Shown: in pieces, positions 1-64,000 of the stretch | How the letters are laid out: each line of letters starts with the position of its first letter | Position numbering within the stretch: position 1 is the stretch's first letter | Program-made: the position numbers and the translations under genes | The notes under the pieces: model-generated | Databases searched by the model: none | Told to the model about the DNA's origin: nothing | What the model saw: only the letters and a program-made list of their open reading frames with translations | NCBI GenBank assembly: GCA_023974075.1 | Contig: JAMFTG010000049.1 | Location: 624,687 to 688,686, forward strand | Origin: Chaenocephalus aceratus | Taxonomy: Eukaryota > Chordata > Actinopteri > Perciformes > Channichthyidae | Direction of reading: 5' to 3' | DNA: 64,000 bases

Positions 1-390
1 AAAAGTCTTACCCAAGGCTGAATCATAAACTAAAATGTATATTTATTAGGGCTGTCAGTCGATTAAAATAGTTAGTCCTCTGATGTTAGCAGGTGTACCG
101 ACTCCTCACACCATATCCTACATTTCCCCCAATCAGCTTTAGCAAAGCACCACCTGGTTATCTCACCTCCTTCCTGCATCTATACATTATTATTCACTTT
201 AGGAAGCACTGGATAATGGTCACTTCCTCCAGTGAGTTATTCAAAACAAACCATTCACATGAACCAAACAGTTTGACACTGTCAGATCCAGGCATGAGAC
301 GTTCCCCTGTGAACATCTACTCTTGTGCCATGTCCATCATTAAGGCATGCTAGTGTTCTTTCCTCCAGCATTTCCTCCACGATGTTTCCG

Positions 391-640
391 TTACTGTCTG
401 TATGGTTGCTGCCCATAGACGGTTGTGTGTTGAAAATCACCACACCAAACTTCCATCCTATGTTTATGTTCTGCTACATATTTAAATATATCAGTGGTTA
501 GATTTGGACATGGGTTGTATAAATTGATCATCCTGATGTTATCTTGTTTTCTAGGGTTGCAGATGTCCACTATAATACAGTCCATCCCATCAGGAGACTG
601 CACCTCCCTGTATGCCACACCATCTTTGAGAAATGACTGC
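391..640 (-). pseudogene. LINE endonuclease-domain fragment
   Basis: A minus-strand frame reads IVDICNPRKQDN and then MEVWCGDFQHTTVYG. This resembles the part of an apurinic-type endonuclease (EEP fold) of non-LTR retrotransposons that ends in a GDFN-AH-WG box. The Asn after GDF is Gln here and the box is imperfect, so the copy is decayed. There is no reverse transcriptase next to it; the fragment is isolated. It may belong to the I/Nimb-type LINE whose 3' end occurs near 42.1 and 46.7 kb, but that link is inference from general resemblance only. Confidence 0.5.
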
Positions 641-952
641 AGGATCTCAGGTCTGCAAAGTGGACAGGGAGGCGAGAAAGGCTTTTTGGAGTCTCAGAGA
701 CCAAGGTCCTGTACACTTCGCATCCATCGACTGCACGACTTCAGGTCTGCGATGTGGACAGTACACCTCAAATACATCACTACACAACCTGGGTATTTGA
801 AGATAAGGGGATGTTTATAATATGCTGCAAAACACAACAACTATGCAGGGTGACGAGTCTGTTTCAACAAGTCCTCCAACTCATACGACCAATTATGCCG
901 ATTGTTCAGGCTTAATACGTCCTGCTCCCGTTGAATGCAAACGTCACAGATG

Positions 953-1160
953 GACGTTTATTCACAAATAACCCTCTCTGGAAAATCCTAAATTGTAGGA
1001 TAGTTTGGCATTAAAACGCTTTTTGATTAGATTCCTAGCGAGAAGTGTAATTGTACTTTTAGAATCCACGTCCAGTGGATGTGTAGGATCTATAGTTCTA
1101 TAGATATTAGGAAGATGATCTGAGGTACGCGGCAGCCTCCATGTAAAGTCACGGGTTGAC
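953..1160 (-). pseudogene. Conserved unknown peptide, inverted copy 1
   Basis: The minus-strand frame ends with a block rich in identifiable positions: SDHLPNIYRTIDPTHPLD, then VDSKSTITLLARNLIKKRF, then GFSREGYL and a stop. The stop codon overlaps an AATAAA-like signal, as in copy 2. Copy 2 lies 0.9 kb away in opposite orientation and matches through the whole block, with mostly conservative changes. I do not recognise the family. It looks like the last coding exon of a real protein gene copied twice. Upstream coding sequence differs between the copies from just before the shared FTW motif. Confidence 0.5.
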
Positions 1161-2062
1161 ACAGAGGGCCTCATCATATAACTTTGCGTGGGGCCACAAG
1201 TTGGTTCTGACACACCCATATAAGTCTTTCAATTCCTCCAAATTGTCCTTACTATAAAATATATTATAAAAATATCCTTACTTTGTTGAAAGCAAACTTG
1301 AGCTTTTTAGCTAGCAAACGATTCAGTGGGATTCGAGGATGGAAGTTATAAAGATAGTCAACAGATGCCAAACTCTTCATTCCCTCTCTAACTCTCCTCT
1401 CGTTCACATCCCTCTGCAGACGAGTTGAAAAGTTCACATGCAAATTAGAGACTCTGCCAGCAGCGCTTTATGATCATCAGCGCTGACTCTTTCATTTGAA
1501 GACACCAGGTTAACCTCTGAATCGAAGTGGAGTAGAACAAAGTAGCATGCTGCTGTAACAAAAACATTTCCCAGCTTGGGATCAATAAAGTATCTTATCT
1601 TAAGATGATCGATGGATTCTGCCATATTTGCAACATGTGCTGTCCCATTCCAGTTTGGAAAGCCTGCCGTGGCTCCATTCCATTTCAAAGAGCTGTTGAG
1701 CTCAGCGTAACCTTGCTGCACTGCCACTCCAACATCCAATCACAGGGCTTGATGACTAATCACTTGGAAAGCAAGGCGGATGTTGTAGTCCCAAACGATA
1801 GCTGGGGATTCTGGGTAGTGTAGTGCCTTCGGAAACTGTAGTGTCAAACCTCCTATTTGTTTCTCTGAATCGAAGGTTAAAAACTCAAAAGCATTGCACA
1901 CCATTTAAACCAATCAGTGTTGTGTAATGAACAAGGATACACTGATGTGTGTTAGTGCACGAGTAATGCAGATATCACTGTGTACTCATTTGACAGTGAG
2001 GGAATATATCCGGTCTTATTGTGAAAACTTCGAGACCGGAAAAACTGTTTTCACCCACGCTA

Positions 2063-2272
2063 ACTTTACATGGAAGCTGCACACACGTTATCCTGGCGAG
2101 ACCTCAGATCATCTTCGTGATATCTATCACACTGTAGATCCTACACATCCACTGGACGTGGATTCTAAGAGTACAATATCACTTCTCTCCAGAAAGCTAA
2201 TCAAAAAGCGTTTTAATGCCAAACTCTTCCACAATGTAGGATTTTCCAGAGAGGGTTATTTGTGAATAAACG
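2063..2272 (+). pseudogene. Conserved unknown peptide, inverted copy 2
   Basis: The plus-strand frame reads FTWKLHTRYPGETSDHLRD, then IYHTVDPTHPLDVDSKST, then ISLLSRKLIKKRFNAKLF and GFSREGYL followed by TGA. AATAAA begins inside the stop region. It is the inverted partner of 953-1160. Differences between the copies are largely synonymous or conservative, suggesting both descend from a sequence that was under coding constraint. An upstream open stretch from 1927 may be unrelated read-through. Function unknown. Confidence 0.5.
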
Positions 2273-2619
2273 GGAGCATGTTGTTTCTCACACGACCACA
2301 CTTTAAAACGTGGCTATGGGTCGTAATCTAAGGGGCTTAAACAATCAACCTCTTTGGTCGTGTTTTGTAGGAGGGCAGGCTGGTCTGTTTCTAAGGCCTT
2401 TTATTTGTGGTAGTCTGATCATTTCAACAAGAGAATAGAATCAAACTGAAAACATCGTAAATATGTTCCAGATACATGAAGCAGATAATGAACAGTGAAA
2501 CTCGCTCATGGACTTTAAGGTGAAGACTTTAAGAAAAGGTTTTCCCACACTCTTTGTAGGAGCCATTTTATGGCTGTTGCTGGCGTCTCAGTTTACCTTA
2601 TTTATATGAATAGTGCAAT

Positions 2620-4630
2620 ATCAGGGTCTATGCAGGAATCCTGAAGTCAGATTTAATACCTTTGAAGACCTTTAAGACCCTTTCCATACATTTTAAGACC
2701 TCATCGCAACTTCCAGTTCTAACCGGTTACATTGGCGACACACTTTACCTCACATGTACTATATTGATTAGCTAAACAGAGTGCAGACAGACTAGCCTCC
2801 TCTCCACATGAACTTCACCCTCTCTGTGAAGGCCAGGGTTAATGCAGCATGCTGCTTTGCTGCTTCTGTGCTCTTTCATTCCAGTAGAACTCCTCAGAAA
2901 CCAGTAGAAACCAGTATTTGACCAATAAACAAAACAATTGACAAAACTTTGAACTATGAAATATATTAAACTTTGGTGAGCTTCAGCGGGGTAATGCCAT
3001 ATAGGAGCTCCCTCACAAACACCCAGGGGTTCAATTGGGCTGGGGCTGTCCGGGGCTAAGCCCGGCACAAGGACGATGCTCTGACGTCATCACCCTCACA
3101 CATTTGTCTACAAAAAATATATATGTTAAGACTTTTCTCGTTCTTAATATAGACTATATTTAGGGTCGATATGTGTTGACCTTACTTTAAAATAGCAGAT
3201 CTCTGTGACCGGATATAGTTTGGCTTAGACCCCGGCCCCACGAGGACGCATACAGTAAAACGCAAACGCAAAAAAGTCTTCCGTTCACACGCATTCGATT
3301 CATTAACGCGTCCGTTCACACTAGACCGCTGGAAATGCTGGAAACGCTGTAGTACATATGCCAGGCCTGTAAGTGGCGCTGCTGCAGCCACAAAATACAC
3401 CAAAAGCAGCGAAGAAGACCCCGGAGCATGGTTGCCCTTCTGTTTATTCTCCGCGGTGGACGGCGTGTTCTCCTGCTGTATATCTCTCAGGTATACCCCC
3501 CCCACCGAGCGGAGCAACGAAACTTAAAATAAGAAGCAGCATTTTATGGCACGCTATGCATGGGGCCACCTTTACCTCTTTCACACCAACGCAACTCCGG
3601 TTCAAGCTCCGTTGCAGAGCTTTTCAGGTTCAGAACCAGTTCGTCGGTTTAGCTCTGGCTCTTTTCACACCGGCCAGAGTCCGACTGGTAATGCGTCGTT
3701 GCCTCATCGTTTGCGTCATGGCATAACCTTTGCGTGCCTGCTTCATAAAGCCAAACCGCGCGGATGAAATCAGTTGCATTCATTTCTTATGGCTCTATCT
3801 GCAGCTTTTCCAGAGTCATTTCTGTGGTTTAGTTATATTCTTATAAAAAAGTGTACTGTCAATAAAGGTTTTTTTAAAACACAACTGCTTCCGAGGTCGG
3901 TCTTATTTCTTAAGGTGGACTGAACCATGAGTGTGGAGTAATGTTGTATCTTTCATTTAAATGAACTGTAACCTTCACCCAGGTATGTAACAGCTGTTCT
4001 CAAATGAACACGTGAAGTAAAGTTTAATATTTATAGATTTATAGATGTATAATGAGTTATAATGAGGTGATCAACGTGAATGCTCAGGTTCCACCTTAAC
4101 ACGCAGACACGTTGCTTCACCATGAGCAGAAACCTTTATATATACAGTCTATGGCAGAAACACTGAAACTCTTAAGTTTCTCCATCGTTGTGTACAAACT
4201 GGATAAAACGCGCTTGGTGTTGTTGTTCAGGAGTTGATATGCCCTGCCCCCGCCTCGACGTAAGCGTGACGTATGCGGTGCTTTTGCTTTGGCCGGACAA
4301 TTTTTGGTGCTTGAAAGGAACCGGATTCCGGAGCTAAGAGGCTGCTCCGCTGCGGTGTGAAGAGGAAAACCCGGTGCTTTTCAAGCTCCAGCTCCGAACC
4401 GGCCCTGAAACACCGTTGGTGTGAATGAGGTATCAGAGCCTCTCAGCCTGATACCTTGAGGGGGTTTCCCGACATGTCGTTGCAGTAAATTAAAGGGTGT
4501 TTCATGTTGTCGTTGTTGTGGACCTTCTTAATACCTTGGAAAATGCCGTTTAATACTTTTAATAGCCTTTTCGCTAAATTGATTTATCAACTTTTAATAC
4601 TTTTTAAGACCCCGCGACACCCTGAATGTT
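2620..4630. repeat. Possible large DNA-transposon shell with CAGGGT ends
   Basis: Sequence near 2632 begins CAGGGTCTATGC followed by a stretch of TTTAATACC and TTTAAGACC motifs. Near 4627 the same motifs recur and end in GACACCCTG, the inverse of CAGGGTGTC. This suggests one hAT-like element, split by inner insertions including the Harbinger MITE at 3574-4431. Terminal match is short and no target duplication was found, so this is tentative. Confidence 0.3.
3574..4431 (-). mobile_element. Harbinger-derived MITE (non-autonomous)
   Basis: The left end starts ACCTCTTTCACACCAACG and the right end finishes CGTTGG-TGTGAATGAGGT, forming terminal inverted repeats. The first 200 bases match the reverse complement of the end of the full element at 57499-61787: the GCAACTCCGGTTCAAGCTCC stretch, the GTCGGTTTAGCTCTGGCTC stretch and the CATAAAGCCAAACCGCGCGG stretch. 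The last 200 bases match that element's other end. The roughly 3.4 kb interior with both genes is missing, so this is an internally deleted derivative in opposite orientation. A clear 3-bp target duplication could not be assigned. Confidence 0.8.
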
Positions 4631-4768
4631 ATTTTGAACACTTGGTGGTGGGGTTATAAAAGGGGTCATAGGTGACAGGAGAGGAAGTGGACACAGGAGG
4701 AAGAGCATACCGATTCTACCAGACGGCCAGCCCAGACGATGCTCATACTACAACTATTGACAGTATAC

Positions 4769-5015
4769 TTAAACCTTGGTATGTAAAGCAATAAAACAGC
4801 GCGCTGTCGGCAGACGGACAGAAAACGAAACTCAAAGGAACAGTGAACATTATGCCTGTCAATTCTGACGTTACGTCAACAGATGGCGCTGTTGGGATGG
4901 GATCTGTAATGGAAAAAAGGATTACCCAACACAAGGCCAATAGATGGGAATTGTTTATTGTAAACTGTGAAAAAAACAAATATGCTTAATTGCGGCTCCT
5001 ACACTCTGAAACCCA
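4769..5015 (-). other. 3' UTR of C2H2 pseudogene copy (a)
   Basis: This segment is nearly identical to 25508-25755, which follows the 4-finger gene. On the minus strand it contains AATAAA within TTTACAATAAACAATTCCC downstream of the stop, a likely polyadenylation signal. The same signal follows the third zinc-finger exon at about 57178-57190. At 4769-4772 an intact TTAA marks the empty site for the element that abuts copy (b). Confidence 0.6.
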
Positions 5016-6040
<1,025 letters not shown>

Positions 6041-6289
6041 GAGAGAAAGTCAATCTAAAAAGCATAAATACACAAGTTAACACATATATCATACATGCAA
6101 TGGTCAGAAACTGTGGACAATACCCACAGGAGCAAGTTCAGGTGAAGTGTCTTGCCCAAGGACACACCGGCTTTACAGACGGGGGGTCCCAAGGCGCTCC
6201 CAGGCCAGCGAAGATATATAATCCCTCCACCTGGTTCCTAGGTCTACCCCTGGTCTCTTCCCAGCTGGACGTGCCTGGAACACCTCCCT

Positions 6290-6680
6290 AGGCTGCTGTG
6301 TGTATCTAGAGTATTATTATACACACTGTTCATACTGCTCACAGGCTGCTGTGTGTATCTAGTGTATTAATACAGACTGTTCATACTGCTCACAGGCTGC
6401 TGTGTGTATCTAGTGTATTAATACACACTGTTCATACTGCTGTGTGTATCTAGTGTATTAATACAGACTGTTCATACTGCTCTCAGGCTGCTGTGTGTAT
6501 CTAGTGTATTAATACACACTGTTCATACTGCTCTCAGGCTGCTGTGTGTATCTAGTGTATTATACACACTGTTCATACTGCTCTCAGGCTGCTGTGTGTA
6601 TCTAGTGTATTACTACACATGTTCATACTGCTCTCAGGCTGCTGTGTGTATCTAGTGTATTAATACACACTGTTCATAAT
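6290..6680. repeat. Tandem repeat, about 52-bp unit, about 8 copies
   Basis: The unit GGCTGCTGTGTGTATCTAGT plus GTATTAATACACACTGTTCA and TACTGCTCTCA is repeated head to tail. Units vary in length (one is short near 6437). Each unit carries a small palindrome TGTATTAATACA. No coding potential is apparent. Confidence 0.85.
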
Positions 6681-6873
6681 TTTTTATTTTGTAGCACTTT
6701 GAGTTTTGTTTACGCAAATGAAAAGTGCGCTTATAAATAAAATATATTATTATTATAAAGGAGATGCTTCAATATTAACAACTCAGGAGCTAACACGCTG
6801 AACAACCTTCATTACGTGTTAGCGGAAGAAAAGTCTGACAAAGATGAGGCTGTTAAACGGGCAGCGGATCTGG

Positions 6874-6884
6874 TGGAGAGAGAG

Positions 6885-6938
<54 letters not shown>

Positions 6939-6944
6939 GAGAGA

Positions 6945-6977
<33 letters not shown>

Positions 6978-7050
6978 GAGAGAGGAGAGGGAGAGAGGAG
7001 AGGGAGGAGAGAGAGGGAGAGGAGAGAGAGAGAAGAGAGAGAGAGAGAGA
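6874..7050. repeat. GA-rich microsatellite
   Basis: A purine tract of (GA)n with interspersed GGA units. Open frames across it on both strands are low-complexity artefacts (RE/ER or SL repeats). Following sequence to about 7530 has no recognisable gene. Confidence 0.9.
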
Positions 7051-7530
7051 CCTCCTGTCCTCTCAACTCTTATTAATCCGGTACCGGACAATTGTTATTT
7101 GCTCCTACTCTGAACCGAGTGTTGCTCCCGACCCGGCCTCTGGGCTGCACTTCCCGCCCGCCCCGTCTAACTGCACAGAAAGCGGCGAGATGCATTTAGG
7201 AATCCACAAGTAGAACCCAAACTAACACTTCTAAACGAACAATGGCGGACACGTACAATGTGCGAATGAGTTCTGCCTTTTGTAAACTGAATGTATCAAT
7301 TAACTTGTCAATACATCGGGGCCAAAACGTCCACTTGGCCGATTATCTTCCGTCACTGCATCGAGACCCGAATCGTCCACGACCGCATCGCAATGCATCG
7401 TAGAAACGTTATTTTCAACACCCCTATTGTTCGCCGGAAAAGTCGATTGAAAGATCTACTTGTCCGATATTGTAAATAACACGTCCCGGACGGTGGGACG
7501 TGTACTTTTCCGCACACTGGTCTGTATACG

Positions 7531-8612
7531 GTAGGGGTGTAACGGTTCACAAACATTTTGGTTCCGTACGTACCTCGGGTTTTAGGTCACGGTTCAGTCC
7601 GGTACGTTTTCGGTACCGCAGAAGAACAATTTTCACAAAAGATAAAAATATATCGTTTTTTAAATTATTATTAAACTGAATATTCACTCAAATAAATACA
7701 GAATCTAATGAAATGAACATTGAGGTGCAGCATGTGGATGAACTGAAATAACCTCATCTGAACTGCACTGTTCCTGAGCAGCAGCTTGGCATCAGGACTT
7801 GCTTGTCGTTGTGTTTTCATGTCGTCTAAAGAAAGATGAACTCGTCCACATGGCTGCAGAAAGGGCAGATCTGCTGGCACTAGCATGTCTCCTGCTGTGG
7901 AGAACACCCTCTCTAGGGACAGAGGCAGCACAGCCAGGTAGCGCTTTGCTACCATGGCAACACGAGGATTACTTGGCGTTGGTAATAGCTCTGGCTCGGT
8001 TGAACTCTCTGCGAGCGGTGGAGGGGCTACATGTTAGCGGGAGTTGGGTTTGCACTTCAGTCTGTTTTCTTTTGGTACCGGTGATATTCACGTTCGGTGA
8101 TGCCTTTTCAAATGAGTGAAGCTCGATGTATTGCCAGCCGCGTAATGTATAACTGGATAGTATCTTCATTATTTAAAATATAAGGTGTCTAAAAATGAAA
8201 ACCGTATTTTCAGTTTGGCAACCAAAAGCTGATGCCTGGCTGCCAGCCTGGCAACCACTTTTAAAAGTTAGCGTTGAGCCCTGCGGAGACTTCAATGATG
8301 CTGGAGCATTTTCGAGCTCAACTTTATCTGCGTTTGCCATTTCGAAGTTCCTCAAATTACTGGTTACATTTGAACGCATCCCTGTGACCAGCTTCTCATA
8401 GTATGCCTCTCGTCCAATGAAATGACTTGGCCCGGCCCGGAGCATGGGCTGCAGGAACATGCTACTCGAACACTGCCACGCAGCACCTGAGCTTACTTCC
8501 AAAACGTTTTTCACGTTCTCAATTTTTTTACGTTTAACGTTATATTCGTTTGGTACACACGTGTCCCGCACCCAATAATTTCGGTACGGGTACGTATACC
8601 GTTGCAGTGCAT
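7531..8612 (-). mobile_element. hAT element remnant, internally deleted
   Basis: The left end TAGGGGTGTAACGGTTCACA and the right end GTACGTATACCGTTGCAGTG form an imperfect inverted pair typical of fish hAT elements. On the minus strand near 7850-7950 a frame reads KRYLAVLPLSLERVFSTAGD, the hAT C-terminal dimerisation motif (SxxRVFSTAGD). Near 8270-8345 a frame reads MANADKVELENAPASLKSP, like the N-terminus that precedes a BED finger. The catalytic middle is absent, so the element is non-autonomous. Confidence 0.7.
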
Positions 8613-9123
8613 GACTTTAAGGATTAGCTTAGATGGCCTTGAGCCCAATAGAAATTGCCCTGAAAATTGCACGTGGACCAAATGGCACGAAGGGTTTGGG
8701 CCTCCCCCTAGAACATGTGTTCCGTTTCATGTTCATGTAACTGAAATCCAAATACAGAAAAAAGTTGTACAGATGTATTTTTGATCCACACATATTAGTT
8801 TTCCGGTTAAAACCTCTGCACCTGCAAACAACCCGCTCTCTGTGCACGGATCGCTGTGTGGGAAGTAATTTTTTCTAATCAGATTCTAAGCCAATGAGGG
8901 TAGATTTCTTGCGTTCATGACGTAGCGCTTCATGTAAGCATGTGCGCAGTCCGGAGCTGACAGCTCCATGGAACCTGCCTGCAGGGCTAATGTCAGGACA
9001 CCTCCACTCTCAGGACAGCGCCACTTTCCGAACCCTTGATGAATGCTTGTGTACAAAAACTGCAGGCAAAACCGTTTTAAATGTGTGTTTCCTGTGTGGC
9101 GGATACAGCTGCTTTATTTATGT
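8613..9123. other. Intergenic, no gene seen
   Basis: The stretch near 8687-8715 (CGAAGGGTTTGGGCCTCCCC then AGAACATGT) recurs at 29094-29120, marking a small dispersed repeat. Nothing else could be supported on either strand. Confidence 0.5.
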
Positions 9124-10045
9124 CTATTCAGACTCAGCTCTCTGATTAAAGCTTCTTTTAAATGTGGATCAAACCAAGGTAATGCTCTTTCAAAAGCTAA
9201 AAAGACTCCAGAGCCTGTTTTAGATATTGTAACTACGCAAGGAACAAAACTGAAGTTGTTGCCTGTTACAAACACCTTGGTATCTGGCTTGATGACTGTC
9301 TCTCTTTTAAACTTCATGCCAATAACCTGCTAAAAAAAACTGAGGGTTAGGCTAGGGTTCTTTTTCAGAAACACGTTCTGCTTCTCGCTTGAGGCCAGGA
9401 AAAGGCTCTGTGACCTTTGACCTGTGCTGGACTCTGGTGATCTGGTCTATATGAATGCACCTGCCAATTGCCTGGTCAGGTTAGATGCTGCGTATCACAG
9501 CGCTCTGAGATTTGTGACTAACTGTAAAGCATTAACCCATCACTGCACCCTGTATGCAAGGGCTGGTTTGCCTTCACTAACTGTACGGAGGCTCAGTCAC
9601 TGGTACATTTTTATTTACAAAGCCATGTTAGGGAAACTTCCATCTTATATCTGCTCCCTGATCTCACGGAGAGTTGTAAGTGGCTACTGCCTGAGATCGA
9701 ATGCTGTGGTTTTATTAAATGTGCCAACTGCTAGGACTGTCTTAGGGAAGCAGCTTCTAGATGCAGCTCCTCTGTCTTGGAACAGTCTGCAAATTAAATG
9801 GAACTGAACAATCTGGTGCCACTAAATGTTTTTAAAGCTCGATTGGATGCTACTCAATCAGAAGCTATTGGTACCTGTTTATGTGGATAATTATGTAAAT
9901 GATGCTGATGATGTCCTTTTGTTGTTTCTGTTTATGTTTTTATGTTTCATGTGAACTACTTGAGCAGTCTCCCTTGGAAAAGAGATCAATGATCTCAATG
10001 GGATTTTATCTGTATAAATAAAGGTTTGAAATGAAATGAAATGAA
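9124..10045 (+). mobile_element. 5'-truncated L2-like LINE, copy 1
   Basis: This matches the last 920 bases of the LINE at 42369-45797, starting at the CAGACTCAGCTCTCTG stretch and ending in the tail GTTTGAAATGAAATGAAATG. It retains the C-terminal RT segment (DIVTTQGTKL; HCTLYARAGLPSLTVRRLSH; WYIFIYKAMLGKLPSYICSL). Small deletions break the frame, for example a missing A in CTCTGATTAAAGC. Nothing upstream of the palm domain is present, as expected for 5' truncation during target-primed reverse transcription. Confidence 0.85.
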
Positions 10046-10320
10046 TGTCTGTATGAAGCTGTGTGAGTGTGGAGGGAGCAGCTACAGGTTAGCTTAGCCT
10101 AATCGATCAGTGCACTACGAAGCCAGTGCTAGACAGTGACCTATCAACGGGGGGGGGGCCGGGGCCGGGGCCGGGGGGCCCTATCAGGAAAGCTGGATCT
10201 AAGCGATATGAACCGCGAAGCACACAAAATGGCGACGTCAGAGTTCCCGTTAGCCGGAAAACCTAAATCTCTTCGGTCAAAATAATTTCCCTTTAGCGCA
10301 ATACCGCTTCAGTTGCGCCA
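10046..10320. other. Spacer with a G/C-only tract
   Basis: No gene is seen. A tract at about 10149-10181 consists only of G and C (GGGGCCGGGGCCGGGG) and could fold into a G-quadruplex, which is inference from composition. Confidence 0.5.
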
Positions 10321-10797
10321 CTTATGTGACAGACAAGTAGAGTATGTGACAGACAAGAAGAGTATGTGACAGACAAGAAGAGGATGTGACAGACAAGAAG
10401 AGGATGTGACAGACAAGAAGAGTATGTGACAGACAAGAAGAGGATGTGACAGACAAGAAGAGTATGTGACAGACAAGAAGAGGATGTGACAGACAAGAAG
10501 AGGATGTGACAGACAAGAAGAGTATGTGACAGACAAGAAGAGGATGTGACAGACAGAAGAGGATGTGACAGACAGAAGAGGATGTGACAGACAAGAAGAG
10601 TATGTGACAGACAAGAAGAGTATGTGACAGACAAGAAGAGGATGTGACAGACAAGAGAGTATGTGACAGACAAGAAGAGGATGTGACAGACAAGAAGAGG
10701 ATGTGACAGACAAGAAGAGTATGTGACAGACAAGAAGAGTATGTGACAGACAAGAAGAGTATGTGACAGACAAGAAGAGTATGTGACAGACCAGAAG
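10321..10797. repeat. 20-bp minisatellite, about 24 copies
   Basis: The unit TATGTGACAGACAAGAAGAG is repeated head to tail, with a T/G switch (GAGTATG versus GAGGATG) and a few 19-bp units. Because 20 is not divisible by 3 and the unit lacks stops on the minus strand, all three minus frames stay open through the array and give long Leu/Ser/Cys/His-rich open frames. These are artefacts, not genes. Confidence 0.95.
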
Positions 10798-11343
10798 AGT
10801 CAACTCTAATGTCTAACACGTAATGTGGAGAAAGAGATGTCCTGGATGGGTTGATTGTGCGTTGATCTGTTGGTAATGCCTCGGGGTTCCGGTGGGCATG
10901 TAAACAAATGCATAATGCTGCGCTATACTTTGCGGCCTCACCCGGTTGCATAGCGACACTTATTGTTCAGGTGTCTTTTAATAAGCAGGTAGTCTATCAT
11001 TAGCTAGAACTAGCTGCATCTGATCGATATGGACATAAACGCGAGTGAAGTCTGATCTGACGGGAGAGAGAGATCAGCTGCAGCGGTGAGCGGACAAAAC
11101 ACACACTTCAGGTTAGAATATCACACGTAGCTATTTAATGACCTCTCAAAACCGTAACTAGTTATAGATATGTTTAGTTTCACTGTCGGGTCCCTCATTA
11201 CTGGATCCGCGAGCTGCATGATACTGGCATGATAGATTGCCCGATGGGGCACCCAGCAGGTGAGGCTTCCTTGCCCGAGCTAGATACTAGACGGCCCCGG
11301 GCCATCGGGCAGTTCTTAATGTCGAGCCCTGCGTCACACCCCT
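10798..11343. other. Intergenic, no gene seen
   Basis: Unique-looking sequence without a supportable gene. Near 11230-11300 CCGATGGGGC and GCCATCGGGC lie in inverted order about 60 bases apart, possibly the end of a degenerate hAT-like element. Confidence 0.35.
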
Positions 11344-12990
11344 AGTAGATGGCGCTCCGAGCTGAATAAGGGCGTCAAATGAAGGCAAGACGCCCGCCTG
11401 GCGGAAACGCTGGATTAGGAATATCTTGTGATGAAGTGCACACTGACCTGAGCTCCAGGGGCCTCCTTCTTCTCCTCCATGCTGCTCATCAGCTGTCCTG
11501 ATGAAGACCACAGAGCTGCTTCATTATTAATATAATACAAATATTTAGATATAATTCATCATAAACTGTCAGCAGTGAAGAGGAGGAATTCAAAGAGTAT
11601 ATTCAATGATATGTTCTATTTCTAGATGCTTCTATGTAGTGTTTTATCACACCACGTGCAGTGCCTTGTCTCATCTATGCTGCTGTGACGTAAACATGGT
11701 CCAAATGGATCCATGTGGTCAATGTGATGCTAAGCAGAGGAGAACATGGTAGAAAGGTCAGATAGTTATCAACGTTACATGCACATTACTTTAACCATTA
11801 CGATAACAACTTGGTTTTCTGTGTAAATTATTATTAATATAATACAAATATTTAGATATAATTCATCATAATCTGTGTAGCAACTTACATTCTAACTTAC
11901 AGCTCACAGTTTGTTCACTTTTACTTCATTAAAATGACTTTATTCACATAGAAAGTGACATTAATGGATGTTTGAACCACGGTTATAACGCTATCCGTGT
12001 GAAACTATCACTAAGTTAACACAGAAAGCAAACATTAGCTAGTGAGACTGTTTAATGTACTCCATGTATACAGTCTTTTCTGTATATTGTGTATTCTTTA
12101 GATACTCTAGTGATATGTGTCCTGTGTGTATACTTGCTGCTAATGCTTCATTTTTTATCTTATTGCATCTTTTAAATATGTTTAACTCGTGTAATGCCTG
12201 AAAACACTTCTGCTGGGACACAATCATTTCCCAGTTTAAGATAAATCATTATTTAAATAAAGTATATCTATTTATCTAATGAGCTAAACCGTCGCTTAGC
12301 TTAGCGTTAGCAGCTAACTGAAGAACCCCATTCATTTCAATGGGAAAAATGCTACGTCGCGGTGAATGGCGATGCTAATAAGCTAGTTAGCATACCTTTA
12401 AAACCATATCTATGGCAAAGAGCACCAACACAACAACTCTAACCGTCTTAAAGACAACTGGTGTAATAAATAACTAACATAAAGTCAGCTGAGCATTACA
12501 AATCAACTGTTACTCACCAGAGCAGAACTGGAATTATTGTAGCCGATAGCCGTTAGCTTTCAGACTTTAGCTGTTAGCCGGTAGCTGTTAGCCAGTAGCT
12601 GTTAGACTTTAGCTGTTAGCCGGTAGCTGTTAGCCAGTAGCTGTTAGACTTTAGCTGTTAGCTTTCAGACTGTGGCTGTTAGACTGTAGCTGTTAGACTT
12701 TAGCTGTTAGACTTTAGCTGTTAGCTTTTAGACGGTAGCTGTTAGCCTGTAGCTGTTAGACGGTAGCTGTTAGACTGTAGCTGTTAGACTTTATTTAAAG
12801 ATAGATTGAGACTATTTTTGTCGCACATTTTAAAGTTTTTTTGTGAGTTTCTTTCTTCCAAGATTATAGCTGTTGTGTTAAATAAGATAACTTCTGATTC
12901 GTGATTAACTGTAAGCTAAGAGGTGTAAATACACTTAATGAAACCTCTGCAGGTGTTTAATCCACTCACCTCTTCTTTTCTCCTTCTTCT
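11344..12990. repeat. Dispersed 1.6-kb repeat, copy A
   Basis: This segment is highly similar to 31640-33020 (copy B) and, from 11963 on, to 45797-46600 (copy C). Shared landmarks are GATGGCGCTCCGAGCTGAAT, TGTTTGAACCACGGTTATAA, GCTTAGCGTTAGCAGCTAAC and GATTCGTGATTAACTGTAAG. No protein-coding frame is conserved among the copies. It ends in a CT-rich tract before the TIR segment at 13028. Copies differ mainly in the inner minisatellite length. Confidence 0.85.
12539..12790. repeat. GTAGCTGTTAGAC minisatellite inside copy A
   Basis: Units of 12-13 bp (TAGCTGTTAGAC, TAGCTGTTAGCC) are repeated about 18 times. The same place holds only a few units in copy B (32837-32890) and copy C (46377-46432), so the array has expanded in copy A or contracted in the others. 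Confidence 0.9.
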
Positions 12991-13509
12991 TCTCTCGTTT
13001 TGGCGAGAAGGGTCGAGCTGCGGCCGCCATAGATATATATAAACACTAGATGGCTCATGGGAGATTTTCCAGCGTAGCTGACCGGCCGCCATCTTGCTAC
13101 AGTCAACAGTTACTCTGATTCGCGTTATGGTAGCTGTTGTAAGGTGAGTGATCTGCACAAAAATACTCTTAACTCACTGAAATCTTGACTGATTTACAAA
13201 CGGTTTGGTTTATTATAAACATGATTAGCATGGCTATGATACAGGATGCTTGGACATGTTGAAATTGCAGCTTTTCTTTGTGTATGTGGTTGTATTTATT
13301 AGCTGGCTAATAACAAGAGGCTGTCAGTGAGACCTAGTATTACAAAGTTGACCCAGCAACTTTCCACCAGTGGGAGAGGCAGAACTGCTCTTTCTTTTCA
13401 ACACAACTTAAGTTACACATGATTTCTTCCACGTGGTTTGGCTTGTTAAAAACATCTTGCATTATGATACAGGAATTTGCTGGCTTTGTGTTTACAGAAG
13501 TTCCTGACT

Positions 13510-16500
13510 ATGCCGGACTTGTGTGCAGCCTACGGATGCTCTAATCACCGCAGTCTGGAAACAAGAACCCGTGGGATCACCTTTCACGTGTAAGATATGA
13601 CAATATTATGACTAAAATCAGGATAATCGTTAATTACTTAGTGGATGTATGTACATTACAAGTCCTGCTACACAGGATCAGCGGGGCTATGTGAGAATAG
13701 TATTGCAAGATTGTTGTTGACCCAGCCTCTTTAGAATATGTTGTTACCATTTCTTTACACAATTATTTAATGTTTCTATTGGACACCTTTTTTATTACTC
13801 TTAGTGTGGTTGTCTTATTCTTAAAGTAGGCTATACATACATGCATACATACCAAAAATATGATAATTTCGGTGTGTGTTTTTGTCCTACTGTTACGTTC
13901 CCTTGTAGAGCTAGGGATACCAAGGGAAGTAGCGACACACCAGATAGCCGGACGAGAGAAAAAGGAGAGGAAACGGAAGGCTGAAGGAGGTTAAGTGAGG
14001 TTTTAATCCGTCAAATACGTAAGGCGGCTCACCAGCCACCCTACAACACAATGGTACAATAAACAACACAACTAGGCTGGGTTGTACACAGAGACAGGCT
14101 GCACACATGCAGCCAGACGAGAAGGAGAGAAAGAAGGGCCTCACTGCCGTCCTCCTCCGGTCCTATATGGAATCCTTGATTGCAAAGTAGGAGCACCTGG
14201 GAAGAGGCTGCACCTGGGGACAATCAGAGGGAGAGAGAGGAAAACACACACACGCCCACACCCACACACACTACGGCACGTAACACTTCCCCCCATAAAA
14301 CCAAACCAGTGTTTGGCCACAGTTACCAACAACACTCCACCGGTTGGACAGATCGTGAAGTCTCACCCGCGGGACAGTACATCGGCCACAACATTATCTG
14401 CTCCTTTCTTGTAGTTGATGACGATGTTGAAGTCTTGTGCCAACAGGGCCCAGCGCATCAACCGCTGGTTGTGGTTGAACATCTGGGACAAAAATACGGG
14501 TGGGTTGTGGTCGGTGTACACCACCACTGGCGTTGAACTGGACGTCGCCTCGCTGGCTTTCTGGAAGATACGCCAGGTTAGACTCTAAGCTCAGCATAAA
14601 CTCAGAGTTCGATAACCTACCACACTGCTGACCACCAGAGGGCACTATCAAGTCATCCTCAACCACCGACATTGCACAGGCCAGGGAAGTGGCCACGCTG
14701 GGAACAGCAGTCACCACAGTACCTTGCTGGTCTCCCTGGGAAGCTTCCCTGGCATGATAGGACTTAAGCATGTTAACATGGCACAACCTTGTTTTTCTCC
14801 TACGCTCAGGTGTGTCAATGATATAGTTGGTGTCAGACTCTTGCCTTTCAACCACATACGGACCTGAGAAACGCGCGTTGAGAGCAGATCCGGGTGTAGG
14901 CAGTAACACCAACACCTGCTCACCAGGCTGAAACTGCCGCTTAACTGCTCTCCTATCGTACCTGCCCTTCATCTTTTCCTGCGAAGAGGCAAGAGCTTCC
15001 CTTGCTAGCTTCGTCGCCTGTCGTAAATGCTCACGACACTGGGACGCAAACTTCTTCACATCAGTTTTCGGAAGGGACTCAGACACCAATTTATCCTTCA
15101 GCGTCTTTAATGGGCCACGCACATTGTGCCCAAACACTAGTTCAGCTGGGCTAAACCCAGTAGACTCCTGCTTTGCGTCACGAATAGCAAATAACACGAA
15201 GGGAACACCTCATCCCAGTCCCGGCCTGTGTCATGGCAGTATTTACCAAGCATCGATTTCAATGTCTGATGCCAACGCTCAAGTGCCCCTTGTGACTCTG
15301 GGTGGTAGGCACTAGACACTGAATGGGAAACACCCAATGACTGCAAGGTTTTTCTAAAAATCTTGGAAAGGAAATTAGTTCCCTGATCAGTCTGCACAAC
15401 CTTCGGCAACCCAAAGGTGGTAAAAAACTTGGTCAGTGCTTTAATGATGGCGGGTGCAGTGATTTTACGCAAAGGGATGGCCTCAGGGAAACGTGTCGAT
15501 ACACACATCACAGTCAACAGAAACTGGTTACCTGCCTTGGTCTTCGGCAACGGACCGACACAGTCAGCAATGATATGGTCAAAAGGCTCACCAATAGCCG
15601 GAACAGGAACAGGACACAGCGGCGCTGGAGGAACTACTTGATTTGGTTTACCCACCACCTGGCATGTGCTGCAAGTTCTACAGAAACACACTACGTCATC
15701 TTTCAATCCTGGCCAAAAAAAATGTTGAAGGATCCGGTCATAAGTCTTAGTCACACCTAAGTGACCAGACCACAGGTGCTCATGGGCTAACACCAGAACC
15801 TGCTGCCGACAACTCACAGGAACCACTACTTGATAAACACTGTTCCAATCACCACCTGAACCAACATCTGCATCACTTGATTGGTCAGCCCACCGGCGCA
15901 TCAGCACCCCGTCATCCACACAAAACAATTGTTTCTTATTGCCTTCGTTAGGGTTCTCAGCAGCGCTAAAACACTTGATCAAGGTAGGATCATCCCTTTG
16001 TGCCGTGATGAGCGCCTCATGGGTCAAAGGCATAGCCACCTCTGGAGCAATAGCGACAGGTTCTATTTCACCATCACACCCCGTTGGAGGGCCCTCCACT
16101 AATCCATCAACAGAGGTCAACCTGTCGTTAGATAGGGCAGAGACAAGCCAAGAATCGGACAAATCCACATCCTGAGCCTGCTTACGGGCCTGAGCTCTGG
16201 TCAAAACACTAACTGCAAATACCTCCGGATGAGTCAGAGCTAGGTTATCATCTACAGCACCAGGAACTGGAATGTCAACAACCTCTGGAGTAGGGTACAC
16301 TTTACCTCCAGCTATATCGTTTCCCATTATAAAATCCACACCGTCGATTGGAAACCTGGGGAGTACGGCAACCGTGAAGAAACCAGTAGCCAGTTTGGAC
16401 TGGACATGGACATTGTGGAGCGGTGCAGGCACCAACCCCATTTCAATACCTCTTACCACGGCACTTACATCACAGGCGGACTCATTACTCAAGGGCAGGG

Positions 16501-19062
16501 CACTCGCAAGAATGAACGACTGTGAGCCGCCACTGTCTCGTAACATAGTAACCTGTCGCTGATCCTCCACCTTCCCTGACAGAGAGACAAAAGCAGTAGA
16601 GATGAATGGCTTAAAACACTCATCAGGGCCCATTTTAACAGTGACCTGCCTACTAGGACACACTGTTTTAATCAAGCCCACCCCTTTTGGGTGCTTGCCA
16701 CCTGCTGCCCGCTCTCGCTTCCAAGCTGCACATCTGCTATCATGTGACCTGGGTCAAGACAAAAATAGCACGCTCTGTCTATCCTGGGACCTAACAATGG
16801 AACACTGGCACAGGGAACATCATTATCAGGAGCTCTCCGATAAGGGTCCCGCTGAGGAGGGTCCCGCTGAAAAAAACCGCTCCTGTGTATCAGCGCAAAC
16901 TCGTCTGCCAGAGCGGCAGCCTGCTGAAGGGTAGTCACTCTCTGCTCATTCAGGTAGACTACCGTACGCTCCGGTACACAGTTTTTGAACTCCTCCAACA
17001 GCATCAGCTCACATACTGAAGCGATGTCATCCGCTTTACACGCTCTACACCACCTGTCAAAGAGGACTTTCTTCTCCCTCGCGAAGTCCACGTATGTTTG
17101 GCCAGCAGCTTTCTTTATGCCGCGAAAACGCTGCCTGTAGGCCTCAGGCACCAGCTCATATGCCCTGAGAATAGCACCTTTCACCTTGTCATACTCCAAA
17201 CTATCCTCGACAGAAAGAGAAGAGCAAGCCGCTTGAGCCTTGCCGACTAGCTTGCACTGTAATAGAATAGCCCACACGTCTTCTGGCCAGTGCAGGGCCG
17301 CAGCAATGCGCTCAAAGGCACCAAAATAGACTTCCACCTCTGATTCCCGAAACACAGGGACCAAATTAATATGCCTGCTCACATCAAAGGAGGCAGCAGG
17401 ACCAGAAGGTGTAACGGCAGAATCACCCACCACAGCTGCTTGGAGCTCTAGCTGACGCATCCGGACAGCAGTGTCTGCCTCCAGCTTCCTGATCTCCAGC
17501 TCCTGCTTCCTGATCTCCAGCTCCTGCTTCCTGATCTCCAGCTCCTGCTTCCTGCTCTCCAGCTCCCTCCTGAGCTGAAACTCTCGCTCACGCTCCTCCC
17601 TCTCACACTGGAGACGAGCCATACGTACTTTTACCCTGGCATCTAATTTAGACCCCGTAGGTGAGGATCCTGCCGAAAACGAGTCAAACTGAGGTGTGGT
17701 GAAAATGTTTGCCTGTTTCGTAGCACTCTGAACCACCGCGCCAGGAGATTCCACTAAAGCAGGCCGCCTCAAAACCCCCTGTTCAACTAGTCCAGTTATC
17801 AAAGTAGCCTTGAGTTCACTTTTTACCAGAGCCGAGGAGACAGAAACATGATAATGGTCAGCAACTAACCGCAAATCAACCTTCCTGCACCCGTCTAGCT
17901 GACCCACAGTAGGACTGGCCACAAACTGCTCCAACACAAAAGCCATCTTTAGCAACGGCTACTTACAAATAGTATTATTTATTTATTTACAAACTTCCCC
18001 AGATCCTGCCTACCAAACTTTACCTACCTATCTTCTGGAGCGTGCCGGGCTCGAGGCGACTTTAAAGGCAAACATCAGCGGCGAAACCCTGAATCGCCTG
18101 CCCCCAACAGGGAATGAATCCCCACCCAGGATTACCCCGAAAATAAAAAAGGCAAAATAAAAAATGAGTACCCGAAGGAAGGACTGATTCAGTCCAGCTA
18201 GACACTCCCCTGTCTAAACTGAGGAAGCTGTTCAACAGTAAATAATATCACAGCCAATTCTACACCTATATACACTACTGCTCACCACCAAACACAATAA
18301 CACTAACCAACAACCACATACTCACTCTTTGTCTCAAAGATTGGACGAGCCCCCATGTTACGTTCCCTTGTAGAGCTAGGGATACCAAGGGAAGTAGCGA
18401 CACACCAGATAGCCGGACGAGAGAAAAAGGAGAGGAAACGGAAGGCTGAAGGAGGTTAAGTGAGGTTTTAATCCGTCAAATACGTAAGGCGGCTCACCAG
18501 CCACCCTACAACACAATGGTACAATAAACAACACAACTAGGCTGGGTTGTACACAGAGACAGGCTGCACACATGCAGCCAGACGAGAAGGAGAGAAAGAA
18601 GGGCCTCACTGCCGTCCTCCTCCGGTCCTATATGGAATCCTTGATTGTTAAGTAGGAGCACCTGGGAAGAGGCTGCACCTGGGAAGAGGCTGCACCTGGG
18701 AAGAGGCTGCACCTGGGGACAATCAGAGGGAGAGAGAGAAAAACACACACACGCCCACACCCCACACACTACGGCACGTAACACCTACCCTTAATGTTAA
18801 AGGAAAGAAGGGAGGAACATGTTGACAATAATTTATATATCTGGCTACCTTTCTCATGTTTTTAAGGTTTCCCAAAACCAAAGAGAGGAGGAGGCAGTGG
18901 GAACTCGCCCAAAGAAGGGACGGTTTTGTTTCCTGTGACAGGACACTGCTCTGCAGTGAGCACTTCAGGAGTGAGGAATTTGACCGGACAGGAGACGCAG
19001 CACTATGTTCCCCACATATGTTTATGTTTGCTCAGTCTAATAAACCCATAACATGGTTGTGA
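13510..19062 (+). CDS. THAP-domain protein, two exons split by LTR insertion
   Basis: Exon 1 (13510-13589) encodes MPDLCAAYGCSNHRSLE through GITFH; exon 2 (18867-19062) continues VFPKTKERRRQWELAQRRDG and CSEHF. The donor GTAAGA at 13590 and the acceptor TTTTTAAG before 18867 join in phase to give ITFHVFPK, the hallmark of THAP C2CH zinc fingers (Cys5, Cys10, then Cys-X2-His in LLCSEHF). These modules bind DNA. The usual C-terminal AVPTIF box is not seen: the frame ends in a short unrelated tail (PHMFMFAQSNKPITWL). Either another exon follows or the gene is truncated. The intron is about 5.3 kb because a Gypsy element sits in it; without it the intron would be about 0.4 kb. Transcription status is unknown. 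Confidence 0.7.
13891..14285 (-). repeat. LTR (3' LTR of minus-strand element)
   Basis: 395 bp, begins TGTTACGTTCCCTTG and ends CACGTAACA. It matches 18356-18783 with few differences (GATTGCAAAGTAGG here, GATTGTTAAGTAGG there). It has a single GGGAAGAGGCTGCACCT unit, where the other LTR has three. Confidence 0.95.
14286..14297 (-). promoter_or_regulatory. Polypurine tract of Gypsy element
   Basis: On the minus strand TTATGGGGGGAAG lies immediately before the 3' LTR, the expected position for the primer of plus-strand DNA synthesis. Confidence 0.75.
14363..14560 (-). pseudogene. RNase H C-terminal remnant of Gypsy pol
   Basis: The minus-strand frame reads VVYTDHNPPVFLSQMFNH, then NQRLMRWALLAQDFNIV and KGADNVVADVLSRG followed by a stop at 14363-14365. 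This is the well-known end of Ty3/Gypsy RNase H (YTDHNPL; NxRLxRW; KGxxNxxADxLSR). It is in a different frame from the integrase that precedes it, so the deletion junction near 14560 is out of frame. It shows where the lost RT/RNase H region lay: after the integrase. Confidence 0.85.
14561..16681 (-). pseudogene. Gypsy protease-integrase polyprotein segment
   Basis: The minus frame starting near 16681 has the aspartic protease motif LRDSGGSQSF near its N-terminus and FIMGNDIAGG. Integrase follows with an HHCC finger (HEHLWSGHLG, FCRTCSTCQV) and a DDE core: Asp in DHIIADCVGP, Asp in VVQTDQGTNF, Glu in HPESQGALERWHQ. A one-base shift near 15200 (DEVFPS to VLFAIRDAKQ) moves the C-terminus (GPYVVERQ, chromodomain absent) into another frame. 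The frame at 16681 also corresponds to the frame needed after the Gag finger, suggesting that Gag and Pol were once one open frame. Protease, integrase and their order are clear; activity is lost. Confidence 0.85.
16672..17946 (-). pseudogene. Gypsy Gag with CCHC knuckle, frame-shifted at its end
   Basis: I choose ATG at 17946 (MAFVLEQF) as the start. Residues about 130-165 form a coiled coil built from a repeated ELEIRKQ heptad-like unit, encoded by a short tandem repeat at 17480-17570. A capsid-like helical region follows (VYFGAFERIAAALHWPED, CSSLSVEDSLEYDKVK, EAYRQRFRGIKKAAGQTY), similar to SCAN-type Gag domains. The zinc knuckle reads CYFCLDPGHMIAD but the fourth Cys is lost because one base is missing near 16738; in the next frame Cys follows and the frame runs into protease. 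Without that lesion Gag-Pol would be a single polyprotein, which is inference. Confidence 0.85.
18343..18355 (-). promoter_or_regulatory. Primer binding site, tRNA-Pro type
   Basis: Directly after the 5' LTR the minus strand reads TGGGGGCTCGTCC. This equals the first 13 bases of the tRNA-Pro primer binding site known from murine leukaemia-type elements. The following five bases diverge. Confidence 0.75.
18356..18783 (-). repeat. LTR (5' LTR of minus-strand element)
   Basis: 428 bp, begins TGTTACG and ends GTAACA. It is longer than its partner because a 17-18 bp unit (GGGAAGAGGCTGCACCT) is present three times at 18664-18716. Confidence 0.95.
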
Positions 19063-19840
19063 AAGAATACCAAAGCTGAGGCTGGACGATGATTGATTGT
19101 TGGTGCATATATTGCATAGGGGCAATATAGGGAACAATTTAAACAGTGGATTTTGTGATATATCAGCCGGGGTGAGACAAGACAAACCATAAATGGACTA
19201 CAGAAGGACACAAAAGGACACATGGTACAGTTTATATTATTCTTGGTCTTTTTTCAATGACATATTTCAAAGGTTCTGGATTTTGTTTACAAAACTAGGA
19301 TGATATGAAGATCTCAAAAAATAGTTGTGATAAATTAGACAGCAACTGGCATGTCTGTGAGCACATTTTATGTTGGTTTGGTTCTTCTGATAAAGGTGTG
19401 AATATCTAAATAATATACCAACATATGCTATTGTCATTAGTGTGGTCCTGTTCTTAATAGCTAAGGCATTGCTAAATGAACAACTCTTGGCTTACAGAGT
19501 GTGTAACATGAGACCAATTTTATATATATAAAATATAAATGTATTTTAATTTTATAATTATTTATATTATTATTTTAAATATTAACAATATAATAAAATA
19601 AATGGAAATATATACAACGGCAAATATTTAATATAAATACCTTGTGTGTTGTGTGTGTGTATAGCTATTGCTTTATCTGATTAATGTTATTTTCATATGA
19701 AAGTCCATGATTATAAGTATGCAGTATCATAACTACATCTTTGATGTTTATAAAAAACCAAACCGTTTGAAAATGGTTGAAAATTGAGCAAGCTATGGTT
19801 ATTTAAATAGTAAACCATAATGTTATGAATGAGAGAACTC
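19063..19840. other. AT-rich tail of the THAP segment, no gene seen
   Basis: Very AT-rich around 19515-19645. No transposase exon or other coding segment could be supported. Confidence 0.5.
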
Positions 19841-20039
19841 CCTGTAACAAGATGGCGGCCAAGTGGCAACGTCGGTCTCCATTGGCCAGCAGCGCGGGTG
19901 AGTCATCTAGTGTTTATATATATCTATGGTCCTGATGACCACGTGCTGCTGCAGGCGCACCCCCCTCTCCACTGGGGGGCGATAGAGAGAGATATTGTAT
20001 ATATTAATACCATAGACTGTATATATAATACAGGTACGT

Positions 20040-20412
<373 letters not shown>

Positions 20413-21479
20413 AAGCATATAATCAGGCTGCAGCCGTTGTGTGTTTTATTTTGTGAAGGTCTCGTGGTTTCAGATCAGGACCTGGTCCAATGTGGTCAGG
20501 ATGCGAAAACAGCACTGAAATCTCCCTTGTTTGTATTTTCACAAATAGAATAAAGGTTTCTCAAATCTCAAACTGGGCTATAAAGAATCTTTAGACTCTG
20601 GGATAATCCAGTCCAGATAAATCGGCTATGCAGCGATTTAAAGAGCCTGTGACACACCCATCAATTTGAGTACATATTGTCCCCTTGAAAACCGTTACTG
20701 AACTGATTTTGGATATTTGTACTTTGATAACCATTAATCCTTCAATGTTGACCATTTTCTGGATCTTCTCGCGGATTCTTCAAGTCCCGCCAAATGATGG
20801 GTGACGTCATTGCGGGCACAGCGCTCCAGCTGCACCGTCCAGGATCCCAGCATCTGCATGTAAACCTTTATATATATTAGGGCTGTAACGATACACTAAT
20901 CTCACGATACGATACACGATATTCAGCTCACGATACGATATATATCACGATATTCAGCCAACGATACGATACGATTCGATATAATTCGATACGATATAAT
21001 TCGATACACTTACATCATTTTCTGAAAGATTTTAAAGGGACAGTGGGATTTTGGTGACATCTTGTGAGTGTTCCATTGACTTGGATTGAATTCAACTAAA
21101 AACTGAACACATCAATTATACAATAATTGACTAGACAGAGTCTACAGCTTTCAAATGCTGGACAAAATGAATCAAAAGATGTGGTGAGTATTTGTTTCAT
21201 TTATTGAAACAGTGCAAACTGTAGCTTACAAGCCATTTAAACATAAGTACATAAAGTGCAGTATCACAATGGACAATTAAAAGGTGCAGCAGGTGGCCTG
21301 TTCTGAACAGATTCTTATACAGCATTTATAGCTTAACACAGAATATGAGGTAGCCAATAATTCAAGTCACTAAGAACAACATTTAATGTCAAATGTACCT
21401 GCCAATAATTCAAGTCCCAAAGGAGTAACATTTAAGCCAAAACCACTAAACAGAAAGGCTCCTCTCGACATAACTGCAT

Positions 21480-23706
21480 CTACATTCTCTTCAGATTTTT
21501 GTTCAGGAATATAATCTGATCAACGTGGTCTGGGAGAAGTGCACTTCTCTGAGCAGTGACTATATCTCCGGCGGTAGAGAAGACCCTCTCCGAGGAGACA
21601 CTAGTGCCAGGGATGCACAGGTACCTTTTAGCAAGGTGTGACAAGAGTGGATACTCATACTGGTGCTCCTTCCACCGGACCAGATCTTCTTTCACTCCCA
21701 AGAGGTCTGCCTCCTTGGAGCGGGTCATCTGCTCCTTGGCCTGGTTCTCTTGGGTTGTGCTCCACCACCGTATCGTTCACCACCAAGAAGGGCAGCCAGT
21801 GGACAAGACGGCTTTGGATTCCTGGGTGGAGGATGCTGACCTTCAAATAAATAAACAATAAAAACACATTATTGATAGTTAATCACATTCCATAATTCCT
21901 ACTCAGAGGTTCAGACAACACAGTGTGCTTCACTGGATAACAATGGGTGATACTGACCTTGACTGCTCTCTCCTTCCTTGAATCGCACACCATCATCTAC
22001 AGTCTCTTCTTCGGATGCCATCCCCTCATCATCAGCGCTACCATTACATGTTCCTGTGCCCTCTTCGACCACACTCCAAAGGGACAACTCAATGAAATAG
22101 GTCAACATGAAATGAAATTCATGAGCTTTCACTGCAATACATCTTTTAATTGGTGTATTTAAAATCTATGCCTTTAAAACTATTAACATTATAGTATTTA
22201 TGCTTTTTAAAGAATTTTATATTTATGCATTTTAAACAGTTAACGTTGTAGGATTTATGCTTTTTAAACAATTTAATATTTATGCATTTTAAACAGTTAA
22301 CGTTGTAGGATTTGCCTTTTAAAACTTTGAACAATGTATTATTTAGGCCTATGCTTACTCTCCAGGAGATGTTACATAGGATACAAGGCCAAGGGTTAAA
22401 CCTAGCAGTACCATCACTGCCTTACCTCTGATGGCATTGGCTGATCCTGAGCCTCTGCAATCAGTCCATCATAAACTTCCTGTCTTTGCTTCTCAGTCAG
22501 GAAGGGAAGACTTTTGAATCTTGGATCCATTGCTGAACATGCATGGAGAGTTGCCCTGAGGTCGATGTACCTCTTCTGAAGATCCCCAGACATGGCAGCC
22601 TTCATCTCTTTTATGACTGCAGATTCACCTTCGATCGGTTTCAGTCCATTGATCAGTGTGTCCTGGAGGGGTGCGATGACTGACAGCGTGGGGGTCTTCT
22701 CCTTGGACATGTACTGTGTAGCCTCCTTCATGGGCTTCAGCGCGCTGACTACTTCTTCAGCTGTTGTCACGTCTGACTCAGTCAGTGTGCACAGATCCTT
22801 CTCGGGCTTCCTCGCCTCACTCGAGAGCAGGGCTGCACAGATGGAATCTTTCCAGCATGTCGTGTGCACTGTTCCACCTGTAGTTAAATAAAAGTAAGAA
22901 ACTTTATTTATAGATTTATTTAAATTTATTTATTAATGACTAAATAAATTAGTAATAAAAACAAAATAAACAATTGAAAAGTAACTACGCACAAACCTTG
23001 TAACCTCGTCCGTCATCAGCTTGTGCTCTGGTAGTTGTAGAAGCCTCTGCTTCTCTGTCAGCATGTGGTTGGCTGTGGTCCTTCGTCTGGAGAAGTTCAC
23101 AATGCGTCTCACTCTTCCCAACAGGCGTGCGACTGCTGTGATTTTGAGGGCACGTTGTGCAGCCAGATTTAGGGTGTGTGCGTAGCATTTGACCTGAAGT
23201 GTGAACGCTGCCTCCTCAGCTGCTATTATCATATTTGATGCGTTGTCAGTGACAATTACTGGATCCTTTGCTGTGGTTTCCCACTCAGCGAGGGCCTTTC
23301 TTAGATGTTCTGCCAGGTTGTGTCCGGTGTGGCTCTCGGGCATGTCCCTGGTTTGTAATACATACGTAACAAGCTCCCATTCCTTGTTAATAGAGTGGGC
23401 CGTGATGGTGACATATGCTTCAGTTGTTCGCGAGGTCCACCCGTCGCACGTCAGGGCAACTCTCTCCGCTTTGCCCAGGGCGGCTTTGACGTGCGCCTTT
23501 GTCTGAGCATACAGCCTGGGAACGCAAACCTTGGTGAGGTGTTGGCGGGTTGGAACAGGATAGCGGGGCTCCATCGCGTTCACCATGCGCCGAAAGCCTA
23601 TGTTTCCACCACGGAATAAGGTCTCAAATCCTGACAAATAAAGTAGGCAATGGACTCTGTAATCTTCTGCGACCTTGGTGAAGTAGATGGGAACGACGGC
23701 GCACAC
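21480..23706 (-). pseudogene. hAT transposase, ZBED1/ZBED4-like, three segments
   Basis: Segment 1 (23706-22933) carries GFRRMVNAMEPRYPVPTR, ALTCDGWTSRTTEAYVT, PVIVTDNASNMIIAAE and VKCYAHTLNLAAQRALK. These are the hAT RNase H-fold motifs, with Asp in CDGWTS and Asp in VTDNASN as catalytic candidates and CxxH next. Segment 2 (22869-22414) continues AEEVVSALKPMKEATQYM, EMKAAMSGDLQKRYID and CSAMDPRFKSLPFL. Segment 3 (21728-21480) has YPLLSHLAKRYLCIPGTS and SERVFSTAGDIVTAQR, the C-terminal dimerisation region with the catalytic Glu. Gaps between segments may be introns or insertions; one holds a 57-bp tandem repeat. No BED finger remains, so I call it a pseudogene. Confidence 0.75.
22170..22325. 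repeat. 57-bp tandem repeat inside hAT gene
   Basis: About 2.7 copies of an AT-rich unit (TTTTAAACAGTTAACGTTGT then AGGATTTATGC) lie between the last two transposase segments. Confidence 0.8.
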
Positions 23707-23839
23707 AGCAGCAAGCTCAGACAGCGATGACAGGTTAATGTTGAACGTGTCTGAGAGCTCATATGAGGCTGAAGGATCGGTTTATGTTGTGTCTGTTAGA
23801 AGTTTAGGAATGAGGTGCGTCAATATGGGCGATCATATG

Positions 23840-24840
23840 GTCATGTAGCCAGTGGGACTGGGACTAAAAATCATCCCGGGACTCTCGACCGGCCCACTTC
23901 GGTACCGCTAGTAAATTGTCAACGGGGGGAGTGGGGGATGTCAGGGGCGACGGGTGCTGTAGATAGTAAATGTAAATATGTAAATATTTGTGTCACTGCA
24001 TCCTGGTAAAATACAAATATAATGTATAATGTCTGTGTCTTTGACCTTAGCGCTGCTAGCCACCTGTGCCCTGTACTACGAAGCCAGTTCAACAGACCCT
24101 GGATATGTTTGAGTAACAAACAAACTAACAACAACAAACTAACAAACGAGATCTCGCTAAGCGGTCCTACGACGCTGGTTATCAACTCGGTAAATCAAGC
24201 CAGGGTTTCTCTCTCCAGCTGAGAGCGCGTTCACGTCTAAGACACGCGTGGATCTGACTTTAATTACATTTGTCTCGAGTGTTTCGTCAACATAATGTGT
24301 TAAATAATACTTCTGCATACAGTCTGTGACACTGTGAGTGTTGCACGGCCAGATGAGGCTGGAGAAGCTGACTCAGATAAGGAAATATATGATATATTAT
24401 GATATTATATGATCGATGATCTGATTGATGATGTAATATGAATGATAAGTGCGACACGTCGGCGTCTTCTCTGCATACTGCAGTTTAAACTGTATTTCCT
24501 TTATCCTGTAATATGACTTGAGAGATTTAAACTCCGCACACTGAGTTGATCTCTTTTCTATAGACGCCGGAGGCGGGCAGCGTCAGGTAAAATAAGTTAT
24601 TTAGCCTTCTCAAACCTGAGCCTCACGCGCCGCCTATGGGGGATGTGCTAGTGACTTATCCGACCGGCCCATTTCGGTACCGGCCCATCGGGATTCGTCC
24701 CGATGGCCAGTCCGCCACTGCACCCAGCCCACGTAAACTGTCAACGGGGGGAGCCTCGCTGCGGGGAAACGGTGGACCTAGTGTCCCGATCGGGAGTGGG
24801 AATAATAATAATAATCCGTGCATTTTATCCATTAATGTCC
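23840..24840. repeat. Two related GC-rich dispersed-repeat pieces
   Basis: At 23880-23950 and again at 24655-24770 the motifs CGACCGGCCCA-TTCGGTACCG and GTCAACGGGGGGAG occur in the same order. These look like ends of one DNA-transposon family. The sequence between (23960-24640) has no gene that I can support. Confidence 0.5.
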
Positions 24841-25755
24841 CCAACATTGTGGTAAAAAAAACACGTTTAATCCATGTTGTTGGTGTACTACAACTACAAA
24901 AAGCATCGGTTTGTTTTCTCATCAGGAAATGCAGACCGGCTCAAACAAACGATTTTGAATCATCATCCTCACTCATCATTTAATGTATCATATGTTCGCC
25001 GAGTTGACATGAAAGCACTAATAAATGTAGTTTCATCCACTTGAGTTTACAACCACAAAAATAATCGATTTGTTTTTATATCACATCCGACGGGAGGAAA
25101 TTCAGCAGCTCTCACTCTCGATTTTTAATCCTAATGTAATCATCATCTTCACCACGATCATTTATGTTTATGTCGCCGAATTGACATGAAAGCACTGACA
25201 AATATGAATATACTGTAGTCAACTTCATTAAAAACGTTATTAACGTGCCTAATCTCAGTAATTCACCATTTCTACGCATGACAACACACTTTGTCCGTGT
25301 TTGGCTCTCGAAGCGTTCCCGCATTGACGTCACTTCCGGCTTCCCCCAAAACTTCAAAATGAGTAGAAGGAATTTCCCCGCGATGTTCGAAATTATTGAT
25401 ATTTAACGGAACGGTATCGCTTTTTCTTTTTTAAACTGACGGTTCGAGATGACTAGTAGCCCAATATTTCATTGCACAACAGTTGTTGGGATGGTGTCAC
25501 AGGCTCTTTAAACCTTGGTATGTAAAGCAATAAAACAGCACGCTGTCGGCAGACGGACAGAAAACGAAACTCAAAGGAACAGTGAACATTATGCCTGTCA
25601 ATTCTGACGTTACGTCAACAGATGGCGCTGCTGGGATGGGATCTGTAATGGAAAAAAGGATTATCCAACACAAGGCCAATAGATGGGAATTGTTTATTGT
25701 AAACTGTGAAAAAAACAAAATATGCTTAATTGCGGCTCCTACACTCTGAAACCCA

Positions 25756-26118
<363 letters not shown>

Positions 26119-26279
26119 CTAGAACAGACGGACAGAGAAAGAGAGAAAGTCAATCTAAAAAGCATAAATACACAAGTTAACACAATAAAAACTCACTTAA
26201 TATAAACCTTGAGTTAACAAAATACTACTTATCAACTGTTTGTCTTTATTATATTTGATACAGTAATACAGCAATATTC

Positions 26280-26470
26280 TAACCAAAGTATATACCAGAG
26301 GTGGGGGACTCGAGTCACATGACTTGACTCGAGTCATATGACTTGACTTGCCTATTTTTTGACTTGAGACTTGCTTGACTAACATTGATAAAAGACTCGA
26401 TTTGACTTTGACTTGGTATTCATGACCTGAGACTTAGGCTTGAGACAGATGACTCGAAAGGACTTTACTT
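26280..26470. repeat. CTTGACTCGAGTCA-rich dispersed repeat
   Basis: Multiple copies of GACTTGACTCGAGTCA and GACTTG motifs, a composition common in fish DNA-transposon ends. No coding frame. From 26470 to 26870 no gene is supported. Confidence 0.55.
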
Positions 26471-26869
26471 TTTAAAATAGAATATTTGCGTCTGTATTGT
26501 ACGAAGCACCTAGAGGGCAATGAAAGAAAAAAAAGAGAGAGAAAGTATCTTCTTGTTCGCAGGAGAAAGTAGGAAGTGGAGCGCCCAGGAGACAGCCGTT
26601 TCATTGCAGACCGTTATGTTTATGTGGGGAAATACATACATTATTTGAGATATATTTCAAACTCGCACTTCATTTTAGGGACATTTCGGCCAGGGGTGTA
26701 GAGTTATTTGTTCAAGCACCGGATCGGAAAAACAGGAGAGTCTGTGAACCAGTCTGCCTTGACCTATGTATTCATGTCTGACTCTCACAGTATCTGCTGC
26801 TTCATAGAAGAAACCCTCCTTCACTTCATGAAATCTCTGCAGCACCAGGAGGCAGTAACGTGTAACTCA

Positions 26870-28292
26870 GCAGTCCACAATCATCCCGGTGCCAAAAAAG
26901 AACAACATCGGCTGCCTAAATGACTACCGTCCAGTGGCACTCACCTCCACCCGCGCTAAAGTTTTTGAGAAGGTGGTCCGTCCCCACATCGTCTCGTCCC
27001 TCCTTCCCGATCTGGACCCCCACCAGTTCGCCTACAGGGCCAACAGGTCCACGGAGGACGCCATCGCCACAGCTCTCCACTGTCTCACCTGGAGAGTAGG
27101 GGGAGCTACGCACGGATGCTCTTCGTGGACTTCAGCTCTGCATTTAATACCATCCTCCCTGACAGACTGGTGACCAAGCTATCAGTCCTGGGAGCATCCC
27201 ATTCCTTGTGTCTATGGATTAAGGACTTCCTGTCTGATCGCCCCCAGAGAGTGAGGATTGGCACCCACACCTCCACGTCCCTCAGTCTCAGCACCGGATC
27301 ACCACAGGGCTGCGTGCTGAGCCCCCTACTATACGCCCTCTACACCTATGATCTCGTCCCCGCCCACACCAGCAACTCCATCATAAAGTTTGCTGATGAT
27401 ACCACCGTGGTGGGCTGCATCTCAGGGGGTGACGAGACCGCGTACATGGAAGAGGTGGAGCAACTGCTAGCGTCGTGCAAAGTAAACAACCTGCAGCTGA
27501 ACAAGCTGAAAACCCAGGAAATGATCATTGACTTTAGGAGGAAGAAGACCGTCATGCAGCCCCTGTACATTGATGGAGGCTGTGAGAGTCTCAGTGATCA
27601 AACTCCTGGGCGTTCACCTGGCGGAGGACCTGTCCTGGAGGACCAACACCACGGCGACCGTCAAGAAGGCACAGCAGAGACTCTACTTCCTGAGAATACT
27701 CAAGAGATACCACCTCAGACAGGACCTGCTTGTGTCCTTCTACCGCTGCGCCGTGGAGAGCATCCTCACCGACTGCATCTGTGTGGTTCCTCAGCTGCAC
27801 AGCCGCAAAGAGGGGTGCGCTCCAAAGGGTCATCAACTCGGCCCAGAAGATCATCGGTCGCCCCCTCCCCTCCCTGGAGGCACTGTACAGCTCTCGTTGC
27901 CTTAAGAAGGCAGTCAAGATCCTCAAGGACCCACACCACCCGGGTAACGAGCACTTCGTACGGCTGCGCTCAGGCAGGCGCTTCCGCACCATGTCTTCCC
28001 GGACAAACAGACTGTTCTTTCCCAGGGCCATTTGTGCACTAAACACAGCTAATATTTAAATTATATAAGCCTTCCGTGCAATACGAGGGGAATCGTGCAA
28101 TTTAATTTATTTATTATTTATGTACATATTCCCTTTTTTAAGTTCCATTTATTGTTTTTATTGTTTTTATAGTGTCTTGTTTTTATAGTGTCTTGTTGTT
28201 TTTATATTGTCTTGTTGTTGCGTGTTGGAACCTTGAGTCTATTGTAATTTCGTTGTACCTGAACAATGACGAATAAAGATCTATCTAATCTG
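26870..28292 (+). mobile_element. Rex1-like (CR1/jockey) LINE, copy 1, 5'-truncated
   Basis: The plus strand starts inside the RT ([20 protein letters not shown]) and continues [74 protein letters not shown] and the catalytic [12 protein letters not shown]. The C-terminus ends [14 protein letters not shown]. The frame is broken at least three times: near 27083 (7 bases missing relative to copy 2), near 27590 and near 27790. The 3' end is GACGAATAAAGATCTATCTA. The Rex1 assignment rests on RT resemblance and tail type; a close CR1 relative is possible. Confidence 0.8.
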
Positions 28293-28382
28293 AGAAGAGA
28301 CGATAAAAGCTAAAGAGACGTGGGACGAATGAAGGGATTCTGATTCTGATTACGTTTCGTCTTCCTCTCTTTTTATTTCCAG

Positions 28383-28582
28383 GTAACTACTACGGGACCG
28401 CGAAGCCCCCACGGAGTCAAGCCCGGTGCAGCCCGACCTGGTGGACCAGGTTCTGTTCGACGAGGAGTTTGACACCGAAGTTCAGAGGAAACGCACAACG
28501 TCTGTCAGTAAAATGGACAGAAAGGACAGCGCAACTCCAGAGGAAGAGGACGAGAAAACACCTGCAGTCAACGGCCTGGCTG
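28383..28582 (+). CDS. magi3: MAGI-family scaffold protein exon (most like MAGI3)
   Basis: The acceptor TTATTTCCAG at 28373-28382 and donor GGTGAGAAA at 28582/28583 bound a 200-bp exon. It encodes NYYGTAKPP and then [35 protein letters not shown] and [16 protein letters not shown]. The NYYGTxKPP motif followed by KR-TTSVSKM and an acidic stretch is the linker between the guanylate-kinase-like and first WW domains of MAGI membrane-associated scaffolds, which act at cell junctions. Paralog choice (MAGI3) is from memory and less certain than the family. The two halves are in different frames: CCCCC near 28409 needs one more C to join them, and 201 bases would give a phase 1-1 exon. Either the assembly dropped a base or this exon is dead. 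Confidence 0.72.
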
Positions 28583-28606
28583 GTGAGAAACGTCCTCTTC
28601 TACTTC

Positions 28607-29083
28607 TATAGCCCAACATTAGCCTCCTTTAACTTAGCGGTGGTGACGTGAAGTCATGTGACCGTGCTGTAGTTCCATTATAGCCCAACATTAGCCTCCT
28701 TTAGCTTAGCGGTGGTGACGTGAAGTCATGTGACCGTGCTGTAGTTCCATTATAGCCCAACATTAGCCTCCTTTAGCTTAGCGGTGGTGACGTGAAGTCA
28801 TGTGACCGTGCTGTAGTTCCTTTATAGCCCAACATTAGCCACCTTTAGCTTAGCGGTGGTGACGTGAAGTCATGTGACCGTGCTGTAGTTCCTTTATAGC
28901 CCAACATTAGCCGCCTTTAGCTTAGCGGTGGTGACGTGAAGTCATGTGACCGTGCTGTAGTTCCTTTATAGCCCAACATAGCCGCCTTTAGCTTAGCAGT
29001 GGTGACGTGAAGTCATGTGACCGTGCTGTAGTTCCTTTATAGCCCAACATTAGCCGCCTTTAGCTTAGCGGTGGTGACTGAAT
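28607..29083. repeat. 72-bp tandem array, about 6.6 copies, downstream of MAGI exon
   Basis: The unit ATAGCCCAACATTAGCCTCC continues with AGCTTAGCGGTGGTGACGTG and AAGTCATGTGACCGTGCTGT. Copies differ at a few sites (CCTCC, CCACC, CCGCC). The array begins about 25 bases after the splice donor, so it lies at the start of the intron. Confidence 0.95.
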
Positions 29084-29524
29084 TATAAGATGCACGAAGG
29101 GTTCGGGCCTCCCCTAGAACATGTAGATGTGTGCAGGACTCGATGCCGTCTGGTTCTCTAGACTGAATTATAAGATGAACACCACAATATTATACAATTT
29201 CAATTGTGTTCTTCATTTCCCTTGTTTGTTCTTGCTTGTGTTTGCTCGCTTCATGCCTGCATAGCTATAGAAACACTTGAGTTGTTGGTCAAGACACTTT
29301 CCATGTGATGAAGGCAGATGCCTTCCAGATGGAAACAAGTAGAAAACATTACATTCAGTTGTAACTGCCCAAACAAACATTATGTACACTATTATGGCCC
29401 CTGTTCAAAATGTAATGTTATCAACTGTAAGTTGGTTGAAGGAATGCCTCCTCACCCGGAAGCCGACCGAGCAGACCCGAGCAGCAGTCGAGAGGCATGG
29501 GCTCAGAGCAGTCGCATCAGTCTC

Positions 29525-29730
<206 letters not shown>

Positions 29731-29850
29731 ATATTGCCTGTTTTATGATTTCAGAGCCCCACTCTCCATTGTTGTTAATGTTGAAAATAAAACTCTAATT
29801 TCATAACCACTGTCTTTTAACTGATTTATTAGTTAAAAATAGTGGCCAAC

Positions 29851-30836
29851 TGCCGGTGTTTCTCACAGATCTGAAATATACTTGGGGGGGTGGTGGTAGC
29901 GGGGGGGGGGGGGGGGGGGGGGGGGGGGTGGTGAGGTGACGTGCAACAACATTAACTTTTCTGTTGGTCGCTTGTTAGCAGATCCTTCACGCGATGGCAG
30001 AGCGAACAGGTTCAGGCATAATGATAGCCCTATAGTTTAAATCTACTACCCACACATGAACATATGGAAATGGATTACTAATGTATGTATTTAGGAACCT
30101 ATCCATGTGATTTTTAGTGGGGGTCGACCTCAAATCCTCTAGGGGGGTCCAGGGGCATGCCCCCGGTAAGATTTTATTTTTTATTTTGGAGTTAAATAAA
30201 ATAAAGAGACTAGATCTATGGAAACACCTATATTAAACAGAACTGTATACATTTCAATAATCATAAAATCATGGCCATAACCAATAACATACCATTTCCA
30301 ATATGAACAAAACACTGAAACTTGTTTATTTATTTTTGGTTCATTTATAGTTGTGAGTGTGTCTGTGCTCCTGAATCAGCCTCTCCTGTCTCCCTCCTCT
30401 CCCCCTGCTCCTCTTTGAGGCAGCAGCAAAGACTGCACCACACCGTTTGAGACCCACTGAGAACTTAGACTAAGTTAACTTTCTAAACACTAAGAGAGTC
30501 CTTGACCTCACCTGAGCTGAGCTTATCCCGAGCTTGAATGACACACAGAGACCAATCAAGGGCTTTGATTTATGATCTGTATGACAGTGGCCATGTCGGC
30601 AGGCCACATCATGTGGACAGCCAGTCACCCTGTGTGAGGCAGGCCACTTAACAGGCCAGAAGGAGGCGAGATCAGTGCAAGGGAGCGAGGGATCATTGTC
30701 CACAAGTTAATGAATCGCAGCTGGTGTCGTGGTCACGGACGAATAACATTTTTTTTAATAAAAAAAAAACTAAATGGGTCGCGAAATATACTTGGGCGGC
30801 CGGCCCAAGTATAGTCTATGTGTGGGAAACCCTGCC
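29851..30836. mobile_element. hAT-like non-autonomous element
   Basis: The left edge CGGTGTTTCTCACAGATCTG plus AAATATACTTGG is an imperfect inverse of the right edge CCAAGTATAGTCTATGTGTG plus GGAAACCCTG. GGGTCCAGGGGCATGCCCCC near 30150 is another motif common in such fish elements. A run of about 30 G lies at 29900-29928. No transposase is present. Confidence 0.6.
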
Positions 30837-30849
30837 TTTACAACCCTAG

Positions 30850-31492
30850 CAGTAACTATAGTAATGCAGTGTAGGCGGAGCCGTGACGTCATCTTCAATG
30901 TGTGTCACTACCCGATCTGCAGCCCTGCCCCATCTGCAGTGCGCATGTGCGAGATGGTCCGCCATATTTGACAACTCCATACGGCAACTCTAATGGGACA
31001 TTTGACACAGTGGCGTTTGGCAAAGCAGAAAAAGAACACTCAAAAAACCCGACAATATTAATCTGAACGAGAGAGACGAGTTATTGTTATTACAACGTGA
31101 CTTCACTATTATTGAGCAACTCCTTTTGTTGGGTCATTTTATTGGGTTAAGTGCATTGTCAGAATAAGTGAGAAATGGATGTAACTTCTGTTGGACAGCC
31201 ATCATACATGCTGAAGACATATTGACTGAATGTATGCAATATGTATGGCATTCATAATGTATATCTAATTACATTAACTGTGAATGTCCTTCATTTTATT
31301 TCAAATTAAATGAAAAAATATTTAATAAAGATATTTGAGACGTTTATGACTCGCGCATGCACGATGCAAATCGGGCAGCCGTCTAGACGTCAAATGTCCC
31401 ATTAGAGTTGCCGTATGGAGTTGTCAAATATGGCGGACCTTCTCGCACATGCGCACTGCAGATAGGGCAGGGCTGCAGATCGGGTAGTGACA
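30850..31492. mobile_element. Fold-back (inverted-repeat) element, copy 1
   Basis: The arm at 30904-31005 (CACTACCCGATCTGCAGCCC through GGGACATTTGAC) is inverted at 31392-31491, about 100 bp at high identity. The 390-bp interior has no gene. A second copy lies at 47345-47790. Confidence 0.8.
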
Positions 31493-31639
31493 ATGTGAAC
31501 CACAAAACCAACATCAGCCGTTAGCTGTTAGCCCTCAGAGCTCACAGCTGCTCATATCTGTTCAGAAACTAGACAGAAGTTAAACAAGTACAAACCACAG
31601 ACTGTCCGTGTCATGGCGAATACAGTCGCTGCTTTATTT

Positions 31640-33020
31640 ATGTCTGTAGATGGCGTTCCGAGCTGAATAAGGGCGTCAAATGAAGGCAAGACGCCCGCCT
31701 GGCGGAAACGCTGGAATTAGGAATATCTTGTGATGAAGTGCACACTGACCTGAGCTCCAGGGGCCTCCTTCTTCTCCTCCATGCTGCTCATCAGCTGTCC
31801 TGATGAAGACCACAGAGCTGCTTCATTATTAATATAATACAAATATTTAGATATAATTCATCATAAACTGTCAGCAGTGAAGAGGAGGAATTCAAAGAGT
31901 TTATTCAATGATATGTTCTATTTCTAGATGCTTCTATGTAGTGTTTTTATCACACCACATGCAGTGCCTTGTCTCATCTCTGCTGCTGTGACGTAAACAT
32001 GGTCCAAATGGATCCATGTGGTCAATGTGATGCTAAGCAGAGGAGAACATGGTAGAAAGGTCAGATAGTTATTAACGTTACATGCATACTTTAACCATTA
32101 CGATAACAACTTGGTTTTCTGTGTAAATTATTATTAATATAATACAAATATTTAGATATAATTCATCATAATCTGTGTAGCAACTTACATTCTAACTTAC
32201 AGCTCACAGTTAGTTCACTTTTATTTCATTAAAATGACTTTATTCACATAGAAAGTGACATTAATGGATGTTTGAACCACGGTTATAACGCTATCCGTGT
32301 GAAACTATCACTAAGTTAACACAGAAAGCAAACATTAGCTAGTGAGACTGTTTAATGTACTCCATGTATACAGTATTTTCTGTATATTGTGTATTCTTTA
32401 GATACTCTAGTGATATGTGTCCTGTGTGTATACTTGCTGCTAATGCTTCATTTGTATTATCTTATTGCATCTTTTAAATATGTTTAACTCGTGTAATGCC
32501 TGAAAACACTTCTGCTGGGACACAATCATTTCCCAGTTTAAGATAAATCATTATTTAAATAAAGTATATCTATTTATCTAATGAGCTAAACCGTCGCTTA
32601 GCTTAGCGTTAGCAGCTAACTGAGAACCCCATTCATTTCAATAGGAAAATGCTACGTCGCGGTGAATGACGATGCTAATAAGCTAGTTAGCATACATTTA
32701 AAACCATATCTATGGTAAAGAGCACCAACACAACAACTCAAACCGTCTTAAAGACAACTGGTGTAATAAATAACTAACATAAAGTCAGCTGAGCATTACA
32801 AATCAACTGTTACTCACCAGAGCCGAACTGGAATAATAACTGTAGCTGTTAGACTGTAGCTGTTAGACTGTAGCTGTTAGACGATAGCTTTCAGACTTTA
32901 TTTAAAGATAGTTTGAGACTATCTTTGTCGCACATTTTAAAGTTTTTTTTTTTCTACCAAGATTACAGCTGTTGTGTTAAATAAGATAACTTCTGATTCG
33001 TGATTAACTGTAAGCTAACA
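31640..33020. repeat. Dispersed 1.6-kb repeat, copy B (left part)
   Basis: It matches copy A from GATGGCGTTCCGAGCTGAAT to GATTAACTGTAAGCTAACA. It then stops exactly at 33020, and the expected continuation GGTGTAAATCCACTCACC is found at 41925. Copy B is thus split by the 33021-41924 insertion. Confidence 0.85.
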
Positions 33021-33091
33021 TACTCTAGGGACCAGAGGGTACAATGGTTGGACATTTACTACCGGCCGCGGTCTGCCTAGTGCCAGGGTCC

Positions 33092-33131
33092 ATATAACCG
33101 ACCGCAATGCATAGCGGGAAGTCGGTTATAT
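33092..33131. promoter_or_regulatory. Candidate recombinase site 1 (11-bp inverted repeat)
   Basis: ATATAACCGAC (33092-33102) is perfectly inverted as GTCGGTTATAT (33121-33131) around an 18-base centre. The layout resembles a pair of recombinase-binding arms around a spacer. It lies 71 bases inside the element's left end. Function is inferred. Confidence 0.4.
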
Positions 33132-33869
33132 AGACATCAACAAAATAAGTGTTTAACGGTGACTAGTTTATGCGGGGAAAAAGAGTGCTCTAAATCGGAT
33201 TAAACAGGCCATTTCATCCACACCTCACGACTCCCATCAAAAGTGATTGAAATGTACAGGAATCTGTACATTTCATCCACATTTGACGACCCGAGCAGGG
33301 TGACTTTGTTACCCAGGAATAAGTGTCTGAACGTCGGGGAAGATTACTTTAAACACAGGGTACACATGGCTGCATTACCCAGCAATTAGTGTGTGAAAGA
33401 TGGGTAAGTTTGCTGTGAATTTAAGGGACATATGGCCCTTTCAAACAGGGAGATGTTACACGGCTTTATTACCCCGGATTTAGTGTCTGAAAGCTGGGTA
33501 AGTTTACTTTAAATACAGGGTGCACATGGCTGTATTACCCATGAATTAGTGTGTGAAAGCTGGGTAAGTTTGATGTGAATTTAAGGAAGATATGGCCATT
33601 TCATCCACACCTCACGACTCCCATCAAAAGTGATTGAAATGTACAGAAATCTGTACATTTCATCCACATTTGACGACCCGAGCAGGGTGACTTTGTTACC
33701 CAGGAATAAGTGTCTGAAAGTCGGGGAAGATTACTCAGGGTATACAGGACTTTCACCCTCCCCCGTTGGCACTTAGCCGTTTTTCGAGAATCATCCATAT
33801 ACCCTAGGACCAGAGGGTACAATGGTTGGACATTTACTACCGGCCGCGGTCTGCCTAGTGTCAGGGTCC

Positions 33870-33909
33870 ATATAACCGACCGCAATGCATAGCGGGAAGT
33901 CGGTTATAT
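33870..33909. promoter_or_regulatory. Candidate recombinase site 2 (11-bp inverted repeat)
   Basis: The same ATATAACCGAC and GTCGGTTATAT arms with the same 18-base centre as at 33092, in the second 777-bp unit. Confidence 0.4.
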
Positions 33910-35074
33910 AGACATCAACAAAATAAGTGTTTAACGGTGACTAGTTTATGCGGGGAAAAGAGTGCTCTAAATCGGATTAAACAGGCCATTTCATCCACAC
34001 CTCACGACTCCCATCAAAAGTGATTGAAATGTACAGGAATCTGTACATGTCATTCACATTTGACGACCCGAGCAGGGTGACTTTGTTACCCAGGAATAAG
34101 TGTCTGAAAGCTGGGTAAGATTACTTTAAATGCAGTGTGCACATGGCTGTATTACCCATCAATTAATGTGTGAAAGCTGGGTAAGTTTGCTGTGAATTTA
34201 AGGAAGATATGGCCATTTCATCCACACCTGATGACTCCCATTAAAAGTGATTGAAATGTACAGGAATCTGTCCATGCAGGGGGACTTTCTTACCCAGGAT
34301 TTAGTGTCTGAAAGCTGGGTAAGATTACTTTAAATGCAGTGTGCACATGGCTTTATTACCCATGAATTAGTGTGTGAAAGCTGGGTGAGTTTGCTGTGAA
34401 TTTAGGGAGGGAGAGCAGCAGCAGCAGCAGCAGCAGCAGGCTGTGACCCTGGCGGAAATAAATTGATTGTTTTAGCCAGGAATAAGTGTTTAGAAGGCGG
34501 GTAAAGTGTCCCTGCAGCTCCTCCATGACGGTAATAATGATTAGAAATCATTTACAGGGCAGAAAGCTGTTTTTAAAAGTGAAAAAAAACGATTTGAAAA
34601 CCGTTTGAAATGACTGGCGGGTGCTGATGGAAAGCAGGCGGAAATACATTGATTATTTACCCAGCAAAAGGTGTTTAAAAGGCGGGGTAAAGTGTTTACT
34701 GCAGCCCCTAAGTGCCTGATTGTTTCAGAGACCCATAGCCGTGACACAGTGAACCATTTACATCCAAAAGTATCCATTTAAAAGTCATTTTTGTAGGGGG
34801 AAAAGGGTGCAGAGAGAAGCCTGAAAATGCCTCTCCAGGACCCCGGAGAGCTCGCAGGTGCTGGAGAGGGGAGACAGGCTCACAGGCAGGCCCGGGGACC
34901 CCTGCAGAACCCACAGCTGCTGGGTATCGACAAGGCGGTTTGGCAGTCCGCCTTTCAGCACCCCAAACTCGGCCCTGAGACAGCCAGTCAGCCCCCCCTC
35001 AGCTACTAGGAGCCGATATCCCTCCAAACTCTTTGCTTACTGTTTATTTCACACTGCAAGGAGACCGAGCTTGA

Positions 35075-35720
35075 AAAGCACCTCTCTGTGGCCGCTCCAA
35101 GACCCCCAAAACACGGACTAAGGAGCTCCAGGATCCCTCCCTGCCTTGAGCAAACAGGCTAGTTCACACTTCCATTACGTACACCGACAAAGCCACCTCT
35201 TCGGGGCCGCTCCAAGACCCCCAAAACACGGACGCAGCAGCCCCAGCATCTCTCCCTGACATGAGCAAACAGGTTATTTCAGACTTCCATGAAATACACC
35301 GGGGGAAAGGACCTCTCTGTGGCCGCTCCAAGACCCCCAAAACACGGACTAAGGAGCTCCAGGATCTCTCCCTGACATGCGTACTTCCAGAACCTCGCAC
35401 ACCTTGGGTCCCCGGGCCCCCGAACTTAAGCACTCCCCCACGGACTAAACCAAGATGATCACACCCTCAAGAATCTCGTGCCCCTGGGAATCTTAAAGGG
35501 GGGTCTACTTTGCGGTGCTCTATCGTCCGCCCATCAGCACCCATAGTCGGCCTTCTTGACAGCAGCACCACCCACCCTTCAGTGGAGGATTTCTCTCGTG
35601 CCCCTGGCAACACTTAAAGGGGGTCTACTTTGCGGTGCTTTACCGTCCGCCCATCGGCACCCATAGTCGGCCTTCTTCACAGCACCACCTGCCCTGCTGG
35701 AGGTTCACACTTTAACTTTT
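35075..35720. repeat. 115-bp (x3) and 126-bp (x2) tandem units
   Basis: GGCCGCTCCAAGACCCCCAA recurs at about 35090, 35205 and 35321. Then TCGTGCCCCTGG and GCACCCATAGTCGGCC recur at about 35475 and 35600. The second unit type is also found near the right end (41605-41800). Between 34600 and 35075 I see no gene. Confidence 0.75.
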
Positions 35721-35920
35721 TTTACCCTCTTCTACCTTACAAATCATCCCACACTTGAGCACTCCTCACTCGGACTAAACACCTCCATGCTACCACCAGA
35801 ACCAGGATATCGTGCCCCTGGAGATCTTAAAGGAATAAAACCCATAGTGGGCTTTAAAACAGAAGACTTAGTAATTTTAACAAACTTTATTTACAGTAAT
35901 ATTGACAGTAATAAATACAT

Positions 35921-38292
35921 TCACACAGGATATAAAGTATTTACAAGGGGACTGATTACAACACACTGCATATTTACAAGTTGATCACTGGCAAAAGTGG
36001 GTGAAGTTGGGGCAGAGTATGGCACCCTCTCTTCACCCATGTCTGAGGGGCTGTGTTCGGCCAGTGACTGGTCCCTCGTCGCTCGCCAAGCGTTGACATG
36101 TCTTGGTAGGGAGTCTTGGTAGGGAGCCGGGCTGTGCTCCTCTCCAGAGATGTCACTGTCGATGTCAATACCCGCAAAAGTGTCTTCATTTCCCGCTGCT
36201 ACTGTTGTCGATGCCGCCGCCGCTGCTTGCAGTGACTCTGTGAAGAGCAACCGAATGTCCGCAGCCTCCTTCAAAGAAGGATTATTCGCGTAAAATTTGT
36301 CCGCGGTTGCAGTGTTGTGACACATGAAATCACTAACTCTTTGGCGGTTGCCTTTGTCTTGAAACCTCTTCGCATTATCTGCGTGGACTGTGCGGAGGTC
36401 GGTGAAGTTAATGGGACCGTGGAGCCCCACATCAGCCCAGGCCAACCTCAGGGAGTAGGCAAGCTTCCTGAACGGGTTCTTCCCCTCTGTGTATAGAAAG
36501 TAACGGCTCTGGGTGCAGGTCAGCGTACCCTTGATTTCCAGCCACCTCTTCATCCATCCAAATTCTTCTACGGTGAGGTACAGCTGCGCTTCCCCGAACG
36601 CGTTGGCCGTCTTGTGGTTTGCTTACCTGTTATGACAGAGTTAGAGAGTGTCAATACAATGTAAATCATGCATATAACTGCCAGAATAAATGCATTGATT
36701 AATAGCACTCACATGAACCAGGTAGCCGAAGGCAGTGCCAGTTGTATCCGCCTTTCGGACCTCGGCGTTGGTCATGTTGGAGTAGACCCCCGGACGATGG
36801 CCGTAAATGCAGCTCCAATGAAGAGTCATATAGCCATAGAGCAGGGTCCGGGTTGCGGTAGTCGGATTGCTGGCCATCACATCCAGGAGCTGAGGGATGC
36901 GAGTGGTGGTCGAAGTCAAGCATGTCATTAGGTCGTTGTGGCTCGGCAGACCTTCCATCTTGTCACGCTTCACTTGCATCTGGTGAACAAGTACTTGTCT
37001 CTTCAGGGACTTCAATATTGCAACTACTTCCCGTTTGATTAAAATCATGTCGGTTTGGCTGAGCCTGCTCCCCTTGCACGGTGTGTCGGCCATGTACTTG
37101 AGAAAGTGTGATATATTCTTGATGTAGAAGTCGGAGGTCGTGACCTGAAGGCTTGACTTCATCAGGCTCCTGGACCACCCGCGTATCCTCTTGAGATCCC
37201 TCAAAAAGAGCCAGTCAGACAGGCGATTGAACCCGTGAGCCATGAAACTTAGGAACGACTTCACTCTGCTCAGTTTGGAAACTGTGTTTTCCTGGAGCCT
37301 CACTGGTGGGTCGATACCTGCATAATGCTCCCGGTATCCTTGAAGATACTCCTCTGTGAAATATAAACAGTACGTTAATGACAACACATCGTGTGTTACA
37401 GAAACTGCATGTGTCACATAGCCAACACACTTACCCATGACCCGTGGGAATGTGATGTCCCGCATTATATTTCCCCGGCCCCTGCCCCGGAACCAGGGGG
37501 AATGGATGGGAGGGGAGGTTGACGAGGCCTCGGTATGCATGGATGCAGGCTCTGAGGAGCTGGATGAATGTGTGTGAGAGCCAGTGGGGGACTCGCTGCA
37601 GGCGGGAATGGGAGACTTGCTGCAGGAGGGACGTTTCGACTTGGACAGCCTCGTTGGTGTCGACTCTGTTCGGGGTCGTTTCTTCAGAATGACCCGCTCT
37701 CGTTCCTCCCCATCGAACGCGGGCATGTCCCCGGCCCGCTGATCCATCCTCTGTCGCTTGTGCTTTATCCTCTGCTGCAACTTGCAGCGCAGGGATTTCA
37801 CCTCAGCAGCATATATGTCCCGCTGAGCCCTCACTGCGTTTGCCTCCAGCCTCCATTCTTTGCAGTCCGGGTTGTCACATTCATTCACCGGGGACAAGGG
37901 TGGAGGTTGTGACAGTATATCGTCGTCTGCCATCGTGTCAACAGCCCAAGCGGTAATCATTTCTATGGTGGGGTTTGTCATTCGGAGTTCATAAAGCTCC
38001 TTCTTGGCCACTGTCATTTTCAGTTTATTTTGAACCACATGTAGTTCCTCCCGGGCCAGCTCAACATGGTCTCTGGCCAAGTGGCGATCCAGCCTTGTGC
38101 CGCGGTATTCGCATCCCAGAATGGTACAGGGATGGAGCCTAATGTTGGTCCGTCCGTTGGCCAACACAGCAGAATTTTTCTTTCAACCAAGTTACGCACA
38201 CCATGGCGCCTCTGCAGGTGCTTGCTCAGGGCGAGGTAGGAACTATTACAGATCGGACAACGGACCGCCATCCGACCTGTATTCTTGAGCAT
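35921..38292 (-). CDS. C2H2 zinc finger plus tyrosine recombinase (Crypton-like), three exons
   Basis: Proposed start ATG at 38292 (MLKNTGRMAVRCPICN). Exon 1 (38292-37435) has two C2H2 fingers (CPICNSSYLALSKHLQRRH; CTILGCEYRG...HLARDH) and a low-complexity basic/Ser-rich linker. A GTAAGT...CACAG intron of 81 bp (37354-37434) joins in phase to exon 2 (37353-36713), which carries helical DNA-binding sequence and the box I Arg in YGHRPGVYSNMT (36794-36796). Exon 3 (about 36623-35921) has HKT (candidate Lys), TDLR (Arg 36392-36394), MCHN (His 36317-36319) and KFYANN (Tyr 36290-36292). Arg-His spacing is 25 and His-Tyr is 9, as in XerD-type enzymes (23 and 9). The box II His is Thr. One-base lesions near 38165 and at the exon 3 start (36623) break the frame. 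Confidence 0.72.
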
Positions 38293-38514
38293 TTCGGTAC
38301 CGGGAAATGTCACCAGAATCGTGGGTAAAAAAGAAGGAAGCGTGAAAAGACTCACGAAAGATGCACTCAGCTTATTTTCAAATCGGTGTTTGTTTTCATT
38401 TGCATCATGGTGCGGTGTCCCATTTAGGCACTCGTTAGGCGGGCAGAGATCCCTGTAATCTCCCCTCACGTTCCTCCAGAGTCTGGTTCTCACAAAGGAT
38501 ACCCGACAGTTTCG

Positions 38515-39760
38515 GGTACGACAACGTGGGATAGCAGTACCCTCCGGGCGTTCCGTCCCCCAGGGGAGGCATTGAACCCCTCTCACCTGCTCCCGGAGGA
38601 GGCAGGGGAGTCAGGTACCCAGAGGGTGGACGGCCAGGGCGAGGCCGCCCACACCGCGCTGGAGTCAGGGTCCCGGTGAGGCGCAGGACGGAGCACCCGG
38701 CAGTAGCCTCCAGCAGACCCCCGCACGGTTCCCTCGTCCCTCGGAAGGGGTGGAGAGGCGGGTTGTTTTCATCTGCTGGCGGGTTGCCGGGGGAACAGTA
38801 TCCTCCGGGGAGGCATTGAACCCCTCTCACCTGCTCCCGGAGGAGGCAGGGGAGTCAGGTACCCAGAGGGCGCACGGTGGACGGCCAGGGCCGCCACACC
38901 GCGCTGGAGTCAGGGTCCCGGTGAGGCGCAGGACGGAGCACCCGGCAGTAGCCTCCAGCAGACCCCCGCACGTTTCCCTCGTCCCTCGGAAGGGGTGGAG
39001 AGGCGGGTTGTTTTCATCTGCTGGCGGGTTGCCGGGGGAACAGTATCCTCCGGGGAGGCATTGAACCCCTCTCACCTGCTCCCGGAGGAGGCAGGGGAGT
39101 CAGGTACCCAGAGGGCGCACGGTGGACGGCCAGGGCCGCCACACCGCGCTGGAGTCAGGGTCCCGGTGAGGCGCAGGACGGAGCACCCGGCAGTAGCCTC
39201 CAGCAGACCCCCGCACGGTTCCCTCGTCCCTCGGAAGGGGTGGAGAGGCGGGTGTTTTCATCTGCTGGCGGGTTGCCGGGGGAACAGTATCCTCCGGGGA
39301 GGCATTGAACCCCTCTCACCTGCTCCCGGAGGAGGCAGGGGAGTCAGGTACCCAGAGGGCGCACGGTGGACGGCCAGGGCCGCCACACCGCGCTGGAGTC
39401 AGGGTCCCGGTGAGGCGCAGGACGGAGCACCCGGCAGTAGCCTCCAGCAGACCCCCGCACGGTTCCCTCGTCCCTCGGAAGGGGTGGAGAGGCGGGTGTT
39501 TTCATCTGCTGGCGGGTTGCCGGGGGAACAGTATCCTCCGGGGAGGCATTGAACCCCTCTCACCTGCTCCCGGAGGAGGCAGGGGAGTCAGGTACCCAGA
39601 GGGCGCACGGTGGACGGCCAGGGCCGCCACACCGCGCTGGAGTCAGGGTCCCGGTGAGGCGCAGGACGGAGCACCCGGCAGTAGCCTCCAGCAGACCCCC
39701 GCACGGTTCCCTCGTCCCTCGGAAGGGGTGGAGAGGCGGGTGTTTTCATCTGCTGGCCAG
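38515..39760. repeat. 244-bp tandem array, 5 units, upstream of recombinase gene
   Basis: GAGGCATTGAACCCCTCTCA recurs at 38567, 38811, 39056, 39300 and 39544 (spacing 244-245). Units are GC-rich and nearly identical. Stop-poor on both strands, they generate several overlapping Pro/Arg-rich open frames that I treat as artefacts. The array starts about 220 bases before the proposed recombinase start codon. Confidence 0.95.
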
Positions 39761-40270
39761 AGTCAGAAAAAGTATAAGTTAACTTTTTGGAAGAACCATA
39801 GAAAAGGGTGAAAATGGATAAATTGTATCCGAAAATAGTGTTCCATAAGGCGGGTAGAGTCCCCTGACAACTCCCCTACCTTCCTCCAGAGTCAGAAAAA
39901 GTACAAGTTAACTTTTTGGAAGAACCATAGAAAAGGGTGAAAATGGATAAATTGTATCCCAAAATAGTGTTCCATAAGGCGGGTAGAGTCCCCTGACAAC
40001 TCCCCTACCTTCCTCCAGAGTCAGAAAAAGTATAAGTTAACTTTTTGGAAGAACCATAGAAAAGGGTGAAAATGGATAAAATGTATCCCAAAATAGTGTT
40101 CCATAAGGCGGGTAGAGTCCCCTGACAACTCCCCTACCTTCCTCCAGAGTCAGAAAAAGTATAAGTTAACTTTTTGGAAGAACCATAAAAATGGGTGAAA
40201 ATGGATAAAATGTATCCCAAAATAGTGCCCCTTGAGGCGGGTAGAGTCCCCTGACAACTCCCCATGACTT
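39757..40270. repeat. 128-bp tandem array, 4 units
   Basis: CCAGAGTCAGAAAAAGTATA followed by AGTTAACTTTTTGGAAGAAC repeats at about 39757, 39885, 40014 and 40144. Units are nearly identical and the last decays. It follows directly after the 244-bp array. From 40270 to 40780 there is no supportable gene. Confidence 0.92.
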
Positions 40271-40784
40271 CCTCCAGAGACCAGTTTGAAAACTTAAAGT
40301 TTTTTGAGAACCAGGATTGGGGGTCCTATTGGCAACAATTTCATCCGATCCAAAGTGCTCCTGAGGCGGATACATTCCTCCATGATTTCCCCATCATGTG
40401 AAAATAGCTCGTTTTTTTCTAAGTGCTCTCAAAAACCGGGTTTCCGATTTCGTGCAGATGGTAGCTTGGAAAAGATGAATGAATTTTTTGGACGGAGGAG
40501 GGGAGCTCTGGTTTCCCCTCTCCGTTGTAAATTGCAACGGGGGAGTGGAAAAGTGTCCGGGGCTTCGTCCCGAAGCGCCGAAGACTTGACCCCCTCCCCC
40601 GTTGGCACTTAGCCGTTTTTCCAGAATTTTCAAAAACTTCATTTTTGACTATTTTAACATATAATTGACCGTTTTCTTAACTTTTTTTTGCTTTCCACGG
40701 GTGGGGACGCATGGCAGGCCGCCTATGAGCTTCCAAATTCGGCCTGGAACCTCCGGGAATTATGGGTTAAGCTCCATATACTGA

Positions 40785-41535
40785 CGACTCCCATTAAAAA
40801 TGCATGAAATGTACAGGAATCTGTCCATTTCAATCACATTCGATGACCCCATTAAAAATGCATGAAATGTACAGGAATCTGTCCATTTCAATCACATTCG
40901 ACGACCACATTAAAAATGCATGAAATGTACAGGAATCTGTCCATTTCAATCACATTTGATGACCGGTCCAGGGTGACTTTGTTACCCAGGAATTAGTGTC
41001 TGAAAGCTGGGGAAGATTACTTTAAATGCAGGGTACACATGGCTGCATTACCCAGCAATTAGTGTGTGAAAGCTGGGTAAGTTTGATGTGAATTTAAGCA
41101 AGATATGGCCCTTTCAAACACCCCATTAAAAATGCATGAAATGTACAGGAATCTGTCCATTTCAATCACATTGATGACCGGTCCAGGGTGACATTGTTAC
41201 CCAGGAATTAGTGTCTGAAAGCTGGGGAAGATTACTTTAAATGCAGGGTACACATGGCTGCATTACCCAGCAATTAGTGTGTGAAAGCTGGGTAAGTTTG
41301 ATGTGAATTTAAGCAAGATATGGCCCTTTCAAACACACCTCACGACTCCCATCAAAAGTGATTGAAATGTACAGGAATCTGTCCATTTCATTCACATTTG
41401 ACGACCCGAGCAGGGTGACTTTGTTACCCAGGAATAAGTATCTGAAAGCCGGGGAAGATTACTCAGGGTATACAGGACTTTCACCCTCCCCCGTTGGCAC
41501 TTAGCCGTTTTTCGAGAATCATCCATACTTCCATA
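40785..41535. repeat. Repeats at right end of recombinase element
   Basis: GCATGAAATGTACAGGAATC occurs at about 40800, 40860, 40918 and 41132. A 215-bp block beginning GGTCCAGGGTGAC occurs twice (40965, 41181). CTTTCACCCTCCCCCGTTGG and GCACTTAGCCGTTTTTCGAG at 41478-41515 match 33750-33786 in the left end. Confidence 0.85.
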
Positions 41536-41924
41536 ACATGAGACCCCCGAACCCCGGAATTAAGCACTCCCCAACGGACTAAACCCAGATGTTCACACCC
41601 TCCAGAACTTAATGCCCTGGTGAGTCAGAAAAGAGGTGTATTTTGTGGTTCTTTATCGTCCGCTCATCGGCACCCATAGTCGGCCTCTTTCACAGCAGCA
41701 GCACCCACCCTCCATGGAGGGTATTCTCGTGCCCCTGGCAACACTTGAAGGGGGTGTATTTTGCGGTGCTTTATCGTCTGCCCATCGGCACCCATAGTCG
41801 GTCCAGTCGCTGACAGGTACTTGACATCGGAGGTTGACATCGCATTTCCATTGAGCGGACATGCGTACATCTGAAGGGCAAGTTCCACGGTACCTCCGTC
41901 TCTAAGGCTGACATTTGCCTTACC

Positions 41925-42368
41925 GGTGTAAATCCACTCACCTATTGTTTTGTCCTTCTTCTTCTCTCGTTTTCTTCTTCTTCTTCTCTTCTTTTCTTCT
42001 TCTTCTTCTTCTTCTTCTTCTTCTTCTTCTTCTTCTTCTTCTTCTTCTTCTTCTTCTTCTTCTTCTTCTTTCGTGTTTATTGGCGGTTGGCAAACCAACT
42101 TGTAGGTGGATTACCGCCACCAACTGGACTGGAGTGTGGACAAGAGACTATGCAGGAAACAAGAAACAAAAGAAAGAACCAAAACTCTAGATTATTTTAA
42201 ATGTATCAATTTCTCGTAGAAATTTAATAATCTCACAATATATATTGCCTGATGTTTTCCCTAACAGCCCTGATAGCGACAAGTCATGGAATGTTGCTTT
42301 CTTCAGTGTCTGTAAAAGCACATTTCTCTGAGTACCATATGTCCTGCAAAGCAGTAAAACATGCTCAG
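41925..42368 (-). mobile_element. Copy B right part with I-type LINE 3' end and CTT tract
   Basis: GGTGTAAATCCACTCACC resumes copy B. A long CTT run (41950-42070) follows, then the minus-strand 3' end of a LINE that is also present at 46605-46905 (TTATTGGCGGTTGGCAAACC; GATTATTTTAAATGTATCAA). It breaks at 42368 where the L2-like LINE begins. Confidence 0.7.
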
Positions 42369-45300
42369 CATGTCGCCTCGAGCTGGTCCTGCTTCGCCTA
42401 TCCTGCTATAGGCCTACTGAGGAGGTTCTGCACCGGGGATATCGCGAGGAGAACGGAGCGCCTCCACATTTCGGGCCTGCTTGCACGCCTATCCGGATGC
42501 TCTGCTGGTCTGGGAAAATGGCCCATATCGGGATTCTGCTGTGCCTGTTAACTGTTTTGGACTATGAGAAGATCTCTAGTCATTCTGAGAAGACTACTGG
42601 ATTCAGGTCTGTTCTGCCACCCGCAGTGGGCATCCCCTGCAAAGGTTCGGATGTGTTGCTCAAACAATTACCTGGTTGCCTTGTCACAGTCAATCTGCTC
42701 GACTAAATATGTTTGTCTTTTTTATTTTCCTGCGATGATGGTTCTTCAGGACTGCTTCTTAAGCTCAAATCACACTCTCGCAGACTTTTCCGGTGTTTCT
42801 AAATTAGATGACAATGTATGTGTGTCATTTAAGAGGAAAAGATGCCTGGTTTTGTTGTTATTACTGTCAGGAAATGTACAACCTAACCCTGGTCCGCCCA
42901 GTAGTAATAGCCACATCTCTACTCCTGCTGATTTTAAAGCTAGGTCTGGGTTGGGTTTCATCCACTTGAATGTGCGCAGTCTGTTAGGTAAACTAGATGC
43001 TGTCCGTATCTGGGCAAAATCGACTGACGCTGACGTCATTGTCTTATCTGAAACATGGCTAAACAAATCTATTTTGGCCTCTGACATTGCCTTAAATGGT
43101 TTTAATGTGTATCGTACCGACCGGCCTAATAAAGGTGGTGGCGTTGCAATTTATGTTAAGAATAAGTTCAGTGTAACCACATTAGTTTCCAAATCGATCA
43201 GTAAGCTATTTGAATTTTTAGCCTTAAATATAGAAGTGGCAAAGGGTCAACAGGTCATGGTAGTGAGTTGTTACAGACCCCCCTCAGCTGTCAAAGACTC
43301 CTTGTCTTCACTAGCAAATCTTTTATCCCAGCTAGACTACAAGGAAATAGTGCTACTTGGAGATTTTAACTGGGACTGGTTAACTGCAGAGTCAGAGGAT
43401 TTTACAAACCTTTGTATCTCTTTAAATGTTACTCAGATTGTGGACAGTCCTACTCGCCCAAATATTAAGTCCCCTAATAAATCCTCCCTAATTATCTCAT
43501 TCTAACAAATGTTCCCCATAAATATTCTTCTGTGGGAGTATTTGCAAATGATCTGAGCGATCACTGTGTTGTAGCCACAATTAGGGACACTAAGGTCCAA
43601 AAGGTTAAGCCTCGCATTATCATCAAGAGAGACATAAAACATTTTGTGGAGCAGGGTTTTGTGCATGATCTGTTTGATTTTGATTGGAGTAAAATCGATC
43701 TGTGTGCTGATGTAGAAACCGCATGGTCTTATTTTTATCTTGGTTTTATGGAGATCATTGATAGACATGCACCCCTGCGTAAATTTAGAGTAAAGGGACG
43801 AGACAATCCTTGGTTTTCTGCTGAGCTGTCCAGTCTCCTTCATGAGAGAAACAAGGCCTGGGCAAAGGCTAGGAAATCAGGCTCAGATATAGAGTGGCTG
43901 CGTTCAGGCAGCTAAGGAATAGCTTCACTTCAAATGTCAAAAGTGCAAAGTCGAAGTACTATTTGTCGGTTACCACAGAAAACCTTCTATAAGCGGTTCT
44001 ATGTTTGATTCTGTGACTAACTCTGCTTCTGTGAACACCCCAATCCGTGACTCTGAACAACGTGGTCTGGAAAACCCTTTCAGTTTTACCCCTTTTACTA
44101 TTGGTATTGTTCATGAAGCCTTATCTAAGCTAGATCCTAGGAAACCGGCTGGCCCGGACAACGTAGAACCTTTCTTTTAAAGATAGCTGCAGATTTTATT
44201 GCTCCACCTCTCACTTCTCTTTTTAACCTCTCCCTCAGCATGAATACAATTCCAAAAGTATGGAAGTCTGCTTATGTCTTGCCTTTACTGAAAGGAGGGG
44301 AGGCAACTATTTTAAATAACTATAGGCCAATCTCTAAATTGTCAGTTCTGGCTAAGGTTCTTGAACGCCTAGTGAGTGAACAGGTAAAGGAGTTTTTATG
44401 TACAAATGACATCCTGTCTAAACATCAGTCAGGATTCAGAAAGAAACACAGCACCATCACTGCCACGATGAAAGTGGTGAATGACATTACTAGTATTTTA
44501 GATAATAAGCAGAGTTGTGCAGCTCTGTTTATTGACCTTTCCAAAGCGTTTGACACCGTTGATCACCTCATTTTAAAGCAGAGGCTAGCCAGTATAGGCA
44601 TGTCCAGCCTTGCAGTGGGGTGGTTTGTGAACTACCTCTCTGAAAGGTCCCAATGTGTTCATTTTGATGGACTGTCTTCTGAGTGGTTAAACATTTCTAA
44701 TGGTGTACCACAAGGTTCTGTTTTAGGACCACTTTTATTCTCCATATATATTAACAGCGTAGGTGATAATGTGGATGAAGCTACTTTACATTTTTATGCG
44801 GATGATACTGTGATGTATTGTGCAGGTCCCTCCATTAAGGAGGCTGGTGTTAAATTACAGGCTGTTTTTAACACTATTCAGACTCAGCTCTCTGAATTAA
44901 AGCTTCTTTTAAATGTGGATCAAACCAAGGTAATGCTCTTTTCTAAAGCAAAAAAGACACCAGAGCCTGTTTTAGATATTGTAACTACGCAAGGAACAAA
45001 ACTTGAAGTTGTTGCCTGTTACAAACACCTTGGTATCTGGCTTGATGATTGTCTCACTTTTAAACTTCATGCCAATAACCTGCTAAAAAAACTGAGGGTT
45101 AGGCTAGGGTTCTTTTTCAGAAACAAGTCCTGTTTCTCGCTTGAGGCCAGGAAAAGGCTAGTCACTGTGACCTTTGACCTGTGCTGGACTCTGGGGATCT
45201 GGTCTATATGAATGCACCTGCCAATTGCCTGGTCAAGTTAGATGCTGCGTATCACAGCGCACTGAGATTTGTGACAAACTGTAAAGCATTAACCCATCAC

Positions 45301-45797
45301 TGTACCCTGTATGCAAGGGCTGGTTTGCTTTCACTACCTGTACGGAGGCTCAGTCACTGGTACATTTTTATATACAAAGCCATGTTAGGGAAACTTCCAT
45401 CTTATATCTGCTCCCTGATCTCACGGAGAATTGTAAGTGGCTACTGCCTGAGATCGCATGCTGTGGTTTTATTAAATGTGCCAGCTGCTAGGACTGTCTT
45501 AGGGAAGACAGCTTTTAGATGCGCAGCTCCTCTGTCTTGGAACAGTCTGCAAATTAAATGGAAACTGAGCAATCTGGTGCCACTAAATGTTTTTAAAGCT
45601 CGGTTGGATGCTACTCAATCAGAAGCTATTGGTACCTGTTTATGTGGATGATTATGTAAATGATTCTGAAAGATGTCCTTTTGTTGTTCTGTTTATGTTT
45701 CATGTGGAACTACTTGAGCAGGTCTCCCTTGGAAAAGAGGTCAATGATCTCAATGGGATATTATCTGTATAAATAAAGGTTTGAAATGAAATGAAAT
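42369..45797 (+). mobile_element. L2-like LINE, nearly full length but frame-broken
   Basis: The N-terminal part contains LLLLSGNVQPNPGPP (2A-like NPGP) at about 42862-42900. The endonuclease follows: FIHLNVRSLLGKLDAVR, VIVLSETWLNKSI, YRTDRPNKGGGVAIYV and VLLGDFNWDW. A one-base shift near 43490 moves the frame to LTNVPHKYSS; a deletion near 43990 removes part of the linker. RT follows: LLKGGEATILNNYRPISKLS, SGFRKKHSTITATMK, AALFIDLSKAFDTVDH, GVPQGSVLGPLLFSIYI and the catalytic FYADDTVMYC. Another shift near 45180 precedes the C-terminus ending GTCLCG. The tail is GTTTGAAATGAAATGAAATT. Its 5' side sits in an I-type LINE, its 3' side in repeat copy C. Confidence 0.85.
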
Positions 45798-46604
45798 TAA
45801 TGGTTGTTTGAACCACGGTTATAACGCTATCCGTGTGAAACTATCACTAAGTTAACACAGAAAGCAAACATTAGCTAGCGAGACTGTTTAATGTACTCCA
45901 TGTATACAGTATTTTCTGTATATTGTGTATTCTTTAGATACTCTAGTGATATGTGTCCTGTGTGTATACTTGCTGCTAATGCTTCATTTTTATTATCTTA
46001 TTGCATCTTTTAAATGTGTTTAACTCGTGTAATGCCTGAAAACACTTCTGCTGGGACACAATCATTTCCCAGTTTAAGATAAATCATTATTTAAATAAAG
46101 TATATCTATTTATCTAACGAGCTATACCGTCGCTTAGCTTAGCGTTAGCAGCTAACTGAAGAACCCCATTCATTTCAATAGGAAAATGCTACGTCGCAGT
46201 GAATGACGATGCTAATAAGCTAGTTAGCATACCTTTAAAACCATATCTATGGTAAAGAGCACCAACACAACAACTCAAACCGTCTTAAAGACAACTGGTG
46301 TAATAAATAACTAACATAAAGTCAGCTGAGCATTACAAATCAACTGTTACTCCCCAGAGCCCAACTGGAATAATAACTGTAGCTGTTAGCCGATAGCTGT
46401 TAGACTGTAGCTTTTAGACGATAGCTTTCAGACTTTATTTAAAGATAGTTTGAGACTATCTTTGTCGCACATTTTAAATGTTTTTTTGTGAGTTTTTTTC
46501 TAACAAGATTACAGCTGTTGTGTTAAATAAGATAACTTCTGATTCGTGATTAACTGTAAGCTAACAGGTGTAAATCCACTCACCTCTTGTTTTCTTCTTC
46601 TTCT
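45797..46604. repeat. Dispersed 1.6-kb repeat, copy C
   Basis: It matches copies A and B from TGTTTGAACCACGGTTATAA through the short minisatellite (46377-46432) to GTAAGCTAACAGGTGTAAATC and CCACTCACCTCTTG. This copy gives the uninterrupted target sequence of the 33021-41924 insertion. Confidence 0.85.
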
Positions 46605-47035
46605 TCTCTCGTGTTTATTGGCGGTTGGCAAACCAACTTGTAGGTGCATTACCGCCACCAACTGGACTGGAGTGTGGACAAGAGACTATGCAGAAAACAA
46701 GAAACAAAACAAAGAACCAAAACTCTAGATTATTTTAAAAGTATCAATTTCTCTTAGAAATGTAATAATCTCACAATATATATTGCCTGATGTTTTCCCT
46801 AACAGCCCTGATAGCGACAAGTCATGGAATGTTGCTTTCTTCAGTGTCTGGAAAAGCACATTTCTCTGAGTACTATATTTCCTGAAAAGCAGTAAAACAT
46901 GCTCAACAGTTTCTGGCTGGCTGCAGTGTATACACTTTCCGGTTGGATGCTTTCCTATTATACTTAAAGTATGATTGAGACCTGTATGTAATGGCACTCT
47001 TGCCACTATAGAGCGGGGTTGACGCAATCCAAAAC
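46605..47035 (-). mobile_element. I/Nimb-type LINE 3' end
   Basis: The minus frame ending near 46725 reads LHTGLNHTLSIIGKHPTG, KCIHCSQPETVEHVLL and FRKYSTQRNVLFQTLKKA. This is the C-terminal cysteine motif (C-X2-C-X4-5-H) of I-clade LINEs. The 3' UTR TTGGCGGTTGGCAAACC and a CTT-rich tract follow. No RT remains upstream. The 47035-47345 stretch holds nothing that I recognise. Confidence 0.65.
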
Positions 47036-47344
47036 AATAAGCAGCTGAAGGTTTTCAGTCAAAAAATATACAATTTATTAACAACAAAGTATTGACTTAA
47101 ATAGTCTCAAAATATTATACAGTATTTCGGCGATATGCTTTCCTAACTAAACTATACTTTGTTTGCAGTCCAATTTGCAACACCAATCTCTGTCTGCAAT
47201 TTGCGGTCGAAAAACTGTTCCGCTCCCCGTCTCATCAGGTCTCCGAGTTACCTCACTTAACCTGTTAAGCCCCGAGCCTGTTTTTCAGGTTTCAGGCTCG
47301 AAAATGACATTCCCAGAACAAATGACTATAACTTCACTTCTAAA

Positions 47345-47790
47345 AGGTCTAATAGGACATTTGACGTCTAGACGGCTGCCCGATTTGCATCGTGCATGCG
47401 CGAGTCATAAATATTTCTTCAGCATGTATGATGGCTGTCCAACAGAAGTTACATCCATTTCTCACTTATTCTGACAATGTACTTAACCCAATAAAATGAC
47501 CCAACAAAAGGAGTTGCTCAATAATAGTGAAGTCACGTTGTAATAACAATAACTCGTCTCTCGTTCATATTAATATTGTGGGTTTTTTGAGTGTTCTTTT
47601 TCTGCTTTGCCAAACGCCACTGTGTCAAATGTCCCATTAGAGTTGCCGTATGGAGTTGTCAAATATGGCGGACCATCTCGCACATGCGCACTGCAGATGG
47701 GGCAGGGCTGCAGATCGGGTAGTGACACACATTGAGGATGACGTCACGGCTCCGCCTACACTGCGTTACTATAGTTACTGCCCCAGTTCC
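47345..47790. mobile_element. Fold-back element, copy 2 (reverse orientation)
   Basis: Reverse complement of 30850-31410: GTCAAATGTCCCATTAGAGT, GCCGTATGGAGTTGTCAAAT and CTCGCACATGCGCACTGCAG occur in the same relative order, with GTTACTATAGTTACTGCC at its edge. The inner arm is shorter than in copy 1. Confidence 0.75.
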
Positions 47791-47889
47791 TAAACTGTAT
47801 TGGAAACGCAGCATAAAGTGAGCCTGGCCTACCAAGGCCTAACTATACCGTACTAAGCCGTGCGAGGCCCTGCAGTGGAAATGCGCCAT

Positions 47890-48297
47890 AAGTGGATGTC
47901 ATTGAAGACCTTTCCAAGAGCAGTCTCAGTGCTGTGGTTTGGACGAAAGCCTGGCTGGAACACATCCAAACAGTTATTTACATGCAAGAAATTACTCCAC
48001 TGTTGAAAATCTACTTGTTCAATGATCGTACCTAGAAATGGGAGGTTTGATATGGGCCTGTAATTGGTCATTACTGAAGCGTCTAGATTATTCTTTTTTA
48101 AGAGCGGTTTAATGACTGCAGTTTTCAGAGCCTGTGGAAAAACACCTGAGTGAAGAGACTTGTTTACTATGTGAAGTAGATCTGAGGCCATGCAAGGAAA
48201 AGCATCTTTGAAAAACCCTGTTGGAATAATATCAAGGCAGCAGGAGGAGGACTTCAGAAGTTGAATAATGTCCTCCAGGTTTCTATCATTAATCTGA
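47890..48297 (-). mobile_element. L2-like LINE RT fragment
   Basis: The minus strand reads DIIQLLKSSSCCLDIIPTGF, then LHIVNKSLHSGVFPQALK, AVIKPLLKKNNLDASV, NYRPISNLPFLGTIIEQV and FQPGFRPNHSTETAL. This is the N-terminal RT region only. It is cut at 48297 by the tail of the Rex1-like LINE and at about 47890 by short unrelated sequence. Confidence 0.75.
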
Positions 48298-49748
48298 TGA
48301 TAGATAGAACTTTATTTGTCATTGTTCAGGTACAACGAAATTACAACAGACTCAAGGTGCCAACACGCAACAACAAGACAATATAAAAACAAGACAATAT
48401 AAAAACAACAAGACACTATAAAAACAATAAATGGGACTTAAAAAAAGGTAATATGTACATAAATAAATAATAAACAAATTAAATTGCACGATTCCCCTCG
48501 TATTGCACGGAAGGCTTATATAATTTAAATATTAGCAGCGTTTAGTGCACATATGGCCCTGGGAAAGAAACTGAACGTGAGTCTGTTTGTCCGGGAAGAC
48601 ATGGTGCGGAAGCGCCTGCCTGAGCGCAGCCGTACGAAGTGCTCGTTACCCGGGTGGTGTGGGTCCTTGAGGATCTTGACTGCCTTCTTAAGGCAACGAG
48701 AGCTGTACAGTACCTCCAGGGAGGGGAGGGGGCAACCGATGATCTTCTGCGCCGAGTTGATGGCCCTTTGGAGCGCACCCCTCTTTGCAGCTGAGGAACC
48801 ACACGCAGATGCAGTAGGTGAGGATGCTCTCCACGGCGCAGTGATGGAAGGACACAAGTATTCTCAGGAAGTAGAGTCTCTGCTGTGCCTTCTTGACGGT
48901 TGCCGTGGTGTTGGTCCTCCAGGACTCTCTCCACACAGCCTCCATCAATGTACAGCGGCTGCATGACGGTCTTCTTCCTCCTAAAGTCAATGATCATTTC
49001 CTGGGTTTTCAGTTTGTTCAGCTGCAGGTTGTTTACTTTGCACGACGCTAGCAGTTGCTCCACCTCGTCCATGTACGCGGTCTCGTCACCCCCTGAGATG
49101 CAGCCCACCACGGTGGTATCATCAGCAAACTTTATGATGGAGTTGCTGGTGTGGGCGGGGACGAGATCATAGGTGTAGAGGGCGTATAGTAGGGGGCTCA
49201 GCACGCAGCCCTGTGGTGTTCCGGTGCTGAGACTGAGGGACGTGGAGGTGTGGGTGCCAATCCTCACTCTCTGGGGGCGATCAGACAGGAAGTCCTTAAT
49301 CCATAGACACAAGGAATGGGATACTCCCAGGACTGATAGCTTGGTCACCAGTCTGTCAGGGAGGATGGTATTAAATGCAGAGCTGAAGTCCACGAAGAGC
49401 ATCCGTGCGTAGCTCCCCCTACTCTCCAGGTGAGACAGGGTAGAGTGGAGAGCTGTGGCGATGGCGTCCTCCGTGGACCTGTTAGCCCTGTAGGCGAACT
49501 GGTGGGGGTCCAGACCGGGAAGGAGGGATGAGACGATGTGGGGACGGACCACCTTCTCAAAAACTTTAGCGGGGGTGGAGGTGTGTGCCACTGGACGGTA
49601 GTCATTTAGGCAGCCGATGTTGTTCTTTTTCGGCACCGGGATTATTGTGGATGTTTTCAGGCAGCATGGGACGATGGCCTGGGACATGGACTGGTTGAAG
49701 ATATTGGTGAAGATCCCCGCCAGCTGGTCAGCGCAGTCTCTCAGCACT
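48298..49748 (-). mobile_element. Rex1-like LINE, copy 2 (RT and 3' end)
   Basis: The minus frame from 49765 reads [71 protein letters not shown] and the catalytic [10 protein letters not shown], then shifts after [10 protein letters not shown]. Several codons in the C-terminal region are missing. It ends [12 protein letters not shown] and the tail AATAAAGTTCTATCTATC. Nearly identical to 26870-28292, but opposite orientation. The 5' part continues at 50431 beyond a hAT insertion. Confidence 0.85.
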
Positions 49749-50430
49749 AGGGATGTCCCGATCACCTTTTTTTGCTCCCCATCCGATTCCGATCATTTGA
49801 TTTTGACAATCTGCCGATACCGATTTTTCCCGATCCGATCTTTATGCAATGCATTAAGAGAAAAAAAGGTAACAGATAACGGCTGGTCATCCAACGCGAT
49901 GAAGTCAGCTATCTTGGCTGTTATTGTGTTGGCCTTTTCACTGTTCTGGGGCAGTTTCTCTTTCCTTTTGAAAGTCTCTGGAAGTGTCGGTTGTTTCAGT
50001 GCCGTTACCCGAGTGGCCGCTGTGTACTCGTCGTGTTGTTGTTGGTGTTTGTTTCTCAGGTAGCGTATTAGATTGGTCGTGTTGAACGTAGCTCTGTTCT
50101 TTCCACCACGCGGAACCTCTGCCTTGCAAACATTGCATCTGGCTGTTACACTGCCTTCACTTTCAATTTCATAATGCTTCCAAACTCCTGACATGTTCTC
50201 TGTCCTGAGTCACCAGCTGAACGTAGCCTCTCGTTAGCTTACTGCTACTATTAGACACTGCGCCCACTCTGTTGCCAGATTTCAGAGAAATAAGCAACCA
50301 GGTCTGAAAACAAGCCCAAAGAAAGCAACACATACATGATGTTGTGCAATTTTAAACCAAAACTAAATCCTCAGGATGACTTTAAGACGTGAACATGGTC
50401 ATTTTTGTTTTGCAACATTAAATGAACCCG
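49749..50430 (-). mobile_element. Non-autonomous hAT with BED finger, inserted in LINE
   Basis: The left edge TAGGGATGTCCCGATCACC and the following CCGATTCCGATC motifs are typical fish hAT ends. On the minus strand at 50194-49860, MSGVWKHYEIESEGSVTARC is followed by NVCKAEVPRGGKNRATFNT and LRNKHQQQH, a BED zinc finger (C-X2-C...H-X4-H). It then reads straight to the terminus with no catalytic domain. The element separates GPDGVL and VLRDCADQ of the same LINE frame. The right terminus is not clearly resolved. Confidence 0.65.
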
Positions 50431-50976
50431 TCACAAGACTCCGTCCGGCCCCGCTGCTTTCCTCGGGTTCACTGCCTTCAGTGTGCGTCTCACCTCGTGC
50501 TCTGTGAGGGTGAGGCTGCTGAGGGCAGGTGGATGTAATGGTGTGGCTGCTTCCGATAGCCCTGTCTCGTAGCGGGCGTAGAAGGAGTTCAGCTCCTCCG
50601 CCAGCTGAGGGTCACCCCCGTCGGCCGAGGGGTGGCTGGGTTTGTAGTTGGTCATTTGCTGGACCCCCTGCCACACCCGCCTGAAGTCGTTGCACCGGAA
50701 GCAGTCCTCAATCTTCCCCTTGTAGTCCATCTTGGCCCGCTTGATCCCCCGCTTCAGGTCGGCTCTGGCAGTGCTGTACAGCTCCCTCTCACCAGTCCTG
50801 AAGGCAATTTCCCTCTCCCTGACCAGGCGCTGCACTTCTCCGCTATGGAACTGTGTCATGGTGTTTGTATTGATTTTAGGTGGACACAGGGACAACACAT
50901 CTGCTGTACCTGATGCAGAGGCACTGACTGCTTGTCTGATGTTCTGAATGGGAGGGATACTGACACTGTCAGACAC
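50431..50976 (-). mobile_element. Rex1-like LINE, copy 2 (linker before RT)
   Basis: The minus frame reads VQRLVREREIAFRTGEREL, RADLKRGIKRAKMDYKGK, NDFRRVWQGVQQMTNYK and NPRKAAGPDGVL. This is the segment between endonuclease and RT in jockey/CR1 LINEs. It continues into 49748 after the hAT insertion. Confidence 0.75.
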
Positions 50977-51560
50977 TGTCGTCTGTCGACGGTAGCAAAC
51001 AAGGCACGTGCATTGTTTTTGTTTTTGGCAATGATGTCAGAGAAGAAAGACTGTCGTGCAATTTACAATTCCAAATGATAAAAGCCAAGTCTCTCTTTAT
51101 AGATTTCAAAGTGAACCTGGAGATTTGTTTTTCTCCACCTACGTTCAGCTTTTCGACACTCTTTTTTCTGCTCTCACGGTCATGGCCTTTCTCCATGGAG
51201 ATCTTTTCTTGCCAGTCACTTCCTTTACCCTAGTTGGAGCAATGGCATCTATAACATTTTTTATTTTTGAATGACATGATCTACTAGCTCATTTACTGAG
51301 GGGGCAAGTGCAGGGGCAAGTGTGGAAGAAACATCCTGACTAAACATTTCCCTAGTGTTTTCAGTTAAATATCGCTTTGTGGTTACCTCTTTTTGAACAT
51401 TTGTGTGAACAGAAATAGAGCTCTCAAAGGAATGGTCAGAGAGCGCAACATCAGTCACCACGACCTCAGAGATATTCAGACCCTTTGAGATCATCAAGTC
51501 CAGAGTGTGCCCCTTGCTGTGCGTGGGCTCCGTCACATGCTGAGTCAGTCCATTGAATTG
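50977..51560 (-). mobile_element. L2-like LINE endonuclease C-terminal fragment
   Basis: The minus frames read THSKGHTLDLMISKGLNI, VTDVALSDHSFESSISV and NTREMFSQDVSSTLAP, then across a shift to KTMHVPCLLPSTDD. THxKGHTLDLVxSxG and SDHxxV are end-of-endonuclease motifs in this LINE group. Confidence 0.65.
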
Positions 51561-51564
51561 ATCT

Positions 51565-53390
51565 ATTTAAAACAAGGGACAGTGTTCATTAAGCAACATA
51601 TTAAAATCATGTAAAAGTACTCAATTAGCCAAAAGGCTAGTTTTCACCGATAGTCCCTTTGCCAGATGGTGACATCCTAAAAGCAACAATAAAAATACCA
51701 CGACATTGTTATACCATTGTACATATTTACAATAGATGACATCACTGAATACAGATAAGAGCAAGTCATGATAATAAATGTACAATACGCACTCATACAC
51801 ACACCTACACCCACACATCAGTGCTGCCACTGTTGGTTATCAATGAGCCACTTTGTAACACTGTGCTTGAATGTGTAGTCGGATGAGGACTCTCATTGGT
51901 TGAGGTATTGAATTCCATTGATGGGATGCGTGGAATGAAAGACAGCCTGGCTGAATGCGCTCTTCCTAAATGGGATGGTGCGTCTCCCCTAGCCGCACCT
52001 CGAGTAGCCCTGGTTGAGGTGGGCTTTAGGCTGATGCAGCCAGAGGAGGAGGAGCCACGAGTGGTCTTAGAAACTAAGCAGATGTTTTTGTAAACTATGA
52101 GATTTCCCCAGCTGAACAGATTATACTTTTTAACAATGTGACAATGATGATACCAGAATGTCTTTGTGTCTCGTGTTCTGAGTGCTTGTTTATACAGTGA
52201 TTCCAGTGGCCTTAGAGCTGCAGAGTGAGCATCAGACCAGCTGATCAGACAGTAGTAGATGTGGGAGAGGACCATGGAGTGAAGGTATAGCTTAGCTGCT
52301 GCAGATGATAGCAAGTTTCTAATGTATCTGTAATTTGACAGTTTGCACTTTACTTTATTGCAGACCTTTTTGATATGGGTTTTAAATTGAGGTTTGTGTC
52401 AATATGTACTCCTCAGTACTTGTACTCCGAGACAACCTGAAGTCTCCTTCCAGAAAAGAAAACATCTTGTTCTGTTATAATGCTGTGGCCCTTGGAGAAG
52501 AACATACTTTGAGACATTTGGTTGCAAACAATTATTGTTAAGCCAGGATGTAATATTCTCCAACACATCAGTGACCTTGGTAGCAGCCTCTTCTGCAGTT
52601 CTGCCATGAGTAAAAACAACTGTATCATCAGCATACATTAATACATCACATTCTCCACACACAGAAGGCAGATCATTTATGTACACACTAAACAGGATTG
52701 GGCCCAATACAGAGCCCTGCGGTACTCCAGTTGACAAACACTAGACTTATGGTTCTTAATTTGAACACATTGGGAGCGGGATGAAAGATACAAATTAAAG
52801 AGGTTGGTGAATTCTATAGAAACATTTAAGTTGAGTATTTTTTGCAATAAGATGTTGTGATTAACAGTGTCAAAAGCTTTCCGTAAGTCAAGGAACACGG
52901 CCCCCGCAACCCCACCCCTGTCCATTGATGCCTTAACTTTCTCCACGAAGAAGCATGTTGCTGTTTCTGTTGAGTGATTAGCCCTGAATCCAAATTGCAT
53001 TGGATGCAGTGGAAAGGAGCTGTTGTTGAGATTGATTTGTTTGGCAATCAATTTCTCAAATACCTTGGATGCTATGGGTCTTATCTTATCTTTAGCCCCT
53101 CTGTCCTGGGGGTTGTCAACATGGATGTTAAAATCACCAACAATGACTAGATGGTCAAAGTCAAAACACACTATAGACAGCAGTTCAGTAAAGTCATCAA
53201 AAGAAGCTAAAAGAAGCTGAGAGCACAGCTGAACTCCCGCAGCCCTGGGGCTCCTACATTGGTTGTGATGGCAGATGACCGGGTTTTGGTCAAGTTGCTC
53301 TCTCCTGGTGAGGAAAGCGGCATACCAGTAAATCAGGTATGGATTTACTTCCATTTTGGCCATTCTTGACACCAAGATGTCTGCTTGTAT
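51565..53390 (-). mobile_element. L2-like LINE with internal deletion
   Basis: On the minus strand an endonuclease piece (DHLVIVGDFNIHVDNPQD) is joined directly to RT (RPIASKVFEKLIAKQIN; FRANHSTETATCFFVEK; AGAVFLDLRKAFDTVNHN). STGVPQGSVLGPILFSVYIN and the catalytic LMYADDTVVF follow after a frameshift near 52720. The C-terminus (SSAAAKLYLHSMVLSHIY; ESLYKQALRTRDTKT) is at 52314-51805. The 3' UTR runs to about 51565. The part between endonuclease and RT is deleted at the GAKD-KIRP junction (about 53095). Confidence 0.75.
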
Positions 53391-54985
53391 TGTGTTGCTG
53401 CTGAGAAGTCTAGGAAGAGGGCTCTTGCATAGGTGTGACGTTTATCTAAATGTTTAGTGATGATGTGAACCAGAGCAGCAGCAGTACCACCCCCTTGCTT
53501 ATAGGCAAATGGTATGGATCAAGTATGTCTTGTCTGTCACAATAGGTTTAGCTGAAGAGGTCATTCCTGTCACGGTTCTCATGGTGTCCCACACTTTTTT
53601 GGGGTCTTTGGCTTTAAAAGCATTTCCCAAAAGCTCTCTGTGTGTTTTGATTCCCTCAATTTGACTTTCAGTTCTCTCTCTGTCTGTTCAAGTGCTCCAT
53701 AGTCTTTGTTTTTGAAAGCTATTTTCCTGGTTTTTATAACTTATTGTAATGTCCTTAGTCACATATGATTTATTACTTGGATATATCTGTATTTCTTTAG
53801 TGGGAACACAGAAGTTAATATAGTCTTTGGTAACAGTAGTTATTTCATCTAGTGAACCTTCCTGAAACATTTCCCAATCTGTCCAATGAAAACAGGCTTT
53901 CAACTGTTCCCTACTTTCATTTGTCCATGTCCTTATTACTTTCTTTTCTAGTTGACTTCCCTTGAGTTTGGTCTTATACACTGGTATCATATTCACAACA
54001 TTATGATCAGAGTTCAGTATTGGTGGTCTGTATTTAGACACATAGGCTCCTTTGTCATTAACAAAGCATTTGTCCAGGATATTGTCTTTCCTGCTGTGAT
54101 CCCCAACACACCAGGTAACACAGTCTCCAGGCGACATTGCTTCATGTCCCGAGCACTATTGCCGGTGCATCGGGGTGGCTGAGTTGCAGCTCGTGAACAC
54201 AGTGTCCTCTGCTGCTGGGAGGCACGTAAACAACAAACGGTAAAATACACCCGAATTCTCTGGTCAGAGAAAAGGGTCTTAACGTCATGCCGAGAATTTC
54301 TACGTTGGGATTGCAGGTTTTACATTTTACTGAGTATGATCGGCACCACAGATCATTAATATACACACAAATACCGCCTCCTCTGGTTTTCCCGGAGTTC
54401 GCATCCCTGTCTGCTCGAACAAGGGCGAATCCGGGTACTTCACAGAGAGATTCAGGCATCGTAGATTGTAGCCAACTTTCCGTGAAACATAATAAAGAGG
54501 CCTCGAGAAATTCATGACAGTACCTTGTGTGTGTCCTTAGTGTGTCCACGTTGTTGTGACCACAGGTTTGTGAGAATGATGGATGGAAGTGGTGGCCGGC
54601 TGAATCTCCGCCGGATTCTGAACGCCTCCCCTCCTTCCTCGTCTCTTTTTCCTGGAGTTTCTAAGCGGCTCCCGAGGGATTTCATCCAATAACAAATAGC
54701 ACAGATGGCTTGGTGTATTCGTAGGAGGCCGATCGCATCGTAGCTCTAGCATAGCCTCGCGGCTGTAGCAGAGGCCGGGGCTCCTCGCCATACCTGTTCG
54801 TGCTGTCACTCAGGTGTGTCTTGGAAAGTTGAATGGCCAGACATGGTCTGCAGAAGGCAAATGTAATCCACAGGATCAAAAGCATGGTCTCTCCAAATGA
54901 CGTTTCATACAGACACGACAAAGTTTAGACAATAATTAGACCAAAAAACAAAACACAAGAGGAACGGAGTATACTGAGACTCGCA
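53391..54985 (-). mobile_element. Jockey/CR1-type LINE, 5' half
   Basis: The minus strand reads from an N-terminal region (54921-54560) into the endonuclease: ASLLCFTESWLQSTMPE, GKTRGGGICVYINDLWC and ILPFVVYVPPSSRGHC. The linker follows: NILDKCFVNDKGAYVSKY, NSDHNVVNMIPVYKTKLK, WTNESREQLKACFHWTDW and DPKKVWDTMRTVTG. A degraded RT start contains ARALFLDFSAA. Several stops and shifts occur. It is abutted at about 53390 by the deleted L2-like LINE in the same orientation. Confidence 0.7.
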
Positions 54986-55021
54986 GTGACAGGATGCCGT
55001 CTCCCTCTGTCTCCTGTATAC

Positions 55022-55440
55022 TAGGGCTGTGCATCTTCACTGGTCTCACGATTCGATTTGATTATCCTGTCAACAGTTCGATTCAATTCGATATCACGAT
55101 TCATACCAATGCGTTGCATCCTCAATTTTCTATATTACTGCACATGGCTTATTTTTCATTTCATTTGTTTCCTCCCCAAATCTCTAAAAAAGGGGCTGCA
55201 ACGGATCTGATACAGACTGATTCAGATTTGAACACTTTACTGACATCAGTAAGCGGAGCGGAGTGATCTAGATCTGCATGAAGGTGTTATTTATAATGAC
55301 CGAGTCGCTGCACATTATCCCGCTTATCACACGGCCACATTCTCAACAAAGTAACGATATGACTCCCAATATTAATTTAAATGGTTTTATGGATTTAGAA
55401 AATTATTTTATTGATTTAAATTGACATGCATCCGCTAAGA
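55022..55440. repeat. hAT-like terminal remnant
   Basis: Starts TAGGGCTGTGCATCTTCACT with several ATTCGATT and CACGATTC motifs, like the hAT end at 20878. No coding segment is retained. From 55440 to 56040 I see no supportable gene. Confidence 0.5.
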
Positions 55441-56087
55441 GAAATAGTCCGTTGTTATCGTTTGAACTAACGTAGTAACGGCAGGAACTGCTTCGGTAGC
55501 GTTTTTGAGGAGCTTTTTGATTACAGATTTGAAAACATCGTTGCTTGCTTTAAAAGTAGCACAATTCATTATGTCAAACCTTGGAAAGTATCTAGATATC
55601 CCTGCCCTAATGCCAAAGTAACTGCACACTGAATATGTGTCGCCGTTTGATGTCTGTCTGGACCGCTGCGTAAAAAAGAGGGTTTCTGCTCCGTTACTTC
55701 TCTTCTTACTTCTATAAGAATAAAACAAAGTGGACAGAGATCTCTTTTTCTCCCCCTCTTCTCCCCGCTGCAGCCCAGCAGCTGATCTCAAAGCACACTC
55801 CCCTCTCCTGCAGGGGGTGTGGTCAGCTGCAGCTCACAGAATCAGCCCCCTGCAAAAACAGCGCTGGAAAGAGCAAATAGAGCGAAATGAGGCGTGGCTA
55901 AAATGCAGGATCTTTTTGGTATTTTGAAAAAAAAACTATATTTATATACTTTATATAGGTATGGCCCTACAATATATTGTTCAAATATCGCATGATAGGT
56001 CCACTTTAAGTGAGTTTTTATTGTGTTAACTTGTGTATTTATGCTTTTTAGATTGACTATCTCTCTTTCTCTGTCCGTCTGTTCTAG

Positions 56088-57123
<1,036 letters not shown>

Positions 57124-57734
57124 TGGGTTTAAGAGTGTAGGAGCCGCAATTAAGCATATTTTGGTTTTTTCACAGTTTACAATAAACAATTCCCATCTAT
57201 AGAGTGGCGAAGTCACGCCCATCTACTTCCGGTCCATGGGACCTTATTTCGGAAAAATAATGTATTGAAGTCAATGGAGAGAGAAAACTTATCTTTCGAT
57301 CCCGTTTGAATAGTGCCATGAGTTACACATATGATGTTTGTCAATCTTAAAAAATTATTTCCATGTCAAAAGAGACACAATTTGTCGTAAAAACTGTTGA
57401 AATATAAGACAACTACGCAAAAAAAATATGCAACTACAAAGACTACTAATCCCAGACTAATCGCGTAAGTGATGTCACAATTGTCTTCCTCCACTAATAC
57501 CTCATTCACATCAACGGTGTTTCGGGGCCGGTTCGGAGCTGGAGCTTGAAAAGCACCGGGTTTTCCTCTTCACACCGCAGCGGAGCAGCCTCTTAGCTCC
57601 GGAATCCGGTTCATTTCAAGCACCAAAAAATGTCCGGCCAGAGCAAAAGCATTGCATATGTCACTCTTACGTCGAGGCGGGGGCGGGATCAACAACAACA
57701 AGAAGCCCGCGTTTGATCCAGTTTGTACACAACG

Positions 57735-58947
57735 ATGGAGAAACTTAACAAGCAGCAGTGGTCCACTGAAGAGACCAGTTACCTACTGGGAATCTGGTCT
57801 TCCGAAGAGGTACAGAGGAAGCTGGAGGGGAGTACGCGGTCCAAAGCAATTATCCAACAATTGCAGAAAGAGATGGCAACCGCTGGTTTTTACCGTACCG
57901 TGGAACAGATTGGCAACAAATTCAAAAAAGTCAAGAAGGACTATCGGGAACAAAAGCGAGACCTCGGACGGAGTGGTAGCGGTCGTCCAAAAAGAATTCC
58001 ACATTATGACTTGCTAGACTCGGTCCTCGGGGACAGACCGACGAGTGGTTTTGGATCCACGGTGAACTCGCTTTCTCTCATGTCGATGTTGCAGGACGAG
58101 TCGCTGAGTGTGCAGAGCTCATTTGATGCCGGTGAGTTATGCATTACCCATTTGTTTCATTTGTGACTACAACATAAACTAAACCATGTAGCTATCGACA
58201 GACATGGTAATAAAGCTAAAGTTGACCTACTACAGCTACCGGATGTGTGCATCCAAACCAATAATAGCCCTAGCATGCTAATGCTAACAATAATAAACAA
58301 AGGTATCCCCATGGCAAAGACAGCTAACGCCTCCAATGTATCTTCTTTCTTCTCACTAACGATTTATGATTCATTGTGTTTATATTGTGTTTACAGAAAT
58401 ATCTGGTTTGGAGTGTACTGTGTCGGAATCACCACTGCCGTCGGCGTGTAGCTCGCCAATGAAGAGTCTCCTTTTCCCACAAGCAGCTCGTCCCAGGAAT
58501 CTCTGGTGAACCTAATCCAGCCGGTGGGCCGACACAAACAGGGTAAGGTTTACAGTGGTTATAATAGTAATACTGTTCCCTGTTGCCATGTGCATTTATC
58601 ATGGCATAGTCATTGTAGTAGTTGTTCAAGTTATACAACTGCAGCCATAAGAACAATACAACATTTCATTACACAGTATATAATATACATCTCATAAAAT
58701 GCCATGAACACAGTGTTGACTTTATTTTTCTCTTTTTGTTGTTAAAAGGAAGCGGGATTTATCATCTGGCCTTCTGGAGAAAAGTGAGGACAGGCTTCAG
58801 GAGCAGGGCCAGGCGATGCTTCAGGAGGTGCATGTGGCCAATGCTGAGTTCCTACGAGTTTTCACCAGAATCGAGCAGAACAGCCACTCAATGCTTGGCA
58901 TGATAGACAGGCTTATGAAGGTGATGGAGGCCAACAACGAAAGCTGA
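57735..58947 (+). pseudogene. Harbinger Myb/SANT-like DNA-binding protein
   Basis: Start ATG at 57735. Exon 1 (57735-58131) encodes a trihelix Myb/SANT-like domain: WSTEETSYLLGIWSSEEV, LQKEMATAGFYRTVEQIG and NKFKKVKKDYREQKRDLG. Donor GTGAGT follows. Exon 2 (58397-58542) is bounded by TTTACAG and GTAAGG. Exon 3 (58749-58947) encodes LEKSEDRLQEQGQAMLQE and a coiled-coil-like tail (FLRVFTRIEQNSHSMLGM) and ends TGA. The frame entering exon 2 meets TGA at 58507, and the frame needed to reach exon 3 is open only from about 58463; one base lost or gained in exon 2 would explain this. In the family this protein helps bring the transposase to DNA and the nucleus. Confidence 0.75.
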
Positions 58948-58949
58948 CC

Positions 58950-60230
58950 ATATTTTTTTATGTAAATAGTTCATACCTTTTTTGTATACACATTATAATT
59001 ATAGTATATTCGCCACACTTTTTGGTGAGTTATTGTCCATACAATAAACAAAATTCATGTCTGATCCATTTTATTGAAAAAACAGATAGGCATGTGTATT
59101 TGAGTTAAGAATATAGTCTAAACCGTTTGGGTATCACTTTTTTATAAGAATATAGTCTAAACCACAGAAAAGCTGCAGATAGAGTCATAAGAAAGGAATG
59201 CAACTGATTTAATGTGTAATTTTTTTGTATAGGCAACAATTTAAGCTTTGTTTGTTCCAGGTTTAATATTACTCATGTGTGCAATCCTTATCATTTAAAG
59301 TGCCCATAAAATGATGTTTGAAATGTAAATGTATACTTGCAATGTCTTCCTAGGAGAAGGCCCACTCACAGATTGACACACATTTAAATACAGGGCATTC
59401 ACTTATGATATGACATACTGTACATTATATATATGAGCCCGATCAATACGTTTTTTATTCTGATAACAGTATAGAAGCATCAGTATAAACAAGCTACATT
59501 GATAGGGATCCTTTTTCTTTTTATTTCCTGTCAAATTAATATAGTTTTTAGTAAGAATATACTATTTTGATAAAGGGTAATAAGATTGAGTATTGCCAAT
59601 AATGAAATGAACATGTTCCACTGTTGTGTAGATGAACAGCAGTCATTGTTATTATGGATATATAATAAGGACTGCTGTTAACAATGGTTATATGATTTTG
59701 GGGAGGCCAGGACTGTATGATAATGTTCTATATTATTTGTAGTTCTTTTGTCCAGTTTCAATTGTATTCATAACTCGATGTGCTTTTTATAGTTTTTTTC
59801 ATTTGATTTTACAATGTAGTCTAAACCACAGAAATGACTCTGGAAAAGCTGCAGATAGGAGCCATAAGAAAGGAATGCAACTGATTTAATGTGTAATCTT
59901 TTTATAGGCAACAATTGAAGCTTTGTTAGTTCCAGGTTTTATATGTGCAATAAGTTCATTTCAATACGTTTTTCAATAAACATTGAACCAGTCCGGCCCT
60001 CGACTAGTAACCATTTATTTTTATTTTGGCCCACTGTGTATTTGAGTTAAGAATATAGTCTAAACCGTTTGGTTATGCACTTTTTTTATAAGAATATAGT
60101 TCATACCTGTTTGTATCTAGATGCTGTGATTTGTATACAAAATAAACACACTTCAAGTCTGATCCAGTGATTTTATTGTAAAAAAAAAAAGAGGCATGAT
60201 ACAAAATAAATCAGGTTTAACTGCAGTAAT
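58950..60230. other. Interior spacer of Harbinger element
   Basis: Between the two gene ends there is AT-rich sequence with repeated AGAATATAGTCTAAACC motifs (59110, 59146, 60050) and a duplicated GAAAAGCTGCAGATAG stretch (59167, 59839). Several AATAAA motifs may serve as polyadenylation signals. No other gene. Confidence 0.6.
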
Positions 60231-60231
60231 A

Positions 60232-61568
60232 TTAGTGGTCCCCCATGTTGAAATAGTCCATCAATGCGGATCTAACATCAGCTCCTTCTTGTCTACCATT
60301 ATCTGGTAAGGGGTGTAAAGCGGGTTGGTCGTACACAAGTTCATGGCAATCGTCAGTGAAGTTGTCGCTATGTTCCTCACATATGTTGTGTAGGACACAG
60401 CAAGTCACTGTCATTATTTTGCTGAGCTCCAGCTCGCAGTCGTTCCTTTTTAGGAGGCACCTCCATCTTCCTTTTAGCCTTCCAAACGCCATCTCAACAA
60501 CCAACCGTGCACTGCTCAGCCTGTAATCGTAGGTGTGCCGTTCAGGGGTCAGTCTCCCAGTGTCCAAAAATGGTTTTATTAGCCATCTTTCCATTGGATA
60601 GGCTGGGTCACCAATCAGGTAATGTCACACATCACAGCCAGAGATGGTCATTTTGTTTTGGCCTAGCAACACGCCATCACTGATAGCCACCCAAAGATTG
60701 GATTGTTTTAGCACTCTAGCATCATGTACACTACCTGGGTCGCCAACACACACATCCCAGAACATCCCCCTGCCATCAACAACAGCCTGTAGAACAACAG
60801 AATGCCATCCTTTTCTGTTATAATAGTCCTTGGGATAATCTCGGGGTGCTAAAATAGGGATGTGGCCATTTCCACCAACTTCTCCACATCAGGAAATGTG
60901 ATATGTAGTGGAAGCAGCACTTCCATGGTTGCCCTGCAGAAATCCTGAACACAGAGGCAAACGGTGCTTTGGCCTACCCCGAAAAGATGGCTGATGGTCC
61001 TGTATTCACCTCCGGTGGCCAGCTTCCAGAGGGCAATTGCAACCCGTTTTTTATTGGGTATACACAGACGGTAATTTGTGTCTCTTCTCTCCATAACGCC
61101 GCTGACCTGGTTGCAGATGTAGTCAAAGGACTGCCTGGACACGCGGAAATTCTGCATGAATTGTAGAGGGGAGAAGTCTGGAACAATGGTGTTCCACCAG
61201 TCGGAAGATCTGGGCTGTGTCCAAATAACACGCGACCTCCACCTTTCCGCCAGCTTCAACATGATCTGTGGAAATAACATTGAGAATCAGTTTTAATGTT
61301 ATACCATAGTAATTAATTTAGCAAAGCTGGGTAGTTTGAGCTTGGCGCATGCAGAGGCTAACAACAGATAACTCTAACATCGAGTAGGACGTATATTTAC
61401 CTTCTTTCTCCTACGGAATCTGAATCGTCGTTGATGTTTAGGATTGTAAAGCAGTTTTGAATTTAGCATGTAACGACTGTAACATTGGTAGTAAAGTCGT
61501 CCCATTTCTTCCATTTCGTTTCGACAGAGCAAAACCAAAACAAGTAGCGCTTCAACACAATCGTCCAT
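60232..61568 (-). pseudogene. Harbinger (HARBI1-like) DDE transposase, inactivated
   Basis: Exon 1 (61568-61401, MDDCVEALLVLVLLCR...) has donor GTAAAT and joins in phase to exon 2 at 61265 (acceptor TTCCACAG). It continues QNFRVSRQSFDYICNQVSG, RVAIALWKLATGGEYRTI and LFGVGQSTVCLCVQDFCRA, an HTH-like region. Near 60860 KLVEMA runs abruptly into a shifted frame GHIPILAPRDYPKDYYN: the segment with the first catalytic Asp (expected in DGSHIPI) is deleted. Then come NRKGWHSVVLQAVVDGRGM and VHDARVLKQSNLW, a TGA at 60625-60627, LIGDPAYP (second Asp) and VVEMAFGRLKGRWRCL (Glu, 60493-60495). Last residues YFNMGDH. Three lesions make it non-functional. Confidence 0.85.
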
Positions 61569-61889
61569 TGTTGTCGGTGTCAGCTGTGAGGGGTTTCCGC
61601 ACGGTTTGGCTTTATGAAGCAGGCACGCAAACGGTTACGTCATGACGCAAACGATGACGCAATGACGCAGCACCAGTCGGACTCTGGGCAGTGTGAAAAG
61701 AGCCAGAGCTAAACCGAAGAACCGGTTCTGAACCTGAATAGCTCTAGCACGGAGCTTGAACTGGAGTTGCGTTGGTGTGAATGAGGTATTAGACATGTGA
61801 ATTTCGGTTCCGCTTTTCGATGCCTGAGGAAATGTTTCTCGCTCTCCGTAGCCTATTGTATGACTGCGGCGGGGCGGGAAATGTAGCGC

Positions 61890-61945
61890 TGTACCCTGTA
61901 CCCATAAATATATAAACACGTGTTTATATATATATATCTCTATGG
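61890..61945. repeat. Palindrome of two TATATAAACACG ends
   Basis: ATATATAAACACGTGTTTATATAT is perfectly self-complementary and lies between CCCATAAA and ATCTCTATGG. It resembles two CCATAGATATATATAAACAC termini (seen at 13028 and 19933) placed head to head. Confidence 0.6.
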
Positions 61946-61974
61946 TTGTACCTACACTTCCTAAAGCGTAACCT

Positions 61975-62640
61975 GGGACCAGGGCCGGCCCGTCGCACTG
62001 GCATTATAGATGTTCGCCTAAGGCGCCAGATCTGTGGAGGCGCTGCGCTGACAGCTCCCCCACATATACAGGTGAAAATTACTTTTGCGACACATTTATC
62101 GCAAGAAGTGTAGCACAAGTCAAGACCGCAGATTTGTCTATACTGCCACAGAGCAGATTCGTCAAGTTGTAATGACTGATTTGAGAGGTTGTAATAAATA
62201 AAGTTGCAGTTGTAATGGAAAATATATTTAAAAAATATGTATTTTCTGCAAGTGAACATTTCATCTCTAAGTTCATTTTTTTTCTACAAGCTACAAAACT
62301 TTTTTTTTCTTCTGTGACTTTAAATTTGGTTCACAGTTACGTGGATATTTTTTACAAGTGTAAATTTGGTTCACAGTTACGTGGGTATTTTATACAAGTG
62401 TACATTTGGTTCACAGTTACGTGGGTATTTTATACAAGTGTACATTTGATTCACAGTTACGTGGGTATTTTATACAAGTGTACATTTGGTTCACAGTTAC
62501 GTGGATATTTTATGCAAGTTTAAATGTATGCACACAAACTCAGATTTTTTTTTCTGCAAGTGCTCACATCAGGTTTTACACACTCTCACATTTTGCACCA
62601 TATCTACCTTCATAATGTTTGCTTATCTGGCGCCCGCAGC
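61975..62640. repeat. Possible hAT-like repeat with GGCCGGCCC start
   Basis: CCAGGGCCGGCCCGTCGCAC and CGCCTAAGGCGCCAGAT are motifs common at one end of fish DNA transposons; ATCTGGCGCC at 62625 is an inverse of the inner motif. Contains the 40-bp tandem array. No transposase. Tentative. Confidence 0.35.
62307..62520. repeat. 40-bp tandem array, 5 units
   Basis: GGTTCACAGTTACGTGGGTA followed by TTTTATACAAGTGTACATTT repeats at 62327, 62367, 62407, 62447 and 62487 with few differences. Confidence 0.95.
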
Positions 62641-62709
62641 TCACAGCCAACGTGTGAGTGAGCGTGGGAGAGAGGGAGGGTCCACCGGTACGCGCTGTTG
62701 TTATTAGCA

Positions 62710-63340
62710 TAGATCTGGTGCTAGCTGCTCTAATGGAAGAAGAAGATGTTTCTACAATGATGTGGAGGGAGAGTCCTCTCCAGTCCGACTGAGGCTGATA
62801 ACTACAGCTCAGTGAGGTAAAGGACTCCGAGTGTTTAGATAGTTCACTTTTAGTCTAAGTTATCTCAGTGGGTCTCAAACATTTTGATCACAATTTATGT
62901 AAACACATATTTACAAGGCACTCTTTTATAATTATTGGATAAAAACAGGCTTGAAATCATTCAATGTATACTATAGGACAGTAACCCAGACGTATAGTTT
63001 TAAACTAGAGATAAAAAAAATATGCAAAAAATAAAACGGTAAAATAATATATGAATGAACAACAAAAATAATATAAAAGTTAGACTGTTGCAGCTTCAGT
63101 GGTTTTCAGGTTACAGTTACATAGCAGTGAATATAAACAGACTGATTAATGTGAATATTACTGTAAACTACCTGTGTAAAAGTTTCTCGAATAAATGTAA
63201 TTTTTTTGGTGGAAGAAGCATGTATCATTTGTTTACCCTGCCCCTCAAAGAATCGGAATTGAGAACCGTTAAGAACCGGAATCGAAAAGTAGAATCGGAA
63301 TCAGAATGGCAGCTCGCGATCGACGTGTTGGAGAGCCGTG
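62710..63340. other. Intergenic, no gene seen
   Basis: AT-rich sequence with no supportable coding segment. AATCGGAATTGAGAACCG near 63254 looks like a degenerate DNA-transposon end. Confidence 0.4.
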
Positions 63341-63390
63341 CACTAGAGTATCTAAAGAATACACAATATACAGAAAATACTGTATATGTG
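63341..63390. repeat. Short piece of the 1.6-kb repeat, reverse orientation
   Basis: CTAGAGTATCTAAAGAATAC and ACAATATACAGAAAATACTG are the reverse complement of 12057-12110 in copy A. Confidence 0.7.
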
Positions 63391-63979
63391 GCACCCTGGG
63401 ATGTGTGACCACATTGATATAATAATTATTATTTTTTGGAGTTGGAATATGCCTTTGTTTTGTACATCTGTCTATTTCATTTCGTTGGCGGGGTTGAGCA
63501 GTGCATTTGGTAGTGTGGCGGAACGTTTGTGTTCCGGGGACTGGTTAGAGGGACGGACTTCCGGTGTTTCCTCAGAAGCAATCTGGAAGGAAACCAAATA
63601 ACCCCTTGTCCTCATTGCTCCTGTCTCACCTGCTCATTACAGGTTAGTAAAAGCTGCACAAATCATATGCACCCCCCATAATGTTCGCGCATATAGTGTG
63701 ACGGCACCACTAAGCGTGTGGAGTGTTTGTAGCGTTGTTTACATGTTAAAAAAGAGTGTATGAATGTGTGCGCGTGTTAGCTTAGCTTTCCCCGCGCGGC
63801 GCCATCTTGGGGATAACGTGGTCTGACACGGAAATGGGCGAGTGAGATAGTAGGCTTGTTTGAGACACATTGCGGCTCGCCTCGAAAGTAGACGATCGCA
63901 GTGAAGTGGAAAGTAATGTACACAATCTACAGAATAACATATAGAATGAACTGAATGATAAACAGTGGGGTATGAATAC

Positions 63980-64000
63980 ACTGAGCAGGTCTCCCTTGGA
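63980..64000 (+). mobile_element. L2-like LINE 3' end, cut by window edge
   Basis: TGAGCAGGTCTCCCTTGGA matches the LINE 3' UTR at 45715-45734. Only the first bases are inside the window. From 63390 to 63980 I see no supportable gene. Confidence 0.6.

Follow-up and report, generated by a model that had tools for sequence, protein, structure and literature searches.

The 8,904-bp insert in the window (the whole stretch of 64,000 nucleotides of Chaenocephalus aceratus DNA analysed here) is one copy of a young, recently active multicopy transposon. It is very probably a DNA transposon that moves by means of a tyrosine recombinase (YR) of its own. Its features are listed in Table 1.

Table 1. Positions of the element, its parts and its empty sites in the window
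Feature	Position	Strand	Basis
Whole element, 8,904 bp, A-TACTCTAGGG ... GCCTTAC	33020..41923	.	Ends fixed by other copies
Target core CTAAC at left junction, target-derived	33015..33019	+	32 distinct left flanks
Element's own right core, CTTAC	41919..41923	+	Same in 20/20 insertions with a solo right end
Left subterminal repeats, including internal left-end copy from 33799	33020..34408	+	Self-alignment, tandem-repeat analysis
Right subterminal repeats, blocks common with the left ones, same orientation	40790..41527	+	Self-alignment, tandem-repeat analysis
Block repeated near right end (41545-41801), 83.9%, same orientation	35410..35670	+	Self-alignment
YR gene, predicted introns	35921..38292	-	Catalytic motifs, weak Pfam matches, profile comparison
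Tandem array, 244-bp unit x 4.9	38563..39757	+	Tandem-repeat analysis
Tandem array, 129-bp unit x 4.0	39757..40279	+	Tandem-repeat analysis
Hairpin near left end, CATATAACCGACCGC...GTCGGTTATATAG	33091..33133	.	DNA fold of 33081-33140, z -4.3
Hairpin at right end, TAAGGC-TGACATTT-GCCTTA	41903..41922	.	DNA fold
Empty site, paralogous copy C	46561..46577	+	Sequence match and junction alignment
Empty site, paralogous copy A (2 mismatches)	12916..12932	+	Sequence match and junction alignment

The insert interrupts copy B of a repeat that is also present in the window as copies A and C. Copy B spans positions 31646-33020 and picks up again at 41925; it is 97.0% identical to copy A over 1,249 bp, its final part matches copy C at 96.5% over 778 bp, and the segment to the right of the insert (42046-42370) matches copy C at 95.7%. 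As an earlier note on this DNA had claimed, copy C reads through the insertion site, where CTAACAGGTGTAAATCC is intact; this sequence has no other exact occurrence in the window, and with two mismatches it also occurs in copy A and at position 41919, where the insert ends on the right, compared with a mean of 0.00 in 100 shuffles. When rejoined, the flanks of copy B align to copy C without insertion or deletion of any base at the junction, bearing out the claim that the two halves are split by 8,904 bp without loss of a base, and a difference in TTC-repeat length between copies B and C starts ~25 bp to the right. Copy A is likewise uninterrupted across the site and diverges shortly past the junction, giving the window copy two matching empty paralogous sites, and this read-through in copies A and C speaks against the halves of copy B never having been adjacent, a possibility that had been raised with the claim. 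The base after CTTAC is C in the window copy versus A in both empty paralogs, which fits only if that base changed or differed. Another element copy, L033, also has an uninterrupted paralogous site with an exact join. It is extremely improbable that an artefact of assembly or segmental duplication has been mistaken for a transposon: some flanks do repeat (one common to L024 and L027, another to L063 and L064) and some copies lie on short contigs, but one boundary recurs across 32 distinct left flanks and the empty sites are exact.

Our search of the species' own 1.06-Gb genome with the left end returned at least 110 matches, 40 of them full-length at 99-100%, 12 (at 96-98%) located at the internal left-end-like copy, and the rest shorter pieces. 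The query includes the element's spacer and scoring covered 40 of the 706 first-look candidates, so the set may contain too few left ends whose spacer comes from the target. The search, which the earlier note had proposed, thus yielded many copies with the same terminus, and copies with different termini, which would have told against the element, did not emerge: left ends break at one base in 32 distinct non-tandem flanks, as do the solo right ends of 20 of 20 insertions. Of 38 contexts, the 32 flanks exclude four that are internal and left-end-like (TCCATA) and two that are tandem; where loci have a flank in common (L024/L027, L043/L075, and L063/L064, for example), it was counted once. The 20 right ends derive from 15 insertions in a first set, extended by a second set of 19 solo right contexts; L088 and L090, which adjoin divergent relatives of the element, are included, and L030 and L089, with a common right context and different left flanks, represent two insertions. 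L073 and L087 showed no right end. For L056/L078, L067/L081, L054/L082, L060/L084, L059/L086, and L066/L089, left and right ends were paired by position and strand on one contig, the intervening DNA being read in part. Median divergence is 0.0015 and 0.0059 for two pieces of YR exon (15 and 18 sequences) and 0.0033 for the right 300 bp (10 sequences); left-end pieces diverge more (median 0.0259 for 45 pieces, internal copies included). Tandem, head-to-tail copies were seen at nine junctions on eight contigs. The tandem junction reads GCCTTAC-ATACTCTAGGG, as the junction of a circle should, and such copies could alternatively reflect unequal crossing-over or the insertion of one copy next to another.

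While the insert and its length are real, both boundaries belong one base to the left of where they had been placed, because in every one of the 32 distinct non-tandem left flanks the core is followed by A (33020 in the window copy) and because the base after GCCTTAC differs among copies. Assignment of this A to the target was rejected: the target of L067/L081 has T at that place, as does the paralog beside L031, and the left junction of L067 reads A, so the A is the element's own. The window copy, taken by itself, is compatible with the A as a target base. The tandem arrays and the blocks common to both ends reported previously are present, the blocks being 82.8% (40883-41527 against 33209-33799, in the same orientation) and 83.9% identical. 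The hairpin near the left end is identical in 71 of 77 occurrences, counted over partly overlapping loci; the hairpin at the right end lies one base from the exchange point and has modest support (z -2.3, with 7 of 200 shuffles equally good). The outermost 150 bp at the two ends have no exact 8-9-bp repeat in common, whether inverted or direct. There is a terminal 5-bp direct repeat, CTWAC at the left and CTTAC at the right, which is often imperfect.

The assignment of the gene product as a tyrosine recombinase, the type named in the earlier note, is supported at the sequence level by the order of its catalytic motifs, by weak Pfam matches and by a profile score above those of 150 of 150 shuffled controls. 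The predicted protein carries two C2H2-like fingers at its N terminus and putative catalytic R, K, T (for H), R, H, and Y residues toward its C terminus. R (in GHRPG), K (HKTA), R (FTxLRT), and H (MCH) fall in register with XerD-type enzymes in hhalign, and the putative catalytic Y, counted by eye beyond the point at which the hhalign alignments end, lies nine residues past the H of MCH. The first conserved His is Thr in P0001, P0004, P0007, P0008, P0009, and P0013, and likewise in P0014, P0021, P0022, P0023, P0024, and P0026, departing from the tetrad R-H-R-Y; P0012 is without LRT after the Thr position, and the remaining members end short of that stretch. PF00589 (Phage_integrase) matched P0024 (E = 0.011) and P0014 (E = 0.026), and PF02899 (SAM-like domain) matched P0026 (E = 0.2), each under its curated cut-off; the Pfam scan gave no match to either model in P0001, P0004, P0007, P0009, P0021, P0022, P0023, P0027, P0030, or three window frames. 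The majority of family members scanned with Pfam had no YR match. The hhalign score against the YR profile was 31.1, versus a maximum of 23.6 in 150 column shuffles and 15.1 when reversed, at a match probability of just 9-11%. In NCBIfam, P0001 and P0014 were unmatched; PHROGs and a PDB sequence search gave no relevant match, and IMG/VR gave 160 pattern matches with 0 confirmed. AlphaFold models had mean pLDDT values of 40.1 (P0001 with A2) and 37.1 (P0009 with A3), and Foldseek with the low-confidence P0009 model listed no recombinase and no match at E <1. Other teleosts were compared as predicted proteins. Relative to P0001, the YR gene of the window copy has one frameshift, near 38167-38182; YR frames are uninterrupted in 7 of 20 genomic stretches examined. 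The longest open frame other than those of the YR (281 aa) lies inside the 244-bp array and no other exceeds 200 aa, in line with the single recombinase gene first described, and Pfam matched no other enzyme domains in the window YR frames or P0001.

In all 32 distinct non-tandem insertions, the left flank ends in a CTWAC-like core and A follows, the core having C first in 28, T second in 29, A or T third in 30, A fourth in 27, and C last in 32. The right core is CTTAC in 15 of 15 insertions of the first set and 20 of 20 with the second. The target is a quasi-palindrome, approximately CTWAC-N4-GTWAG, arm complementarity being 37 at the 4-base offset versus 11-26 at 11 other offsets. An 11-8-11 inverted repeat across the circle junction was rejected as the YR site, the exchange point lying outside its spacer; CTWAC-N4-GTWAG is the better fit to the targets. 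In 13 of 13 informative pairs (11 plus L059/L086 and L066/L089), the target core stands at the left and the element core at the right. From this arrangement, exchange looks confined to about one base, not the 6-8-bp overlap typical of YRs, and it looks like single-strand exchange or strongly biased repair.

In the mechanism that we propose, the YR would join both element ends into a circle, joined ends having been seen in tandem copies only, and would bind the inverted arms present both in the circle junction (CTTAC-ATAC-TCTAG) and in the target. Strands would be exchanged at the edge of the left arm, the target retaining CTWAC on the left and the element supplying CTTAC on the right. A single strand exchange may yield the product, completed by replication as in integrons, or else the heteroduplex may invariably be repaired one way; single exchange or fixed-direction repair is suggested because target and element spacers are unmixed in either junction. 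The apparent one-position exchange and the folded end recall integron cassettes, and tolerance of differing cores recalls Tn916-type elements, but both are bacterial and have no detected kinship with the icefish element past the YR profile. In Tn916-type elements, coupling sequences should segregate in both directions. The alternative of an ordinary two-strand YR reaction, with a 6-bp overlap (CTWA^C-N4-G^TWAG) and mismatch repair invariably copying one strand, has somewhat less than an even chance of being correct. The quasi-palindromic target suits such a site, since a YR site typically consists of two 11-13-bp inverted repeats around a 6-8-bp spacer (PMC3212892), but the reaction demands one direction in all 13 pairs (2^-13 if both were even) and the element spacer at all 32 left ends.

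Insertion after a fixed short motif with no target duplication, one-point joining beside a right-end hairpin, and tandem copies would all be expected of a Helitron-like or IS200/IS605-like single-strand element that happens to carry a YR-like gene. This explanation is nevertheless very unlikely, as no HUH- or helicase-sized frame was seen (the longest non-YR frame is that in the 244-bp array; the Pfam scan within the window covered the YR frames) and the ends are without the TC...CTRR of Helitrons. Starship captains carry DUF3435, which had no match among the proteins scanned with Pfam, within the sensitivity of HMMER. Fungal Starships of the Hephaestus family, mobilised by a YR as the icefish element probably is, also have a short direct repeat, and their canonical site is TTAC(N7)A (PMC12153272). 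The icefish circle junction, TTAC-ATACTCT-A, fits this motif, while the icefish targets resemble TWAC and show A at +8 in 9 of 15. A true Starship relative in a vertebrate, sharing this attachment motif, is still unlikely: the icefish element is far smaller, with no cargo or cargo-sized frames seen and no exact 8-mer terminal inverted repeat in the outermost 150 bp, its YR gene lies ~2.9 kb from the nearer end instead of at the element edge, and the motif likeness was noticed after the fact.

As a transposon probably moved by its own YR, the element most invites comparison with Cryptons (CryptonA/I/F/S), which likewise have the YR as sole enzyme, are DNA-only without terminal inverted repeats, have a short terminal direct repeat and a proposed circle, and include YR-less copies (PMC3212892). 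In fungal Cryptons, a 4-6-bp terminal direct repeat is thought to be the recombination site (PMC3212892). The icefish element differs in its 8.9-kb length and the long repeat arrays common to both ends, and in a YR with a C2H2-like N terminus and Thr at the second residue of R-H-R-Y; DUF3504, the animal Crypton YR, had no match at E <=10 in the proteins scanned, within HMMER sensitivity. DIRS, Ngaro, and VIPER elements also carry a YR, and DIRS1 elements are present in Antarctic nototheniids (PMC5941688), but none of the open frames here has the length needed for reverse transcriptase and RNase H. Overall, the element is best filed as a variant YR DNA transposon, Crypton-like in its working. 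The earlier suggestion of an undescribed type stands to the extent that no family model scanned scored above its cut-off and none of the papers listed in our literature searches describes it, a comparison outside which Repbase and Dfam lie. A bolder and rather doubtful reading is that of a new vertebrate YR transposon superfamily, with one-base joining, single strand exchange, hairpin ends, and finishing by replication, and a site convergent or shared with Starships; if true, this would be an integron-like mode of transposition in animals.

Cryptons have a very low copy number in most hosts, and the more than 2,700 of medaka are mostly diverged (PMC3212892). Compared with low-copy Cryptons, the icefish family has many near-identical copies and several uninterrupted enzyme frames; its ends and target are defined, and its empty sites can be read. 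With spacers that differ between element and target, every insertion keeps a record of which strands were exchanged. How a eukaryotic YR transposon works can thus be read from sequence and is then open to bench testing, and the icefish family is a source of a natural vertebrate site-specific recombinase.

The insert that splits copy B of the 1.6-kb repeat had been read, in the earlier note, as a clean insertion, and its junction is real: the 17-mer CTAACAGGTGTAAATCC occurs exactly once, in copy C (copy A and the right end of the 8,904-bp insert carry close matches), and the flanks of copy B, once joined, align with copy C with no gap at the junction, a TTC repeat of differing length following about 25 bp to its right. 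The parts of the three copies compared are 89 to 97% identical, and copies A and C are matching empty sites for the window insertion. Insertion L033 likewise has a matching empty site, an uninterrupted paralog in locus L040 (86% over 190 bp, with exact joining), and for six bases across the junction the joined flank of L081 matches the flank of locus L031. Among 14 joined flanks compared with the window and the fetched loci, no empty paralog was found for the other insertions.

The genome search with the left end proposed in that note, run on the 1.06-Gb assembly (3,032 contigs), showed at least 110 matches to the insert's first 300 bases, 40 of them full-length at 99 to 100% identity, a lower bound because scoring covered only 40 of the 706 first-look candidates. 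A further 12 full-length matches (96 to 98%) fall at the position of an internal left-end-like copy, and the rest are shorter pieces. Median pairwise differences are 0.0015 for a 650-bp piece of a recombinase exon (15 sequences), 0.0059 for a second such piece (18 sequences), 0.0033 for the right 300 bp (10 sequences) and 0.0259 for left-end pieces (45, internal copies included). Eight copies with both ends visible in chained matches measure about 4.5 to 9.5 kb, a spread that reflects repeat number and deletions. At L034 and L039, on one contig, element sequence is inverted and near-palindromic, either an assembly artefact or an inverted insertion; the left flanks of L024 (near the start of contig C3) and L027 (on the short contig C2218) are identical, and the two are probably a duplicate or alternative haplotype of the assembly.

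Left ends were read at 20 and then 18 more loci, together with 20 stretches of 10 kb, giving 38 distinct contexts: 32 non-tandem left flanks, 2 tandem and 4 of the internal copy. All 32 non-tandem flanks break at the same base, after which comes ATACTCTAGGG or ATACCCTAGGG, and they prefer the core C-T-W-A-C (C 28, T 29, A or T 30, A 27 and C 32 of 32). Flanks joined in register form a quasi-palindrome of about CTWAC-N4-GTWAG: left core and right flank share 37 complementary positions at offset 4, against 11 to 26 at 11 other offsets tested. The right half is looser (G 9, T 9, W 15 and A 9 of 15, at +5 to +8). Within one repeat family, L031 lies at the palindromic site CCCTAAC-ACTA-GTTAGGG, and L067/L081, paired as the two ends of one insertion, occupy the opposite strand of a paralogous site, reading CCCTAAC-TAGT-GTTTGTG; judging by its left flank, L062 would be a further case. 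The junction of the element itself, CTTAC-ATAC-TCTAG, is arranged like the target.

At the right end the core was CTTAC in 20 of 20 insertions (15 two-ended insertions tabulated, plus L086, L088, L089, L090 and L091). Target and element can be told apart wherever a known left core differs from CTTAC, and in all 13 such informative insertions (the window copy, L030, L031, L033, L035, L036, L042, L018/L072, L056/L078, L067/L081, L060/L084, L059/L086 and L066/L089) the target core stands at the left and the element core at the right. Since the right core is constant and the next base variable (A 11, T 3, C 1; n = 15), while the base after the left core is always A, exchange is restricted to one side or the other of a single C. 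The right ends of L088 and L090 abut ATACTCTAGGGACTGGTGGGTACACTGG and ATACCTTAGGGACTTGTGTGTACACTG, respectively, which look like the left ends of divergent sister families whose attachment site is nearly identical.

Head-to-tail copies meet at GCCTTAC-ATACYC or TCCTTAC-ATACYC in nine places on eight contigs (C2125, twice, C13, C3, C443, C1997, C1740, C560 and C58). This is the sequence that would be expected of a circle; the reads are of tandem junctions alone, and no circle was seen among them. A right-end variant, TTTTCCTTAC (G to T), occurs only at tandem junctions (L009, L019, L022, L058 and L076) and is absent from all 19 solo right contexts, which would fit arrays that had spread as arrays.

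Coordinates of features in the window
Feature	Position	Strand
Tyrosine recombinase gene	~35921-38292	minus
Frameshift relative to the family protein P0001	near 38167-38182	
Segment compared with other icefish proteins	36641-38182	
84-bp-type tandem array	4997-5963	
84-bp-type tandem array	25508-26184	
84-bp-type tandem array	56022-57200	

One of the three 84-bp-type arrays is inverted, and long matches between them are mostly 82 to 94% identical. The recombinase gene is frameshifted in the window copy; in 7 of the 20 fetched stretches (L029, L030, L031, L037, L040, L043 and L046) its full-length match is uninterrupted by stops, and L035 and L038 show no match. In the compared segment, identity is 88% with proteins of the icefish Pseudochaenichthys georgianus and 87% with one from Champsocephalus esox. 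Searches for the family returned 20, then 7, then 24 proteins. The set of 7 holds four new proteins from short contigs, 65 to 72% identical to P0014, and one fused annotation, P0025; the set of 24 adds, among others, Lates japonicus (34%) and Cottoperca gobio (47%). P0014 and P0021 to P0024, from short contigs of ena, jgi and lgn sources, are 44 to 47% identical to P0001. P0025, a predicted icefish alpha-tectorin-like protein, is related to the family at its start (64% over 15% of P0014), through either annotation fusion or exon capture.

The catalytic R, R and H stand in register with those of XerC, XerD, FimB, FimE and lambda Int (P 0.0036 and 0.0034; hhalign probability 9%); the tyrosine lies beyond the end of the hhalign alignments, nine residues past the last His, as in XerD, and Thr takes the place of the first His in the usual motif. 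When the domain alone was compared, the score was 31.1 (probability 11%); 150 column shuffles reached 23.6 at most, and the reversed profile 15.1. Consistent with a tyrosine recombinase, Pfam gave weak Phage_integrase and SAM-like domain matches, though none in most members scanned. AlphaFold models of the recombinase were too poor for use.

Unlike Hephaestus, the element has no detectable DUF3435, which is the captain's domain, and no cargo or exact terminal inverted repeat was found in it. Its attachment motif nevertheless fits the canonical Hephaestus site TTAC(N7)A (PMC12153272); PMC11623449 gives the site as TTAC. In its mode of working the element resembles Crypton (PMC3212892), but its recombinase lacks a DUF3504 match and its tetrad differs. 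Titles and abstract openings among the best-ranked literature matches listed contain no description of the element; subscription papers, Repbase and Dfam lay outside that scope.

Fixed ends, a target, clean insertion, tandem junctions and recombinase motifs are all observed. The recombinase would bind the arms, exchange strands and make a circle as intermediate. Two-strand cutting at CTWA^C-N4-G^TWAG should produce a heteroduplex of 6 bp; its strands would segregate, and about half of the insertions should then show the opposite arrangement, which was found in 0 of the 13 informative pairs. The element spacer likewise stands at the left in 32 of 32 distinct non-tandem left ends, found with a query that contained that spacer and with 40 of 706 candidates scored. 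Either single-strand exchange finished by replication or strictly one-sided repair may account for this. Both ends can form hairpins, TAAGGC-N8-GCCTTA at the right (z -2.3) and a longer one at the left (z -4.3), and these could, speculatively, serve a single-stranded form of the element.
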